Of a stretch of DNA of 47,969 nucleotides, positions 1-47,969 are shown piece after piece; the stretch's first letter is position 1, and each line of letters opens with the position of its first letter. The DNA is from Candidatus Altimarinota bacterium (lineage in GTDB: Bacteria; Patescibacteriota; Gracilibacteria; UBA4473): contig JAIPIW010000005.1 of assembly GCA_021734525.1 (NCBI GenBank), positions 1-47,969 on the forward strand, read 5' to 3'. The notes under the pieces are model-generated. The model had not been told where the DNA came from. It ran no database searches and saw nothing but the letters and a program-made list of their open reading frames with translations. A program made the translations under genes and the position numbers.

Positions 1-32
1 CACTCCAATATTTCTTCTTCATATCCAAATTA

Positions 33-128
33 TGCCAGATTTCTCCTCCGCTCCACAATGTGGTTTCTCCCATTGTTTCGCTACGGGGAACCATTCACCT
101 CGTGGCTAAAGCCACGAGTAATCTGGCA
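33..128. repeat. Palindromic REP/MITE-like element
   Basis: A compact foldable element just downstream of recF. Its ends are a perfect 9-bp inverted repeat (TGCCAGATT at 33-41, AATCTGGCA at 120-128). Inside is a perfect hairpin with an 8-bp stem and TAAA loop (CTCGTGGC 99-106, GCCACGAG 111-118), plus a weaker CAATG/CATTG pairing (57-61, 71-75). No ORF is evident. The GGCTAAAGCC-type hairpin resembles those of REP elements mobilised by IS200/IS605-like Y1 transposases, but that resemblance is from memory. It could also be a structured RNA or the edge of something beyond the window. Confidence 0.5.
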
Positions 129-138
129 CGATAATATA

Positions 139-1185
139 CTAAATCTCAAACTTCTCCACTAGATGAGAGAACTTTTCAAAGTGGGAACTGTGAGTGGTCG
201 TAAAAAAAATCTGGGAATCATTACAGAGTTTCTCCAAATGATTTTGTCGAGATTGGTCTAGTTCGGAAAAAACATCATCTAAAAGCAAAATATGGTTTTG
301 GTTTAATTTTGTCTTTAGAAGGTGTTTTTTAGCCGCTAACATCGCCAGTAACACAGATCTTTCTTCTCCTCTAGAAGCAGTAGATAGAAGAGATGTATTT
401 CGCAAATAGAACTTAAAATCATCACGGTGTGGCCCAATAAGACAACACTGTGCCCTTTCTTCTCTTTTGGTGTTCTTCGTAAAGAAATCTTGGACTCCTT
501 CGCTAGTCACTAAATAGTCTTCCTTGATATCCAATTCTATACTTAAGGGTTCTTGGTTGCCGGAGATACTATTGAATTCTTTTTGTAATAAAGGATTTAG
601 CTCCCGCAAAAACTCTTTCCGGGTATTTAAAATGGCGGGAATTGTTTCTGCTAGAATATTGTTCCAGGGAGACAGTTCTAGAGTAGAACTAGAACCTTCT
701 GACATTTTAAGTAAGGCATTCTTTTGTTTTAAAGCTTGTCTAAATCTAGTTAAATTATCTCTATAAGAAGCAGATATCTGGAAAAGAAAGCGGTCAAAAA
801 AACGTTGTCGATCTCGTTTGGGGCCAGAGAAAAGAGTTAAATGTTCTGGTACGAAAAGAAGGGTTGGAATGCGTCCAAAATGCTGTTTGAGAGAAATCTT
901 CTTTTCATTTCTTTTGAAGATCCGAGTATTAGATTCAACAATAATCTCATAGTAATCTCCTTCATTCATTGTTGCTTCTATTTTGGCTGACGGAGATTCC
1001 TTTCTAATTAAATCTAGGGGAGAAGTTTCTCGCCAAGAACGTCCCATACTTAGGATAGAAATAGCTTCTAGGATGTTTGTCTTCCCCCGACCATTACCAC
1101 CCCAAAAAACAATGTTCTTTTCCTTAAATTCTAATTGTTTATGTTCGTAATTACGGAAATCTAGTAAAGACAATTTATTAATCAT
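139..1185 (-). CDS. recF: DNA replication and repair protein RecF
   Basis: RecF is a cytoplasmic SMC-like ATPase that helps load RecA at single-stranded gaps with RecO and RecR. The 348 aa match the usual length. The start MINKLSLLDFRNY is the classic RecF N-terminus. Walker A is GGNGRGKT (residues 29-36), an ABC-type signature lies in SRGEERS (about 270), and Walker B is LLLDDVFSELD near 301-310. The gene starts about 40 nt from the S-layer terminator and is transcribed away from it, so it needs its own promoter; a TAAACT hexamer lies 9 nt before the ATG. The stop TAG is followed by TATATTAT, half of the palindrome that recurs in this window. Confidence 0.95.
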   Translation of the reverse strand: MINKLSLLDFRNYEHKQLEFKEKNIVFWGGNGRGKTNILEAISILSMGRSWRETSPLDLIRKESPSAKIEATMNEGDYYEIIVESNTRIFKRNEKKISLKQHFGRIPTLLFVPEHLTLFSGPKRDRQRFFDRFLFQISASYRDNLTRFRQALKQKNALLKMSEGSSSTLELSPWNNILAETIPAILNTRKEFLRELNPLLQKEFNSISGNQEPLSIELDIKEDYLVTSEGVQDFFTKNTKREERAQCCLIGPHRDDFKFYLRNTSLLSTASRGEERSVLLAMLAAKKHLLKTKLNQNHILLLDDVFSELDQSRQNHLEKLCNDSQIFFTTTHSSHFEKFSHLVEKFEI

Positions 1186-1220
1186 GACGCTAGTAGTTTA
1201 GCTAAAAAAAACTAAATACC

Positions 1221-1255
1221 AAAAAACCCCACCCAGGGATAATCCCGGGGTGGGG
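1221..1255 (-). terminator. Rho-independent terminator of the S-layer gene
   Basis: A GC-rich hairpin of 12 pairs with one A-G mismatch (1227-1239 with 1243-1255) and a TAA loop. On the minus strand it is followed by a run of six T (1226-1221). It lies about 55 nt past the stop codon of the large S-layer gene. The plus strand also has CTTTT after the stem, so it may act in both directions. This is the strongest classical terminator in the window and fits a highly expressed gene. Confidence 0.92.
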
Positions 1256-1308
1256 CTTTTGTTAGCGATTATTATGTCGCTTTTACTATCTATTGAACGG
1301 GAAATCTC

Positions 1309-4300
1309 TTAGTTTTTCGAGATTCTTGTTCCGTTGTTGTCAATATCTAGTAAGTAACCGTTCAACCAGTCAGAGGTTGCAGAACTGTGTGATGGATCAG
1401 ACTCGTCTGACCAAACTACGTACTGTTCTCGATCAAGAACAATGTAGTCACCAGCGGCAAAAGCAGCAGTCATAGCTGTTCCTACGGTAATTAAGTAGGA
1501 GTTAGCGTCAGTTCCAGCGGTAATAGAACTAATAGTGTTAGTTGCGTTGTTACCAGGAACACTGATATCAATTGCATAAACTGCATCTCCTACGCTGAAT
1601 TTAACAGCATCAGTAGCACTAACCTCCATGACAGTGGTTGAGTACTGATCTGTTGCACCAGCAGCAGCTCCTGTAGCGTAAGTTCCCATAGTTACTAGCT
1701 CATCAGTTGCAGCAAAAGTGGCAGTCATAGCTGTTCCTACGGTAATTATTACAGAACCTGCATCGGTTCCAGCAGCAATAGCACTAACAGTATTTAGTTT
1801 GCTGTTAGCAACTGTACCAGTGTCGATAGCGTAAATTACGTTACCAACTGCAAAAGCAGCAGCTTCAGTCTGAGTAGTTTCAAATACAGTAGTTGAGTAC
1901 TGATCTGTTACACCAGCAGCAGCTCCTGTAGCAGCCTCACCACTGTTGGTAAGAAGCTGAAGAGCCTGAGTTGTTGGTGCTGAGTAGTAGTTTTCTCGTA
2001 AGAGAGTAACAGTCACACCATCTGAATCTTCTGCAGATCCTCCCATCTCATCAGTATTACTCATAAATACCGCATAAGTCCGAGACTCACCAGCAGCTAG
2101 TCTTTCACCGTTAAGGTTTACCTGTAACTCAGCCACAGTATCATTATCAGCTAGAGTAGTGTCGTTTACTGCAGTAGTAGTGAAAGTCTGGTTTGGACTT
2201 GGAGAACCACTAACCACTTTCTTAGTGATGAAAGCTGGTTCCGCCATGAAGGCAATACCATTTAGACTTACGTTCATAGAAACTCTCTTAATTTCTGCAT
2301 TTCCAGATTCATCAGCTGTAACAGTAAATCGGTAGAATTCTGTTGAAGCAACAGCAGGCAAACTCATTGAAGGTTGTGTAGCAGCTGGTCCAATGTGAAG
2401 CTCTGAAGCGTAAGCAACAAAGTCTTGACCAAGTACGTCTCCCCAACCAGCAGATGGTAGTGAAATATCGTTACCAGTAGCGGCAGTAACAGCCTCTATT
2501 CCCTTGTGGGTAGAGTTGTCAGCGTCAAGAGCTAGCATTAATCGAGTACCAGTTTGGTTAGCTCGAGAAATTTCTCTTACGTCTACCTTAATAGTTACGA
2601 AAGTTGAGTCGTCTTTAGGAACTCGAATTCGATCTTGGTTTGCAAGTTCGAAGTGCAAAGCTCCAGAAGCCATAGTTTTTTCTTGTAGAAGTTGGCCAGC
2701 CTCATCGTAAATCTTGAAGTCAACTCGGTCACCAGCAGTAGTATTATCTGCAGTTCCGTCACCGTTGATATCGTTCTCTAGATAAATATCTTTAACCTGA
2801 ACCTCGTCGTGAGCAGCGTTGAATCGAATTCTTAAAACTTCAATATTGTTAGCATTAGCTACCAAAACGTCTGAAGAAATAACTGAATCAAGAGAAACAG
2901 TTAGAGTTCCTGAGTCAACTAGAACAAAGCTTGTTCCAGCTACTTCGTTAGTAGTAACAGCAATAGCTGTAGAACCGTCATCAGTAACAGTTACTGACTG
3001 TCCGTTTTCTACGTTATCTGCATCAATATCTTCGATATCAATCTTAAGTTGGTGTCGAATAGTAGCAGTACCACCACCAGCAAAGTTGTTGGTAGTTGTA
3101 GAATCAAAGTCGATCTCTGTGTTAGCTGTGTCTACAGCAGTAACAGCTCTTACCTCGTCAGTCTGTCCTGTTTCAGAGAAAACAACTAGGTCTCCTACAG
3201 TAACACCAGATACAGAGGCAACTACAACGTCAGCAGCGCTAGCACTGGTGTCGTCAGTAACAGCTCCTAGAGAAATAGCAGTAGCAGAAGCTTCAATAGT
3301 ATCAACTACAACAGTGAATTTTTTCTGACCAGCAGAAGGAACGATAACTGATAGGTCGTTGAAAGTTGCTTTACCAGTTGAGCTTAAGTTCTTAGCAGAA
3401 CCCTGTTGAGTTCCGTCTACGAAAACAGCCAAAGTAAAGTTGGTGTAGGTTCTAGTGCTTCCAGAAACTCCTGTTCCAGTATTGTCAGTGTTAACGGTAG
3501 CATCTGCACCTACAGTAAGAGAAGTAACGTTAATATCTCCTGAGTCGTTGTTATCTACAACAAACTGTAAGAAAGTAACATCATCCACTCCAGCAACAAG
3601 ATTGTCTCCGTTAGTTAGACCACTAGTTTCAGTTACAGTAAGAAGAGAAGTCTGCACCTGTACGAATGAACTAGTTGCTGAACCAAGAAGCTGTGTTGAA
3701 GCAACCTGGTCTCCAGTAGAAATATATTCTGGAGACTGGAAGTCAGTAGCAGCTATAGTGAATTTCAACTGATCTGAACCACCAGTAGTCACACCATCAG
3801 AAGAGTCAGAAATGTTTCCAACTAGTTTAATGATAGAAGTTCCAGCGATTTCAAAAGTAGTGTTGAAGTTCAAACGTAGTTGATTGTCAGCAGTAATTGC
3901 ATCATCTGCAGTTCCAGCAGCTCGTTCAACATCGTTTTCAGTGTCGATCAAACGATCGTTCAAGAAAAGTCTAAAGTTGTCGAATGCAGCGTTGAAACAG
4001 TCTTCACTGTTAGCGTTAGCTGCGGCACAAGCTGTAGACTTATCTGTTGTTCCGTCTGATTTAACTTTAGTAGCAGTAGAAGTAGAAGCTACCCAAACAT
4101 GTAGTCCGTCAACCAACAAAGGCTGATCAACTACAATTCGACCAGTCATGAAGACTACGTCGTTAGATCCAGGAGAGTATTCTTGGTTTCCAAGTGATGA
4201 AGGATCACGAGAAATGTTCAAGTCTCCAGAATCAATAGTATAAGTAGCTAAAGTTGCATAAGAATCTTCAGCGTTGTTTCCACTAGCATCAACTGCCTTA

Positions 4301-5823
4301 ACACCGAATGAAGTTCCAATTTCAACTCCTACGATATCTTCGTAGTTGTCGATCTTGAACTGAATAGTGTCAGAAGCTTCAGCAGAAACGATGTCTGCTC
4401 GGATTGAGAAGATTCGGCTATCACCGTCTTCAACAACGTAACCACCAGTCACTCCGTTATCTAAACGGAAAGTGATGTAGTCACCATCCATGATAGTTTC
4501 AGCAGAGATCTGTTCTCCAGAAACGTAAAGAGCTGCGTTTTCTAGGTCGTCAGCAAGTTCTGCAGTTCCATCATTCTTGAAGGTAATAGCACGAAGTTCT
4601 ACATCCTTGTTGGTGTTAGAACCGTTCAAAAGTCGGAATTTTCCAATTTCAATGAAGTTATCTCCCACATCAACAGTGGTGTTAGAACCAAGGTTGGTGA
4701 AAGTGAAAGTAGAAACTTCGTAGTCAGCTACTTCCATTTCTTCACCTTCAATTGGGAAGTCTCCTACTACGTTAGCAGCAGTAGAAGAAACATCTTCAGC
4801 GCTCACAAGAGCAAACCGGTTGTGGTGTCCAACGTTTTTGTCAGTAGAGGTGTATTTAGCAGAAGCTACTACATCAGCTACGATTGTTTGTCCAGCAGGA
4901 ACAACAACTGGTGGGTTGAACCGTAGTTCAACAATATCGTCGTTGTTAACAGATTTGTCGTTTCCAACTTTAAATCCATCAATTTCAAGCCAAACGTTAT
5001 CAAAGTCGTCGTTATCACCAAGTCCAAGACGAGTGAAAGTTAGAGATAAAATCTCAACATCACTGTCATCAGAAGCGGTTATATCTAATGTTATGAAAGG
5101 TACTGAAGTAGAGTTGTATGGTACATTAGTTCCTCTTGGAGTGTCGTTAGAAAGATAAACTTCCATAGTTCCTTCGGCAGGTCCAATAGGCTCTGCGACA
5201 ACTAGTTGAGAGTTGTAGACAACGTGAGCGGTTTCTGCACGAGTCACAGCGTTAGCTGGACCGAAAGTTCCGTCACCATATCCACGCATCAAACCATTGT
5301 TGTATGCAGTTTCAATGTATCCATAGTGCCAGTCACCAGCAGAAACATCATCAAAATGAGGTGCTCCAGCTAGATCCTGTTCAATTTCGAAAGCATTGAT
5401 AACCATTTTAGCAATTTCAGCTCGGTTAATACCGTTACCTGGACGGAAGAATCCGTCTGGGTATCCGTTAACCCAACCGTAGTTGTACATGGTTTCAATG
5501 TAATCGTAATACCAAGCGTCTCGAGCGACATCTGGGAAGTGAGGACCTCCGGTGGTGTCAAAATCAACGCCTGAAGCAAGAACGATAACTTTAGAAACTT
5601 CTGCTCGGTTTAGTTGTCTATTCGGAGCAAAAGATCCGTCATCATTTCCGCTTATAACTCCCTGGTCCATAAGCTCTTCGATAGCTTCTTCGGCCCATGA
5701 AGGGATTTCAGCAGCGTCAGTGAATGGCAAAGCTGCATTTACAAGAGGTAAACCAATTGTGAATGCGAAAGCTGCCAAAGCAACTGAGGCTACACTTTTT
5801 TTAATTTGGGCTAATAAGTCCAT
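1309..5823 (-). CDS. S-layer-like surface protein with three N-terminal SLH domains
   Basis: A 1504-aa exported protein. The N-terminus is a signal peptide (basic QIKK, hydrophobic stretch, probable cleavage after LVNA near residue 30). Three SLH domains follow (about 34-80, 93-145, 155-205), with motifs such as FPDVARDAWYYDYIE, GYPDGFFRPG and NRAE. SLH domains usually bind cell-wall polymers. The rest is a long Thr/Ser/Asp-rich, Cys-poor beta-type region with many DxD and VxVD segments, typical of Ca-binding S-layer proteins. Near the C-terminus an 86-codon unit is repeated in tandem. A dedicated terminator lies downstream. A TATAAC hexamer 10 nt before the ATG is a candidate -10 box. It is probably the main S-layer subunit or a major surface protein; SLH assignment is firm, S-layer role is inferred. 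Confidence 0.85.
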   Translation of the reverse strand: MDLLAQIKKSVASVALAAFAFTIGLPLVNAALPFTDAAEIPSWAEEAIEELMDQGVISGNDDGSFAPNRQLNRAEVSKVIVLASGVDFDTTGGPHFPDVARDAWYYDYIETMYNYGWVNGYPDGFFRPGNGINRAEIAKMVINAFEIEQDLAGAPHFDDVSAGDWHYGYIETAYNNGLMRGYGDGTFGPANAVTRAETAHVVYNSQLVVAEPIGPAEGTMEVYLSNDTPRGTNVPYNSTSVPFITLDITASDDSDVEILSLTFTRLGLGDNDDFDNVWLEIDGFKVGNDKSVNNDDIVELRFNPPVVVPAGQTIVADVVASAKYTSTDKNVGHHNRFALVSAEDVSSTAANVVGDFPIEGEEMEVADYEVSTFTFTNLGSNTTVDVGDNFIEIGKFRLLNGSNTNKDVELRAITFKNDGTAELADDLENAALYVSGEQISAETIMDGDYITFRLDNGVTGGYVVEDGDSRIFSIRADIVSAEASDTIQFKIDNYEDIVGVEIGTSFGVKAVDASGNNAEDSYATLATYTIDSGDLNISRDPSSLGNQEYSPGSNDVVFMTGRIVVDQPLLVDGLHVWVASTSTATKVKSDGTTDKSTACAAANANSEDCFNAAFDNFRLFLNDRLIDTENDVERAAGTADDAITADNQLRLNFNTTFEIAGTSIIKLVGNISDSSDGVTTGGSDQLKFTIAATDFQSPEYISTGDQVASTQLLGSATSSFVQVQTSLLTVTETSGLTNGDNLVAGVDDVTFLQFVVDNNDSGDINVTSLTVGADATVNTDNTGTGVSGSTRTYTNFTLAVFVDGTQQGSAKNLSSTGKATFNDLSVIVPSAGQKKFTVVVDTIEASATAISLGAVTDDTSASAADVVVASVSGVTVGDLVVFSETGQTDEVRAVTAVDTANTEIDFDSTTTNNFAGGGTATIRHQLKIDIEDIDADNVENGQSVTVTDDGSTAIAVTTNEVAGTSFVLVDSGTLTVSLDSVISSDVLVANANNIEVLRIRFNAAHDEVQVKDIYLENDINGDGTADNTTAGDRVDFKIYDEAGQLLQEKTMASGALHFELANQDRIRVPKDDSTFVTIKVDVREISRANQTGTRLMLALDADNSTHKGIEAVTAATGNDISLPSAGWGDVLGQDFVAYASELHIGPAATQPSMSLPAVASTEFYRFTVTADESGNAEIKRVSMNVSLNGIAFMAEPAFITKKVVSGSPSPNQTFTTTAVNDTTLADNDTVAELQVNLNGERLAAGESRTYAVFMSNTDEMGGSAEDSDGVTVTLLRENYYSAPTTQALQLLTNSGEAATGAAAGVTDQYSTTVFETTQTEAAAFAVGNVIYAIDTGTVANSKLNTVSAIAAGTDAGSVIITVGTAMTATFAATDELVTMGTYATGAAAGATDQYSTTVMEVSATDAVKFSVGDAVYAIDISVPGNNATNTISSITAGTDANSYLITVGTAMTAAFAAGDYIVLDREQYVVWSDESDPSHSSATSDWLNGYLLDIDNNGTRISKN
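1418..1933 (-). repeat. Tandem 258-bp repeat inside the S-layer gene
   Basis: Two adjacent 86-codon units encode similar segments near the C-terminus of the S-layer-like protein. Shared blocks are GAAAGxTDQYSTTV, YAID, AGTDAxS and ITVGTAMTAxFAA. At DNA level the segments near 1470-1490 and 1726-1746 are almost identical, as are those near 1650-1676 and 1908-1933. This is consistent with a fairly recent in-frame duplication. Unit edges are approximate. Confidence 0.8.
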
Positions 5824-5833
5824 TTTAAGCGTA

Positions 5834-5869
5834 GTTATAAAATAAAATACAGTTTCGCTATAAAGCGAA
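5834..5869 (-). promoter_or_regulatory. Candidate S-layer gene promoter with dyad operator
   Basis: On the minus strand TATAAC (5839-5834) lies 10 nt before the S-layer ATG and could be a -10 box. A perfect 6-bp dyad, TTCGCT-ATAA-AGCGAA (5854-5869), covers the position where the -35 box would fall. That arrangement suggests a repressor or activator site. No clear Shine-Dalgarno sequence precedes the ATG. The function is inferred. Confidence 0.4.
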
Positions 5870-5915
5870 TTAAATTCTTTAAGTAAATCTAGAAGCTAGA
5901 GTAAGAATATTCAGA

Positions 5916-6090
5916 GTCTCTCTAGTTCCGGCCATCGATATAAAAGACCGAGACCTTTTTACGCACGCTGTGAGCAGCTTTGTGGGTTCCTCATGGCGAG
6001 CGGGACGGGAGCAATCCTTAAGTGCAAGCCGTCCAAATCTTTGAAATCCTAGACAGTAACTAGAAAAAGTCAAATTTTTCTGTTACTTTT
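5916..6090 (+). ncRNA. Candidate structured non-coding RNA with terminator-like 3' hairpin
   Basis: The 392-nt gap between two minus-strand genes holds a GC-rich island. GTTCCG-GCCAT (5925-5935) pairs with ATGGC (5993-5997) and CGGGAC (6001-6006), with a GAG bulge and one T-G pair that is a valid wobble only in a plus-strand RNA. Inside are GAG/CTC with ACC/GGT pairs and a GCTG-TGAG-CAGC hairpin (5967-5978). A second hairpin GGACGG/CCGTCC (6003-6008, 6028-6033) shares GGAC with the first, so the two may be alternatives. AGTAAC-T-AGAAAAA (6055-6068) pairs with TTTTTCT-GTTACT (6075-6087), then TTT. I see no SRP, RNase P or tmRNA signature. A minus-strand ORF here (5879-6073) looks spurious. Confidence 0.42.
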
Positions 6091-6181
6091 GATGCTTTCG
6101 GATTCCGGCGTTTAAAACGACAGGTAAACAAGTTTGTTACAAGTTTAGTACTGTTTTGTGTTGCCAAAATTAAAAAATATA

Positions 6182-6197
6182 TTATATTATAATATAA
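6182..6197. repeat. Recurrent AT palindrome, copy 1
   Basis: TTATATTATAATATAA is a perfect 16-bp palindrome. It lies 19 nt beyond the stop codon of the minus-strand coiled-coil gene. It carries TATAAT on both strands. Related copies occur at 10335, 22617, 29329, 34896 and, in half form, at 44073. Confidence 0.8.
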
Positions 6198-6215
6198 GAA
6201 ATAACAACAAAACAA

Positions 6216-6887
6216 TTAATCACAGACCTTAGCCTGCTCTTTTAGGGCTTCTAAAGCCGTTCCACTACTGCTAGAAGAATTCTGTAATCCTTGCAAAGCT
6301 TCTTTTAATTGTGCTAATTCCTCTTTTACCGCTGTTAATGATTCATCTGTAGAAGTTTCTGTTTCCTCTTTTTCCTGACCAAAAAAGGAAAAAATAGAGC
6401 CAGATCCTTTATCTATATTTTCCAGAACCCCTTTCATCTCCGCTAGTTCTTTTTGAGCAGATTCTAATGCTTTTTGGGTCTGGGAAAATTCTTTTTGGGT
6501 TTCTGTTAAAACTTGTTTAGTACTTTGACTACCTCCTGACAAAGTTCTTGTTTCTGGAAAAGCAGTCTCCTTCCCTAGATTATCCAGTGCTTTTTGGGTA
6601 TCCAAAAAAGCTTCTTTTGTTATTTGAATTGCTTGGACGGTTTCCTCTATTTTCTCTTCTCCTTGTGCTTTTTTTTGCACTAAAGTTTCTCCCAAAAGAG
6701 CCAACTTGTCTCCTAATTCTTTCATCTTCACTTCTAAATCCTCTCTAGTAGATGCCCCTTCTTCCCCGAAAATACTCATTACAGAACCCTGTAAGTTGCT
6801 CATCAAAAGAGAGAAGTCGAAATTACTTTTCCAAATAAAAATCCCTCCCACTACTAGTACTAATAAAAATAAAAATCGCCCTATCAT
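6216..6887 (-). CDS. Membrane-anchored coiled-coil protein (paralog of upstream gene)
   Basis: A 223-aa protein with one N-terminal transmembrane segment (about residues 4-19, FLFLLVLVVGGIFIW). A long Glu/Lys/Gln-rich coiled coil follows, with heptad-like stretches such as EEKIEETVQAIQITKEAF and TQKALESAQKELAEM, and a Ser-rich patch near the C-terminus. No catalytic motif is visible. It resembles the 120-aa product of the gene just upstream: both have a TM segment, then EKI-x-E and TK-x-AF-x-(D/E)T motifs in the coil. That suggests tandem duplication. It is the last gene of a three-gene operon, with a 10-nt gap to its neighbour. Function unknown; a cell-envelope structural role is possible. 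Confidence 0.75.
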   Translation of the reverse strand: MIGRFLFLLVLVVGGIFIWKSNFDFSLLMSNLQGSVMSIFGEEGASTREDLEVKMKELGDKLALLGETLVQKKAQGEEKIEETVQAIQITKEAFLDTQKALDNLGKETAFPETRTLSGGSQSTKQVLTETQKEFSQTQKALESAQKELAEMKGVLENIDKGSGSIFSFFGQEKEETETSTDESLTAVKEELAQLKEALQGLQNSSSSSGTALEALKEQAKVCD

Positions 6888-6897
6888 AATTTATAAA

Positions 6898-7260
6898 TTA
6901 TTCTTCGGTAATCACCCCCAATGCTTCTCCCCCTTCCCGGAGAGAATTTTCTAGCTCCTCTAGAGATTCCTTCGTTTCTTGAAAAGCCTGTTTAGTATCG
7001 TTAATAGCCTTTTCTATTTCTGCTATTTTCTCTTCACCAGCTTCCTTTTTTTCGTTGAATTTCACCATTAATTCTTCTAATTTTGCTTCTAGTTCTATTT
7101 TTTTTTGTTCTAATCGTTCTTTTTTAGCGGCTAAATCATGACTAAAATTTTCTGTCCAGAAATCCTGACCTTCTTCTAACCAAGTCTCCCAATGAACATC
7201 TCCGCGCCAAACAAAAAATGCTCCGATAATAACCAGCAGAACGATAATAAATTTAACCAT
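6898..7260 (-). CDS. Small membrane-anchored coiled-coil protein
   Basis: A 120-aa protein. Residues 3-18 (KFIIVLLVIIGAFFVW) form a membrane anchor or uncleaved signal. The remainder is almost entirely charged coiled coil (KKERLEQKKIELEAKLEELM, EEKIAEIEKAINDTKQAF). The ATG overlaps the stop of the upstream zinc-ribbon gene as TAATG, indicating translational coupling. It is a shorter paralog of the next gene downstream. No enzymatic motif is seen and the function is unknown. Confidence 0.75.
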   Translation of the reverse strand: MVKFIIVLLVIIGAFFVWRGDVHWETWLEEGQDFWTENFSHDLAAKKERLEQKKIELEAKLEELMVKFNEKKEAGEEKIAEIEKAINDTKQAFQETKESLEELENSLREGGEALGVITEE

Positions 7261-7580
7261 TACTTGGTGTTAAAAAGCTCTCGTACATCTCGCCCAGAAA
7301 AACCCTTAATCCCAGAAGCAATCTGTCTGACCGAATCCGGTGAAAGAATCCTATTGGTAATACTAGAATGTTGTCTGACCGGCATTCTTACCAGTGGCCT
7401 AATCTGCGCGGAAATCATGACTTGGGTACCACATTCCCGACAAGAAGCATGAAAATCTATGTGTTTTAAGTTAGCCTGACAGACTTCTATTCCGCCTTCG
7501 CTAAAAATACCGCGACAGTGCGGACAACGAATATCACTCCTAATCTGACTTACGATTTGGCGAAAATGAGTAAATTTCAT
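7260..7580 (-). CDS. Small zinc-ribbon protein
   Basis: A protein of about 106 aa with two cysteine pairs, CPHC near residue 19 and CREC near residue 48, plus an intervening Cys. The arrangement matches a zinc ribbon, as found in small nucleic-acid- or protein-binding factors. I chose ATG at 7580 (MKFTHFRQ); an upstream TTG at 7616 gives 12 extra residues with no support. AAAGAG sits directly before the ATG. It is the first gene of an operon with the two coiled-coil membrane proteins. Function unknown. Confidence 0.7.
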   Translation of the reverse strand: MKFTHFRQIVSQIRSDIRCPHCRGIFSEGGIEVCQANLKHIDFHASCRECGTQVMISAQIRPLVRMPVRQHSSITNRILSPDSVRQIASGIKGFSGRDVRELFNTK

Positions 7581-7649
7581 CTCTTTAATTTTGATAGTAA
7601 TCCAAAAGAAGCGCAAACTTTTTTTCTTTACTAACTAACTGCTTTTTTC

Positions 7650-10262
7650 TTAATTATTACCCCATAAAGCTTCATAGAATTCTCCTCTCGTTACCTGCTC
7701 ACCAAAATTGGCAATCTGGCCGGTAAAGATATAAATCATTCTTTTGGCTTCACTTGGAGTAATTTTCCGCGCTGGATAAAAGAATGGCTTTACCGAAAAC
7801 CGATCACGGTAACTAAGTAAGGCTGGCAAATAAAACCACTGCTTGTCATGCACATCTGCGAAAGGATTACTAGTAAGAAGCGGGAGAGTATTTCTGGCCA
7901 TTGTTAAATGAGCCACTCTAATCCCTTCCTGATTATCTTCTTCCAAACGAGGTTTAGGCATTTCTAGTTGCGGTTCATAGAGCCAGTAGAACATATCTGC
8001 CCTCACTAGTTCTCGTTCTGGTTGAAGTAAAGGAAGATTTTTGGGGGTAAAATTCTGGAAACTTTGTCTAGCCCGCAAAATAATAGACGGATGAATTGGT
8101 CCAATGTCGGAGAAAAAAGAAGAAAATACTGGGGCTGAAGACTTAAATTCATCTTTAGCCCAGTACCATCCAGTTCCTTGTGGAGTAGAGCTAGTGGTCT
8201 TTTTTTGTGTGGAACTAGATTTTTTCCCAAACGGCAAATTAATCCCTATTTGTCTTAATCCTATTTCTTTTGGTGCTCCCATTTTTAAGTTGGGACTGGT
8301 AGTATCTGAATCTAAAGGTTTATTTGGCACTTGAGAATCCATCGGTACTCCACCTCCTGGATATAAGTTATCTGTCTTGGGATTTGCTTCTGGATTAACA
8401 GGGGTTGGTTGTAAGACATAACCCTCTACCCAAACAGAAAAGTGTACTAGGTCTTCATTCCCTTCGCCGTCCACCACACGGAGTCCTATTACTTTTTCTC
8501 CGGGAGTCTTAAAGATTTTTGTAACTTTTTTCGGACCGGAGGCAATTTTCTTACCAGTAGAAATTAAGTCGTTTCTTCCTTGGTAATCAAAGTCCCAGAA
8601 AAACTTGAGGTTCCGTCCTTGGCTTCGAGAAGCATCAAAAGTAAAGACTGTTCTCGTATCTCCTGTCCGTTGAGAAATAACCACTTGTGCTTTTGGTCCT
8701 TCGTAAGCAAAGACTGTAACCGTTCTAGATACAGTAGTTACTTTTTCACTCAGATCCTTGATCTGCATCTTAGCAATGTATTTTCCTGGTTCCTCATATT
8801 TCCACTGGTGACTAGCACTCCGATGGAATGCAGTATCCCAATTACCATCTCCGTCAGCATCAAAACGAAGTTCTAATTTAGATTCTGGACTTTGTAAGTC
8901 AGAAACATGCGGTTGAAACCGCACTAATTCTCCCGTATAAATAGTTTCTTTATCTACCGTAAATGATCCTCGTGGCGCAGAACTAGATACTACTTTCAGA
9001 CGCATAGAAGTGACTGTCGCCACTAAATCCTCATTCTGGACTTGAATTGTTGGTTCGTATTCTCCCGGTTGGAGAAAAACATATTCCGCCCGAGAAGCAG
9101 TACTAAATGTTGTGTCCCAAATTCCATCCCCCTGAAAATCCCAACGATAAGTAAAGTTCTTGGAAGTGGAATCTCTTTTCTTTAAAGAAGCAGAAAACTG
9201 CAATTTGTCCCCACTAACTACAGAAAAGAATTGACTGGTATTTTCCGCATTAAAGGAAGTTTGTCTGGTTAAATTCTGGGCTCTAATTTCTGCCCGATAA
9301 TCTATCGGGTCTGTTTTTATTTCGACCGTTAAAACTGTTTCTTCACATTTAGGTTGCGCCCGATCATAACAAGTTCTAATCCGTACATCATGAGTTCCAG
9401 GAGAAGTAAATTTGTGAGATACCTTACTTTTATCTTTCACAAATTGTTCTCCATAAAAATTCCATTCCAGCCAAGCATGATCTGGTATTAATGATTGAGA
9501 AGCATCAAAAGTAAAAATAGTGTCTTCATTACGAGCTACTTTTCCTGGAGAAACATTAACAATCGGAGGGACAATTGGGGCTTCAGTAATCTCAATTTTA
9601 TCCCATTCTTTCTGGTATACCGGCTGATTAGAACCATATCTCTGATCCGGAATTGTTTCTAGTCCCCGCACTGTTTCTCTACTTTTATCTGGGAAAAGAA
9701 CTTCAGCAGTAGGAGAGACTTGTCCAACATCTGTTAAAGAATAGACATGCGTGACTATTTTCTGTCGAGAGAAATTAGTGTCCCACTGACCGTCAGAATC
9801 AAAATCCCAACGTACCGTTACCTGATCTGGATCTTCTGTTCCTGGCAAAGAAAGAACTAATTCAAAATAGACTGGTTCGCCAGCTTTTACTTTAGTGGGT
9901 TGCGCAGAAATTCTAATGCGACGATAAATATCTCCTACCACTCGGTAATTACGAAAGACTGTCTGCATCGTACTAGACTCTGTATCTCGCACCTGTACCC
10001 GAGCTCGAAAATCTCCAATATCTAAAGGTTTGTATGTTTTTTTGGCTGCATTACTCCAAGGTGTCCAACTACTTTCGTTAGCAAACTGAAACCTAAATTC
10101 CAATCCTCCTTTCCGTCCTTGGGTGTTTAGAGAGTCAGAAGCATCAAAAGTAAATTCCTTACTTATTTGTCCTGTCGAAGGAGTGATTACTAGACTTGCT
10201 TGCGGTAAAGCAGCTGCCCAGACCTGTCCCCAAAACAATGTTGATAGAAAGTACAAAATCAT
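7650..10262 (-). CDS. PKD-repeat surface protein with degenerate C-terminal SLH region
   Basis: An 870-aa exported protein. The N-terminus (MILYFLSTLFWGQVWAAALPQ) is a signal peptide. Most of the protein consists of PKD-type Ig-like repeats, seen as FTFDASxS, WDFDSDGxWDT, YxxPGxYxxxxQVxD blocks (about residues 25-120, 125-215, 235-330, 340-440, 445-535, 540-630). A proline/serine-rich linker follows (about 635-720). The C-terminal 150 aa contain SLH-like segments (RADMFYWLYE, NPFADVHDKQWFYLPALLSYRDRF, ITPSEAKRMIYIF, TRGEFYEALW). PKD domains mediate protein or carbohydrate contacts outside the cell, so a wall-attached adhesin is likely. A promoter with consensus-like boxes sits 6 nt before the ATG. 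Confidence 0.85.
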   Translation of the reverse strand: MILYFLSTLFWGQVWAAALPQASLVITPSTGQISKEFTFDASDSLNTQGRKGGLEFRFQFANESSWTPWSNAAKKTYKPLDIGDFRARVQVRDTESSTMQTVFRNYRVVGDIYRRIRISAQPTKVKAGEPVYFELVLSLPGTEDPDQVTVRWDFDSDGQWDTNFSRQKIVTHVYSLTDVGQVSPTAEVLFPDKSRETVRGLETIPDQRYGSNQPVYQKEWDKIEITEAPIVPPIVNVSPGKVARNEDTIFTFDASQSLIPDHAWLEWNFYGEQFVKDKSKVSHKFTSPGTHDVRIRTCYDRAQPKCEETVLTVEIKTDPIDYRAEIRAQNLTRQTSFNAENTSQFFSVVSGDKLQFSASLKKRDSTSKNFTYRWDFQGDGIWDTTFSTASRAEYVFLQPGEYEPTIQVQNEDLVATVTSMRLKVVSSSAPRGSFTVDKETIYTGELVRFQPHVSDLQSPESKLELRFDADGDGNWDTAFHRSASHQWKYEEPGKYIAKMQIKDLSEKVTTVSRTVTVFAYEGPKAQVVISQRTGDTRTVFTFDASRSQGRNLKFFWDFDYQGRNDLISTGKKIASGPKKVTKIFKTPGEKVIGLRVVDGEGNEDLVHFSVWVEGYVLQPTPVNPEANPKTDNLYPGGGVPMDSQVPNKPLDSDTTSPNLKMGAPKEIGLRQIGINLPFGKKSSSTQKKTTSSTPQGTGWYWAKDEFKSSAPVFSSFFSDIGPIHPSIILRARQSFQNFTPKNLPLLQPERELVRADMFYWLYEPQLEMPKPRLEEDNQEGIRVAHLTMARNTLPLLTSNPFADVHDKQWFYLPALLSYRDRFSVKPFFYPARKITPSEAKRMIYIFTGQIANFGEQVTRGEFYEALWGNN

Positions 10263-10268
10263 CGTGAT

Positions 10269-10298
10269 ATTATATCATTTTTAATGTCATAATGTCAA
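10269..10298 (-). promoter_or_regulatory. Leaderless-type promoter of the PKD protein gene
   Basis: On the minus strand TTGACA (10298-10293), an 18-nt spacer, and TATAAT (10274-10269) preceded by TGA (extended -10) lie upstream. Only 6 nt separate the -10 box from the ATG at 10262, so transcription should start at or next to the start codon. Confidence 0.8.
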
Positions 10299-10334
10299 CT
10301 TTTATCCCCTTAAATTACCTTATTACGCTATTTT

Positions 10335-10354
10335 CATTATATTATAATATAATG
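10335..10354. repeat. Recurrent AT palindrome, copy 2 (longest)
   Basis: CATTATATTATAATATAATG is a perfect 20-bp palindrome in the divergent gap between the PKD protein gene and the M16 peptidase gene. It is the longest copy of the recurrent element. TATAAT occurs on both strands around the centre. Each downstream gene has its own closer -10-like box, so the palindrome is not simply their promoter. Confidence 0.85.
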
Positions 10355-10391
10355 TTTCCCTAAATCCTTATCTTTGGTAAAGTATTCCCAC

Positions 10392-11654
10392 ATGAAAATT
10401 CACCACCGAAAACTCGCTAACGGTTTACGTTTGCAGGCGGTAGAAATGCCCGGAACAAATGTTGTTACTACTCTTATTCTGGCTGGAGCTGGTTCTAGAT
10501 ATGAAGACATATCCATTGCTGGAATATCTCACTTCCTAGAACACATGTTCTTCAAGGGGGCGAAAAAATATCCCACCCCAAAATCTGTCGCCGAAGCAGT
10601 AGATAGTTTTGGTGGAGAGTTTAACGCTTTTACTGGTAAAGAATATGCCGGATATTTTGTAAAATCTGGCCAGGAAAATTTAAGTAAGGCTTTAGATGTC
10701 CTATCTGATATGCTTCTTTTTTCTAAATTCGACAGTCCAGAAATAGACCGCGAAAGAGGTGTTATTTTGGAAGAAATGGCGATGTATTTAGATGCTCCGA
10801 TGTACCAGATTTCCTGGGATTTTGAACAACTCGTTTTTGGTGATCAACCCTTGGGAAGAGACCAAATTGGAACAAAGGAGCTAATAAAATCAGTAACAAG
10901 TGAGCAATTTAAGCAGTACAAGAACGAATTATATGTACCAGAAAATATGGTCATCACTGTAGCTGGAGCAGTTAATGAAAAAACTTTAGACGAGGTAGAG
11001 AAATTCTTTCAATTTAATAATCAATCCCAAAATAGAAAAAGTCTTCCTTTTGACGCTAATATCACTACGGAGAAATTTAAGATTCGTATCAAAAAGACCG
11101 AGCAATATCATGTTTCTTTGGGAGTAAGAGCTTTAGCAGAAACAGATGAAAGATTCCCTGCCTTGAAGGTCTTAGCAACTATCTTAGGTGGAAACATGAG
11201 TGCTCGAATGTTCCAAAGAATCAGAGAACAAAAAGGACTTTGTTATTCTATTCGCACCCAAGTAGATGAATTTACAGACACTGGACTCTTGACCACTAGA
11301 GCCGGCGTAAAATTAGATGATGTCTTGCGAGCGGTAGAAGCAATTCGACATGAGTACGATGATATCATTGAAAACGGAATTACAAACGAAGAACTTCTTA
11401 AGGCTCAAAATTACTTGTGTGGCAAAGTAGATTTAAAAACTGAAGATACCGAAGAAGTGGCTCACCACTTTGGAAAAGACTCTTTACTTTATAACATCAC
11501 AGAAGATTTTGATTCTTGGAAAAATAAAATAAGAAAAGTTACTAAAAAAGAAGTAGAAGCTTTAGCGAAAGAGTTACTTGCCCCTCAAAATCTCCGTTTT
11601 GCCGGGATTGGTCCAAAGGTTGATGAAGAAAAACTTTTAAAACTTATTTCCTAA
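10392..11654 (+). CDS. M16-family zinc metallopeptidase (processing-peptidase-like)
   Basis: A 420-aa member of the M16 (pitrilysin/insulinase) family, of the shorter kind resembling mitochondrial processing peptidase beta and B. subtilis MlpA/YmxG. The inverted zinc motif HFLEH is at residues 47-51, with the distal glutamate in ILEEM (127-128), the expected 76-residue spacing. The C-terminal half has the R/Y substrate region (MSARMFQRIREQKGLCYSI). No signal peptide is visible, so it is probably cytoplasmic. I chose ATG at 10392; a TTG at 10374 adds six residues. An upstream TGG-TAAAGT could be an extended -10 box, 8 nt before the ATG. It is convergent with the PIG-L gene, with only 6 nt between stops. 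Confidence 0.92.
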   Translation: MKIHHRKLANGLRLQAVEMPGTNVVTTLILAGAGSRYEDISIAGISHFLEHMFFKGAKKYPTPKSVAEAVDSFGGEFNAFTGKEYAGYFVKSGQENLSKALDVLSDMLLFSKFDSPEIDRERGVILEEMAMYLDAPMYQISWDFEQLVFGDQPLGRDQIGTKELIKSVTSEQFKQYKNELYVPENMVITVAGAVNEKTLDEVEKFFQFNNQSQNRKSLPFDANITTEKFKIRIKKTEQYHVSLGVRALAETDERFPALKVLATILGGNMSARMFQRIREQKGLCYSIRTQVDEFTDTGLLTTRAGVKLDDVLRAVEAIRHEYDDIIENGITNEELLKAQNYLCGKVDLKTEDTEEVAHHFGKDSLLYNITEDFDSWKNKIRKVTKKEVEALAKELLAPQNLRFAGIGPKVDEEKLLKLIS

Positions 11655-11660
11655 GTTTTT

Positions 11661-12518
11661 TTATTGTTGCACTACTTGTTCCGAAACATTCTCAAATTGC
11701 TCCTCCACCCAAGCCCATTGTTCCATAAAGTCTTTGTGGTAAATATCATGAAACTGGGTTTTAAAAATATGAATGAGTTTTAGTTTCGCTAAATCTAGTT
11801 TTGTTTTTTCTGTTTTGGAAAATTTTTTACTGTGGACCAAATATTCCAAAACTTCCGGCTTATAATTATGTTTTTCTGCCAAAACTTCCTTTACAATTCT
11901 CGCAGTAACTGCGTGATCTGAATGAGTATCTTCTTCTGAAGGAAGAATAATTTCCTCTGGATTTAAACGATTAAGAAGGGCGGTAACATCTCTCTTTAAG
12001 GCTTCCTTGGTATACGGAGAGCCAACAAAATAATTACCCACGGTACTAGCTTGCAAATTGGTAAATCTACTTCTTACCTGACCTTGTACTTCTAAAGTTT
12101 TTAATTCTCCATCTGGAAACCCGAGGAAATATAAATCACTATCTTGTAATCCTAGAATCTGTGCTGTCGTCCGAGATTCGTTTTTTCTTTGTTCTCCATA
12201 GAGTTTGGCCTCCTGAAAAGAAACTTTTTCTTTCCCGTCTCCATTAGTAATAAAGATAATTTTTACTCTTTCTCCACTAGTTAATTTCTCTGTTATTTTA
12301 TTAGAACAACAAAGAATTTCGTCGTCTGGATGAGGAGCAACGATAACTGTAGTGGGTTTAGAAAAAGACCTGAGTCCCCCCCTATAATCCCTTCTTTTTG
12401 GTTTTACTTCTTCTCGGTTGTAGGGTTTTTCTGTTGTAGTAGGGGGTGTGGGAACAACTTTAGGCGTGACGTTAAAAACCTCATTCCAGAAAAGTGATGC
12501 TACTAAAATTCCTTCCAT
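11661..12518 (-). CDS. PIG-L family N-acetylglucosaminyl deacetylase-like hydrolase
   Basis: PIG-L (LmbE-like) proteins are zinc-dependent deacetylases acting on N-acetylglucosaminyl groups of glycolipids, thiols or antibiotics. The hallmark APHPDDEIL lies about 60 residues from the start, and the second metal motif THSDH near residue 205. The first 50 residues are a hydrophobic start (GILVASLFW) followed by a Pro/Thr/Lys-rich linker, suggesting a membrane-tethered or exported form. I chose ATG at 12518: GATAAT lies 7 nt upstream, in the same geometry as other genes here. A TTG at 12554 would add 12 residues. The gene lies just downstream of pilB. The substrate cannot be told. Confidence 0.85.
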   Translation of the reverse strand: MEGILVASLFWNEVFNVTPKVVPTPPTTTEKPYNREEVKPKRRDYRGGLRSFSKPTTVIVAPHPDDEILCCSNKITEKLTSGERVKIIFITNGDGKEKVSFQEAKLYGEQRKNESRTTAQILGLQDSDLYFLGFPDGELKTLEVQGQVRSRFTNLQASTVGNYFVGSPYTKEALKRDVTALLNRLNPEEIILPSEEDTHSDHAVTARIVKEVLAEKHNYKPEVLEYLVHSKKFSKTEKTKLDLAKLKLIHIFKTQFHDIYHKDFMEQWAWVEEQFENVSEQVVQQ

Positions 12519-12569
12519 CTTGAGAATTATCAAGGAAGAAGAGGTAATTATCAATAGCTTTTTTTACTT

Positions 12570-14201
12570 CTAATTCGTTACCCTTAAAAGTTCGTCTAAA
12601 GTAGTTTCGTTTTGTAAGACCTTCAAAACGCCATCTTCAAAAAGGGTCAGGAATTGATGTTGTTCCTTCAGAAACTGCAAAATATCTATCTCAGATTTCT
12701 GTTCCAAAATCATTTTTCGAACTTCGTCATTCAATAAAAAAGCTTCGCAAATAGCAGTTCTACCCATGTAACCGGTATCCGAACACTTCTCACAACCCTT
12801 GGCCTTTTTCACTTTGGTCGGAATTTTTAGATCTGGGAAGACTTGCATTAGTCTGTCTAAAGCTTTTTTGAACTTATCATCCTGTGGTAAATTTACTTCT
12901 TCATTACAAGAAGGACATATTTTTCTGACCAATCTTTGCGCAAAAACGGCATTAACTGTCGGTGCAATATTATAATTCTCTAATCCTAAATTACGTAATC
13001 TAGAAACTACCCCCACCGCAGAATTTGTGTGCAAAGAAGAAAGCACAATGTGTCCAGTTAGTGCTGCTTCTGCAGCCAGACGAGCTGTTTCTGGTGTTCT
13101 TACTTCTCCCACTAGCACTACATCTGGATCATGACGGAGTAGGGATTTGAGACCAGTTTCAAAATTATATTTTTTATCCTCGTTAACCTGAGACTGGGAA
13201 ATTCCTTCTAGTTGATATTCTATTGGATCTTCCAAGGTAACTATTTTCTTTTCTGGATTATTGAGAGTAGCAAGCATCGAATACAGGGTCGTTGTTTTTC
13301 CAGAACCAGTGGGTCCGGTTACTAGAATTAGACCATTTTTATCTTGCAAAGCTACAGTTAGTTTTTTCTGTATTCCTGCACTGAAACCAAGTTCTGTAAA
13401 AGTTTTGATAGCTCGACTGGCATCTAAAACTCTCATTTCTATTGATTCTCCAAAAGGAGTAGGAAGAGTAGAAACTCTAAGATCTATTTTGCGTTCGTTA
13501 ACTTGGAAACTCAAGTGTCCATCTTGAGGAACATCGGCAATATTAGATTGCACTCCTGCTTCATATTTAATTCTCGTCACAATTTTGTGAGCTACTTCCT
13601 TTTCTAGATGCAGAACATTATGCAAAATTCCATCTACTCTGAATCTTAGAGTCACCCCATTTTCTACTGGTTGAAAATGAATATCTGAAGCCTTAGTACT
13701 AATCGCGGCTAATTCTATTTCTCCCAACGCACTTTCTGCTTGCATGTTAGCAATCTTACCTTCTAGTTCCGATAAATCTTTTAGTTTAGAAGTAAGATTT
13801 TGATTACTCTTTTCTTTTAGCTCTGTTTTTTTTCTTACTATCTCTTTTTGCATTAATTCTGAATCATACCAACTCATAGCTTGTTCCCAACCAAAATTAG
13901 AACAAACAAACAATTGTAATTCGTATTTTTTTTCCTTTAATTTCTCTAATGCTTCTAGAGTACTAGGTGCTTCTGGATTAATCACCGCTAGACTCAAAAC
14001 TTCCCCCACTTTCTTGAGTGGGAAGAGTTTTCCCTCCTGCGCTATTTCTCTAGAAACAAGTTTCAGGACATCAAAATCTGGGGGGAATTTGGCTAAATCT
14101 ACATATCCCAAACCTAATTTACCTGCTTTTTGTTTAGCTTCGCGTTCTTCTGCTTCGCGATTTATTTGGCCCAAGAAGACCGCTTGATTAGATTCTCCCA
14201 T
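12570..14201 (-). CDS. pilB: Type IV pilus assembly ATPase PilB / GspE family
   Basis: A 543-aa hexameric ATPase that powers pilus extension or type II-like secretion at the inner face of the membrane. The N-terminal MshEN/GspE domain (about 1-120) is followed by the ATPase core. It has Walker A GPTGSGKTT near 297-305, an Asp box (TLEDPIEYQLEG), Walker B (DPDVVLVGEVR), a His box (GHIVLSSLHTN) and the tetracysteine zinc motif ICPSC (about 428) with GCEKC (about 470). ATG at 14201 was chosen because TATAAT ends 6 nt before it; an upstream ATG at 14219 overlaps the -10 box. The matching prepilin-like genes lie 18 kb away (32.7-34.9 kb). Confidence 0.93.
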   Translation of the reverse strand: MGESNQAVFLGQINREAEEREAKQKAGKLGLGYVDLAKFPPDFDVLKLVSREIAQEGKLFPLKKVGEVLSLAVINPEAPSTLEALEKLKEKKYELQLFVCSNFGWEQAMSWYDSELMQKEIVRKKTELKEKSNQNLTSKLKDLSELEGKIANMQAESALGEIELAAISTKASDIHFQPVENGVTLRFRVDGILHNVLHLEKEVAHKIVTRIKYEAGVQSNIADVPQDGHLSFQVNERKIDLRVSTLPTPFGESIEMRVLDASRAIKTFTELGFSAGIQKKLTVALQDKNGLILVTGPTGSGKTTTLYSMLATLNNPEKKIVTLEDPIEYQLEGISQSQVNEDKKYNFETGLKSLLRHDPDVVLVGEVRTPETARLAAEAALTGHIVLSSLHTNSAVGVVSRLRNLGLENYNIAPTVNAVFAQRLVRKICPSCNEEVNLPQDDKFKKALDRLMQVFPDLKIPTKVKKAKGCEKCSDTGYMGRTAICEAFLLNDEVRKMILEQKSEIDILQFLKEQHQFLTLFEDGVLKVLQNETTLDELLRVTN

Positions 14202-14207
14202 TGCTAA

Positions 14208-14236
14208 ATTATACCACAAATAAGGAGAAAACTCAA
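14208..14236 (-). promoter_or_regulatory. Leaderless-type promoter of pilB
   Basis: Minus strand: TTGAGT (14236-14231), 17-nt spacer ending in TGG, TATAAT (14213-14208), then 6 nt to the ATG at 14201. The extended -10 TGGTATAAT is shared with the mgtC-type gene. Transcription should begin on the start codon. Confidence 0.82.
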
Positions 14237-14246
14237 GGTTTAAGGC

Positions 14247-14909
14247 CTATTTTTTTAGTTTAGTGCGTAGAATTTTTTCTGCTCTCAAATTAGTAAATTC
14301 TGGCTTATCTCCAGTCTCAATCGTGATTTTTCTTTTGGTATTAGATGTTTTCTGGTTAAATTCTGGGTGATCTAGGAGAAAATCATTAGGAGTGAAGATC
14401 TTTATTTGCGTTCCTGCTAAGTGTTGCAGGATTTTTTTGGTCTTCTCTTCTCCAAAAATAGTTTCACAAAAAAAGACAGTATCACAATTAAAGTTTTTGG
14501 CTTTCCGTAAAAATTTCCTGGCTATTCTTCTAAATTCTACCGTGTCAGCCCAACCTTCGTTAGCTAGGTGATGAATTATTTGTGTCTCAAAAGAAATAAA
14601 CTGGGGTGTTTTTTCTGCCCTGCGGTCTTTGCGTTCAAAATTAAATTTTTGTGAATCTAATTTTTTAATAAATTCCAGGATCTCTTTATTCGTCCGATCA
14701 TATAAAATACCAATCCGACCGAATTTTGTTTTTTCTGCCACAATTTTTTCTAAAGAAATAGACCAAAAATCTATTTCACCTAAGAAGTCTTTCTTTTTAA
14801 TCCCTAAATCTTTTACCGAGAATTCCAACTCTGCTTCTGGATATTTTACTAAAACCTCTCGTCCCAAGACCAGAGCCCCAAAGTCCGAACTAAAAAACTT
14901 GGCTTTCAT
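14247..14909 (-). CDS. Uncharacterised protein, weakly glutamate-racemase-like
   Basis: A protein of about 220 aa from ATG at 14909 (MKAKFFSSDFGALVLG). The N-terminus SSDFGALVLGREVLVKYPE recalls the DSGxGG start of Asp/Glu racemases. The segment CDTVFFCETIFGEEKTKKILQHL recalls their second-cysteine motif (GCTHFPLL). The exact catalytic motifs are not conserved, so if related it is divergent or no longer a racemase. It starts 22 nt after the purL-like stop, so the two are probably co-transcribed. Lysine is abundant. The family call is a guess from pattern similarity; the gene itself is well supported by the full-length open frame. Confidence 0.55.
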   Translation of the reverse strand: MKAKFFSSDFGALVLGREVLVKYPEAELEFSVKDLGIKKKDFLGEIDFWSISLEKIVAEKTKFGRIGILYDRTNKEILEFIKKLDSQKFNFERKDRRAEKTPQFISFETQIIHHLANEGWADTVEFRRIARKFLRKAKNFNCDTVFFCETIFGEEKTKKILQHLAGTQIKIFTPNDFLLDHPEFNQKTSNTKRKITIETGDKPEFTNLRAEKILRTKLKK

Positions 14910-14931
14910 CAAAAGGAAAACTAACAAATTC

Positions 14932-16215
14932 TCAGGAGAATACAAGCTCGTTGCCAGTAAATTCTACTTCGGTATGTACCGGTTCTATTTCTAGTATTTC
15001 ATACTCCCGGTCATAGGAAATTCCCTGGGTAATTAGTTTGGCTGGAGCATCACAAAGTACTTCGTCTTCCCACTTCATAACGTACTGTCCGTCCGCTCTA
15101 ACCACCCCTATTTTCCTTGCCCCAGCATTCTCTGCAACCTTTCCCAGTTCCCACTTCTGGTTGAAGTGATCTAATATTTTCTGGGTAAAATCCGGATGAC
15201 AAGCAAAGCAAAATCTCTCTTGCGTTTCTGAACATGCCAAAACATGTGGCGGAAATGGGCCTGCAATATGCAATTGATCTAACTGGATATCTGCCCCGTA
15301 TCCTGCACCATCTGCAAGTTCTACGGTCGCACAAGTAACTCCTCCTGCTCCCAAATCCTTACAAGCAATCTTGTCATAATTACCTTCTTTTTTGAGAATT
15401 TCTAGAAGATCTAAAATAGAAGCTACCAAATGTCTTTCTAAGAAAGGATTAGGTTCTTGAACTGCTGCTTTTTTCTGTTCTAGGTCATCGTCATCTTCAA
15501 AAGTGTCGGAAGCAAAACTAGCCCCTCCAAAACCAGAATTATCTGTGGGTTTACCAACAAGAACAAACTCCCATTTTTCTTCTGCCGCTACCTTTGGCAC
15601 GTAAGAATGAATTAAATCTTTTTCTCGTAACACTCCCAGGGCCGTGACGTTAACCAGGCAGTTTTCATCAAAACCTTTGTCAAAGTAAGCATCTCCTCCA
15701 ACATTAGGAACTCCTAAAGGATTTCCGTAACCAGAAATTCCCCGTACCACTTCTCGAGCAATATTACGTTGTAAGTTTTTATTAGCATCACCAAATCTAA
15801 GCACATCCATGCTTCCTACAGGTCTAGCTCCCATACACAAAATGTCTCTGACAATTCCGCCAACCCCTGTTGCCGCTCCTTCGTAGGGAACAATTTGTGA
15901 AGGATGATTATGTGATTCATGGGAAACCGCAATAGCGTATTTTTCACCGTTTTCTGTAAAGACTTCCACAATTCCAGAATCTTCCGCTGGTCCCAGAATG
16001 ACATTTTTTCCGGTAGTAGGTAATTTTTTAAGAAACTTTCCAGAACTTTTATACGAACAATGTTCCGATAATTGAATACCAAAAATAGTTGCTTCTGTCA
16101 GAGTCATGGGGCGACCAAGTTCTTTCTGAAGATCGCGAGCTTCTGATAACTTCAAGCCAATATTGTGTTCCTTGAGAAGCTTTTCTGCATCTGGACTGTT
16201 AAAATCTAGTTTCAT
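14932..16215 (-). CDS. purL: Half-length phosphoribosylformylglycinamidine synthase subunit (PurL-like)
   Basis: PurL converts FGAR to FGAM with ATP and ammonia in step four of purine synthesis. This 427-aa protein matches the first half of bacterial PurL: the linker domain with TEATIFGIQLSEHCSYKSS (catalytic His), then SHESHNHPSQIVPYEGAATGVGGIVRDILCMGARP and a first AIRS C-like domain (KIACKDLGAGG, CFACHPDF). It ends with a TGA stop where the second synthetase repeat of ordinary 600-740-aa PurL would begin, and the next ORF is unrelated. It may work as a homodimer or with a partner elsewhere. ATG at 16215 was chosen because TAGAAT lies 7 nt upstream; the preceding TTG is an alternative. Confidence 0.85.
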   Translation of the reverse strand: MKLDFNSPDAEKLLKEHNIGLKLSEARDLQKELGRPMTLTEATIFGIQLSEHCSYKSSGKFLKKLPTTGKNVILGPAEDSGIVEVFTENGEKYAIAVSHESHNHPSQIVPYEGAATGVGGIVRDILCMGARPVGSMDVLRFGDANKNLQRNIAREVVRGISGYGNPLGVPNVGGDAYFDKGFDENCLVNVTALGVLREKDLIHSYVPKVAAEEKWEFVLVGKPTDNSGFGGASFASDTFEDDDDLEQKKAAVQEPNPFLERHLVASILDLLEILKKEGNYDKIACKDLGAGGVTCATVELADGAGYGADIQLDQLHIAGPFPPHVLACSETQERFCFACHPDFTQKILDHFNQKWELGKVAENAGARKIGVVRADGQYVMKWEDEVLCDAPAKLITQGISYDREYEILEIEPVHTEVEFTGNELVFS

Positions 16216-16222
16216 CAACTAG

Positions 16223-16251
16223 ATTCTAATACACTTCGTAGCTGGTTCCGA
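16223..16251 (-). promoter_or_regulatory. Candidate promoter of the purL-like gene
   Basis: Minus strand: TCGGAA (16251-16246), 17-nt spacer, TAGAAT (16228-16223), 7 nt to ATG at 16215. The -10 box matches five of six consensus bases and the -35 is weak. The stop codon of the small antitoxin-like gene (16253) lies immediately upstream, so read-through is also possible. Confidence 0.55.
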
Positions 16252-16252
16252 A

Positions 16253-16429
16253 TTATTTCTTGTTTTTTAATTTTCTCAAATTACAAAATTCTTCATACTG
16301 ACCGTATTCAACTAAAAAGGCCACGGGACGAGAATTTCTAATAATTATAACTGGTTCTTGTGTCTTTTCTAATTCATCCAAAACTTCTGAAATCTTAGTT
16401 CTTAAGTTACTTATTGATATTGTTTTCAT
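16253..16429 (-). CDS. Small Phd/YefM-type antitoxin (orphan)
   Basis: A 58-aa reading frame starting MKTISISNLRTKISEVLDEL and ending LRKLKNKK. The pattern is typical of the Phd/YefM family: a short strand, SNLRxKISEVLDELEK helix, then the strand EPVIIIRNSRPVAFLVEYGQYEE. These antitoxins bind DNA as dimers through the N-terminal half and neutralise a toxin (RelE/ParE, Doc or PIN) with the C-terminal tail. No toxin-sized gene is adjacent: the neighbours are rmuC-like (starts 17711, ends 16500) upstream and purL-like downstream. It may be a solitary regulator or the remnant of a lost module. Supported by the family pattern and a plausible full frame. Confidence 0.7.
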   Translation of the reverse strand: MKTISISNLRTKISEVLDELEKTQEPVIIIRNSRPVAFLVEYGQYEEFCNLRKLKNKK

Positions 16430-16499
16430 TTCTACTTTTTACAAAACAAACCCATTATCCATTTATACAAATTTATGTAAATTTTTTGTACAAAATTAA

Positions 16500-17711
16500 T
16501 TACAACAAAGATTCTTGTGCTTCTTTTATATCGGTGTCTTTAATTAAAGGTGATTTCGAAATCACCATTTTTTTGATCCCATCTTTCCGTTCATCCACAC
16601 TCCCTACAAGCCGTTTCAAATCTATTGGTTTAAAATTATCAATTCTTATTTGTCCTTTTTTTGTTTCTATCTTTTCCTTCATTTCTGATGAAAGATTCTT
16701 CTTGGCTTCTTCTAACACCATTTCGCCTCGTCCAGCTCCCAATATATTAAAAGCATTTTGAAGTGTTATTTGCTGATCATAAGCAGCAAAAACACTAATT
16801 ATGTTCTCCCTTTCTTGGGGATCAATTGCTTCAATGTTCTTATAATAAGTTACTTTTTTAAACGCTGATAGAATTGGCTCAACAGCCTCAATTGAGATTG
16901 CATGAAAAGAAATTCCATCTTCAAAAAAAGAAACCTGTTGCAATGTTCCCACTGCCACAGAAGGAACAACAAAAAATACTGTTTTATAAATTTCATCCGA
17001 AACACCACTTTCTTTTATTTTTTTCGCAGTCCCTTTTGCCGTTTTTTTCAAATACTCCTGAAGACTTGTGTTGCTTTCTGGCTTATTAAACTTTGCATCA
17101 AAAATTACATAATGTTCTAAAAATTTTACCAGAAAATCTGGCTTAAATCTTCCAGAAAATCCATCAGGCAAATTTTCATTATCATAAAAAATAAAATCTA
17201 TTTCTGGTTTACGACACACCCCTTTCATTCTTGAAATACTCTCTATTTCGTGCTCATTCCAAACGCGATCCCATTCCTTTTTCTCTTTATCTTTTCTCTC
17301 TCTTTCTTCTTCTTCTACACGCCCTTGTTCTTTTGTAAATTTCTCTTCCGCTCTGGTTAATTTGTCAACTAATTGTCCGAATTCTTTTTCTTTTCGACTC
17401 TTTTCTCCTTTAAATTCTACTATTAACTCATTTTGCTTCTTATTTTCTTCTCGCAAAATTCTCAAATCTGTTTTTTGATTATTATTTTCCGTAAACAATT
17501 GTTTATTTTCTCCTTCAAATTTATCTCGTTTGCTTTTTACTACATCTAATTCTTTTTGTATTCTCTCTATCTCTATATCCTTTTGGTGAACCTGTTCTTT
17601 TAGTGCCCCAATCGCTTGATTTTCTTCGCCAGAAACCCCTTTTTTTCTTCCCCATACAAAAACTCCTCCAATAATTATTCCACCTACTAATCCAATTAAA
17701 ACTCCTTCCAT
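16500..17711 (-). CDS. RmuC-like protein (membrane-anchored coiled coil plus nuclease-like domain)
   Basis: A 403-aa protein. Residues 2-20 (EGVLIGLVGGIIIGGVFVW) form a membrane anchor. A long charged coiled coil covers about 30-160. The C-terminal domain contains GRFKPDFLVKFLEHYVIFDAKF (about 187-208), resembling the D-x(n)-(D/E)xK core of the RmuC family, which limits recombination at inverted repeats in E. coli. The order TM, coil, nuclease-like domain matches RmuC. A TACACT hexamer lies 9 nt before the ATG. The gene upstream (17761-18054) is co-directional with a 49-nt gap. Confidence 0.65.
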   Translation of the reverse strand: MEGVLIGLVGGIIIGGVFVWGRKKGVSGEENQAIGALKEQVHQKDIEIERIQKELDVVKSKRDKFEGENKQLFTENNNQKTDLRILREENKKQNELIVEFKGEKSRKEKEFGQLVDKLTRAEEKFTKEQGRVEEEERERKDKEKKEWDRVWNEHEIESISRMKGVCRKPEIDFIFYDNENLPDGFSGRFKPDFLVKFLEHYVIFDAKFNKPESNTSLQEYLKKTAKGTAKKIKESGVSDEIYKTVFFVVPSVAVGTLQQVSFFEDGISFHAISIEAVEPILSAFKKVTYYKNIEAIDPQERENIISVFAAYDQQITLQNAFNILGAGRGEMVLEEAKKNLSSEMKEKIETKKGQIRIDNFKPIDLKRLVGSVDERKDGIKKMVISKSPLIKDTDIKEAQESLL

Positions 17712-17760
17712 AGTAAAAGAAGTGTAATGAATTTTTATATTTTGGGAATCTCTGTTTTAT

Positions 17761-18054
17761 TTACGCCACTCTTAGCATTCCTTCCACCTGATTTACGACC
17801 TTCTTTCTAATCCAAAACACTTTATTACCGTCATCATCTTTCTTTATAACTCCGATTCCACGAGCAAAAAGATCTGGTTTTTCTACTACACCAGGATGTC
17901 CTTCCGCTCCTTTTCTTCTTACTTCCCCTAAAAGCTTTAAATAATCATTAAAATCAACAATTCTTGTTTGCACAAAAGTTTCTCCATTGATATCTATACC
18001 GTTCTCCACGATTTCTAATTTTTCTAGTAAGTCATTATTTGGTGAATTTTCCAT
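17761..18054 (-). CDS. Hypothetical protein, 97 aa
   Basis: A 97-aa soluble, charged protein starting MENSPNNDLLEKLEIVENG. I do not recognise a family. The central part (FNDYLKLLGEVRRKGAEGHPG) is predicted helical and no membrane segment or metal motif is visible. A TTGACA (18092-18087 on the minus strand), 16-nt spacer and TAAAAA box lie upstream, supporting a real gene. It lies ahead of the rmuC-like gene and divergent from purQ. Confidence 0.55.
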   Translation of the reverse strand: MENSPNNDLLEKLEIVENGIDINGETFVQTRIVDFNDYLKLLGEVRRKGAEGHPGVVEKPDLFARGIGVIKKDDDGNKVFWIRKKVVNQVEGMLRVA

Positions 18055-18151
18055 TTTGCGCGAACTTTTTATTTATTTAAAGAATTTTGTCAAGTTTTTA
18101 ACCATATCCTCCTGCTTTATTTTCTGGCACGAATCAGTACAATTTCTGTGC

Positions 18152-19390
18152 ATGACCCCAAAATTAGCAGTAGTGGCTTTCCCCGGAAATAATTGTGAAT
18201 CAGAATCTTTGCGTGCTGCAAAAAGAAATGGTTTTGACACGGATCTTATTCTTTGGAATGAAATAGAGAAGATAGGTCACCATGATGCCTATTTCCTCCC
18301 TGGAGGGTTTTCTTTTGAAGATCGTGGTCGTTCTGGAGTAATCGCTTCCCGAGAACCAATCTTTGCTGTTTTAAGAAAGGAAGCCCAAAAAGGAAAAGTA
18401 ATCCTTGGTGTCTGTAATGGTGCTCAAATGATTGTAGAATCTGGCCTTATTCCAGTAGAAGACAATCCCGTTCCTTTTGCACTAGCAGAAAACGTCAGAC
18501 GAGATGAAACAGGTAAAGTTTTAGGAACTGGTTTCTATAATTCATGGAAGAGATTAAAACCAGCCAGAAGAGATACTGCTTTTACCAATAGTGTAAACAA
18601 AGATTTTCTCCGCCTTCCTATGGCCCATGGAGAAGGAAGATTTACCAGTACAAATCCAGCCTGTTTAGAAGCTCTTAAATCAGATAATCATGTAGCTTTC
18701 CGTTATTGTGATAATAAAGGAAATGTTAGCGATAAGTTTCCTATTACTCCTAATGGATCAAACTTTGCCGTAGCCATGATTGTAAACAAGGAGGGAACAA
18801 TTGGCGCCATCATGCCTCACCCGGAAAGATTTTATGATTCTTGCGATGGTGACCAAATCTTCCAGTCGATGCGACAATGGATCGAAGAAAAAAGATCTCC
18901 AGAAGAAGTCATGATTGGAGATTTTTCTCAAGGACAATTACCAGAAATAAAGAATTTTCAAGTTAAACCAAATTCTTTATTACTAGAAAAGAAACTAATT
19001 ATTACTGATAACGAAGGATTTTCTATTTCTCAAACCGCCAGCAATATTGCCGGAGAAGAAATAAAACTAGGTCGTTCTATTCTTTATGAAATTTATTGTG
19101 ACCGGTCAGAAAAAGAAAAAATTATAGACTCTGGATTAATCCTTAATCCTAATAAAGAACAATTGTTGGATTTTACAGAAAACAAAGAAGCAAAATACGC
19201 TGTTCTGCCACTAGAAGATGATGCAGCTAAGGCTTTAGGAGAAAAACTCTCTAAACTCTTAAACAAAGATGTAGAAGTAAAAATCTACAAGTGTTGGGAT
19301 TTTGGCGATACGAATAAGGAATCTGTAAATAGAGTAATACAAAACAGATTACTGGCTAATCCTAATTCTGCAGAGGTTGTAAAAACCTAA
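18152..19390 (+). CDS. purQ: PurQ-type glutamine amidotransferase with C-terminal extension
   Basis: Glutaminase subunit of FGAM synthase, supplying ammonia to PurL. The first ~255 of 412 aa are PurQ: LAVVAFPGNNCESE at the start, PGGFSFEDRGRSG, the nucleophile in GVCNGAQMI (near 85) and the His/Glu pair in MPHPERFYD (near 215). Bacterial PurQ is usually about 225-260 aa. The extra ~155 residues are not glutaminase; their last part (VNRVIQNRLLANPNSAEVV) recalls the C-terminal helix of PurS (LLANP motif), so this may be a PurQ-PurS fusion. TACAAT lies 8 nt before the ATG at 18152, and the longer upstream frame has no support. Confidence 0.85.
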   Translation: MTPKLAVVAFPGNNCESESLRAAKRNGFDTDLILWNEIEKIGHHDAYFLPGGFSFEDRGRSGVIASREPIFAVLRKEAQKGKVILGVCNGAQMIVESGLIPVEDNPVPFALAENVRRDETGKVLGTGFYNSWKRLKPARRDTAFTNSVNKDFLRLPMAHGEGRFTSTNPACLEALKSDNHVAFRYCDNKGNVSDKFPITPNGSNFAVAMIVNKEGTIGAIMPHPERFYDSCDGDQIFQSMRQWIEEKRSPEEVMIGDFSQGQLPEIKNFQVKPNSLLLEKKLIITDNEGFSISQTASNIAGEEIKLGRSILYEIYCDRSEKEKIIDSGLILNPNKEQLLDFTENKEAKYAVLPLEDDAAKALGEKLSKLLNKDVEVKIYKCWDFGDTNKESVNRVIQNRLLANPNSAEVVKT

Positions 19391-19578
19391 AACCTATTCT
19401 TTTCCTTTTTATTTCGTTTCGCAAAAGACAAAAACTCCGTACCAACAGTTCTTACCCTCTTTAGAACTTCCTGCTCTGTTTCCTCAGTCTTTAAGGCATG
19501 AAATCCGTCATTATCCACAGATGCCGTTGGGACATCCAAAATCTTTTCTTCTCCAGGTCTTACTGTTTTTTTACCCAT
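19387..19578 (-). CDS. Small hypothetical protein, 63 aa
   Basis: A short basic ORF (MGKKTVRPGEEKILDVPTAS...) convergent with purQ and overlapping its end by 4 nt. No family recognised. TAATTT lies 7 nt before the ATG, the geometry seen at other starts in this window, which gives modest support. It could be chance coding. Confidence 0.4.
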   Translation of the reverse strand: MGKKTVRPGEEKILDVPTASVDNDGFHALKTEETEQEVLKRVRTVGTEFLSFAKRNKKEKNRF

Positions 19579-19622
19579 TGTTTTTAAATTAATGCTATGT
19601 CATTTTTCATATTAAAACTAAT

Positions 19623-19651
19623 TTGTCAATTGTTTTTTTTAGAAGTACACT
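19623..19651 (+). promoter_or_regulatory. Promoter of purH
   Basis: TTGTCA (19623-19628), 17-nt spacer, TACACT (19646-19651), then 8 nt to the ATG at 19660. Predicted leader of 0-2 nt. Confidence 0.72.
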
Positions 19652-19659
19652 CTAAGTGA

Positions 19660-21156
19660 ATGAAAACTGCTCTAATTTCGGTCTCAGATAAAACTAATAT
19701 TGTGGATTTTGCGAAAGAATTAGAGAAGTTGGAGTTTAAGATTGTTTCTACCGGCGGAACCTTTAGGGAATTACAAAAAGCAGGGATTAAAAATCTTCTG
19801 GAAGTGACAGATTTTACTGGTTTTCCAGAAGGACTAGAGGGAAGAATTAAAACTCTTACTCCACAAGTATTTGGTGGAATCCTTAACCTCAGAAAAAACA
19901 AAGAACATCAGAAGTTTTGTCAGAAAAACAAGATTGAGAATATAGATCTAGTAGTAGTTAATCTCTATCCCTTCAAAAAGAATTACGAAGACCAATCTAA
20001 ATCTTTTACAGATAAGGTAGAACAAATAGATATTGGCGGACCTTCTATGATTCGCGCAGCCGCTAAAAACTATGAATTCTGTGCCCCGGTAACTGATCCC
20101 GCAGATTATGACCAAGTAATCACCGAACTAAAAAAAGGAGATTTATCTATTGAGTTTAGAAAGATACTCGCTACCAAGGTTTTCGAAATGACCGCTCATT
20201 ATGATCTCCTTATCGCTAAATTCTGGAATGAAGAATCTAATAAGATGCCCCTGAGATATGGAGAAAATCCTCATCAACGCGGTGTAATTTTGGCAGACCC
20301 TTTTGCCAGTGGTGCAAATCTTGTGAAGGCAAAAATCCTCAATGGTAAACCCATGAGTTATAACAACTTCCAGGACGGAAGTGCCGCTTTAGAACTGGCA
20401 ATTTCCTTCCAAAAACCTTTTGCCTGCATAATAAAACACGCCTCTCCTTGTTGTGCGGCCATAGGAGAAAATATCGAAGAAGCTTTTACTAAAGCTTTGG
20501 AAGAAGGAGATTCTACTTCTGCTTTTGGCGGAGTAATTGCGGTAAACCAAAAAGTAACTAAGTCTTTAGCAGAAAAAATTATTAGTTTCTTTAACGAAAT
20601 AGTTATTGCTCCGGATTATAATGATAATGCTTTAGAAGTATTAAGAACTAAGAAGAACTTACGAGTCTTACGTGTTCCCAACTTCTCAGAAAAAACTAGT
20701 GATTTGAGTCTCAGAAAAATTAGAGGAGGAACTTTGGTTCAAGACTTGGATATTGCCGAACCAGATTTTGGTAATCTGAAAATTGCTACCAAAAACAAAC
20801 CAGATGATCACCAGTGGTATGACTTAGAAACAGCCTGGAGAATTGTGAAAATAGTTAAGTCTAATGCTATTGTAGTTGTTAAAGATGGTGCCTTGATTGG
20901 TGCTAATGGTGGACAAACTTCTCGCGTAGATGCGATGAGAAACGCTCTATCTCAGGCAGGAGATAAAGCCAAAGGGGCTGTGCTTGCGTCGGATGCTTTC
21001 TTCCCTTTTGCAGATAGCGTAGGGCTAGCTGGGGAAGCTGGAATTTCTGCCATAATTCAACCGGGAGGTTCTATCAAAGACGAAGAAGTATTTTCTAAAT
21101 GTGATGAATTAGGGATTGCGACAGTACTTACAGAAATGAGATCGTTTTTGCATTAA
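19660..21156 (+). CDS. purH: Bifunctional AICAR transformylase / IMP cyclohydrolase PurH
   Basis: PurH carries out the last two steps of IMP synthesis in the cytoplasm. The 498 aa are close to the usual 510-530. The N-terminal MGS-like cyclohydrolase domain starts MKTALISVSDKTNIVDFAKEL, with STGGTFRELQKAG and DLVVVNLYPF. The C-terminal transformylase domain begins near MPLRYGENPHQRG and contains IKHASPCCAA (the usual KHxNPCG is altered here) and SDAFFPFADSV. It follows the purQ region in the same direction but has its own promoter. The rest of the purine pathway is not in the window. Confidence 0.95.
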   Translation: MKTALISVSDKTNIVDFAKELEKLEFKIVSTGGTFRELQKAGIKNLLEVTDFTGFPEGLEGRIKTLTPQVFGGILNLRKNKEHQKFCQKNKIENIDLVVVNLYPFKKNYEDQSKSFTDKVEQIDIGGPSMIRAAAKNYEFCAPVTDPADYDQVITELKKGDLSIEFRKILATKVFEMTAHYDLLIAKFWNEESNKMPLRYGENPHQRGVILADPFASGANLVKAKILNGKPMSYNNFQDGSAALELAISFQKPFACIIKHASPCCAAIGENIEEAFTKALEEGDSTSAFGGVIAVNQKVTKSLAEKIISFFNEIVIAPDYNDNALEVLRTKKNLRVLRVPNFSEKTSDLSLRKIRGGTLVQDLDIAEPDFGNLKIATKNKPDDHQWYDLETAWRIVKIVKSNAIVVVKDGALIGANGGQTSRVDAMRNALSQAGDKAKGAVLASDAFFPFADSVGLAGEAGISAIIQPGGSIKDEEVFSKCDELGIATVLTEMRSFLH

Positions 21157-21317
21157 AATAATGTTAAATTTATTAACAAACATATAATTTTATTATCGAT
21201 TTATTTTTATTTCTAAGTACAATATTTTTGTCTACAAATAAACAAAAATCAATATATAGGAAATTAAAAAATGTCTATATATATAAATATTGGGTCATGC
21301 CTAGAATAGCGAAATAA

Positions 21318-22133
21318 AAAACGCTAATCTGTGGTCATTCATACTCTGGTCTAATTATTCATGTTAATAATTTTGATGTCGTTTTAGCTGATCCATCACA
21401 AAAAAAGAGGGTTATCCAGTTTTTCAATGAAATTCGAGACATACTCCAAACACCCAATACTTATTTCGTTTTTCTCGGACCAAAACATTTTTTTAAAGAT
21501 ATTATTAGTACTCAACCAAGAGTAAAAAGCATTTTTTTCCAAACCCCATTAAGAATAAATCCATTAAGTAAAAACGAAATCGTACAAGCTTTCAATGAAC
21601 GCATGGAGCTTTTAAAGTCTGATAATATAAGTGAATATATTAAACCCATAGCTGATGAAGTAGTTTACAGATTATACGATCTATATGAAGGAGATATTCG
21701 ATCTATAATGACTGGCATACGAGACATACTTGGACAGCACTCCGAGAAGCTAACACAGCCTTTAAACGTGTCTGATGCAATGTTGCTTCTTGGAAAAGAA
21801 AGGTGGAGTAGAATTGAACAGGGATTTAAATTAACTGGAGAACAAAAGAAAGTGCTTCTATTTTTAATAGAAAATAATGAATATATCAGTCAAAAAGATG
21901 TTTCTAATCTTCTTGGAATAGCACAACCAAATGTATCAGGATATTATTTCAAACCATTCAAAGAAGCCGGAATAATTGAAGAAAAAGATAAAAAAGGCAA
22001 AGAAATATTTTGGGGATTATCCACTGACTACGTACCACTAAAATGGTTAACTGAAGAACAAAAAATAGCAGCCAAATCTATAAAAGAAGGAACTGAGCAA
22101 ATGGGACTTTTCGATAGCAATCAAAATTCATAG
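21318..22133 (+). pseudogene. 5'-truncated P-loop ATPase with winged-helix C-terminus
   Basis: The frame is open from about 21318 but lacks a credible start. An ATG at 21603 would give a 176-aa product, yet the upstream codons also read as protein: FDVVLADPSQKKRVIQFFNE then TYFVFLGPKHFF, the Walker-B/sensor-like part of an ORC/STAND-type ATPase. The P-loop half is missing. The C-terminal part is a helix-turn-helix segment (KDVSNLLGIAQPNVSGYYFKPF). The region just upstream (21157-21317) is very AT-rich and shows no coding. I read it as a decayed ATPase gene; the C-terminal piece could still be translated. It overlaps the convergent ybaK-like gene by 13 nt. Confidence 0.6.
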
Positions 22134-22612
22134 AAACTTACTTCGTTTTCTCTTGATTCTAAAAACTTCAGAAAGTCATCTTTTTTAAGTCTTAAGGTTG
22201 CAGTGTTCCGTAATGGGTGAAAATGTACCCACTCATGAGATAAAACCCCCTTGTCTACCACTACCGGAATACCAGTAGATTCAGGATGAATAAGGGCAAA
22301 GGGAGTTACCGATCCAGGAGTTACCCCTAGATACTTCTCCATTCTCTCTGGAGAGGCAAAACTCATTTTCTGTCCAGCATCAAAAAAATCAGTTAGGGCT
22401 TTAATGTCTACTCTCCTGTCCGCTTCCACAATAGCTAGATAATGCTGATCTCCTTTACGATTTCTAAGGAATAAAGTTTTACATCTAGCTCCGACAAGAT
22501 TATTTCTCTTATAGAAATCTTCTGAAGTTTCGCAAGTAAACACCGGTTCGTGTTCGAATTTTTGGAATTCAATACTTAAATCTGACAACACTTTATACAA
22601 CTCTTCCTCCAT
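22121..22612 (-). CDS. YbaK/ProX-type aminoacyl-tRNA deacylase
   Basis: A 163-aa YbaK/aa-tRNA deacylase domain protein, the stand-alone editing family that clears mischarged tRNAs such as Ala-tRNAPro or Cys-tRNAPro. Typical features are FEHEPVFTCETSED, GARCKTLFLRNRKG, YLAIVEADRRVDIKAL, the glycine-rich GVTPGSVTPFALIHP and VVVDKGVL. The overall pattern is closest to ProX/PrdX proteins. It starts 17 nt after the ileS stop and ends in TGA. The gap holds the recurrent palindrome, whose TATAAT ends 6 nt before the ATG, so it may have its own leaderless promoter as well as read-through from ileS. Confidence 0.88.
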   Translation of the reverse strand: MEEELYKVLSDLSIEFQKFEHEPVFTCETSEDFYKRNNLVGARCKTLFLRNRKGDQHYLAIVEADRRVDIKALTDFFDAGQKMSFASPERMEKYLGVTPGSVTPFALIHPESTGIPVVVDKGVLSHEWVHFHPLRNTATLRLKKDDFLKFLESRENEVSFYEF

Positions 22613-22616
22613 TATT

Positions 22617-22628
22617 ATATTATAATAT
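22617..22628. repeat. Recurrent AT palindrome, copy 3
   Basis: ATATTATAATAT, the 12-bp core of the recurrent palindrome, fills the 17-nt gap between the ileS stop (TAG at 22632-22630) and the ybaK-like ATG (22612). On the minus strand TATAAT is followed by 6 nt and then ATG, matching the leaderless promoter geometry. Confidence 0.72.
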
Positions 22629-22629
22629 G

Positions 22630-25600
22630 CTATAGTTTGCTGATCTCAATTACCACTTTCTCCCCGTCTAAATCCATCTCATCTGCCATGATCTCTTGGG
22701 TTTCTGCTCCATAAATAATTTCTTCAGCTAAGGTTTCTCCAGCGATCATGGTGTCAAAATCTTTTACCGCTTCTTGGATAAGATTGGAATTAGTTTGATA
22801 GGTAATAGAAATACGATCAGAAACTTCAAAACCTTTGGATTTTCTTTGTTCTTGAATCACCCTAATTAATTCTCTGGCCATTCCTTCAGTCTTTAATTCC
22901 GTAGTAATTTCTGTATCCAGTAGTACCACGGTACGTGGAGTGGCTTCTACTTCTTTTCCTTCTTCGCAAACGAAACCCATCGTAAATTCATCGCTACTCA
23001 ATGTTTCTCCAGCGATTTTTACACTACCGTCTTTTTGTAATTCAAAATCTCCAGACTTTCCTTTAATGATTAATTCCTGCACTTTTTTACCAAGCCGTGG
23101 CCCAACTTTTTTAGCATCTACTCGCACTACTTGTTCCGCAAGTCCCTGCACAGATTTTAGTTGTTCTACTTCTTTCACGTTAGCTTCCTCCTTAATGATT
23201 TCTAAATCCAATTCTACTTTATCTGTTGTCATAAACTGCAATTTTTGGAGTGGTTGGCGTAGTTTAATCTTTCTTTTTGCTCGAATACTCGCCGCCAAGG
23301 AAACAATCTCCCGTGCTAAACCAACTTTCTTCTGGGATTTCTGGTCAATCCATTTTTCCATCACTTGTGGAAAATATTCTAAATGTACAGATTCTCCACC
23401 TCCCAGATCCTGATATAACTTCTCCGCAAAGAAGGGACATACCGGAGCTAATATTTTAGCTAAAGTCATTAGTACCCAGTGTAGTGTTTCATAACCAGAC
23501 TGTTTATCTTCTGTCATTTCGGAAGCCCAAAATCTTCTCCTAGATCTTCTTAGATACCAGTTATTGAGATTGTCTATGAAGTCTGGAATTAGTCGCAAGC
23601 CCCCTTCTAAATCATAGGTATCAAAGTGTTTTCTAAATTCTTTCAGTAAAGTTTGAGATTCTGAAAGAATCCATTTATCTAAATCATTTTTTACTTCCGG
23701 GAAAGCAAATAGAACCTTAGCTTCTCCGGGATGTTGCATCGGAACTTTAATGATTTCTTCTAAAGCAGAAATTCCTTGCAAGTTTGCTTCTAGTTGTCTG
23801 GTTGGTCCTCCATGAGAAACAAAAGCGATAGTCTTATTCCGGTGTTTCTGACACATCTCATCGAAGAATTCTCTCATGCGTTTCATAACCTCTTCCTTGG
23901 TTTCTACCCCCTTGGTTTGCATTCTTTTTAGTGCTGGAATATAGGGTTTTCCTTCTAAGTCGCCAAAATAAAGTTCCCGAAGTCGTTCATCTGTTTGTAT
24001 TTTTCCAGCAAATCCTCTTTCTTTCTTAATAATTTCTGCCGTACTTTGAGTTCTCTGGAAGGGGGAAGCATAAAAGACATCAAAATCATCTAGTTTTTTA
24101 GCTAATTCCTTAATATCTTTCCGTCCTTTGTCTGTTAACGGATAATCATCTTCTACTCGTCCGGCAAATACTTTCTTTATATTCGTTGTAGATTCCCCGT
24201 GACGAAGCATGAGGAATTTAGTTGGTTGCCACCCATCTATATTGGCATACGTAGAAAAGAACTGATAGGCAGACCTCAATGGTAAAAGTACAGACTTAAG
24301 AACCTCTTCTACTCCATGTTCTGAAAATCTCAAATTCTCACCTCTGGCAACAGGCGAATGCAGTAAATAAAACCGCATGGCATCTGCACCGTACTTATCA
24401 AAAATGAGATTAGGGTCCGGATAATTCTTTTTGGATTTTGACATTTTTTCACCATCTTCGGCGAGCACTATTCCGTTAGTAATCACATTCTTAAACACCT
24501 CCTCTTTAAAGAGAGCTACCCCCAGAACATGAAGGTTGTAAAACCAACAACGAGTTTGATCTAATCCCTCCGCAATAAAATCTGCCGGCTTAAATTCCTG
24601 ACCAGAATAAGGATAATTAATGGAAGCGTAAGGCATAGAACCAGATTCAAACCAGCAGTCCAAGACTTCTGGAATCCTGTGAAGAGTTCCTGCACACTTA
24701 GAACATTTCCAAGTTAAATCATCCACAAAATGTCGGTGCAAGTCATCTACCTTCTTCCCAGAAAGTTTTTCTAATTCATCTCTCGTGACAGCCATGACTT
24801 CTTCACATTTATCACATTTCCAAACCGGCATTGGTGTTCCCCAGTATCTGTTTCTAGAAATTGCCCAATCGGGGGCAGTCTCTATTCCTTTACCAAACCG
24901 ACCATGTTTCAGATACTCTGGAGTCCAGTTAATATTTTCATTTTTAGCCAAAAGTTCTTTCTTTATCTTTTGGATATCTACAAACCAAGTATGAATTCCA
25001 CGATACATCAGCGCACATTCTGTCCGCCAACAGTGAGGGTAGGAGTGTCTAATCTGAGACCTATTAAATAGTTTCTCATTCTTTTTTAGTTCTTCTAAAA
25101 CCCAAACATTAGCATTGTCTTCTGACCCTTCTACTTCCTCGTCATAACGGAAATACTTTCCTTTCAGTTCTGGAATAGTGTCATCAAAATAACAATTATC
25201 TGTAAACGGATAATCCAACGGAATGTTATGGGCGTTTAGAATACGAGCATCTTCTTCTCCAGTTGGTGCCATATGTACAATTCCCGTTCCTTCTTCTTCG
25301 GAAACAAAATCATCTCCTACAACCTGCCAGGCATTTTCATAACCTTCTTTGCCAACATAGAAATCAAAAAGTGGTTTGTAAGCTTTCCCAACTAACTCTT
25401 TTCCTTTGAATTTCTCAACAACCTTAAAGTCAGAGCCAAAGATATTTTCTACCAAACTACTAGCAACAATAAACTTAGCTCCTTTCGCTTCCACCTTGCT
25501 GTATTTCATTTTTGGATGTACCACGAGCAACAAATTAGAAGGTAATGTCCAAGGAGTAGTAGTCCAAGCCAGAAGATGTGTCCCTGGTTCATCTACTAAC

Positions 25601-26238
25601 TCCATTCCCACCGTAACAGCTGGATCATCGATATCTTTATAATTAAGGTTGGCTTCAAAGTTAGAAAGAGGCGAACCAAGTTTGGGGGAATAAGGTACCA
25701 CCTTATATCCCTCATAAATAAGTCCCTTTTTCCAAAGTTCGCCAAACACCCACCAAACAGATTCCATGAATTCTGGATCCATGGTTTTGTAGTCATTATC
25801 AAAATCCACAAAACGCCCCATCCGATCTACTACATATCGCCAATCTTCCCGGCAACGCATGACAATAGAGCGACAAAGTTCGTTGAATTTTCCAATCCCC
25901 ATCTTTTCTATCTCTGGTTTGCCACCAATCTTATGTTCTTTTTCTACCTGAAATTCCACCGGCACTCCATGACAATCCCAACCCCATTTTCTCTCCACCC
26001 GATAACCTTTCATGGTATAGTAACGAGGAATAGTATCTTTCAATGTCCCCGCTAATATATGTCCATAGTGTGGAGTTCCAGTTGCAAAGGGCGGTCCATC
26101 TAAAAAAACAAATTCATTGTGATGCTGACGAGAATCAATGGTCCGCTGGAAAATATTCTCGTCTTTCCAGAATTTCATAATCTCCTGCTCATTATCTGAA
26201 AGTGATTTATTGGGTTCTACGGAAGGGAATTTTTTCAT
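22630..26238 (-). CDS. ileS: Isoleucyl-tRNA synthetase with inserted histidine-phosphatase domain
   Basis: A 1202-aa class I synthetase charging tRNAIle. HIGH-type motif HYGH is at 57-60 (PHYGHILAGTLKDT, as in the eukaryote-like type 2), editing CP1 about 200-430, two CxxC pairs at 475/478 and 512/515, and KMSKS at 598-602. After YANIDGWQPTK a foreign domain of about 175 aa (near 671-847; nt 23698-24228) replaces the usual short linker before NDLDKWILS. It reads FLMLRHGEST (R-H-G, 679-681), ASPFQRTQSTAE, RELYFGDLEG (E near 755) and FVSHGGPTRQ (H near 809), all hallmarks of the phosphoglycerate-mutase/histidine-phosphatase family. Without it the enzyme would be about 1027 aa, a normal size. 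ATG at 26238 was chosen because the 26301 ATG lies in the T-box. Confidence 0.95.
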   Translation of the reverse strand: MKKFPSVEPNKSLSDNEQEIMKFWKDENIFQRTIDSRQHHNEFVFLDGPPFATGTPHYGHILAGTLKDTIPRYYTMKGYRVERKWGWDCHGVPVEFQVEKEHKIGGKPEIEKMGIGKFNELCRSIVMRCREDWRYVVDRMGRFVDFDNDYKTMDPEFMESVWWVFGELWKKGLIYEGYKVVPYSPKLGSPLSNFEANLNYKDIDDPAVTVGMELVDEPGTHLLAWTTTPWTLPSNLLLVVHPKMKYSKVEAKGAKFIVASSLVENIFGSDFKVVEKFKGKELVGKAYKPLFDFYVGKEGYENAWQVVGDDFVSEEEGTGIVHMAPTGEEDARILNAHNIPLDYPFTDNCYFDDTIPELKGKYFRYDEEVEGSEDNANVWVLEELKKNEKLFNRSQIRHSYPHCWRTECALMYRGIHTWFVDIQKIKKELLAKNENINWTPEYLKHGRFGKGIETAPDWAISRNRYWGTPMPVWKCDKCEEVMAVTRDELEKLSGKKVDDLHRHFVDDLTWKCSKCAGTLHRIPEVLDCWFESGSMPYASINYPYSGQEFKPADFIAEGLDQTRCWFYNLHVLGVALFKEEVFKNVITNGIVLAEDGEKMSKSKKNYPDPNLIFDKYGADAMRFYLLHSPVARGENLRFSEHGVEEVLKSVLLPLRSAYQFFSTYANIDGWQPTKFLMLRHGESTTNIKKVFAGRVEDDYPLTDKGRKDIKELAKKLDDFDVFYASPFQRTQSTAEIIKKERGFAGKIQTDERLRELYFGDLEGKPYIPALKRMQTKGVETKEEVMKRMREFFDEMCQKHRNKTIAFVSHGGPTRQLEANLQGISALEEIIKVPMQHPGEAKVLFAFPEVKNDLDKWILSESQTLLKEFRKHFDTYDLEGGLRLIPDFIDNLNNWYLRRSRRRFWASEMTEDKQSGYETLHWVLMTLAKILAPVCPFFAEKLYQDLGGGESVHLEYFPQVMEKWIDQKSQKKVGLAREIVSLAASIRAKRKIKLRQPLQKLQFMTTDKVELDLEIIKEEANVKEVEQLKSVQGLAEQVVRVDAKKVGPRLGKKVQELIIKGKSGDFELQKDGSVKIAGETLSSDEFTMGFVCEEGKEVEATPRTVVLLDTEITTELKTEGMARELIRVIQEQRKSKGFEVSDRISITYQTNSNLIQEAVKDFDTMIAGETLAEEIIYGAETQEIMADEMDLDGEKVVIEISKL

Positions 26239-26245
26239 TATTATA

Positions 26246-26271
26246 AAAATAGCAGAAATAAATATTTCTGC
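26246..26271 (-). terminator. Attenuator hairpin between T-box and ileS
   Basis: GCAGAAATA pairs with TATTTCTGC (26271-26252), followed on the minus strand by TATTTTTAT just before the ileS ATG. It overlaps the antiterminator helix by one nucleotide (26271), so mutual exclusion would be steric. It is most simply a transcription terminator; a translational role is also possible. Confidence 0.6.
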
Positions 26272-26440
26272 GAGAGTCCCTAAAAGAAGGGACGGTACCA
26301 TCTCGATTTTTTACTTAATTTTTTGGACACGCGCAAAAGATATGAATCAAAACGCGACGTGATCTACTCTTCCCACAAAGGAATTTCTGCACGCTCCCTG
26401 TTTAGAAAATAAACTCGTGGTAGATAGCCACTCTAAGGGA
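26252..26440 (-). promoter_or_regulatory. T-box leader of ileS
   Basis: The minus-strand leader folds as a T-box that senses uncharged tRNAIle. The antiterminator (26305-26271) is complete: CGAGA/TCTCG helix, 7-nt bulge TGGTACC (26300-26294, the UGGNACC that pairs with the tRNA NCCA end), GTCCCT/AGGGAC helix. Upstream is a short Stem I (TCCC-TTAGA with TCTAA-GGGA, 26440-26395) containing the hairpin GTGG-CTATCTA-CCAC, whose loop holds ATC (26425-26423), an isoleucine codon and likely specifier. A second stem (26393-26358) has CAGAAA opposite GAGTAGAT, like a loop-E motif; it contains another ATC. The short Stem I recalls the ultrashort class of ileS T-boxes in Actinobacteria. Confidence 0.85.
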
Positions 26441-26566
26441 TTTTTTATTCTATAAAGAACGGCCGTAGCTTAAACAAAAAACACTTTTTGTAAAATTTTA
26501 TATTAAAAATATTATTTTTAATTAAAATAAAAAATAGCTACCCTAGCCTTAAGATTTAAATACTAA

Positions 26567-26950
26567 ATGTCATATAAAACTAAAACTTCTCAAGAATTTC
26601 TGACTGATACAGAAAGTAATAAAAAGAAAAAAATATCTGGATTCTTTCAATTAAATTCAAAAAAACAAGATTTAAGAAATTTAAGTATTAAAAACAAAAC
26701 CTTTGAAAATTTTATAATCCAAGGGGCTGATTTAACAGGAGATTCCTTTCTCAAATGTGAATTTAATAACACCATTTTTATAGATTGTTGCCTAGTCTGT
26801 ACAACTTTTTCAGACTGTTTATTTACGAAGTGTACAATTATTAATGGACAACAAGACTACACTATCAAAAAATCCAATATAGGATATCTATCAGAAATAA
26901 AAATTGGTGATTATAATATGATCAAAAAATATATAAATCGAATAATTTAA
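26567..26950 (+). CDS. Pentapeptide-repeat protein
   Basis: A 127-aa protein. Residues about 40-105 show five-residue periodicity with a central L/F (LSIKN-KTFEN-FIIQG-ADLTG-DSFLK-CEFNN-TIFID-CCLVC-TTFSD-CLFTK), which fits a right-handed quadrilateral beta-helix. The N-terminal 40 residues are polar and Lys/Ser-rich, and no signal peptide is visible. Function cannot be told; some relatives mimic DNA or protect gyrase. It is a single gene with its own terminator, divergent from ileS. Confidence 0.65.
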   Translation: MSYKTKTSQEFLTDTESNKKKKISGFFQLNSKKQDLRNLSIKNKTFENFIIQGADLTGDSFLKCEFNNTIFIDCCLVCTTFSDCLFTKCTIINGQQDYTIKKSNIGYLSEIKIGDYNMIKKYINRII

Positions 26951-26961
26951 AAAATAGAACT

Positions 26962-26996
26962 AAGGGCGTCCATTATAAATATGAACACCCTTTTTT
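26962..26996 (+). terminator. Terminator after the pentapeptide-repeat gene
   Basis: AAGGGCGTCCAT (26962-26973) pairs with ATGAACACCCTT (26981-26992) with two mismatches, followed by a T run to 26996. It lies 12 nt past the stop codon. Confidence 0.75.
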
Positions 26997-27026
26997 GATT
27001 ACATAGAGATGTATTATTTAATCAAC

Positions 27027-27386
27027 CTATATATTAATTTCTCCTCCCGATATTTTCCTGATGGCATTCTTAATACTATTTGCGGTCACCTGATGCACTC
27101 CCCCTTGTTTTACTGAAACAACATGCCATCTTGTTCTATATCCTCCAACCCAATTTTCCCAAACTTTTTCAAAGTGCCAATGGTTATCGTGAGGATTATG
27201 TTCTTCGGAATCAACTGAAATTAAATATTCAGTGACTACTGTTTGTCGAGAACTATGTCCTGATCCACTTTCATTATTTGTTCTCTTTTTTTTGTAAATT
27301 ATTGGTATAGTAGAATCCCAAAGATAATACCAATCTGACCACCTTTCTCTGAATTCAGAGAAAGGCATTTTTCCAGTTCTAGCCAT
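27027..27386 (-). CDS. Hypothetical protein, 119 aa
   Basis: A 119-aa protein with many aromatic residues (FRERWSDWYYLWD, HWHFEKVWENWVGGYRTRWHVV) and a His/Asn cluster (EEHNPHDNHWHF). I do not recognise a family. No signal peptide or membrane segment is visible. Unlike most genes here it has a Shine-Dalgarno-like AAGGGAG 7 nt before the ATG, and TATTAT about 35 nt upstream is a possible -10 box, so it should have a normal leader. That difference may mark a later arrival, but it is thin evidence. Confidence 0.55.
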   Translation of the reverse strand: MARTGKMPFSEFRERWSDWYYLWDSTIPIIYKKKRTNNESGSGHSSRQTVVTEYLISVDSEEHNPHDNHWHFEKVWENWVGGYRTRWHVVSVKQGGVHQVTANSIKNAIRKISGGEINI

Positions 27387-27498
27387 GTAATTTCTCCCTT
27401 GCTTTGTGTTCGAAAATAATACTTTTTATCCGGTTATTAGATAACAAAAATCCCTACAAACCACCCTTTTAAAAGAGCTTCCTATTTTTAGTATTATT

Positions 27499-27520
27499 TC
27501 TCCCTCCCAACAAGGGGAGA
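27499..27520 (-). terminator. Hairpin downstream of the MgtC-family gene
   Basis: TCTCCC (27499-27504) pairs with GGGAGA (27515-27520) 14 nt past the mgtC-like stop. The minus strand lacks a clear T run after it, whereas the plus strand has TTTT, so termination direction is uncertain. Confidence 0.4.
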
Positions 27521-27534
27521 TTTTAATGTTAATT

Positions 27535-28809
27535 TCATAATAAAAACAATGTTACTGCTCCAATTGCAGTAACAACTCCTACCCCACTAGCAACCCTGCC
27601 AAGCAAACTATAGGCTCCCAAGACTGCTATATAAGCAACTTTGATAATAGTGTTTACTATTAAGGCAATGGCAATTGAGTTCTGTGCTACAACCTGGCTT
27701 AATTCCCCGAGTTTTACAGATTCTAAACTAGAAAGAACAATAGCATCTATATCTATCAAACCGGATAAGAAGGCGGCCGCATAAACTCCAGAATCTCCTA
27801 GATACTTTTGTCCCAAAGCCAAGGCAAAAATAATCACCACAAAAACCAAACCGAATTTTAAAGCCGGCCCAATTTCGAAAGGACTTTCTAGTTTTACTGT
27901 TTCTGCTTGTGGAGACCACCAGTGATGTTTCTTGTTTGACCGAAAAAAGAAATATACTGCTCCAATTAAACTAGCTAGGGCCATAGCAAGAGGCACAATT
28001 AAGAACTTATGGAAATCTGAAGTTCCTATTAACAGAATTTCTATAACTACTCGAACTTGCATCGTACCAAGAGCGATTAAAATTCCCCCGGCAAAAATAT
28101 CATTAAGCTTTGTTTCCTTAGATTGATTAGCCATAGAAATAGCTACGGCGGTGCTGGAGACAATAGAACCAAGGAAACCAGTTAAAGGTATTCCTCCTTT
28201 TGCTCCTAAATATTTGATTAAAAAATAACCCACAAATCCAATTCCAGAGATAAGCATTACCAACAACCAGACATTGAATGGCACCAGTACTCCCCAAGGG
28301 TCAATTGGTTCTCGAGGAAGGAAGGGTAATACTGCTCCAGAAAGAGCTAGTAATTGAAAAGCTCCAAACCATTCTTTGGGGTTAAGTGTTTTTACAAATT
28401 TATGCAAATTCTCCTTAAAGGCGCTAATACTAGCCAGAAATAAGGTGAGTAAAATAGCTAAGACCTGATGTTCATAACCAACCAACACCCCAATCCAAAA
28501 AGCCATTATCGCTGACAACTCTGTCGTCATTCCAATCCGATCCATCACGAAACTACCATGCGCATAAGCAACGACTACTAATAAAAGAATGGCCCCAAAG
28601 AAAACTACCGGTAAGTAGGGGATATTTTCTAGTAAAGTTGAAAACGTTCCCATTAAACACAATAGGGTCATGGTTCTCAGCCCCATAAAACTCCTATGTT
28701 TTTCGGAATTTTGCGCATCCATTTCCCTTCGAAGACCCATAAAGGCTCCAAGTAATACCGCAATCACTAATTTAACGATTGGATAGCTGAAAGAAAAAGA
28801 TTCAAACAT
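27535..28809 (-). CDS. MgtC/SapB-family membrane protein with DUF4010 C-terminus
   Basis: A 424-aa integral membrane protein with about 11-12 hydrophobic helices. The N-terminal third is MgtC/SapB-like: LVIAVLLGAFMGLRREMD, SFMGLRTMTLLCLMGTF and a transmembrane Asp/Gly pattern. The rest matches the DUF4010 domain often fused to it (GAVLPFLPREPIDPWGVLVPFNVWLLVMLISG, GGIPLTGFLGSIVSSTAVA). MgtC proteins are linked to growth at low magnesium, while the transport role of this fused type is not settled. ATG at 28809 was chosen because TATAAT lies 6 nt upstream; an alternative start at 28857 would span the promoter. Confidence 0.88.
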   Translation of the reverse strand: MFESFSFSYPIVKLVIAVLLGAFMGLRREMDAQNSEKHRSFMGLRTMTLLCLMGTFSTLLENIPYLPVVFFGAILLLVVVAYAHGSFVMDRIGMTTELSAIMAFWIGVLVGYEHQVLAILLTLFLASISAFKENLHKFVKTLNPKEWFGAFQLLALSGAVLPFLPREPIDPWGVLVPFNVWLLVMLISGIGFVGYFLIKYLGAKGGIPLTGFLGSIVSSTAVAISMANQSKETKLNDIFAGGILIALGTMQVRVVIEILLIGTSDFHKFLIVPLAMALASLIGAVYFFFRSNKKHHWWSPQAETVKLESPFEIGPALKFGLVFVVIIFALALGQKYLGDSGVYAAAFLSGLIDIDAIVLSSLESVKLGELSQVVAQNSIAIALIVNTIIKVAYIAVLGAYSLLGRVASGVGVVTAIGAVTLFLL

Positions 28810-28815
28810 CGGGAT

Positions 28816-28844
28816 ATTATACCACAAGTAAAGACTAATTTCAA
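28816..28844 (-). promoter_or_regulatory. Leaderless-type promoter of the MgtC-family gene
   Basis: Minus strand: TTGAAA (28844-28839), 17-nt spacer ending TGTGG, TATAAT (28821-28816), then 6 nt to the ATG at 28809. The segment TTGTGGTATAAT is identical to that of the pilB promoter. Confidence 0.82.
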
Positions 28845-28898
28845 GGGCAGAAATCAACTTTTACTGCTTTAACAACAGCATTTTTAGACTGAAAACTA

Positions 28899-28926
28899 TT
28901 GACAAAAATTAAAATATTATTAAATA
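28899..28926 (+). promoter_or_regulatory. Promoter of the 132-aa hypothetical gene
   Basis: TTGACA (28899-28904), 16-nt spacer, TAAATA (28921-28926), GTGAGCA, ATG at 28934. The start region closely matches that of the 30789 gene (TAGTGAG-C/T-AATGAAAAATT). Confidence 0.7.
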
Positions 28927-28933
28927 GTGAGCA

Positions 28934-29332
28934 ATGAAAAATTCACTAGAAGAAGTAGATTTTAATGAGGATTCTCAAGTTTTTTGGGGACTAATAGAAA
29001 GAATTAAAAAACGTTGGAACCCTTTTGATAATTATAATAACAGTTGTAAAACCATTCTATCGTTCTACAAAGAAGGAATATCTATTTTAATTTCTGCAGA
29101 AGAAATGGAAGTTTTACATAGAAATAGATGGATAGAATTCTTCTCACAAACCCTTTCTGAAGAAGGCTACACTATTTGTAATACACAAATAAAAGGAGAT
29201 TCTTGCGTAATAAATATCCGCCTGACGGTGTCCGTAAAACAAGAACAAATTTTCCAAGACTTAAAAGATCAGCAAACGGAAAGTCTTCCCGTAGAAGATT
29301 TTTCTTCTTGGGAAAGCAATCATTGGAGGTAG
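28934..29332 (+). CDS. Hypothetical protein, 132 aa
   Basis: A 132-aa acidic soluble protein (MKNSLEEVDFNEDSQVFWGL...). No family recognised and no membrane segment. The middle part (KTILSFYKEGISILISAEEMEVL) looks alpha/beta. The consensus-like promoter 7 nt before the ATG supports expression. It converges on the SPFH gene, and both stop codons sit inside the same palindrome. Confidence 0.6.
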   Translation: MKNSLEEVDFNEDSQVFWGLIERIKKRWNPFDNYNNSCKTILSFYKEGISILISAEEMEVLHRNRWIEFFSQTLSEEGYTICNTQIKGDSCVINIRLTVSVKQEQIFQDLKDQQTESLPVEDFSSWESNHWR

Positions 29333-29350
29333 TATATTATAATATGCTAC
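29329..29350. repeat. Recurrent AT palindrome, copy 4, spanning two stop codons
   Basis: A 22-bp inverted repeat with one mismatched pair (T at 29333, G at 29346), centred on ATATTATAATAT. The outer arms GTAG and CTAC contain the TAG stops of both convergent genes (29330-29332 plus strand, 29349-29347 minus strand). It could fold as a bidirectional 3' hairpin, though no T run follows. Confidence 0.78.
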
Positions 29351-30099
29351 TTATTAAGTTTCTGTTCCAATCCCTTAATTGCTTCCAAGACCTCCATTGG
29401 TAGCATCCAAACAGTGGTATTGGACTGGTCAGAGCTAAGATCATTAATTGTTTGCAACGTTCTTAGGTGAAGTGCTCCCGGAGTTTTTTGTAGTATTCTA
29501 GCTGCAGCTTCTAAGTTAGTAGCTGCAATACGATCTCCATCCGCTTTAATTATTACTGCTCGCTTTTCCCGTTCTGCTTCTGCTTCTTTGGAGATAGTTC
29601 GTTTTAAGTCTTCTGGAATAATGATGTCTTTAAGTTCCACAGATTCTACTTTTATGCCCCAAGGGTCAGAAGCGACATCGATAACTTTTCGAATATGCTT
29701 AGAAATTTCTTCTCTGTTTTGCAGTAACTCATCTAAGGTTGTCTCTCCTACCGCATTACGCATGGTAGTTTGGGCAATTTGACTCATGGCCCAGAAGAAA
29801 TTTTCTACTTGGATAATAGCTTTTTCCGCATTATCAATGTGGTAATAAATAACCGCATTAATCCTAATAGGAATATTGTCTTTAGTAATCGCTTCCTGAT
29901 CTGGAACATCTACAGCTTTGGTCCGGATATCTACCTTCTGCATTCTTTGAAAAACAGGAATTACAATCCTCCATCCTGGTCCTTTTATTCCCGTAAATTT
30001 TCCTAAGGTAAACATAACCCCTCGTTCGTATTCGTTAACTTGTTTAATAACTGCAATTAAAATCACAATAGCGACTGGCCAAAAGGAAAAATAGAACAT
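29347..30099 (-). CDS. SPFH/stomatin-like membrane protein (slipin)
   Basis: A 250-aa SPFH (band 7) protein. An N-terminal hydrophobic segment (residues 3-18) anchors it. The SPFH domain starts at VNEYERGVMFTLGKFTGIKGPGWRIVIPVFQRMQKVDIRTKAVDVPDQEAI and contains WGIKVESVELKDIIIPEDL. The Ala/Glu-rich helix (SKEAEAEREKRAVIIKADGDRIAATNLEAA) is typical of stomatins, which oligomerise and organise membrane microdomains. Stomatins are often paired with an NfeD protein or membrane protease; none is adjacent here. Confidence 0.93.
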   Translation of the reverse strand: MFYFSFWPVAIVILIAVIKQVNEYERGVMFTLGKFTGIKGPGWRIVIPVFQRMQKVDIRTKAVDVPDQEAITKDNIPIRINAVIYYHIDNAEKAIIQVENFFWAMSQIAQTTMRNAVGETTLDELLQNREEISKHIRKVIDVASDPWGIKVESVELKDIIIPEDLKRTISKEAEAEREKRAVIIKADGDRIAATNLEAAARILQKTPGALHLRTLQTINDLSSDQSNTTVWMLPMEVLEAIKGLEQKLNK

Positions 30100-30204
30100 A
30101 TTTAGATAATTAAAAAACCAAGCTAATGGTAATAGAATTTTAATTGGGAAACAAAAACAAAACTATTTTTATACAGAAACTAAATAATTTTAATCTACTA
30201 TAAA

Positions 30205-30789
30205 TTAATTATTCTTTGCCTCCTCCAAAGATGTTATCTGTTTACCTAAAGCAGAAATAGTTCCTTTAAACTCATCAATTAATCCAGAAAAAGATAATAA
30301 TGAAGACTTTATTCCTAATTCTTTAGCAACAACTTTAACTTTCTCAGATCCAAAAAACTTTGATTGCAATATCAAACTTTTAGATTCATCATCAACCTCT
30401 TCATTCTTACAATGTGCTTGAAAATCAGAAATAACTTCTTGTGCTTTAACAAGTTTCTCTTCCATCTCCTGTTTAGATTTTTGGAAAAATTCTATTTGCT
30501 CTTCTGTTGTTAAAGAAGCAATTGATTTATCATTATCACTAGATCCTCCTTCCAGAATCATGGCAACTTCTTCTGCTGTCACGGAAGGGTCTCCTCTTCG
30601 GCCTTCTGGTAATATTCTCGTAATAACCATTCCATTAACACTAATTTTCTGTGGAAAATCTGTGGAATTCCCTCCATGCTCATCCCCTTTTCCTTCTTCT
30701 AAAATATTTACTTGTAAAATGTCAAAACTTCTAGTTTTAAATAAAAGTCTCTGCCGTTCTGGACAATTCTGATGAAATAAATTTTTCAT
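30205..30789 (-). CDS. Hypothetical protein, 194 aa
   Basis: A 194-aa soluble protein. The N-terminal half is Gly/Asp-rich (EEGKGDEHGGNSTD, ILPEGRRGDPSVTAEEVAMIL) and the C-terminal half is helical and coiled-coil-like (EEQIEFFQKSKQEMEEKLVKAQ). Its last part recalls phage-type or scaffold-like helical proteins, but I recognise no family. Its start region matches that of the 28934 gene. A consensus promoter is present upstream. Confidence 0.6.
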   Translation of the reverse strand: MKNLFHQNCPERQRLLFKTRSFDILQVNILEEGKGDEHGGNSTDFPQKISVNGMVITRILPEGRRGDPSVTAEEVAMILEGGSSDNDKSIASLTTEEQIEFFQKSKQEMEEKLVKAQEVISDFQAHCKNEEVDDESKSLILQSKFFGSEKVKVVAKELGIKSSLLSFSGLIDEFKGTISALGKQITSLEEAKNN

Positions 30790-30797
30790 TACTCACT

Positions 30798-30826
30798 AAA
30801 TTAAAGAAACATTAAATTAAAGTCAA
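30798..30826 (-). promoter_or_regulatory. Promoter of the 194-aa hypothetical gene
   Basis: Minus strand: TTGACT (30826-30821), 17-nt spacer, TAATTT (30803-30798), AGTGAGTA, ATG at 30789. The leader would be 1-2 nt. Confidence 0.7.
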
Positions 30827-30859
30827 TGTTTATATAATCATATTTATAATTTTGTCAAG

Positions 30860-32677
30860 CTACTTCTTCATCATGGCAAAGAAAGCTTCTTGCGGAATCG
30901 TTACTTTTCCAAATTGTTTCAGTCTTTTCTTACCCTTTTTCTGTTTCTTTAACAGTTTATTTTTTCTGGTCACGTCCCCTCCATATAGTTTGGCTGTCAC
31001 ATCTTTTCTCAAAGCCGGAATAGTAGTTCTAGACAAAATTCTGGCACCAATTGAGGCTTGAATGGCAATGGCAAATTGGGCTTTAGGAATAATTTCTTTC
31101 AGTCTTGTACACCAACTTTCTCCTGCATGATAAGCGGCATCTTTATGTACAATTTGACTAAGCGCATCTACTTTGTCTCCGGCCACTAAAATGTCCAGTC
31201 TTACTAAATTACCAGTCCTCAAGTTCAGTGGTTCGTAGGACATAGAAGCAAACCCAGAAGTTAGAGATTTTAAGTCATCATAAAAATCAGTAATGATTGA
31301 AGCGAGAGGAATTTCAAAAAGAAGTTCCGCTCTATCCTGCGAAGGATACTGAATATCTTTAGACATCCCTCTTTTACTAGTACAAAGTTCCATAATAGAA
31401 CCGATATATTCTGCCGGCGTAAGGATAGCGATTTTCATCCATGGTTCTCGTATTTCTAAATAGTTTCCAGAATCTGGTAATTCCGAGGGATTGGAAATAG
31501 TTTTAATCGTCTTGTCGTTTAGGACGATCTCATATGACACAGATGGAGCTGTTATCAAAAGGTCTAAATCAAATTCTCGCTCTAGTCTTTCTTGCACAAT
31601 ATCTAAATGCAGTAATCCCAGAAACCCTGCCCGAAATCCATGACCTAGTGCACCGGAATGTTCTGGTGTAAAACATAAAGCCGCATCGTTAAGAGATAGT
31701 TTTTCTAAAGATTTTCGTAATAAAGAAAAATCATCTCCTTGGGTGGGGTAAATTCCCGCAAATACAAATGGTGTTACTTCATGATATCCAGGCAGAGAAA
31801 CTGCTTTACTATATTCGGCCATTTTTTCTCCCTTCCAAAGAGTTTCTCCTACTCTAGCATCCACAACATTCTTAAGACCAGTGACAATATATCCCACTTC
31901 TCCGGTATGAAGAGCAGGGGTCGGAGAATATTCTGGATTTAGAAACCCAACTTCCAAGGCCTCTATCCCCTTTCCTGATCGCAAAAGCTTAAGTTTATCT
32001 CCCTTCTTTATTTCTCCTTGAAAAACTCGCACACTAGAGACTACTCCTCGGTAAGAATCAAAAGTAGAATCAAAAATAAGAGCTTTTGTTTCTTCTTTCT
32101 TTTCAAAAACATGTGTATGAGTTTGAAAAATATTATTTTCTGCAGGCAATGGAACTTTCTCTACGATAGCATCCAGTAAGTCCTCTACCCCATGTCCTTC
32201 TTTTGCGGAAACCAAATAAATTTCATCCTTATTAAATCCCAAAAGCTTTTCTATTTCTTCTGCTCTTCGTTCCGGTTCTGCCGCTGGTAGGTCTATTTTG
32301 TTTAAAACTGGAATAATTTTTAAACCATATTCCAAGGCCAAAAAAGTATTAGCTAGGGTTTGGGCTTCTATTCCTTGGGTAGCATCTACCACTAAAATAG
32401 CCCCCTCGCAAGCCGCCAAAGACCGAGAAACTTCGTAAGAAAAATCTACGTGTCCAGGAGTATCGATAAGATTTAATTGGGACCCTTTCCATTTCATACG
32501 CACTGGTTGCAATTTAATAGTGATTCCTCGTTCTCGTTCTAAATCCATCCGGTCCAACACTTGTTCCTTCATGACTCTTTTGTCTATGGTGCCGGTGAAT
32601 TCTAAAAATCGATCCGCTAGAGTAGATTTTCCGTGATCTATGTGTGCAATAATACAAAAATTTCTAATCTCATTCAT
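30860..32677 (-). CDS. lepA: Elongation factor 4 (LepA), ribosome back-translocating GTPase
   Basis: A 605-aa translation GTPase of the EF-G/LepA group. G1 is AHIDHGKST (residues 11-19), G2/switch RERGITIK, G3 DTPGHVDF, G4 NKIDLP and G5 SAKEGHG. The C-terminal LepA domain has the family pattern GDVTRKNKLLKKQKKGKKRLKQFGKVTIPQEAF. The length is the usual ~600. ATG at 32677 (MNEIRNFCIIAHIDHGKS) was chosen because this is the normal LepA start; a TTG at 32728 overlaps the divergent prepilin gene. The promoter is shared symmetrically with the prepilin operon. Confidence 0.96.
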   Translation of the reverse strand: MNEIRNFCIIAHIDHGKSTLADRFLEFTGTIDKRVMKEQVLDRMDLERERGITIKLQPVRMKWKGSQLNLIDTPGHVDFSYEVSRSLAACEGAILVVDATQGIEAQTLANTFLALEYGLKIIPVLNKIDLPAAEPERRAEEIEKLLGFNKDEIYLVSAKEGHGVEDLLDAIVEKVPLPAENNIFQTHTHVFEKKEETKALIFDSTFDSYRGVVSSVRVFQGEIKKGDKLKLLRSGKGIEALEVGFLNPEYSPTPALHTGEVGYIVTGLKNVVDARVGETLWKGEKMAEYSKAVSLPGYHEVTPFVFAGIYPTQGDDFSLLRKSLEKLSLNDAALCFTPEHSGALGHGFRAGFLGLLHLDIVQERLEREFDLDLLITAPSVSYEIVLNDKTIKTISNPSELPDSGNYLEIREPWMKIAILTPAEYIGSIMELCTSKRGMSKDIQYPSQDRAELLFEIPLASIITDFYDDLKSLTSGFASMSYEPLNLRTGNLVRLDILVAGDKVDALSQIVHKDAAYHAGESWCTRLKEIIPKAQFAIAIQASIGARILSRTTIPALRKDVTAKLYGGDVTRKNKLLKKQKKGKKRLKQFGKVTIPQEAFFAMMKK

Positions 32678-32683
32678 CGAGCG

Positions 32684-32716
32684 CGATTGTAAACAAAAAA
32701 AAATTACGTACAATCG
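32684..32716. promoter_or_regulatory. Symmetric divergent promoter, lepA / prepilin operon
   Basis: An 8-bp inverted repeat, CGATTGTA (about 32684-32691) and TACAATCG (32709-32716), separated by an A-rich spacer. Rightward: TTGTAA, 16 nt, TACAAT, then 5 or 8 nt to two possible ATGs (32720, 32723). Leftward: TTGTAC, 16 nt, TACAAT, 8 nt to the lepA ATG. The -10 box of each promoter thus overlaps the -35 box of the other, so only one polymerase could bind at a time. Confidence 0.65.
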
Positions 32717-32719
32717 GAA

Positions 32720-33256
32720 ATGATGCAACGTGTAAGAGGATTTTCTATTATCGAAATTTTAACCACTTTGGTTGTCGCCGCTATTATTGCCTCCATTGCT
32801 GCTCCACAATATGGTCGCATCCGTCAGGAAAATGATTTTAATGATGAAGCTAAAGATATCCTCCATAGCATTTCCAGTGCTCGAGCCAACGCTATTGCCC
32901 ATAAAAAATGTGGTAATGACGAAGCTACTCTTTGGGGAGCAGAAATAGGAATCAACGAGTTTAAATTATTCTGCAATGATGTATTAGAAGTGGAAGCAAC
33001 AACAATTACCACCCTAGGTTCTGTTGTTAGTTATAATGATGATATTGAAGATGTGGGAAATACTTTGCGAATAGTTTTTATCCCAGAAACTTTACAAAGT
33101 AAGGTTATAGACATTGATGGTGAAACCGAAACTCCAAAAGAGAAAGTTAAAATTTCCCTATCTCATATACATGCTGACAACCAAAAAACTATTTGTTTTC
33201 ACAGTATTTCTGGCTTTCCTACTTTAACCACTGGAGACGTTGGCTGTCCTGAATAA
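32720..33256 (+). CDS. Type IV prepilin-like protein
   Basis: A 178-aa protein with a class III (prepilin) signal: short basic leader MMQRVRG, cleavage before F, then FSIIEILTTLVVAAIIASIAAPQYGRI, with Glu at +5. The remainder is a soluble pseudopilin-type domain with two or three Cys. It would be processed by a prepilin peptidase (not in the window) and assembled by a PilB-type ATPase, present at 12570-14201. It is first in a run of three prepilin genes; two tandem ATGs are possible starts. Confidence 0.87.
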   Translation: MMQRVRGFSIIEILTTLVVAAIIASIAAPQYGRIRQENDFNDEAKDILHSISSARANAIAHKKCGNDEATLWGAEIGINEFKLFCNDVLEVEATTITTLGSVVSYNDDIEDVGNTLRIVFIPETLQSKVIDIDGETETPKEKVKISLSHIHADNQKTICFHSISGFPTLTTGDVGCPE

Positions 33257-33257
33257 A

Positions 33258-33893
33258 ATGACAAACAAAACAAAAAATTCCGGTGAAACTCTGATAGAAA
33301 TTTTAGTTTCGACAGTAATTCTTATTACTGTAGTCACCTCTGCTTTTGTTTTTCTTAACCGTGGTGTGGCCACTAATCTCGGTTTAACAAATCGTATTAT
33401 TGCTATAGAAATTGCCCGAGAAGGCCTTGAGGCAGTCCGTAATATCCGTGATACCAACTGGCTCAAATATTCTGGAGATCGTCGGGCCAAATGGCTCTGC
33501 GTTGATGAACAAGGAGAGGACACCTGTAGTGGAATAAATGTCACTGCCATAGATATTCCTGGATTTTATCGCGCTGAATTTTCCGAAGATGACAAGAGAT
33601 ACTACATCGAAGAACCGGATGTCGGAAGCGAACTACTAGATTTAGCTAATAATTCTGCTGGTTACGAAAATTTTCAGTTATTTGAAACCTCTAGTGGACG
33701 ATTAGTGCATGATAATGTCGACAATACCCCCACTATTTTTTATCGTCAGATAGAACTTATTCCGGAAACCAACGCTCTCAATGAAGAAAAGTTAAAAGTT
33801 ATTTCTAGGGTTCAATGGTCAGAAGTAAATACTTATCCTTCTACGGTGTTAGAAACACATCTTTTTGATTTCTATGAACGAGATGCCTACTAA
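33258..33893 (+). CDS. Prepilin-like protein with non-canonical +1 residue
   Basis: A protein of about 211 aa starting MTNKTKNSGETLIEILVSTVILITVV. The expected prepilin site falls after SG, so mature +1 is Glu rather than the usual Phe/Met, with Glu also at +5 (ETLIE). The soluble part contains REGLEAVRNIRDTNW, a motif common in minor pilins of CPR bacteria. ATG at 33258 lies 2 nt after the previous stop; no Shine-Dalgarno is visible, so coupling is likely. It overlaps the next gene by about 11 nt. Confidence 0.8.
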   Translation: MTNKTKNSGETLIEILVSTVILITVVTSAFVFLNRGVATNLGLTNRIIAIEIAREGLEAVRNIRDTNWLKYSGDRRAKWLCVDEQGEDTCSGINVTAIDIPGFYRAEFSEDDKRYYIEEPDVGSELLDLANNSAGYENFQLFETSSGRLVHDNVDNTPTIFYRQIELIPETNALNEEKLKVISRVQWSEVNTYPSTVLETHLFDFYERDAY

Positions 33894-34890
33894 TAAAAAA
33901 CACGGCTTCACTTTACTAGAACTAATTATTGCTTTAGGAATTGCTGCTGTAATAATTACAACTACTTTAGGGATGGTTGGAAGTATTTATTTTTCTCAAA
34001 AAAAATTATTAATCACTCAGGACTTTTTTGCCGAATCTCGTTTCCTAATGGAACGCATGACTCAAATGATCCGAAACAATACTATTGATTACGATCGTTA
34101 TTTTATTGAAGTTGGTCCAGACAATACTGCTTGTCCTGTCTTTGACCCTGATCAAACCCCAACTCAAGAAGCCATTAATAATAACAGTGCAGAAACTCGT
34201 GCTAGTCTTGGCTACCCTAATATCTTTTACTGGGATACTACTGCAAGTGAGGCAGAAGGCTACGATGTGCAGGATAAAAACTTGGGAGGAAAAAGATTAG
34301 ATGACGGAGAAAATGATCTTTGTGTTAAAGCTTGGAATGATGACCCCGTTATTACCCTTTATCTTATCAATAGATCTAGAACTACTAGAATTGCTGTTAG
34401 ACGCAACAATGATGAAGACCAAGAATTAGAAGTACAAAGACAGTTAAGTGCCGACTTAGACAATGACGGTGTTGGAGATGTCTGGGCACCACTAGATGTG
34501 GATGGTAACGGAAATTTTGATGAAGAAGACTTGGAAGTTGTTTGGAATCACGAAGATAGTAACCTCTGCCAGATTCGTGACTACAGTGACAACACCTATG
34601 ACATTTTAGGAGAAAAAACGTCAGAGGATTTTTGTAGTTTGGCTCATAACTGGACTGTTATTTCTCCAGAACAAATAAAAATAGAATCTCTTACTTTTGT
34701 TCCTTCTCCAGACCAAGATCCTTATCTTAGTTTTGCTGTCAATGAAGCCCAAATTCATCCTCATGTTTTTATTCTACTCAAAGCAAAATTACGAGACCCA
34801 GAAAGTTTTGGTATCGAAGAAGATGAAACCCCAACTGTTTCTCTCCAAACCACCGCTTCCTCTCGAACCTTTGGGGATATTAGGAAATAA
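33883..34890 (+). CDS. Prepilin-like protein (large minor pilin)
   Basis: A protein of about 335 aa starting MPTNKKHGFTLLELIIALGIAAVIITTT, a canonical prepilin signal (cleavage after G, Phe +1, Glu +5). The long ectodomain is acidic with Cys residues and a DxDxDG-like stretch (DLDNDGVGDVWAPLDVDGNGNFDEED) that resembles Ca-binding dockerin or TSP3 loops. Such size fits a pilus-tip minor pilin, of the PilW/PilX/GspK kind. It is the last gene of the three-pilin operon, ending 5 nt before the recurrent palindrome. Confidence 0.82.
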   Translation: MPTNKKHGFTLLELIIALGIAAVIITTTLGMVGSIYFSQKKLLITQDFFAESRFLMERMTQMIRNNTIDYDRYFIEVGPDNTACPVFDPDQTPTQEAINNNSAETRASLGYPNIFYWDTTASEAEGYDVQDKNLGGKRLDDGENDLCVKAWNDDPVITLYLINRSRTTRIAVRRNNDEDQELEVQRQLSADLDNDGVGDVWAPLDVDGNGNFDEEDLEVVWNHEDSNLCQIRDYSDNTYDILGEKTSEDFCSLAHNWTVISPEQIKIESLTFVPSPDQDPYLSFAVNEAQIHPHVFILLKAKLRDPESFGIEEDETPTVSLQTTASSRTFGDIRK

Positions 34891-34895
34891 TTTTT

Positions 34896-34913
34896 ATTAT
34901 ATTATAATATAAT
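34896..34913. repeat. Recurrent AT palindrome, copy 5, covering gltX start
   Basis: ATTATATTATAATATAAT, an 18-bp perfect palindrome between the last prepilin stop (34890) and gltX; the gltX ATG begins at 34912 inside it. TATAAT ends only 3 nt before the ATG, too close for the usual spacing, whereas TATTAT (34900-34905) lies 6 nt before it. Confidence 0.85.
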
Positions 34914-36357
34914 GTTTACAGAAGTAGTTGTCCGCATGCCTCCTTCCCCAACTGGAAAATTACATTTGGGAACCGCTCGCACGGCTCTATTTAACTATCT
35001 TTTTGCTAAACACTACAAGGGGCAAATTATTTTCCGTTGGGAAGATACTGACCTAGAAAGATCTAAGAAAGAATTTGAAACCGAAATATTAGATGGTCTT
35101 AAATGGTTAGGCATGGACTTTATAGTTGAGTCTAGTCAGGTTTTTAGACAGTCAGAAAATGCCAAATTACACCACGAATGGTTAGAAAAACTCTGGCAGG
35201 AGAATAAAGTTTTTCCTTGTTTCGTCACCCCAGAAGAAATAGAAGCATTACGGAAAAAAGCTACTTCCTCACATACTAACTTTGTTTTTTGGTCTCCCTA
35301 TCGAGATGAATCAAGAGAAAAACTAGAGGAAAAAATGAAATCTGAAGCTAGCTTTGTTTGGCGGATTAGATCTCCTAAAAATGAAGAAATCGTCTTCGGT
35401 GATTTAATTAGAGGACGGGTCAGCGTTAATTCAGATACTATTGGAGACTTTGTGGTTGCGAGAAGCAACGGATCTGTTTTATACTTACTGGCTAATGTCC
35501 TAGATGACTGGACCCAAAAAGTAACGCATGTCCTCCGCGGAGAAGACCATATCTCCAACACCCCCAAACAAATTCTGCTTTATAAAGCTTTGGGTGCCGC
35601 TGAACCATATTTCGGTCACATCCCTTTAGTCTTAGATAATCAAAAAAGAAAACTATCTAAACGTAATGCTGATCCAGATACCTGCGTGTTAATAAGTGAT
35701 TTTATTAAACAAGGATTTGTGCCAGAGGCAGTAATAAATGGTTTAGCTTTACTGGGATGGAATCCAAAATCCACTGAGGAAATTTTTTCTCTGGCGGATT
35801 TAATTGAGATATTTGACTTACAAAATGTAAATCCGGGAGCGGCACAATATAATTTTGAAAAAATGAAATGGTTTAATACCCACTGGATAAGAAATCTTCC
35901 TTTGGAAAAACTAATAACTCATTTTAATGAATTTTCTGGTGAAAAATTCGACCCTAAAAAAGACACAGTCATGTTTGGATTTATTAGAGAAAAGGTTCGA
36001 AGTCTGGCAGAGATTCCTACTCATTTAGAATATTTAACTAAAAATCCAGGAACAGACCCTGAGAAATTAGTCAGCGAAAAAATGCAGATAGACATTCCTT
36101 TGGCCAAAAAAATACTTACTGATATAGAGAAAATGTTAGCAGGTTTGGACGAAAAAAATTGGCACACAGAAAAAATGCGAGAGCTTTCTACTAAAGAAAT
36201 AGAGCGATTGGGAGTAAAAAATGGTCAGTTTTTTTCTCCTTTCAGAATTGCTTTATCTAATAGAGAAGTTTCTGTCGGCCCTTTGGAAATTGCTGAAATT
36301 CTTGGAAAAAAGGAAACCCTTCAAAGACTTCAAGAAGTAAATCAGAAACTGTCTTAA
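34912..36357 (+). CDS. gltX: Glutamyl-tRNA synthetase (GluRS)
   Basis: A 481-aa class I synthetase charging tRNAGlu (perhaps tRNAGln too, for amidation by GatCAB; not testable here). The signature PSPTGKLHLGTARTALFNYLFAK contains the HIGH motif (HLGT, 18-21). GEDHISNTPKQILLYKALG and KLSKRNAD (KMSKS equivalent, about 247-254) are present, followed by the anticodon-binding domain. The start MFTEVVVRMPPSPTG is the only one that keeps the first strand. It directly overlaps the giant surface protein gene's end region, convergent and 1 nt apart. Confidence 0.95.
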   Translation: MFTEVVVRMPPSPTGKLHLGTARTALFNYLFAKHYKGQIIFRWEDTDLERSKKEFETEILDGLKWLGMDFIVESSQVFRQSENAKLHHEWLEKLWQENKVFPCFVTPEEIEALRKKATSSHTNFVFWSPYRDESREKLEEKMKSEASFVWRIRSPKNEEIVFGDLIRGRVSVNSDTIGDFVVARSNGSVLYLLANVLDDWTQKVTHVLRGEDHISNTPKQILLYKALGAAEPYFGHIPLVLDNQKRKLSKRNADPDTCVLISDFIKQGFVPEAVINGLALLGWNPKSTEEIFSLADLIEIFDLQNVNPGAAQYNFEKMKWFNTHWIRNLPLEKLITHFNEFSGEKFDPKKDTVMFGFIREKVRSLAEIPTHLEYLTKNPGTDPEKLVSEKMQIDIPLAKKILTDIEKMLAGLDEKNWHTEKMRELSTKEIERLGVKNGQFFSPFRIALSNREVSVGPLEIAEILGKKETLQRLQEVNQKLS

Positions 36358-36358
36358 A

Positions 36359-39300
36359 TTACTCTTCTTTGCCTGTCGCTTTAATAACACTTTCTTTAAT
36401 TGTTTTGGTTATGTCTCTCAATATTTTCTTAGTTTCTCCACGACGAATATTTTCTGATTTATCTATAATCTTCATAGGTGCTCTCGTAGAATTTGGATCT
36501 AGGGGATTCCAAGTACTACGTAATGGTCTAGCATACTCAGGTTCCTGAGCTTGTTCATATTTTCTCCAAAGAGCATGTGTTTCTGCTTCTGAAACAGTTT
36601 CTGTTTGTCTTATTCCCAGTCTAGCTTGCTGCTCTACTTCTTTCCCCCGAAGTTTTTCCATAAATTTTTGGAAAGCTGTTCGCGGCGTAACATTGGCCTC
36701 CTTATACTTTAGGGCATTGATAAACCAGGAAGAAAATTCTGCTCTAGTTATTGGTTTTTCATGATAGAAAAATTTTGTGTCCTGAAAGTTTGTGAACCAA
36801 CCAGTCCCTTTGGCCGCCACTAACACCGGAGCAATGGGGTCTTCTTTTAAAACATCTTGAAATGAAGTTTTCCAAGCTTTTTCATTAATATCCAACCCAA
36901 AACTACTCGCTAACACTAGTAAAACATCTTTTCTGGTCGGACTTTTATCGATATCAAAATCAACATCAATAATTCCTTCTTCTAGGGCTGTATAGAATAC
37001 CAAACTCTTTAAGTTGTTTTCCAATGCCACCCCCTTCAGACTAGGAAGCTCTGCTCTTTGTAGGTTAATAATATGATTAATATCAATACAGTTAGCCGCC
37101 ATCACCATTTTAAGAATATCCTCCCAAGAAGCTTTTTGATTTGGTCTAAACTTATTATTACTGTCAGCTTTAATGATTCCATAGGAATTCATTTGGATAA
37201 TATCTTGAGTATAAGCCCCTTTATTTGGAACATCAGAAAAATTTGCCACACTGTCAGAAGCCTTAAGGCAAACTTTTTGTGCATCAGCAGAGTAGAACTC
37301 CTTCCCAGATTTCCCCTGACTTATTGCCCTTCTTTCTGAACCAAAAAGACCGGTAATACGACGAGCAATTTCTGGCTGCTGTTCAAATTCATCTACCCCC
37401 CTTTGTCCAGGAACATACCCAATAAAAACTTCTCGTCCGTAACGATCTTCCCCAGTAATAATTTTACCAGCCTGACCAACATTTATTTCTTCAGCCTGTT
37501 TTATCGCCGCCTCATAACCTTGCTCTGCTATCTTAAGTGATTCTTCTCTAGTCATCCCCGCTCTCCTGAGAGATGCTCCTCCGCTAGAACTTATTTGCAC
37601 TAAACCATCTTCTGTTTGAATTAAATTAGGAGCCTCTATTGCAAATAGGGTTGGAGATATTTTAGGGTCTATATCTGTAATCGTAATAGTTTCTTCATAT
37701 TTAAGATAAGCCTGATGATATGCCTTAAATAAAAAGGTTCTGTTTCTAGGAACGGTAAAAGCATAATCTCCGTTAATATCGGTTACCGTTTGATATTCGT
37801 CCGCTCCATCAATAAGTTTAATGGTAATATTCTGGAGAGGATTTCCAGCGGTGTCTAATACCTGTCCGGAAACGTAAACTCCCCGCGTAACATTAATAAG
37901 TTCTGAAGTCAGTAAATTAGTTTGATCTACTGCTAATAATTGCTGTCCAACAAAAGTGTTGGGGAGTCCGATAGAAACATCACCACTACCATCTGTTGTT
38001 CCCGTGTTTAAAGAAACTAGATTTCCGTTCCGAACATCAAAAACCTGAATTCTAGCACTTGCTTTCCCGCTAATTTCAATATTAATAAACCCTTGTTGAA
38101 AAAGACTATTATCTGAAATATTAGTAAACTTGGGATTTTTTAATGTCCCCGAGGCTACATGAATTGTTATTGTTCCCGTTTTTACTAAGCCTCCGTTATC
38201 ATGAACAAATTCAGCAGTAACATCATGATTGGAACCAGCAACTAAAGTAAGTTCAATAAATACCCTTCCCGAAGCATCACTCACTCCAGTGCCAATTACT
38301 GCTCCTAATGAATTTTTCACTGAAACTGTTTTTCCTACTGGCGCATTTCCCAAAAAGGTAAAGGTGGTATCTGTTTTATTATCTGTAGTAGTTTTAGGGG
38401 CAATAAGAATAACTCGATGATCTACCGAACTACTTGGATCTGTGCCATCTGAAACTTCTGTCCCATCAATAATGGTGTCTCCATCTGAATCATTATTAGC
38501 GGGGTCAGTATTATTTTGGAATTCTTGCAAATTAGTAAGATTATCCGAATCTCCATCAGTGGCAGCATCTGCATCACTATTCTTATCAAGACCGTGTAAA
38601 TCTTCCCACCAATCAAGCATCCCGTCGGAATCTGTATCGGTCGGAATATTCGTAGCTGTCTTTACTGTTTCCGCATTACTCATTCCATCTGTAGAAAAAT
38701 ACTTCACCGTGAATCTTCCCGCAGTTAAATCGTCTTCTGTCAAAACAACACTAGTTCCCGCCGTACTACCAGTGGTTGGAGTAGAGCCATCGGTAGTATA
38801 ATAAGTTTGAGAAATACCAGAACTAACCGTCTGATCACTAGGAGTTAGGGTGATAGTTAATGGAAGAGTAGCCGGATCTGTGGAAGGGGCGTTGTCTATA
38901 GTTACCGGAGCTGTACGATCTACTTTCACCGCTGTAATATCACTTTCGGTACTATTACCAGCATTGTCGGTAACAATGACCTTAAAATTGTATTGTCCGT
39001 CTTGGGCTGTTCCATCAACAAGTCCAGTATCTGTGAAATAATATGTTTGCTCGGTAGTTGTAGTAGAAATCTGCGTAAAATCTACATCATTATCTCCAGC
39101 TAAAGCGCCATCTCCGTTCTGATCAAATTGGACATAGGTCACTACTGAAGCCACTCCCGAGTGAGCATCTGTTCCACTGGGGGTATAAGCTGTCGAATTC
39201 TCACTCGTAAAACCATTCTCATCCATAAGATCTGGATCTAGAGCAAGAGCTGGGGTGGGATTAGTGATATCTATTTTAATCGTGATGTTCTGTGGTGTTT

Positions 39301-42300
39301 CTTCGTTCCCCGCAATGTCTGCAGCATAAAAACTTAAGGTATTAGGGCTTCCTGCTGTACAATCAGTATCAAAAGTAACTCGGTTGTTGTAAGGAGTTAT
39401 TCCAGCCCCATTCTTGTTAAATACAATCTGACTTACTCCAGAATAATAGCCAGTTCCACTATCGCTGGTGTTAGGATTGAAAAGAGTTGTTCCCGAATCT
39501 GTAGCACTAAGAGTTACTGTTACCGAAGTATTGTACCATCCTTCACCATTAGCGGTTCCTGATAAAGATTCTGAAGTTGTAGGTGCCGTCTTATCTGCCA
39601 AGACTCTTAAAATGGAGGAAAAATCCCCTGTGTTTTCTTCCGCATCTTGAGCACGAACTTTGTATTCATAAACTTGCCCGTCAGTTTTGGAAGCACTATC
39701 GGTGTAGGAAGTGGTATCTGCGTCCGCAGTAGTATCCAAAAGACTATCGTCTTTATATACCTGATAAGCACTAGGCTGATAAACATCAGTAGCTACTGTC
39801 CAATCAACTACCACTGAATCATCTGTTGTATAAGGGTCTATGTTTTCCAGAACCGGAGCATGTTCTTCCGTTAAATTAACCTCAAACTGAATGGTATTAG
39901 AGTCCGTGCTAAGCCCGGCTCTATTATTAGCGGCAATCTTATAAATATACTTCTTTTCCCTTTCAGTGTTAGTATCTGTGTAATAGGTATTAACTGTTGT
40001 CCCTAAAGAACGCTCTCCTATTTCTATTTCCCAATTCCAATTTGGGTAAGTAAAAACGTATGCATAATCGGTCCGGTAAATAGTATAATTCTCAATACCA
40101 GATTCTCCATCAGCACTAGCTGTCCAAGAAATATTCTGATTCCCTGGCGGAGAAGGATTGGCATGATCGGCAAGCACAAAACTTGCTGGAGCTGTAGAAT
40201 CCAAAGTTGTTCCAGCACTATATACAAAATTAGATTTATTTCCGACTTCATCAACCGCCCTAACTTTGGCGTAATAAGTTCCTCCCTGTGTTCCAACATA
40301 GGCTTTATAATTGGTTACATAATGATTATGTTCATAAACTACGTTAGAAAAATCTTCATCATCAGCAATATATATTTCGTAGTGATCTATTCCTGATCCT
40401 CCATTATCAGAAAAACCACTCCAAGAAAAGTTTGTACTTAAACTTGGTTGGTAATCCCCTCCGTTAGACACCGTTCCCACGGAAGGATTACTAGTGTCGA
40501 TGGTAGTAGATATTTCTTCCTCTGAAAAACTTGTTTCCGTCCCGCTGGCATCGCGCAACTTAACTCGGAAGTAATAAATCTGTCCGTTAGTTAAATTTTG
40601 GAAATTGTGAGAAGTTTCGGAAATCCAACCAGAATTTTGGACATTGGCGGTAAAATCAGAAGATGTAGATAATTCCGCATAAAATTGCGCACTAGGAACA
40701 TTAGAAACCCAAGAAAAGGTCAGCTGATTACTCCCAGTATAACTATCTAAGGCATTAGGAGTTGGCGCTCCCGCGGCAATAGCCTCAACATTGAGTTGAG
40801 TTTGTTCTGAATCAATCGTAGAAGCATTGGTCTGGATATATGCTCGAGCATAAATAGTTTGACTACCGGTTTCCATGGTAGTGGCATCTGTTTGCCAAGT
40901 CCCATTAGACCAACTTCCATCTTCTTGCTCTACTCCTTGTCCAACATCTGCATAAACAAATGGCTCATTCTCTCCTAGAACAAAGAGTCCAACTCTAGTT
41001 GGAACCTGTTGAGCATTGGGCAGGGTTTTAAATAGTCCATCTCCCGTCCCCGTAAAGGTATAGTCAAAACTGTCTTCTGAAACTCTATCAATTGAGGTAA
41101 TTATAGGGGTAGCAATAGCAGTTCCTTGATCATTATCATCATCATTATCTAGTCCATCACCATCGAAATCATCGCTACTAGACTGATTAAGGTAAAAAAT
41201 TCTATTGCCAGAAACAATATCTGACGCATTAGCTCCAATGAAGGCTTTGGCAAAAATAGTATGTCCTCCTTCATCCATGGTCGCCGAACACGTCCAACTC
41301 CCAAGATGGGTAACTGCCATATTAGAAACATCTGTACTAGAAACTACCTGTGTAGTTACTCCGGTAGTGGTATTTAATTTTGTAACTCCATCGTTGGTAG
41401 AGATGTAAGCAGAATTACGTAGAGAGTGTTGATCTACATCTGTAACAGAACTAGCCGTCCCAGCAAGCGTAACTGCGGTATCTACCGTAAACCAATTAGA
41501 AGTTAAACTATAATAAGCTGCAATTTGTTCACTAGTTAGGGCGTTATCAGAAATAAAAGGTAGGGCAACATTACCAGCAAAATATTCATCTTCGTAACCA
41601 TAACCAATACGTAAATCCTCTACAGCACTTACTATGTTCCCAGTGTGAGGATTCACTTCTTCCAAAACTCCATTACGGTAAATTCTAACATTAGAACCAT
41701 CGTAAGTTCCGACAATGAATTCCCAAGTATCTGTTACGGGAGTTGTTTGGACAGATGCCGCTTTGAATCCACTGGCTGTTTGTACTCCAAAAAAGTAGGG
41801 ATCAAAGGCGAGAGGGTAATCAAAGAATTCATCTCCCGCAGATAAAAAGTAACTTCTCGTGTCCCTGGAAGTACCATGAGATAAGATCTGCGCATAGGCG
41901 CCACTGCCCCCAGTAGAGGCTCTCTTAATCCACATTCCGACAGTAAGCTCACTTCCGGTAATATTAAAATCTGTACTACTGGAACTTAAATAATTAGAAG
42001 TTCCGTTGAAAGTAAACTGTTGCGTATCTGTTCCCGAAACAGCCTCTGATATTGTTACTGAATTATTATTTGTTAAATCGTTACCAGAAAGGCTTCTATC
42101 GGTGACGGAATCAAACCAGTATCCTTTTTCATCCAAAGTGAAAGCTGGGGTGGCATAGTCCTTAGTGCGGTGAATATAGGAATAAGCAGAAGTTCCTCCG
42201 GCTGCTAATGTAGTAATTTCGTCTTGAGTTAGAATTCGATTGTAAATTTTGACATCGGAAATAGAGCCATCAAAAGTAAAATTCTCATTATTACTACGGT

Positions 42301-43966
42301 TACCAATGGTTACGGGCGCTACTGAATTAGGATAATTTCCTCCAGAAGTTCCAGGAGTTCCCGACTGAACCCCATTAATGTAATGAGTAACTGTTGTTGT
42401 CGGACTACCTATTGTAACAAGTACATGAGTCCATTCATCATAAGGAACTGAATTGTCTGCAGAATACCTTTGAGTAGAACCCATCACTCTCGCCCCCACG
42501 GTATTAGTAGGTCCCATAAAATAACAAAATCCACCAGCACAATCTGACCATGTAGATTTATCAACTATTCTCGCATAATTACCCTCTCCTCTGCTACTAG
42601 GTTTTATCCAAGCACTTATAGTGTATCCAGAAGAACCAAAATAAGTATTAGATGTTAGGTCTGTTTCAACAGAATCGTTATCCCCATCAAAAAGCATTGC
42701 GCTATCTGAAGAAGTTCTTCCTGTGGTAAGAGTTGCCCCACCATTAATTGTTCCATTCCCATAAGCATTAGATGCTATTCTAGATAAGCTATCAAAATTA
42801 TCTTTATAAACTAGCCCATTTTCTATATCCACTAGTTCAGATTGAATCTGAGTTATTCCACTAGTATGTCCTATAAAATCCCCATGAGCAGTGCTACTGG
42901 TTCCAGAAGAAAAGTTCGTTCCAGTAGAAATATCCGTAACATCCCAATCGGCAGATAGAGTGTCTACTGTATCATCTGAAACAAAAGAAGTAGAGTCTAA
43001 AGCATAACGCAACTTATCATCACTATCTATAGAAACTACTGAAACATCATCTGTGGTTTTAGAAATCACGGTATTGTCTGTAGCATTAAAAATAGAGGTC
43101 CCCCCTCTGGTTCCAACCACAATATAATCTTTAGCACTCAAAGTTTTTCCATCCAAATCTTCAACAAAGTTATTTTCAATTGCTGGAGTAGAAATAGTTG
43201 TTAGAAGAACAGTAAAATCATCACTAGCAAAATCATAAACCTGAAGACCCGAAGATGTTCCTACGTAAATAGAACCGTTTAGAGCAAAAATGGAAGTAAT
43301 CCCTGCTAGAGAAAAACTTTTCCAAAAAGTTTTCTTCTGCGCATCAAAAATGATAAATTCGGTATTTGTGGCTACTAAAATCACCTTAGATGGAAAAGTA
43401 GATTCTCCACAACGGTCATCCTCTCCACTTCTAGGATCGTCATCTCCATCATCTGTTTCGTGATCACAGACGCTGTCTGTCGTATCATCTTTGGTTTCAC
43501 TATACCAAGAATTAGAGCTTCCTGTTCGCCAGGAAGTGGACGCTGAATCTGAGGTAGTGTCATAGAAAAACTGGGCCTGAATAGCCCCAGAAACAAGAGT
43601 TGTCCCGTCTATACTCACACTCGAACCCGTTCCACTAGAAATTCCATTCCCAGAAACATCCGCACTACATTGTTGTGCAGCATCTTTGAAAATCCTCACT
43701 TGTGTGTCTATTTCCCCTGTCCCAGAAAAAGTAGCATTGAGACTATCATCTGCTATTCCTGCTCTTTCAAGGGGAGAAATTATTTGAGGCACAAAAATAG
43801 AAATAGAGTCGGTATTGTCTACTGTAGAATCCAAACCATCCGAATCCGCATCAACGGCCAAAGAAACTTGTGTCCAAACTAATCCCAGTAGCAAGCAAAA
43901 AACACCCAGAGACCAGACTCTTTTTTTTGTATTTACTTTTATTTTGTTTGTGGGGTCCGAATACAT
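36359..43966 (-). CDS. Giant LamG/FN3/TSP3 surface protein with C-terminal SLH region
   Basis: About 2535 aa. A signal peptide (SLGVFCLLLGLVWTQVSLAVDA) leads to a DxDxDG stretch, a propeller-like region (LVATNTEFIIFDAQ, IYVGTSSGLQVYD; about 200-350), two LamG/concanavalin domains (about 430-600 and 640-810), fibronectin III-like repeats (about 1090-1500), Ig-like/HYR and chitobiase-C-like segments (APVTIDNAPS... about 1770), thrombospondin type 3 calcium repeats (DTDSDGMLDWWED..., DNDSDGDTIIDGTEVSDGTDP), a carboxypeptidase-regulatory-like domain (VSGQVLDTAGNPLQNITIKL) and an SLH-containing C-terminus (FSDVPNKGAYTQDIIQMNSYG, FRPNQKASWED). Probably a wall-bound adhesin or carbohydrate-binding protein. 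ATG at 43966 was chosen; GTG at 43981 adds five residues. Confidence 0.85.
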   Translation of the reverse strand: MYSDPTNKIKVNTKKRVWSLGVFCLLLGLVWTQVSLAVDADSDGLDSTVDNTDSISIFVPQIISPLERAGIADDSLNATFSGTGEIDTQVRIFKDAAQQCSADVSGNGISSGTGSSVSIDGTTLVSGAIQAQFFYDTTSDSASTSWRTGSSNSWYSETKDDTTDSVCDHETDDGDDDPRSGEDDRCGESTFPSKVILVATNTEFIIFDAQKKTFWKSFSLAGITSIFALNGSIYVGTSSGLQVYDFASDDFTVLLTTISTPAIENNFVEDLDGKTLSAKDYIVVGTRGGTSIFNATDNTVISKTTDDVSVVSIDSDDKLRYALDSTSFVSDDTVDTLSADWDVTDISTGTNFSSGTSSTAHGDFIGHTSGITQIQSELVDIENGLVYKDNFDSLSRIASNAYGNGTINGGATLTTGRTSSDSAMLFDGDNDSVETDLTSNTYFGSSGYTISAWIKPSSRGEGNYARIVDKSTWSDCAGGFCYFMGPTNTVGARVMGSTQRYSADNSVPYDEWTHVLVTIGSPTTTVTHYINGVQSGTPGTSGGNYPNSVAPVTIGNRSNNENFTFDGSISDVKIYNRILTQDEITTLAAGGTSAYSYIHRTKDYATPAFTLDEKGYWFDSVTDRSLSGNDLTNNNSVTISEAVSGTDTQQFTFNGTSNYLSSSSTDFNITGSELTVGMWIKRASTGGSGAYAQILSHGTSRDTRSYFLSAGDEFFDYPLAFDPYFFGVQTASGFKAASVQTTPVTDTWEFIVGTYDGSNVRIYRNGVLEEVNPHTGNIVSAVEDLRIGYGYEDEYFAGNVALPFISDNALTSEQIAAYYSLTSNWFTVDTAVTLAGTASSVTDVDQHSLRNSAYISTNDGVTKLNTTTGVTTQVVSSTDVSNMAVTHLGSWTCSATMDEGGHTIFAKAFIGANASDIVSGNRIFYLNQSSSDDFDGDGLDNDDDNDQGTAIATPIITSIDRVSEDSFDYTFTGTGDGLFKTLPNAQQVPTRVGLFVLGENEPFVYADVGQGVEQEDGSWSNGTWQTDATTMETGSQTIYARAYIQTNASTIDSEQTQLNVEAIAAGAPTPNALDSYTGSNQLTFSWVSNVPSAQFYAELSTSSDFTANVQNSGWISETSHNFQNLTNGQIYYFRVKLRDASGTETSFSEEEISTTIDTSNPSVGTVSNGGDYQPSLSTNFSWSGFSDNGGSGIDHYEIYIADDEDFSNVVYEHNHYVTNYKAYVGTQGGTYYAKVRAVDEVGNKSNFVYSAGTTLDSTAPASFVLADHANPSPPGNQNISWTASADGESGIENYTIYRTDYAYVFTYPNWNWEIEIGERSLGTTVNTYYTDTNTEREKKYIYKIAANNRAGLSTDSNTIQFEVNLTEEHAPVLENIDPYTTDDSVVVDWTVATDVYQPSAYQVYKDDSLLDTTADADTTSYTDSASKTDGQVYEYKVRAQDAEENTGDFSSILRVLADKTAPTTSESLSGTANGEGWYNTSVTVTLSATDSGTTLFNPNTSDSGTGYYSGVSQIVFNKNGAGITPYNNRVTFDTDCTAGSPNTLSFYAADIAGNEETPQNITIKIDITNPTPALALDPDLMDENGFTSENSTAYTPSGTDAHSGVASVVTYVQFDQNGDGALAGDNDVDFTQISTTTTEQTYYFTDTGLVDGTAQDGQYNFKVIVTDNAGNSTESDITAVKVDRTAPVTIDNAPSTDPATLPLTITLTPSDQTVSSGISQTYYTTDGSTPTTGSTAGTSVVLTEDDLTAGRFTVKYFSTDGMSNAETVKTATNIPTDTDSDGMLDWWEDLHGLDKNSDADAATDGDSDNLTNLQEFQNNTDPANNDSDGDTIIDGTEVSDGTDPSSSVDHRVILIAPKTTTDNKTDTTFTFLGNAPVGKTVSVKNSLGAVIGTGVSDASGRVFIELTLVAGSNHDVTAEFVHDNGGLVKTGTITIHVASGTLKNPKFTNISDNSLFQQGFINIEISGKASARIQVFDVRNGNLVSLNTGTTDGSGDVSIGLPNTFVGQQLLAVDQTNLLTSELINVTRGVYVSGQVLDTAGNPLQNITIKLIDGADEYQTVTDINGDYAFTVPRNRTFLFKAYHQAYLKYEETITITDIDPKISPTLFAIEAPNLIQTEDGLVQISSSGGASLRRAGMTREESLKIAEQGYEAAIKQAEEINVGQAGKIITGEDRYGREVFIGYVPGQRGVDEFEQQPEIARRITGLFGSERRAISQGKSGKEFYSADAQKVCLKASDSVANFSDVPNKGAYTQDIIQMNSYGIIKADSNNKFRPNQKASWEDILKMVMAANCIDINHIINLQRAELPSLKGVALENNLKSLVFYTALEEGIIDVDFDIDKSPTRKDVLLVLASSFGLDINEKAWKTSFQDVLKEDPIAPVLVAAKGTGWFTNFQDTKFFYHEKPITRAEFSSWFINALKYKEANVTPRTAFQKFMEKLRGKEVEQQARLGIRQTETVSEAETHALWRKYEQAQEPEYARPLRSTWNPLDPNSTRAPMKIIDKSENIRRGETKKILRDITKTIKESVIKATGKEE

Positions 43967-43984
43967 AGGAATTTTAGGCACAAA

Positions 43985-44037
43985 AAGTCATTTTTGATTT
44001 TAGGTTCTTCCGCGTTAAAACGCAAAAAAAATGACTT
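43985..44037 (-). promoter_or_regulatory. Inverted repeat in the leader of the giant surface protein gene
   Basis: AAGTCATTTTT (43985-43995) and AAAAATGACTT (44027-44037) are perfect 11-bp inverted arms, enclosing a GCGT-TAAA-ACGC mini-hairpin. The element lies just upstream of the giant gene. If transcription starts at the TATAAT half-palindrome (44078-44073 on the minus strand), it would form a stem in a 5' leader of about 100 nt, unlike the leaderless genes nearby. Confidence 0.5.
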
Positions 44038-44072
44038 AATCCCGATTCTTGTTATTGTTCTAAAAATACAAC

Positions 44073-44085
44073 ATTATAATATAAT
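44073..44085. repeat. Recurrent AT palindrome, half copy 6
   Basis: ATTATAATATAAT keeps the core and right arm of the recurrent palindrome; the left arm is replaced. It lies in the divergent gap between the giant surface protein and cyclophilin genes, with TATAAT on both strands. Confidence 0.55.
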
Positions 44086-44149
44086 AAAGTCATCGAAAAA
44101 TTTGACACTTTGACACAAGCAGAGAAAATGAAAAAAGTAATCCACTATC

Positions 44150-44725
44150 ATGAAAAAACGTAATCTCTTTATTGTTCTCGGTATCATAATTTTAGCCGCA
44201 ATTCTTTATTTCTCTGATATAGAGAAATTCCTGACTACCAGCTTAATATCTCCGGACACTAAAGTCGTAATGGAAACAAACTTAGGAGATATTACTATTA
44301 AACTTCTTCCCGAAGAAGTCCCCAACATTGCTGAAAATTTTGCCCAACTTGTTCAAGAGAACAAATATGATGGCACCATTTTTCACCGAGTAATTGAAGG
44401 ATTTATGATTCAAGGAGGAGATTATGAAAATCATAATGGAACTGGAGGGATGTCTGCCAAAGGAGAATTGTTGGAAGACGAGTTTTCTCCAAATCTGTCT
44501 CATGTTCGCGGAGCAGTTTCCATGGCTAATCGTGGTCCAAATACCAACGGATCTCAGTTCTTCATTGTCCAACAAGATGCCCCCTTCTTAGACGGCAGGC
44601 ATGCTATTTTTGGACAAGTAGTAGACGGAATGGATACTGTTGATCGAATTGCCGCAGTAAATACTGGACCAAATGATATGCCTCTAGAAAAGGTCACTAT
44701 TCTAGATGCACATCTTTCAAACTAA
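44150..44725 (+). CDS. Membrane-anchored cyclophilin-type peptidyl-prolyl isomerase
   Basis: A 191-aa protein. Residues 6-22 (LFIVLGIIILAAILYFS) form an anchor, so the enzyme probably faces outward. The cyclophilin domain covers about 38-190: VVMETNLGDITIKLLPEEVPNIAENFAQL, the catalytic FHRVIEGFMIQGGDY (Arg), GAVSMANRGPNTNGSQFFIVQQDAPFLDGRHAIFGQVVDGMDTVDRI. These give the full active-site set apart from local variants. It would assist folding of exported proteins such as the large surface proteins nearby (inference). Two TTGACA hexamers (44102, 44110) lie upstream, but a matching -10 is unclear. Confidence 0.93.
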   Translation: MKKRNLFIVLGIIILAAILYFSDIEKFLTTSLISPDTKVVMETNLGDITIKLLPEEVPNIAENFAQLVQENKYDGTIFHRVIEGFMIQGGDYENHNGTGGMSAKGELLEDEFSPNLSHVRGAVSMANRGPNTNGSQFFIVQQDAPFLDGRHAIFGQVVDGMDTVDRIAAVNTGPNDMPLEKVTILDAHLSN

Positions 44726-44749
44726 TTATTAATCTTTAATAAAAATAAA

Positions 44750-45223
44750 ATGTTTTTCTTTCATAAAAAAACAAAAACTCTGAAACGTCGGATGGCTAAT
44801 TCTAAGGGCATAGGACTGGGAATCGGGCTTCTTGGAGGTTTTTGGTTGCTTCCATATTACATGGGAACAGATCTAACTCTCTCCCTTCAATGGGGAATTG
44901 TTCTTTGGTACCTGACCTTCGGAGCCGTTATTGGCTTAGGAGGGCTTTTAACTGTTTGCCCTTGGATGGGAAAGAAATGTCCTTTCTATGGAGCAGGTTC
45001 TTGGCGTCCTCTTTGGCGAGGCGGATTTACTGGCGCTTGGTTGAATTTTGTTCTGGCCATTATCATGTACGACACTTTTGCTGAAATTATGAGTTATTTC
45101 TCTTCTCTGCCCTTTGCTAATATGGACATTGTCCTTTTGGCTGTAATAGAAGGATTCATTATTGGGGCTTTCATTGATCTTCTTTCCACTAAATTTGGCG
45201 GCGAGGGTAAAGAAATTTTGTAA
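44750..45223 (+). CDS. Hypothetical four-TM membrane protein
   Basis: A 157-aa protein with a basic N-terminus (KKTKTLKRR) and four hydrophobic helices (about 19-38, 46-68, 93-114, 124-146). A Cys/Trp-rich loop (CPWMGKKCPFYGAGSWRPLWRGG) sits between TM2 and TM3. No family recognised. It is co-directional with the cyclophilin (24-nt gap) and FecR-like (51-nt gap) genes, so it may share their operon. No Shine-Dalgarno is visible. Confidence 0.7.
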   Translation: MFFFHKKTKTLKRRMANSKGIGLGIGLLGGFWLLPYYMGTDLTLSLQWGIVLWYLTFGAVIGLGGLLTVCPWMGKKCPFYGAGSWRPLWRGGFTGAWLNFVLAIIMYDTFAEIMSYFSSLPFANMDIVLLAVIEGFIIGAFIDLLSTKFGGEGKEIL

Positions 45224-45274
45224 CAAAAATCATACTTCTGCGTTTTCATCAACGGATTAAACTGATTACAAAAA

Positions 45275-46621
45275 ATGGGATTTGAAGATCTAGAAATTTT
45301 ACTAAAAACCTTGTTTCAAAAGGCTAGGAAAGGGAAAAACGCTGAAATAAAAAGGCGTGTTCGTCTCCAGGTAATGGAGGCGTTTTCTAATCGAGAAACA
45401 GAGAGTGTCGTCCCTCTTTTTGGACACTTTTTTGCAAAGAAATCTTCTCGTTGGGCCTTTGCAGTCGTCTCCTTCTTTGTTCTGTTCAATATTTTACCTA
45501 ACAACATCGGACTTCTTTCGGCCGGACAAGTTAAACTTAAACACGGTGTAGTAGAAGTTATTCGGGGAGGAAATGAGGTAATACTCGTCACAGATTATCT
45601 AAAACTAAAGAAAGGAGATTTGATTCGTGTTGGAAACAATGGAGAAGCAGAAATAATTTTTCCAGATAGTTTTAGTTCTGTAGCTAAATCTCAAACAGAA
45701 CTAAGAGTCTTAGATGAAGATTCTCTTTTCCTTATCAACGGAAAGCTAGAGAATCAGATCTTTACTGAAGGAGAAGTTTCTACTAATCGTGGTTTTGTAA
45801 AAAGCATGCCTGGAGCAAGTTTTCAGGTAATAGTTTCTAAAAGTGGTGAAACAAGTGTCATCTCTGAAGAAAAACAGATTGTTGTTTCTGACTGGAAGAA
45901 TGGAGAAACCGTTTTAGAAGCTGGAAATCAAGTCCGTCTTAGCTCAGATACCGTACTTGTTAACGAAAACATGCCTACAGACTTAAGCCTTTCCATGTCG
46001 CAGCTTAAAACTATAGAAGCTAAGGAAATTATTACTCGTAGCAAGGTTTTAACTGCCTTAGAAAACTATTTAGACAACAATGAAACCCAGGCCAGAAAAG
46101 ATTTGGCCTCCGCAAGAAAAAGTTTCTTGTCTATTATGAATGTTCCTTCCTCTTCTAGAAACTTAAAAATAATTAAGAGAAAAGATTTAGATTCCTTCAC
46201 TCCTAGCGATGTCGTAAAAATATTAGAAGAAAAAATACCAGATTCTTCTTTGGTTACCGAAGCCAAAGCATTAGAAGTTCTAATGTCTCTCACTGAACAG
46301 AACATTGATCGTCTTGGTTTTGTGGTTAAAAAGTCTGGTGTTAGAAGTTTTGATAGCTATGTCTTATTAGACAGAATTGCTGCCTTTGGAAACGGTAAAC
46401 AAAAACGTTTAATAGATGTGTTAAAACAAAAATATGCTGTAGCTTTCCTGCAAAAAGTACAGGATGAAGAACTAAGAATTGATCAGATTTCTAAACTCAG
46501 CCAAGAAATTTCTAAGCTCCCACGAACAGAACTAGCTATGGAGTTCTTGGAAAAAGTGCAAGATCTTTTTGCTCCAGATCTAGCAGAAATGTTGGAAGAG
46601 AAAATGGATAAGGTCTTCTAA
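45275..46621 (+). CDS. FecR-like single-pass membrane protein
   Basis: A 448-aa protein. Residues 1-55 are cytoplasmic and basic, resembling the short N-terminal helix set of anti-sigma-like proteins. A TM segment follows (about 59-82, WAFAVVSFFVLFNILPNNIGLLSAG). A FecR-type domain covers about 86-200 (GVVEVIRGGNEVILVTDYLKLKKGDLIRVGNNGEAEIIFPDSFSS). The C-terminal 230 residues are helical (AEAKALEVLMSLTEQNIDRLG and so on), unrecognised. FecR proteins normally pair with an ECF sigma factor; none is adjacent, so a sensing or surface role is open. Confidence 0.7.
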   Translation: MGFEDLEILLKTLFQKARKGKNAEIKRRVRLQVMEAFSNRETESVVPLFGHFFAKKSSRWAFAVVSFFVLFNILPNNIGLLSAGQVKLKHGVVEVIRGGNEVILVTDYLKLKKGDLIRVGNNGEAEIIFPDSFSSVAKSQTELRVLDEDSLFLINGKLENQIFTEGEVSTNRGFVKSMPGASFQVIVSKSGETSVISEEKQIVVSDWKNGETVLEAGNQVRLSSDTVLVNENMPTDLSLSMSQLKTIEAKEIITRSKVLTALENYLDNNETQARKDLASARKSFLSIMNVPSSSRNLKIIKRKDLDSFTPSDVVKILEEKIPDSSLVTEAKALEVLMSLTEQNIDRLGFVVKKSGVRSFDSYVLLDRIAAFGNGKQKRLIDVLKQKYAVAFLQKVQDEELRIDQISKLSQEISKLPRTELAMEFLEKVQDLFAPDLAEMLEEKMDKVF

Positions 46622-46640
46622 AGAGGGACAATAGATGTTT

Positions 46641-46679
46641 TGCAAATATCTTGCATTTTGTTTTTGCAATATACTTGCA
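46641..46679. promoter_or_regulatory. Tandem TGCAA-N5-TTGCA dyads
   Basis: Two 15-bp dyads, 46641-46655 and 46665-46679, each TGCAA-N5-TTGCA and 24 bp apart, in the gap between the convergent FecR-like and FtsE-like genes. The T runs next to them (TTTTGTTTTT) could make weak terminators. Equal spacing and spacer length also fit two operator sites. Confidence 0.5.
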
Positions 46680-46684
46680 TTTAA

Positions 46685-47380
46685 TTACACAATTCCTGCA
46701 AAGGCCTTTTCTCTCGTACAGTGTAATTCATCAAATTGCACTCTCCCTGATTCTAAACGGATAATTCTAGGGGATAAGGTTTCTATCAAGATTGGGTCGT
46801 GTGTAGCAAATAAGATAGTGAGTTCTTCTTTTTCGTGTAACTTCTGAAAAAGTTCCGCAATTTCTCTAGAATTTTTAGGGTCTAGATTCCCCGTAGCTTC
46901 ATCTGCAATAAGTATTTTGGGATTGTGAACTAACGCTCTGGCAATAGCTGTACGTTGTGCTTCTCCTCCAGAAAGAGAGGCTGGAAACTGATTTCTTTTA
47001 TCCCACATCCCAACAAGCTTCAGTAATTCTGGTACTTTGTATGGGATTTGTTTTTCTTCCCCACAAACTTCTAACGCAAAAGCAATGTTTTCAAAAACAG
47101 TTTTTTTGGGAAGTAACCGAAAATCCTGAAAAACAATCCCAATCTGCCTCCGATACTTTTGCAAACTGGCTAAGGATAAATTTTCCAAGGCAAAGTCGTC
47201 TACTTTGATAGTCCCCGTACTTGGTCGCCATTCTCCAATGAGAATTCTAAAGATCGAAGATTTCCCTGCTCCAGATGCTCCAAGCAATGCCACCATTTCT
47301 CCAGGAACAACTTCAAAGCTGATGTTTTTTAGGACTTCTTTCCCCTGAATTGAAAACGAAACATTTTGAAATTCCAACAT
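46685..47380 (-). CDS. ftsE: FtsE-like ABC transporter ATPase
   Basis: A 231-aa ABC ATPase. Walker A is GASGAGKSS (34-42), Q-loop VFQDFRLLP, signature LSGGEAQR (near 136), Walker B ILIADEATGNLDP and H-loop ATHD. The DFRLLPKKTVFENIAFALEV pattern fits FtsE, which with FtsX controls septal cell-wall hydrolases; LolD-like proteins are an alternative. An ftsX gene would normally follow, but the downstream neighbour is convergent. The last residues are unusual for FtsE (LHCTREKAFAGIV). The -10 TATAAT ends 8 nt before the ATG (47389-47394). Confidence 0.85.
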   Translation of the reverse strand: MLEFQNVSFSIQGKEVLKNISFEVVPGEMVALLGASGAGKSSIFRILIGEWRPSTGTIKVDDFALENLSLASLQKYRRQIGIVFQDFRLLPKKTVFENIAFALEVCGEEKQIPYKVPELLKLVGMWDKRNQFPASLSGGEAQRTAIARALVHNPKILIADEATGNLDPKNSREIAELFQKLHEKEELTILFATHDPILIETLSPRIIRLESGRVQFDELHCTREKAFAGIV

Positions 47381-47388
47381 GTGAAAAA

Positions 47389-47394
47389 ATTATA
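47389..47394 (-). promoter_or_regulatory. -10 box of ftsE
   Basis: TATAAT on the minus strand, 8 nt before the ATG at 47380. The -35 region is TCGTAA at about 16 nt, weak. Confidence 0.6.
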
Positions 47395-47442
47395 AATAAA
47401 GACCTGAGAATTACGAATTAAAAATAGATATAAAAAAAGGTT

Positions 47443-47471
47443 TTGCCAAAGACTGGCATTTTTGTTAGGTT
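47443..47471 (+). promoter_or_regulatory. Promoter of fur-like gene with dyad in spacer
   Basis: TTGCCA (47443-47448), 17-nt spacer, TAGGTT (47466-47471), 8 nt to the ATG at 47480. The dyad TGCCA-AAGAC-TGGCA (47444-47458) overlaps the -35 box and spacer, a good position for a repressor, perhaps the gene's own product. Confidence 0.6.
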
Positions 47472-47479
47472 GCCGTTCG

Positions 47480-47905
47480 ATGACAGACTTCCTCGACCAA
47501 GTAACCAATTTCTTCGTTACTAAAAAATGGCGTTTAACTCCTGGCGTACGAAATATCGTGGAAATTTTAAGTAAAACAAATATTCCTTTAGCGGTTAGAG
47601 AGATAGAAAAAAAATTAGATTCCAAAGAAAGAAGTGTCGATCCCACTACAGTTTATAGAATTTTGGAACGTCTTAAAAAAGCAAATTTAGTCCACGACCT
47701 ACACGGCAAATTTATTAGATGCACAGATCCCAACAGTAAACATGAACATCATTTTCTAATTTGCGAAAAATGCGGCAATGCGGAGGAAATATTTTTAGAT
47801 TATAGAGAGTCTATTGCTAAACAACTTGCCCGAGAAAAAGACTTTGTTCTCAAAGAAGTAGATTTATCTTTTTGGGGAACCTGTAAAGATTGTACACAAA
47901 AATAG
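47480..47905 (+). CDS. Fur-family metal-responsive repressor
   Basis: A 141-aa protein of the Fur/Zur/PerR family. The N-terminal winged helix is RLTPGVRNIVEILSK...PTTVYRILERLKKANLVHDLHG. The dimerisation domain carries HEHHF (His 88, 90, 91), CEKCG (Cys 95, 98) and CKDC (Cys 135, 138), giving a structural zinc site and a probable regulatory site. Which metal it senses is not clear. ATG at 47480 was chosen because of the promoter; upstream start codons add six residues across the -10 box. It diverges from ftsE. Confidence 0.9.
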   Translation: MTDFLDQVTNFFVTKKWRLTPGVRNIVEILSKTNIPLAVREIEKKLDSKERSVDPTTVYRILERLKKANLVHDLHGKFIRCTDPNSKHEHHFLICEKCGNAEEIFLDYRESIAKQLAREKDFVLKEVDLSFWGTCKDCTQK

Positions 47906-47919
47906 TTCAAATCGAAACA

Positions 47920-47947
47920 TTGACTTTTGAGAACTCTTTTCTATAAT
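47920..47947 (+). promoter_or_regulatory. Promoter reading out of the window
   Basis: TTGACT (47920-47925), 16-nt spacer, TATAAT (47942-47947), followed by AGAAAGG (47954-47960), a possible Shine-Dalgarno. The gene lies beyond the window end. Confidence 0.72.
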
Positions 47948-47969
47948 TCAGATAGAAAGGTTTTCCCTT

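Follow-up and report, generated by a model that had tools for sequence, protein, structure and literature searches.

A histidine phosphatase domain nested in the isoleucyl-tRNA synthetase of a Gracilibacteria genome, and its recurrence in the IleRS and ValRS of CPR bacteria

Few enzymes are as conserved as the aminoacyl-tRNA synthetases, and where these carry extra domains, a role in editing, tRNA binding or signalling has usually emerged for them. The closest described relatives of the protein reported here are the type-2 (eukaryote-like) isoleucyl-tRNA synthetases (IleRSs), with structures available from yeast (8wnd and 7d5c), Priestia (IleRS2, 8c8v) and Thermus (1ile). They share with our protein the catalytic core, CP1, the anticodon-binding domain and the C-terminal domain, but they are devoid of phosphatase and display a linker of about 22-23 residues (measured between the matches of our residues 683 and 869-871) where it carries a histidine phosphatase (HP). 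This HP has in common with the branch-1 enzymes PhoE (1h2e), PspA phosphoserine phosphatase 1 (4ij5), CobC alpha-ribazole phosphatase and RNase H/acid phosphatase the RHG motif, the second Arg, the Glu, the second His and, judging from its predicted model, the order of strands and helices. Unlike them, it is nested in a synthetase and comprises about 150-170 aa; moreover, the His of the PspA sequence E-I-D-H-G is replaced by Phe at the aligned position. A synthetase combined with an extra enzyme domain is also what the NCBIfam model NF040702 describes (IleRS with N-acetyltransferase domain). However, the extra domain is in that case a GNAT and not a phosphatase, our IleRS scores 301.8 against a cut-off of 1999, and Pfam detected no GNAT domain in it. 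For an IleRS with a GNAT domain, the literature yielded a natural-product review only, and a search short on subscription papers and without preprints returned no report of a synthetase with HP or of inserts in CPR synthetases. Both domain families are known, and the repeated nesting of HP in IleRS and ValRS is seemingly unreported.

The window analyzed here is a stretch of 47,969 nucleotides from Candidatus Altimarinota bacterium (contig JAIPIW010000005.1), whose genome assembly amounts to 934.6 kb in 43 contigs and is about 90% complete. The IleRS gene occupies 22630..26301 (-) as a single open frame of 1223 aa; ORF reading revealed neither stop nor frameshift, in agreement with the continuous frame reported by the first-pass annotation. 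The start is probably M22, at 26238, which would give a protein of 1202 aa. The ileS equivalog TIGR00392 recognizes it with 885 bits against a cut-off of 621, and Pfam assigned PF00133 to residues 41-657, PF00300 to 697-845, PF08264 to 875-1020 and DUF5915 to 1034-1222, so that the three families named in the first-pass annotation (PF00300, PF00133 and PF08264) were all recovered. The class I catalytic domain with its CP1 editing domain, delineated by Pfam and motifs (24331..26181 (-)), has intact synthetic-site motifs (HIGH-type HYGH at 78-81 and KMSKS at 619-623) as well as intact editing motifs (TTTPWTLPSN from 247 and TGIVHMAPTGEED from 339). The anticodon-binding domain PF08264 and the C-terminal DUF5915 are encoded at 22633..23679 (-). 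The matches to PF00133 in the source genome are this IleRS, one ValRS, one LeuRS and a 490-aa frame of MetRS size. As the sole IleRS gene found in this about 90% complete genome, it is expected to charge tRNA-Ile.

The inserted HP (23704..24222 (-), residues about 694-866) lies in the linker that precedes the anticodon-binding domain. The phosphoglycerate-mutase-like domain that had been recognized by eye between YANIDGWQP and NDLDKWILS is indeed a PF00300 match with an E-value of 8.8e-32 and 110.8 bits, above the gathering cut-off of 21.7. The description of its flanks as normally nearly adjacent is correct, given their spacing in the solved IleRSs that have no insert. The GC content is level across both HP borders. 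The catalytic motifs cited in the first reading are real, namely R700 and H701 in the RHG motif LRHGEST (24199..24204 (-)), E776 at the proton donor position in LRELYFG (23974..23976 (-)) and H830 in SHGG (23812..23814 (-)), to which we add R750 of the catalytic pocket, in SPFQR (24052..24054 (-)).

An AlphaFold2 model of residues 22-1100, computed with an alignment of 32 rows, has a mean pLDDT of 85.7 and a pTM of 0.82. In its HP part, strands and helices follow one another as expected for the superfamily, in blocks mostly above 80 pLDDT except for the loops 684-695 and 759-777 (model numbering). Foldseek retrieved with this model the IleRSs of yeast, Candida, Priestia and Thermus, with TM-scores of up to 0.87 by target length. 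Against the NCBIfam models of characterized HPs, the domain scored 87.3 for CobC (cut-off 162.9), 87.2 for dPGM (225), 70.2 for PspA (350), 42 for GpmB (261) and 23.5 for SixA (74.5). Being under every one of these cut-offs, it does not reveal a substrate by its sequence. Another conceivable role of the HP is to make up for a general metabolic function that such a small genome lacks, for example that of a phosphoglycerate mutase. The profile search indeed gave two PF00300 matches in the source genome, one inside IleRS and one inside ValRS, and found no free-standing HP in this about 90% complete assembly. On the other hand, the dPGM score is far below its cut-off, and a 507-aa frame of iPGM size matches PF01676 (Metalloenzyme), to which cofactor-independent phosphoglycerate mutase belongs. 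We thus disfavour a replacement of phosphoglycerate mutase by the HP and consider this whole explanation highly improbable.

The same architecture is widespread in the family of the source genome. PF00300 is present in all 20 genomes searched, and 19 of them, the source genome included, encode an IleRS whose HP is inserted where that of the window gene is (site A, between STYANIDGWxPTK and NELDxWILS). An identical in-frame architecture with clean and conserved flanks in 18 other family genomes rules out in practice an assembly chimera or artefact, for which no sign came to light and for which we see virtually no chance left. A ValRS bearing one or two HPs was found in 16 of the 20 genomes. In the source genome, the ValRS insert sits after PQWFILVD, a place different from that of the IleRS insert, and the 820-aa LeuRS has no HP. 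Additional HPs of the family's IleRSs are found at two sites of the Zn-module loop, named B2 and B3, which are located around DLTWxC and after CWFESGxMPY. The maximum in one protein is three, in the 1569-aa IleRS of the relative L034.

HP matches in frames of about 850-1570 aa were also obtained from many families of a 287-genome sample of the phylum. The long frames fetched from this sample (26 hosts, completed with the same architecture in two further genomes of family f5) were all IleRS or ValRS; among these long HP-bearing frames, none was a LeuRS or another large protein. At least six distinct HP sites exist across the two synthetases. Outside the window's family, HPs of IleRS are most often inserted at site B, which follows GTPLPIW and precedes DLHRPYIDE, and the IleRSs of family f5 often have two HPs, at sites B and B2. 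An independent length survey gave an IleRS match in 135 of 145 CPR genomes; verification frame by frame located an HP inside IleRS in 21 of these 135, from 16 families, and not in the other 114, so that the HP activity is dispensable for charging. As to whether other CPR IleRSs have the insertion at the same site, this holds for nearly all genomes of the family; beyond it, the usual site is a different one and most IleRSs have no HP. ValRSs longer than 1000 aa are likewise rare outside the window's family (4/111). Among the matches listed, 79 of the 80 nearest IleRSs of named genomes, nearly all non-CPR (Spirochaetota, Chlamydiota, Lentisphaerae and others), are without HP; the sole HP-bearing one from a named CPR bacterium, L161 of Candidatus Gracilibacteria, agrees with L051 both in its length and in the coordinates of its HP, which suggests that the window's family falls within this part of the CPR. 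A phage source for the HP is disfavoured, since a scan of viral contigs did not return any relative and phage records gave distant matches only, at about 30% identity.

Two further observations were made. The f15 IleRSs L206, L207 and L208, of about 1220-1260 aa, contain two inserts of approximately 100-130 aa each, in which no Pfam family and no HP was matched. Other HP fusions exist in CPR (L091, L092, L093 and L094), with partner domains that we named by reading the sequences: 2-hydroxyacid-dehydrogenase-like, Nudix-like and DedA-like membrane protein.

The 52 IleRS HPs compared have a mean pairwise identity of 31%, and their most conserved residues are the catalytic ones. R700, H701, R750 and H830 are invariant, as are E800 and R808, and E776 is kept in 51 of 52, with Asp in the other. 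For two same-genus pairs, dN/dS values of 0.17 and 0.16 were obtained, which are approximate because synonymous changes are near saturation. The view of the first-pass annotation that selection and not chimerism accounts for the insert is therefore borne out by the site common to 19 of 20 genomes, by the invariant catalytic residues and by a dN/dS of about 0.16. The situation is more contrasted in ValRS: all 22 HPs retain R, H and R, but 19 of them have the second His and about two thirds have the Glu. In L062, L063 and L064, both the catalytic Glu and the second His are lost; nevertheless, the L062/L063 pair displays a dN/dS of 0.05, again an approximate ratio (several pairs were saturated, and L063/L064 was left out). 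Strong constraint despite these losses means that a non-catalytic role is possible for ValRS HPs of this type. Extended to all the inserts, such a role would make the HP a structural or binding module, docking tRNA or a partner, and not an enzyme. The constrained ValRS domains plead for it, but the preservation of the catalytic residues above all others in 52 of 52 IleRS domains does not fit with it, and we regard it as quite unlikely. The phosphatase activity of the IleRS insert is a prediction from its conserved residues.

In a tree of 110 HPs, the inserts cluster by host and by site. Those of site A form one group (SH-aLRT 93), as do 20 ValRS inserts (95) and the B2 inserts of f5. The B3 inserts are united with free HPs, four in number and from the same family (99). 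The HPs of the ValRSs L068 and L069 are placed outside the main ValRS group. That of the source-genome ValRS is nested within it though located elsewhere in the protein, so that the HP has probably moved within ValRS. The distinct sites require several insertion events. However, an AU test did not reject the descent of all inserts from one HP (p 0.152); the sites are therefore established as distinct, and independent HP sources are not proven.

The neighborhood of the gene brings another element. A YbaK-type aminoacyl-tRNA deacylase (PF04073, 22121..22612 (-)) is encoded directly downstream of IleRS after a gap of 17 bp, and YbaK homologues adjoin IleRS in several relatives. In one genus (L043, L044 and L059), overlapping or touching genes encode successively IleRS, in some cases a VOC-like protein, YbaK, a free HP and the threonine ammonia-lyase IlvA, and this free HP is related in the HP tree to the B3 inserts. 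In further genera, IlvA follows IleRS and YbaK without free HP. Altogether, IlvA was seen near IleRS in six relatives (L043, L044, L047, L048, L052 and L059). It is possible that IleRS-YbaK-IlvA constitutes in CPR an operon of translation fidelity and threonine/isoleucine metabolism. The occurrence of the HP both as a free protein in the IleRS operon and as a fused domain inside the enzyme suggests a functional link between HP and IleRS.

What the computation establishes is the architecture, the integrity and conservation of the active sites, a model in which both the synthetase and the HP part are folded, and the recurrent insertion into IleRS and ValRS only. We propose that the window gene encodes a two-function enzyme, made of a type-2 IleRS and of a predicted competent branch-1 HP that would serve Ile/Val charging, and we give this proposal an even chance of being right. 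The coupling of the HP activity to charging, already suggested in the first reading for a nucleotide or phospho-substrate and for which the host specificity and the free HP of the operon argue, is itself about evenly balanced. Counting against it are the HP-less majority of CPR IleRSs, the several ValRS HPs without catalytic Glu or second His, and unrelated domains that relatives carry, either in the loops that also accept the HP or in the CP1 region: GNAT (L050, L051 and L057), an RBBP9-type serine hydrolase (L054 and the ValRS L068), HAD (the ValRS L068), a DUF559 nuclease (L060) and a MuF_C-like PF18819 domain (L051). These inserts weaken a strictly HP-specific story and bring up a broader one, that of synthetase-borne accessory enzymes.

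The main rival is that the surface loops of CPR IleRS and ValRS simply tolerate domain inserts, the HP being an ordinary small-molecule phosphatase parked on an essential and well-expressed protein with no tie to charging. The variety of domains just listed, the acceptance of the HP at several sites and the absence of a free-standing HP from the source genome would all be expected in this case. One would then expect less easily that six or more sites are confined to just two paralogous hosts, that LeuRS (HP-free at 820 aa in the source genome) and other large proteins are spared among the long frames fetched, and that the free copy of one genus stands precisely in the IleRS operon. We consider this rival a serious candidate that is somewhat less probable than the two-function enzyme.

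If the HP is kept on IleRS and ValRS because its reaction serves Ile/Val charging, the mechanism that we prefer is that it could dephosphorylate a small molecule made or handled beside the synthetase, by the phospho-histidine route of the HP family. Candidate substrates would be AMP, a phospho-amino acid or an aminoacyl-nucleotide, toxic or by-product, with a phosphomonoester or P-N bond; each of them taken singly is improbable. The HP would thus be a proofreading or detoxification module beside the CP1 editing domain and the neighboring YbaK deacylase. We hold this role, directed at adenylate-like or phospho-amino-acid compounds, to be a rather doubtful guess. A parallel could be drawn with aminoacyl-nucleotides of the microcin C type, which are synthetase inhibitors disarmed by a GNAT (MccE), a peptidase (MccF) and HIT enzymes (PMC12250964). 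The microcin C immunity enzymes are encoded by separate genes of antibiotic clusters, whereas the HP is fused in the synthetase; by analogy, the HP insert is possibly their functional counterpart. We know of no HP member among these immunity enzymes.

A broader hypothesis, which we advance just as tentatively, would be that the IleRS and ValRS of CPR bacteria have repeatedly been fitted with enzyme modules (mainly HP, but also GNAT, hydrolase and nuclease) as a second catalytic layer of quality control or self-protection, which would act at the charging site on small molecules that are phosphorylated or adenylate-like. If true, this would define a new class of proofreading or immunity, embedded in synthetases. 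The repeated insertion of a phosphatase with a conserved active site, at different positions of just two paralogous synthetases and in very small genomes, points to an undescribed phosphorylated compound linked to Ile/Val charging. The IleRS and ValRS of CPR also offer a model for the entry of whole enzyme domains into essential proteins.

Elsewhere in the window, two giant surface proteins with S-layer homology domains are encoded at 36359-43981 (2540 aa) and 1309-5823 (1504 aa), the former additionally with laminin-G-like and Ig-like domains.
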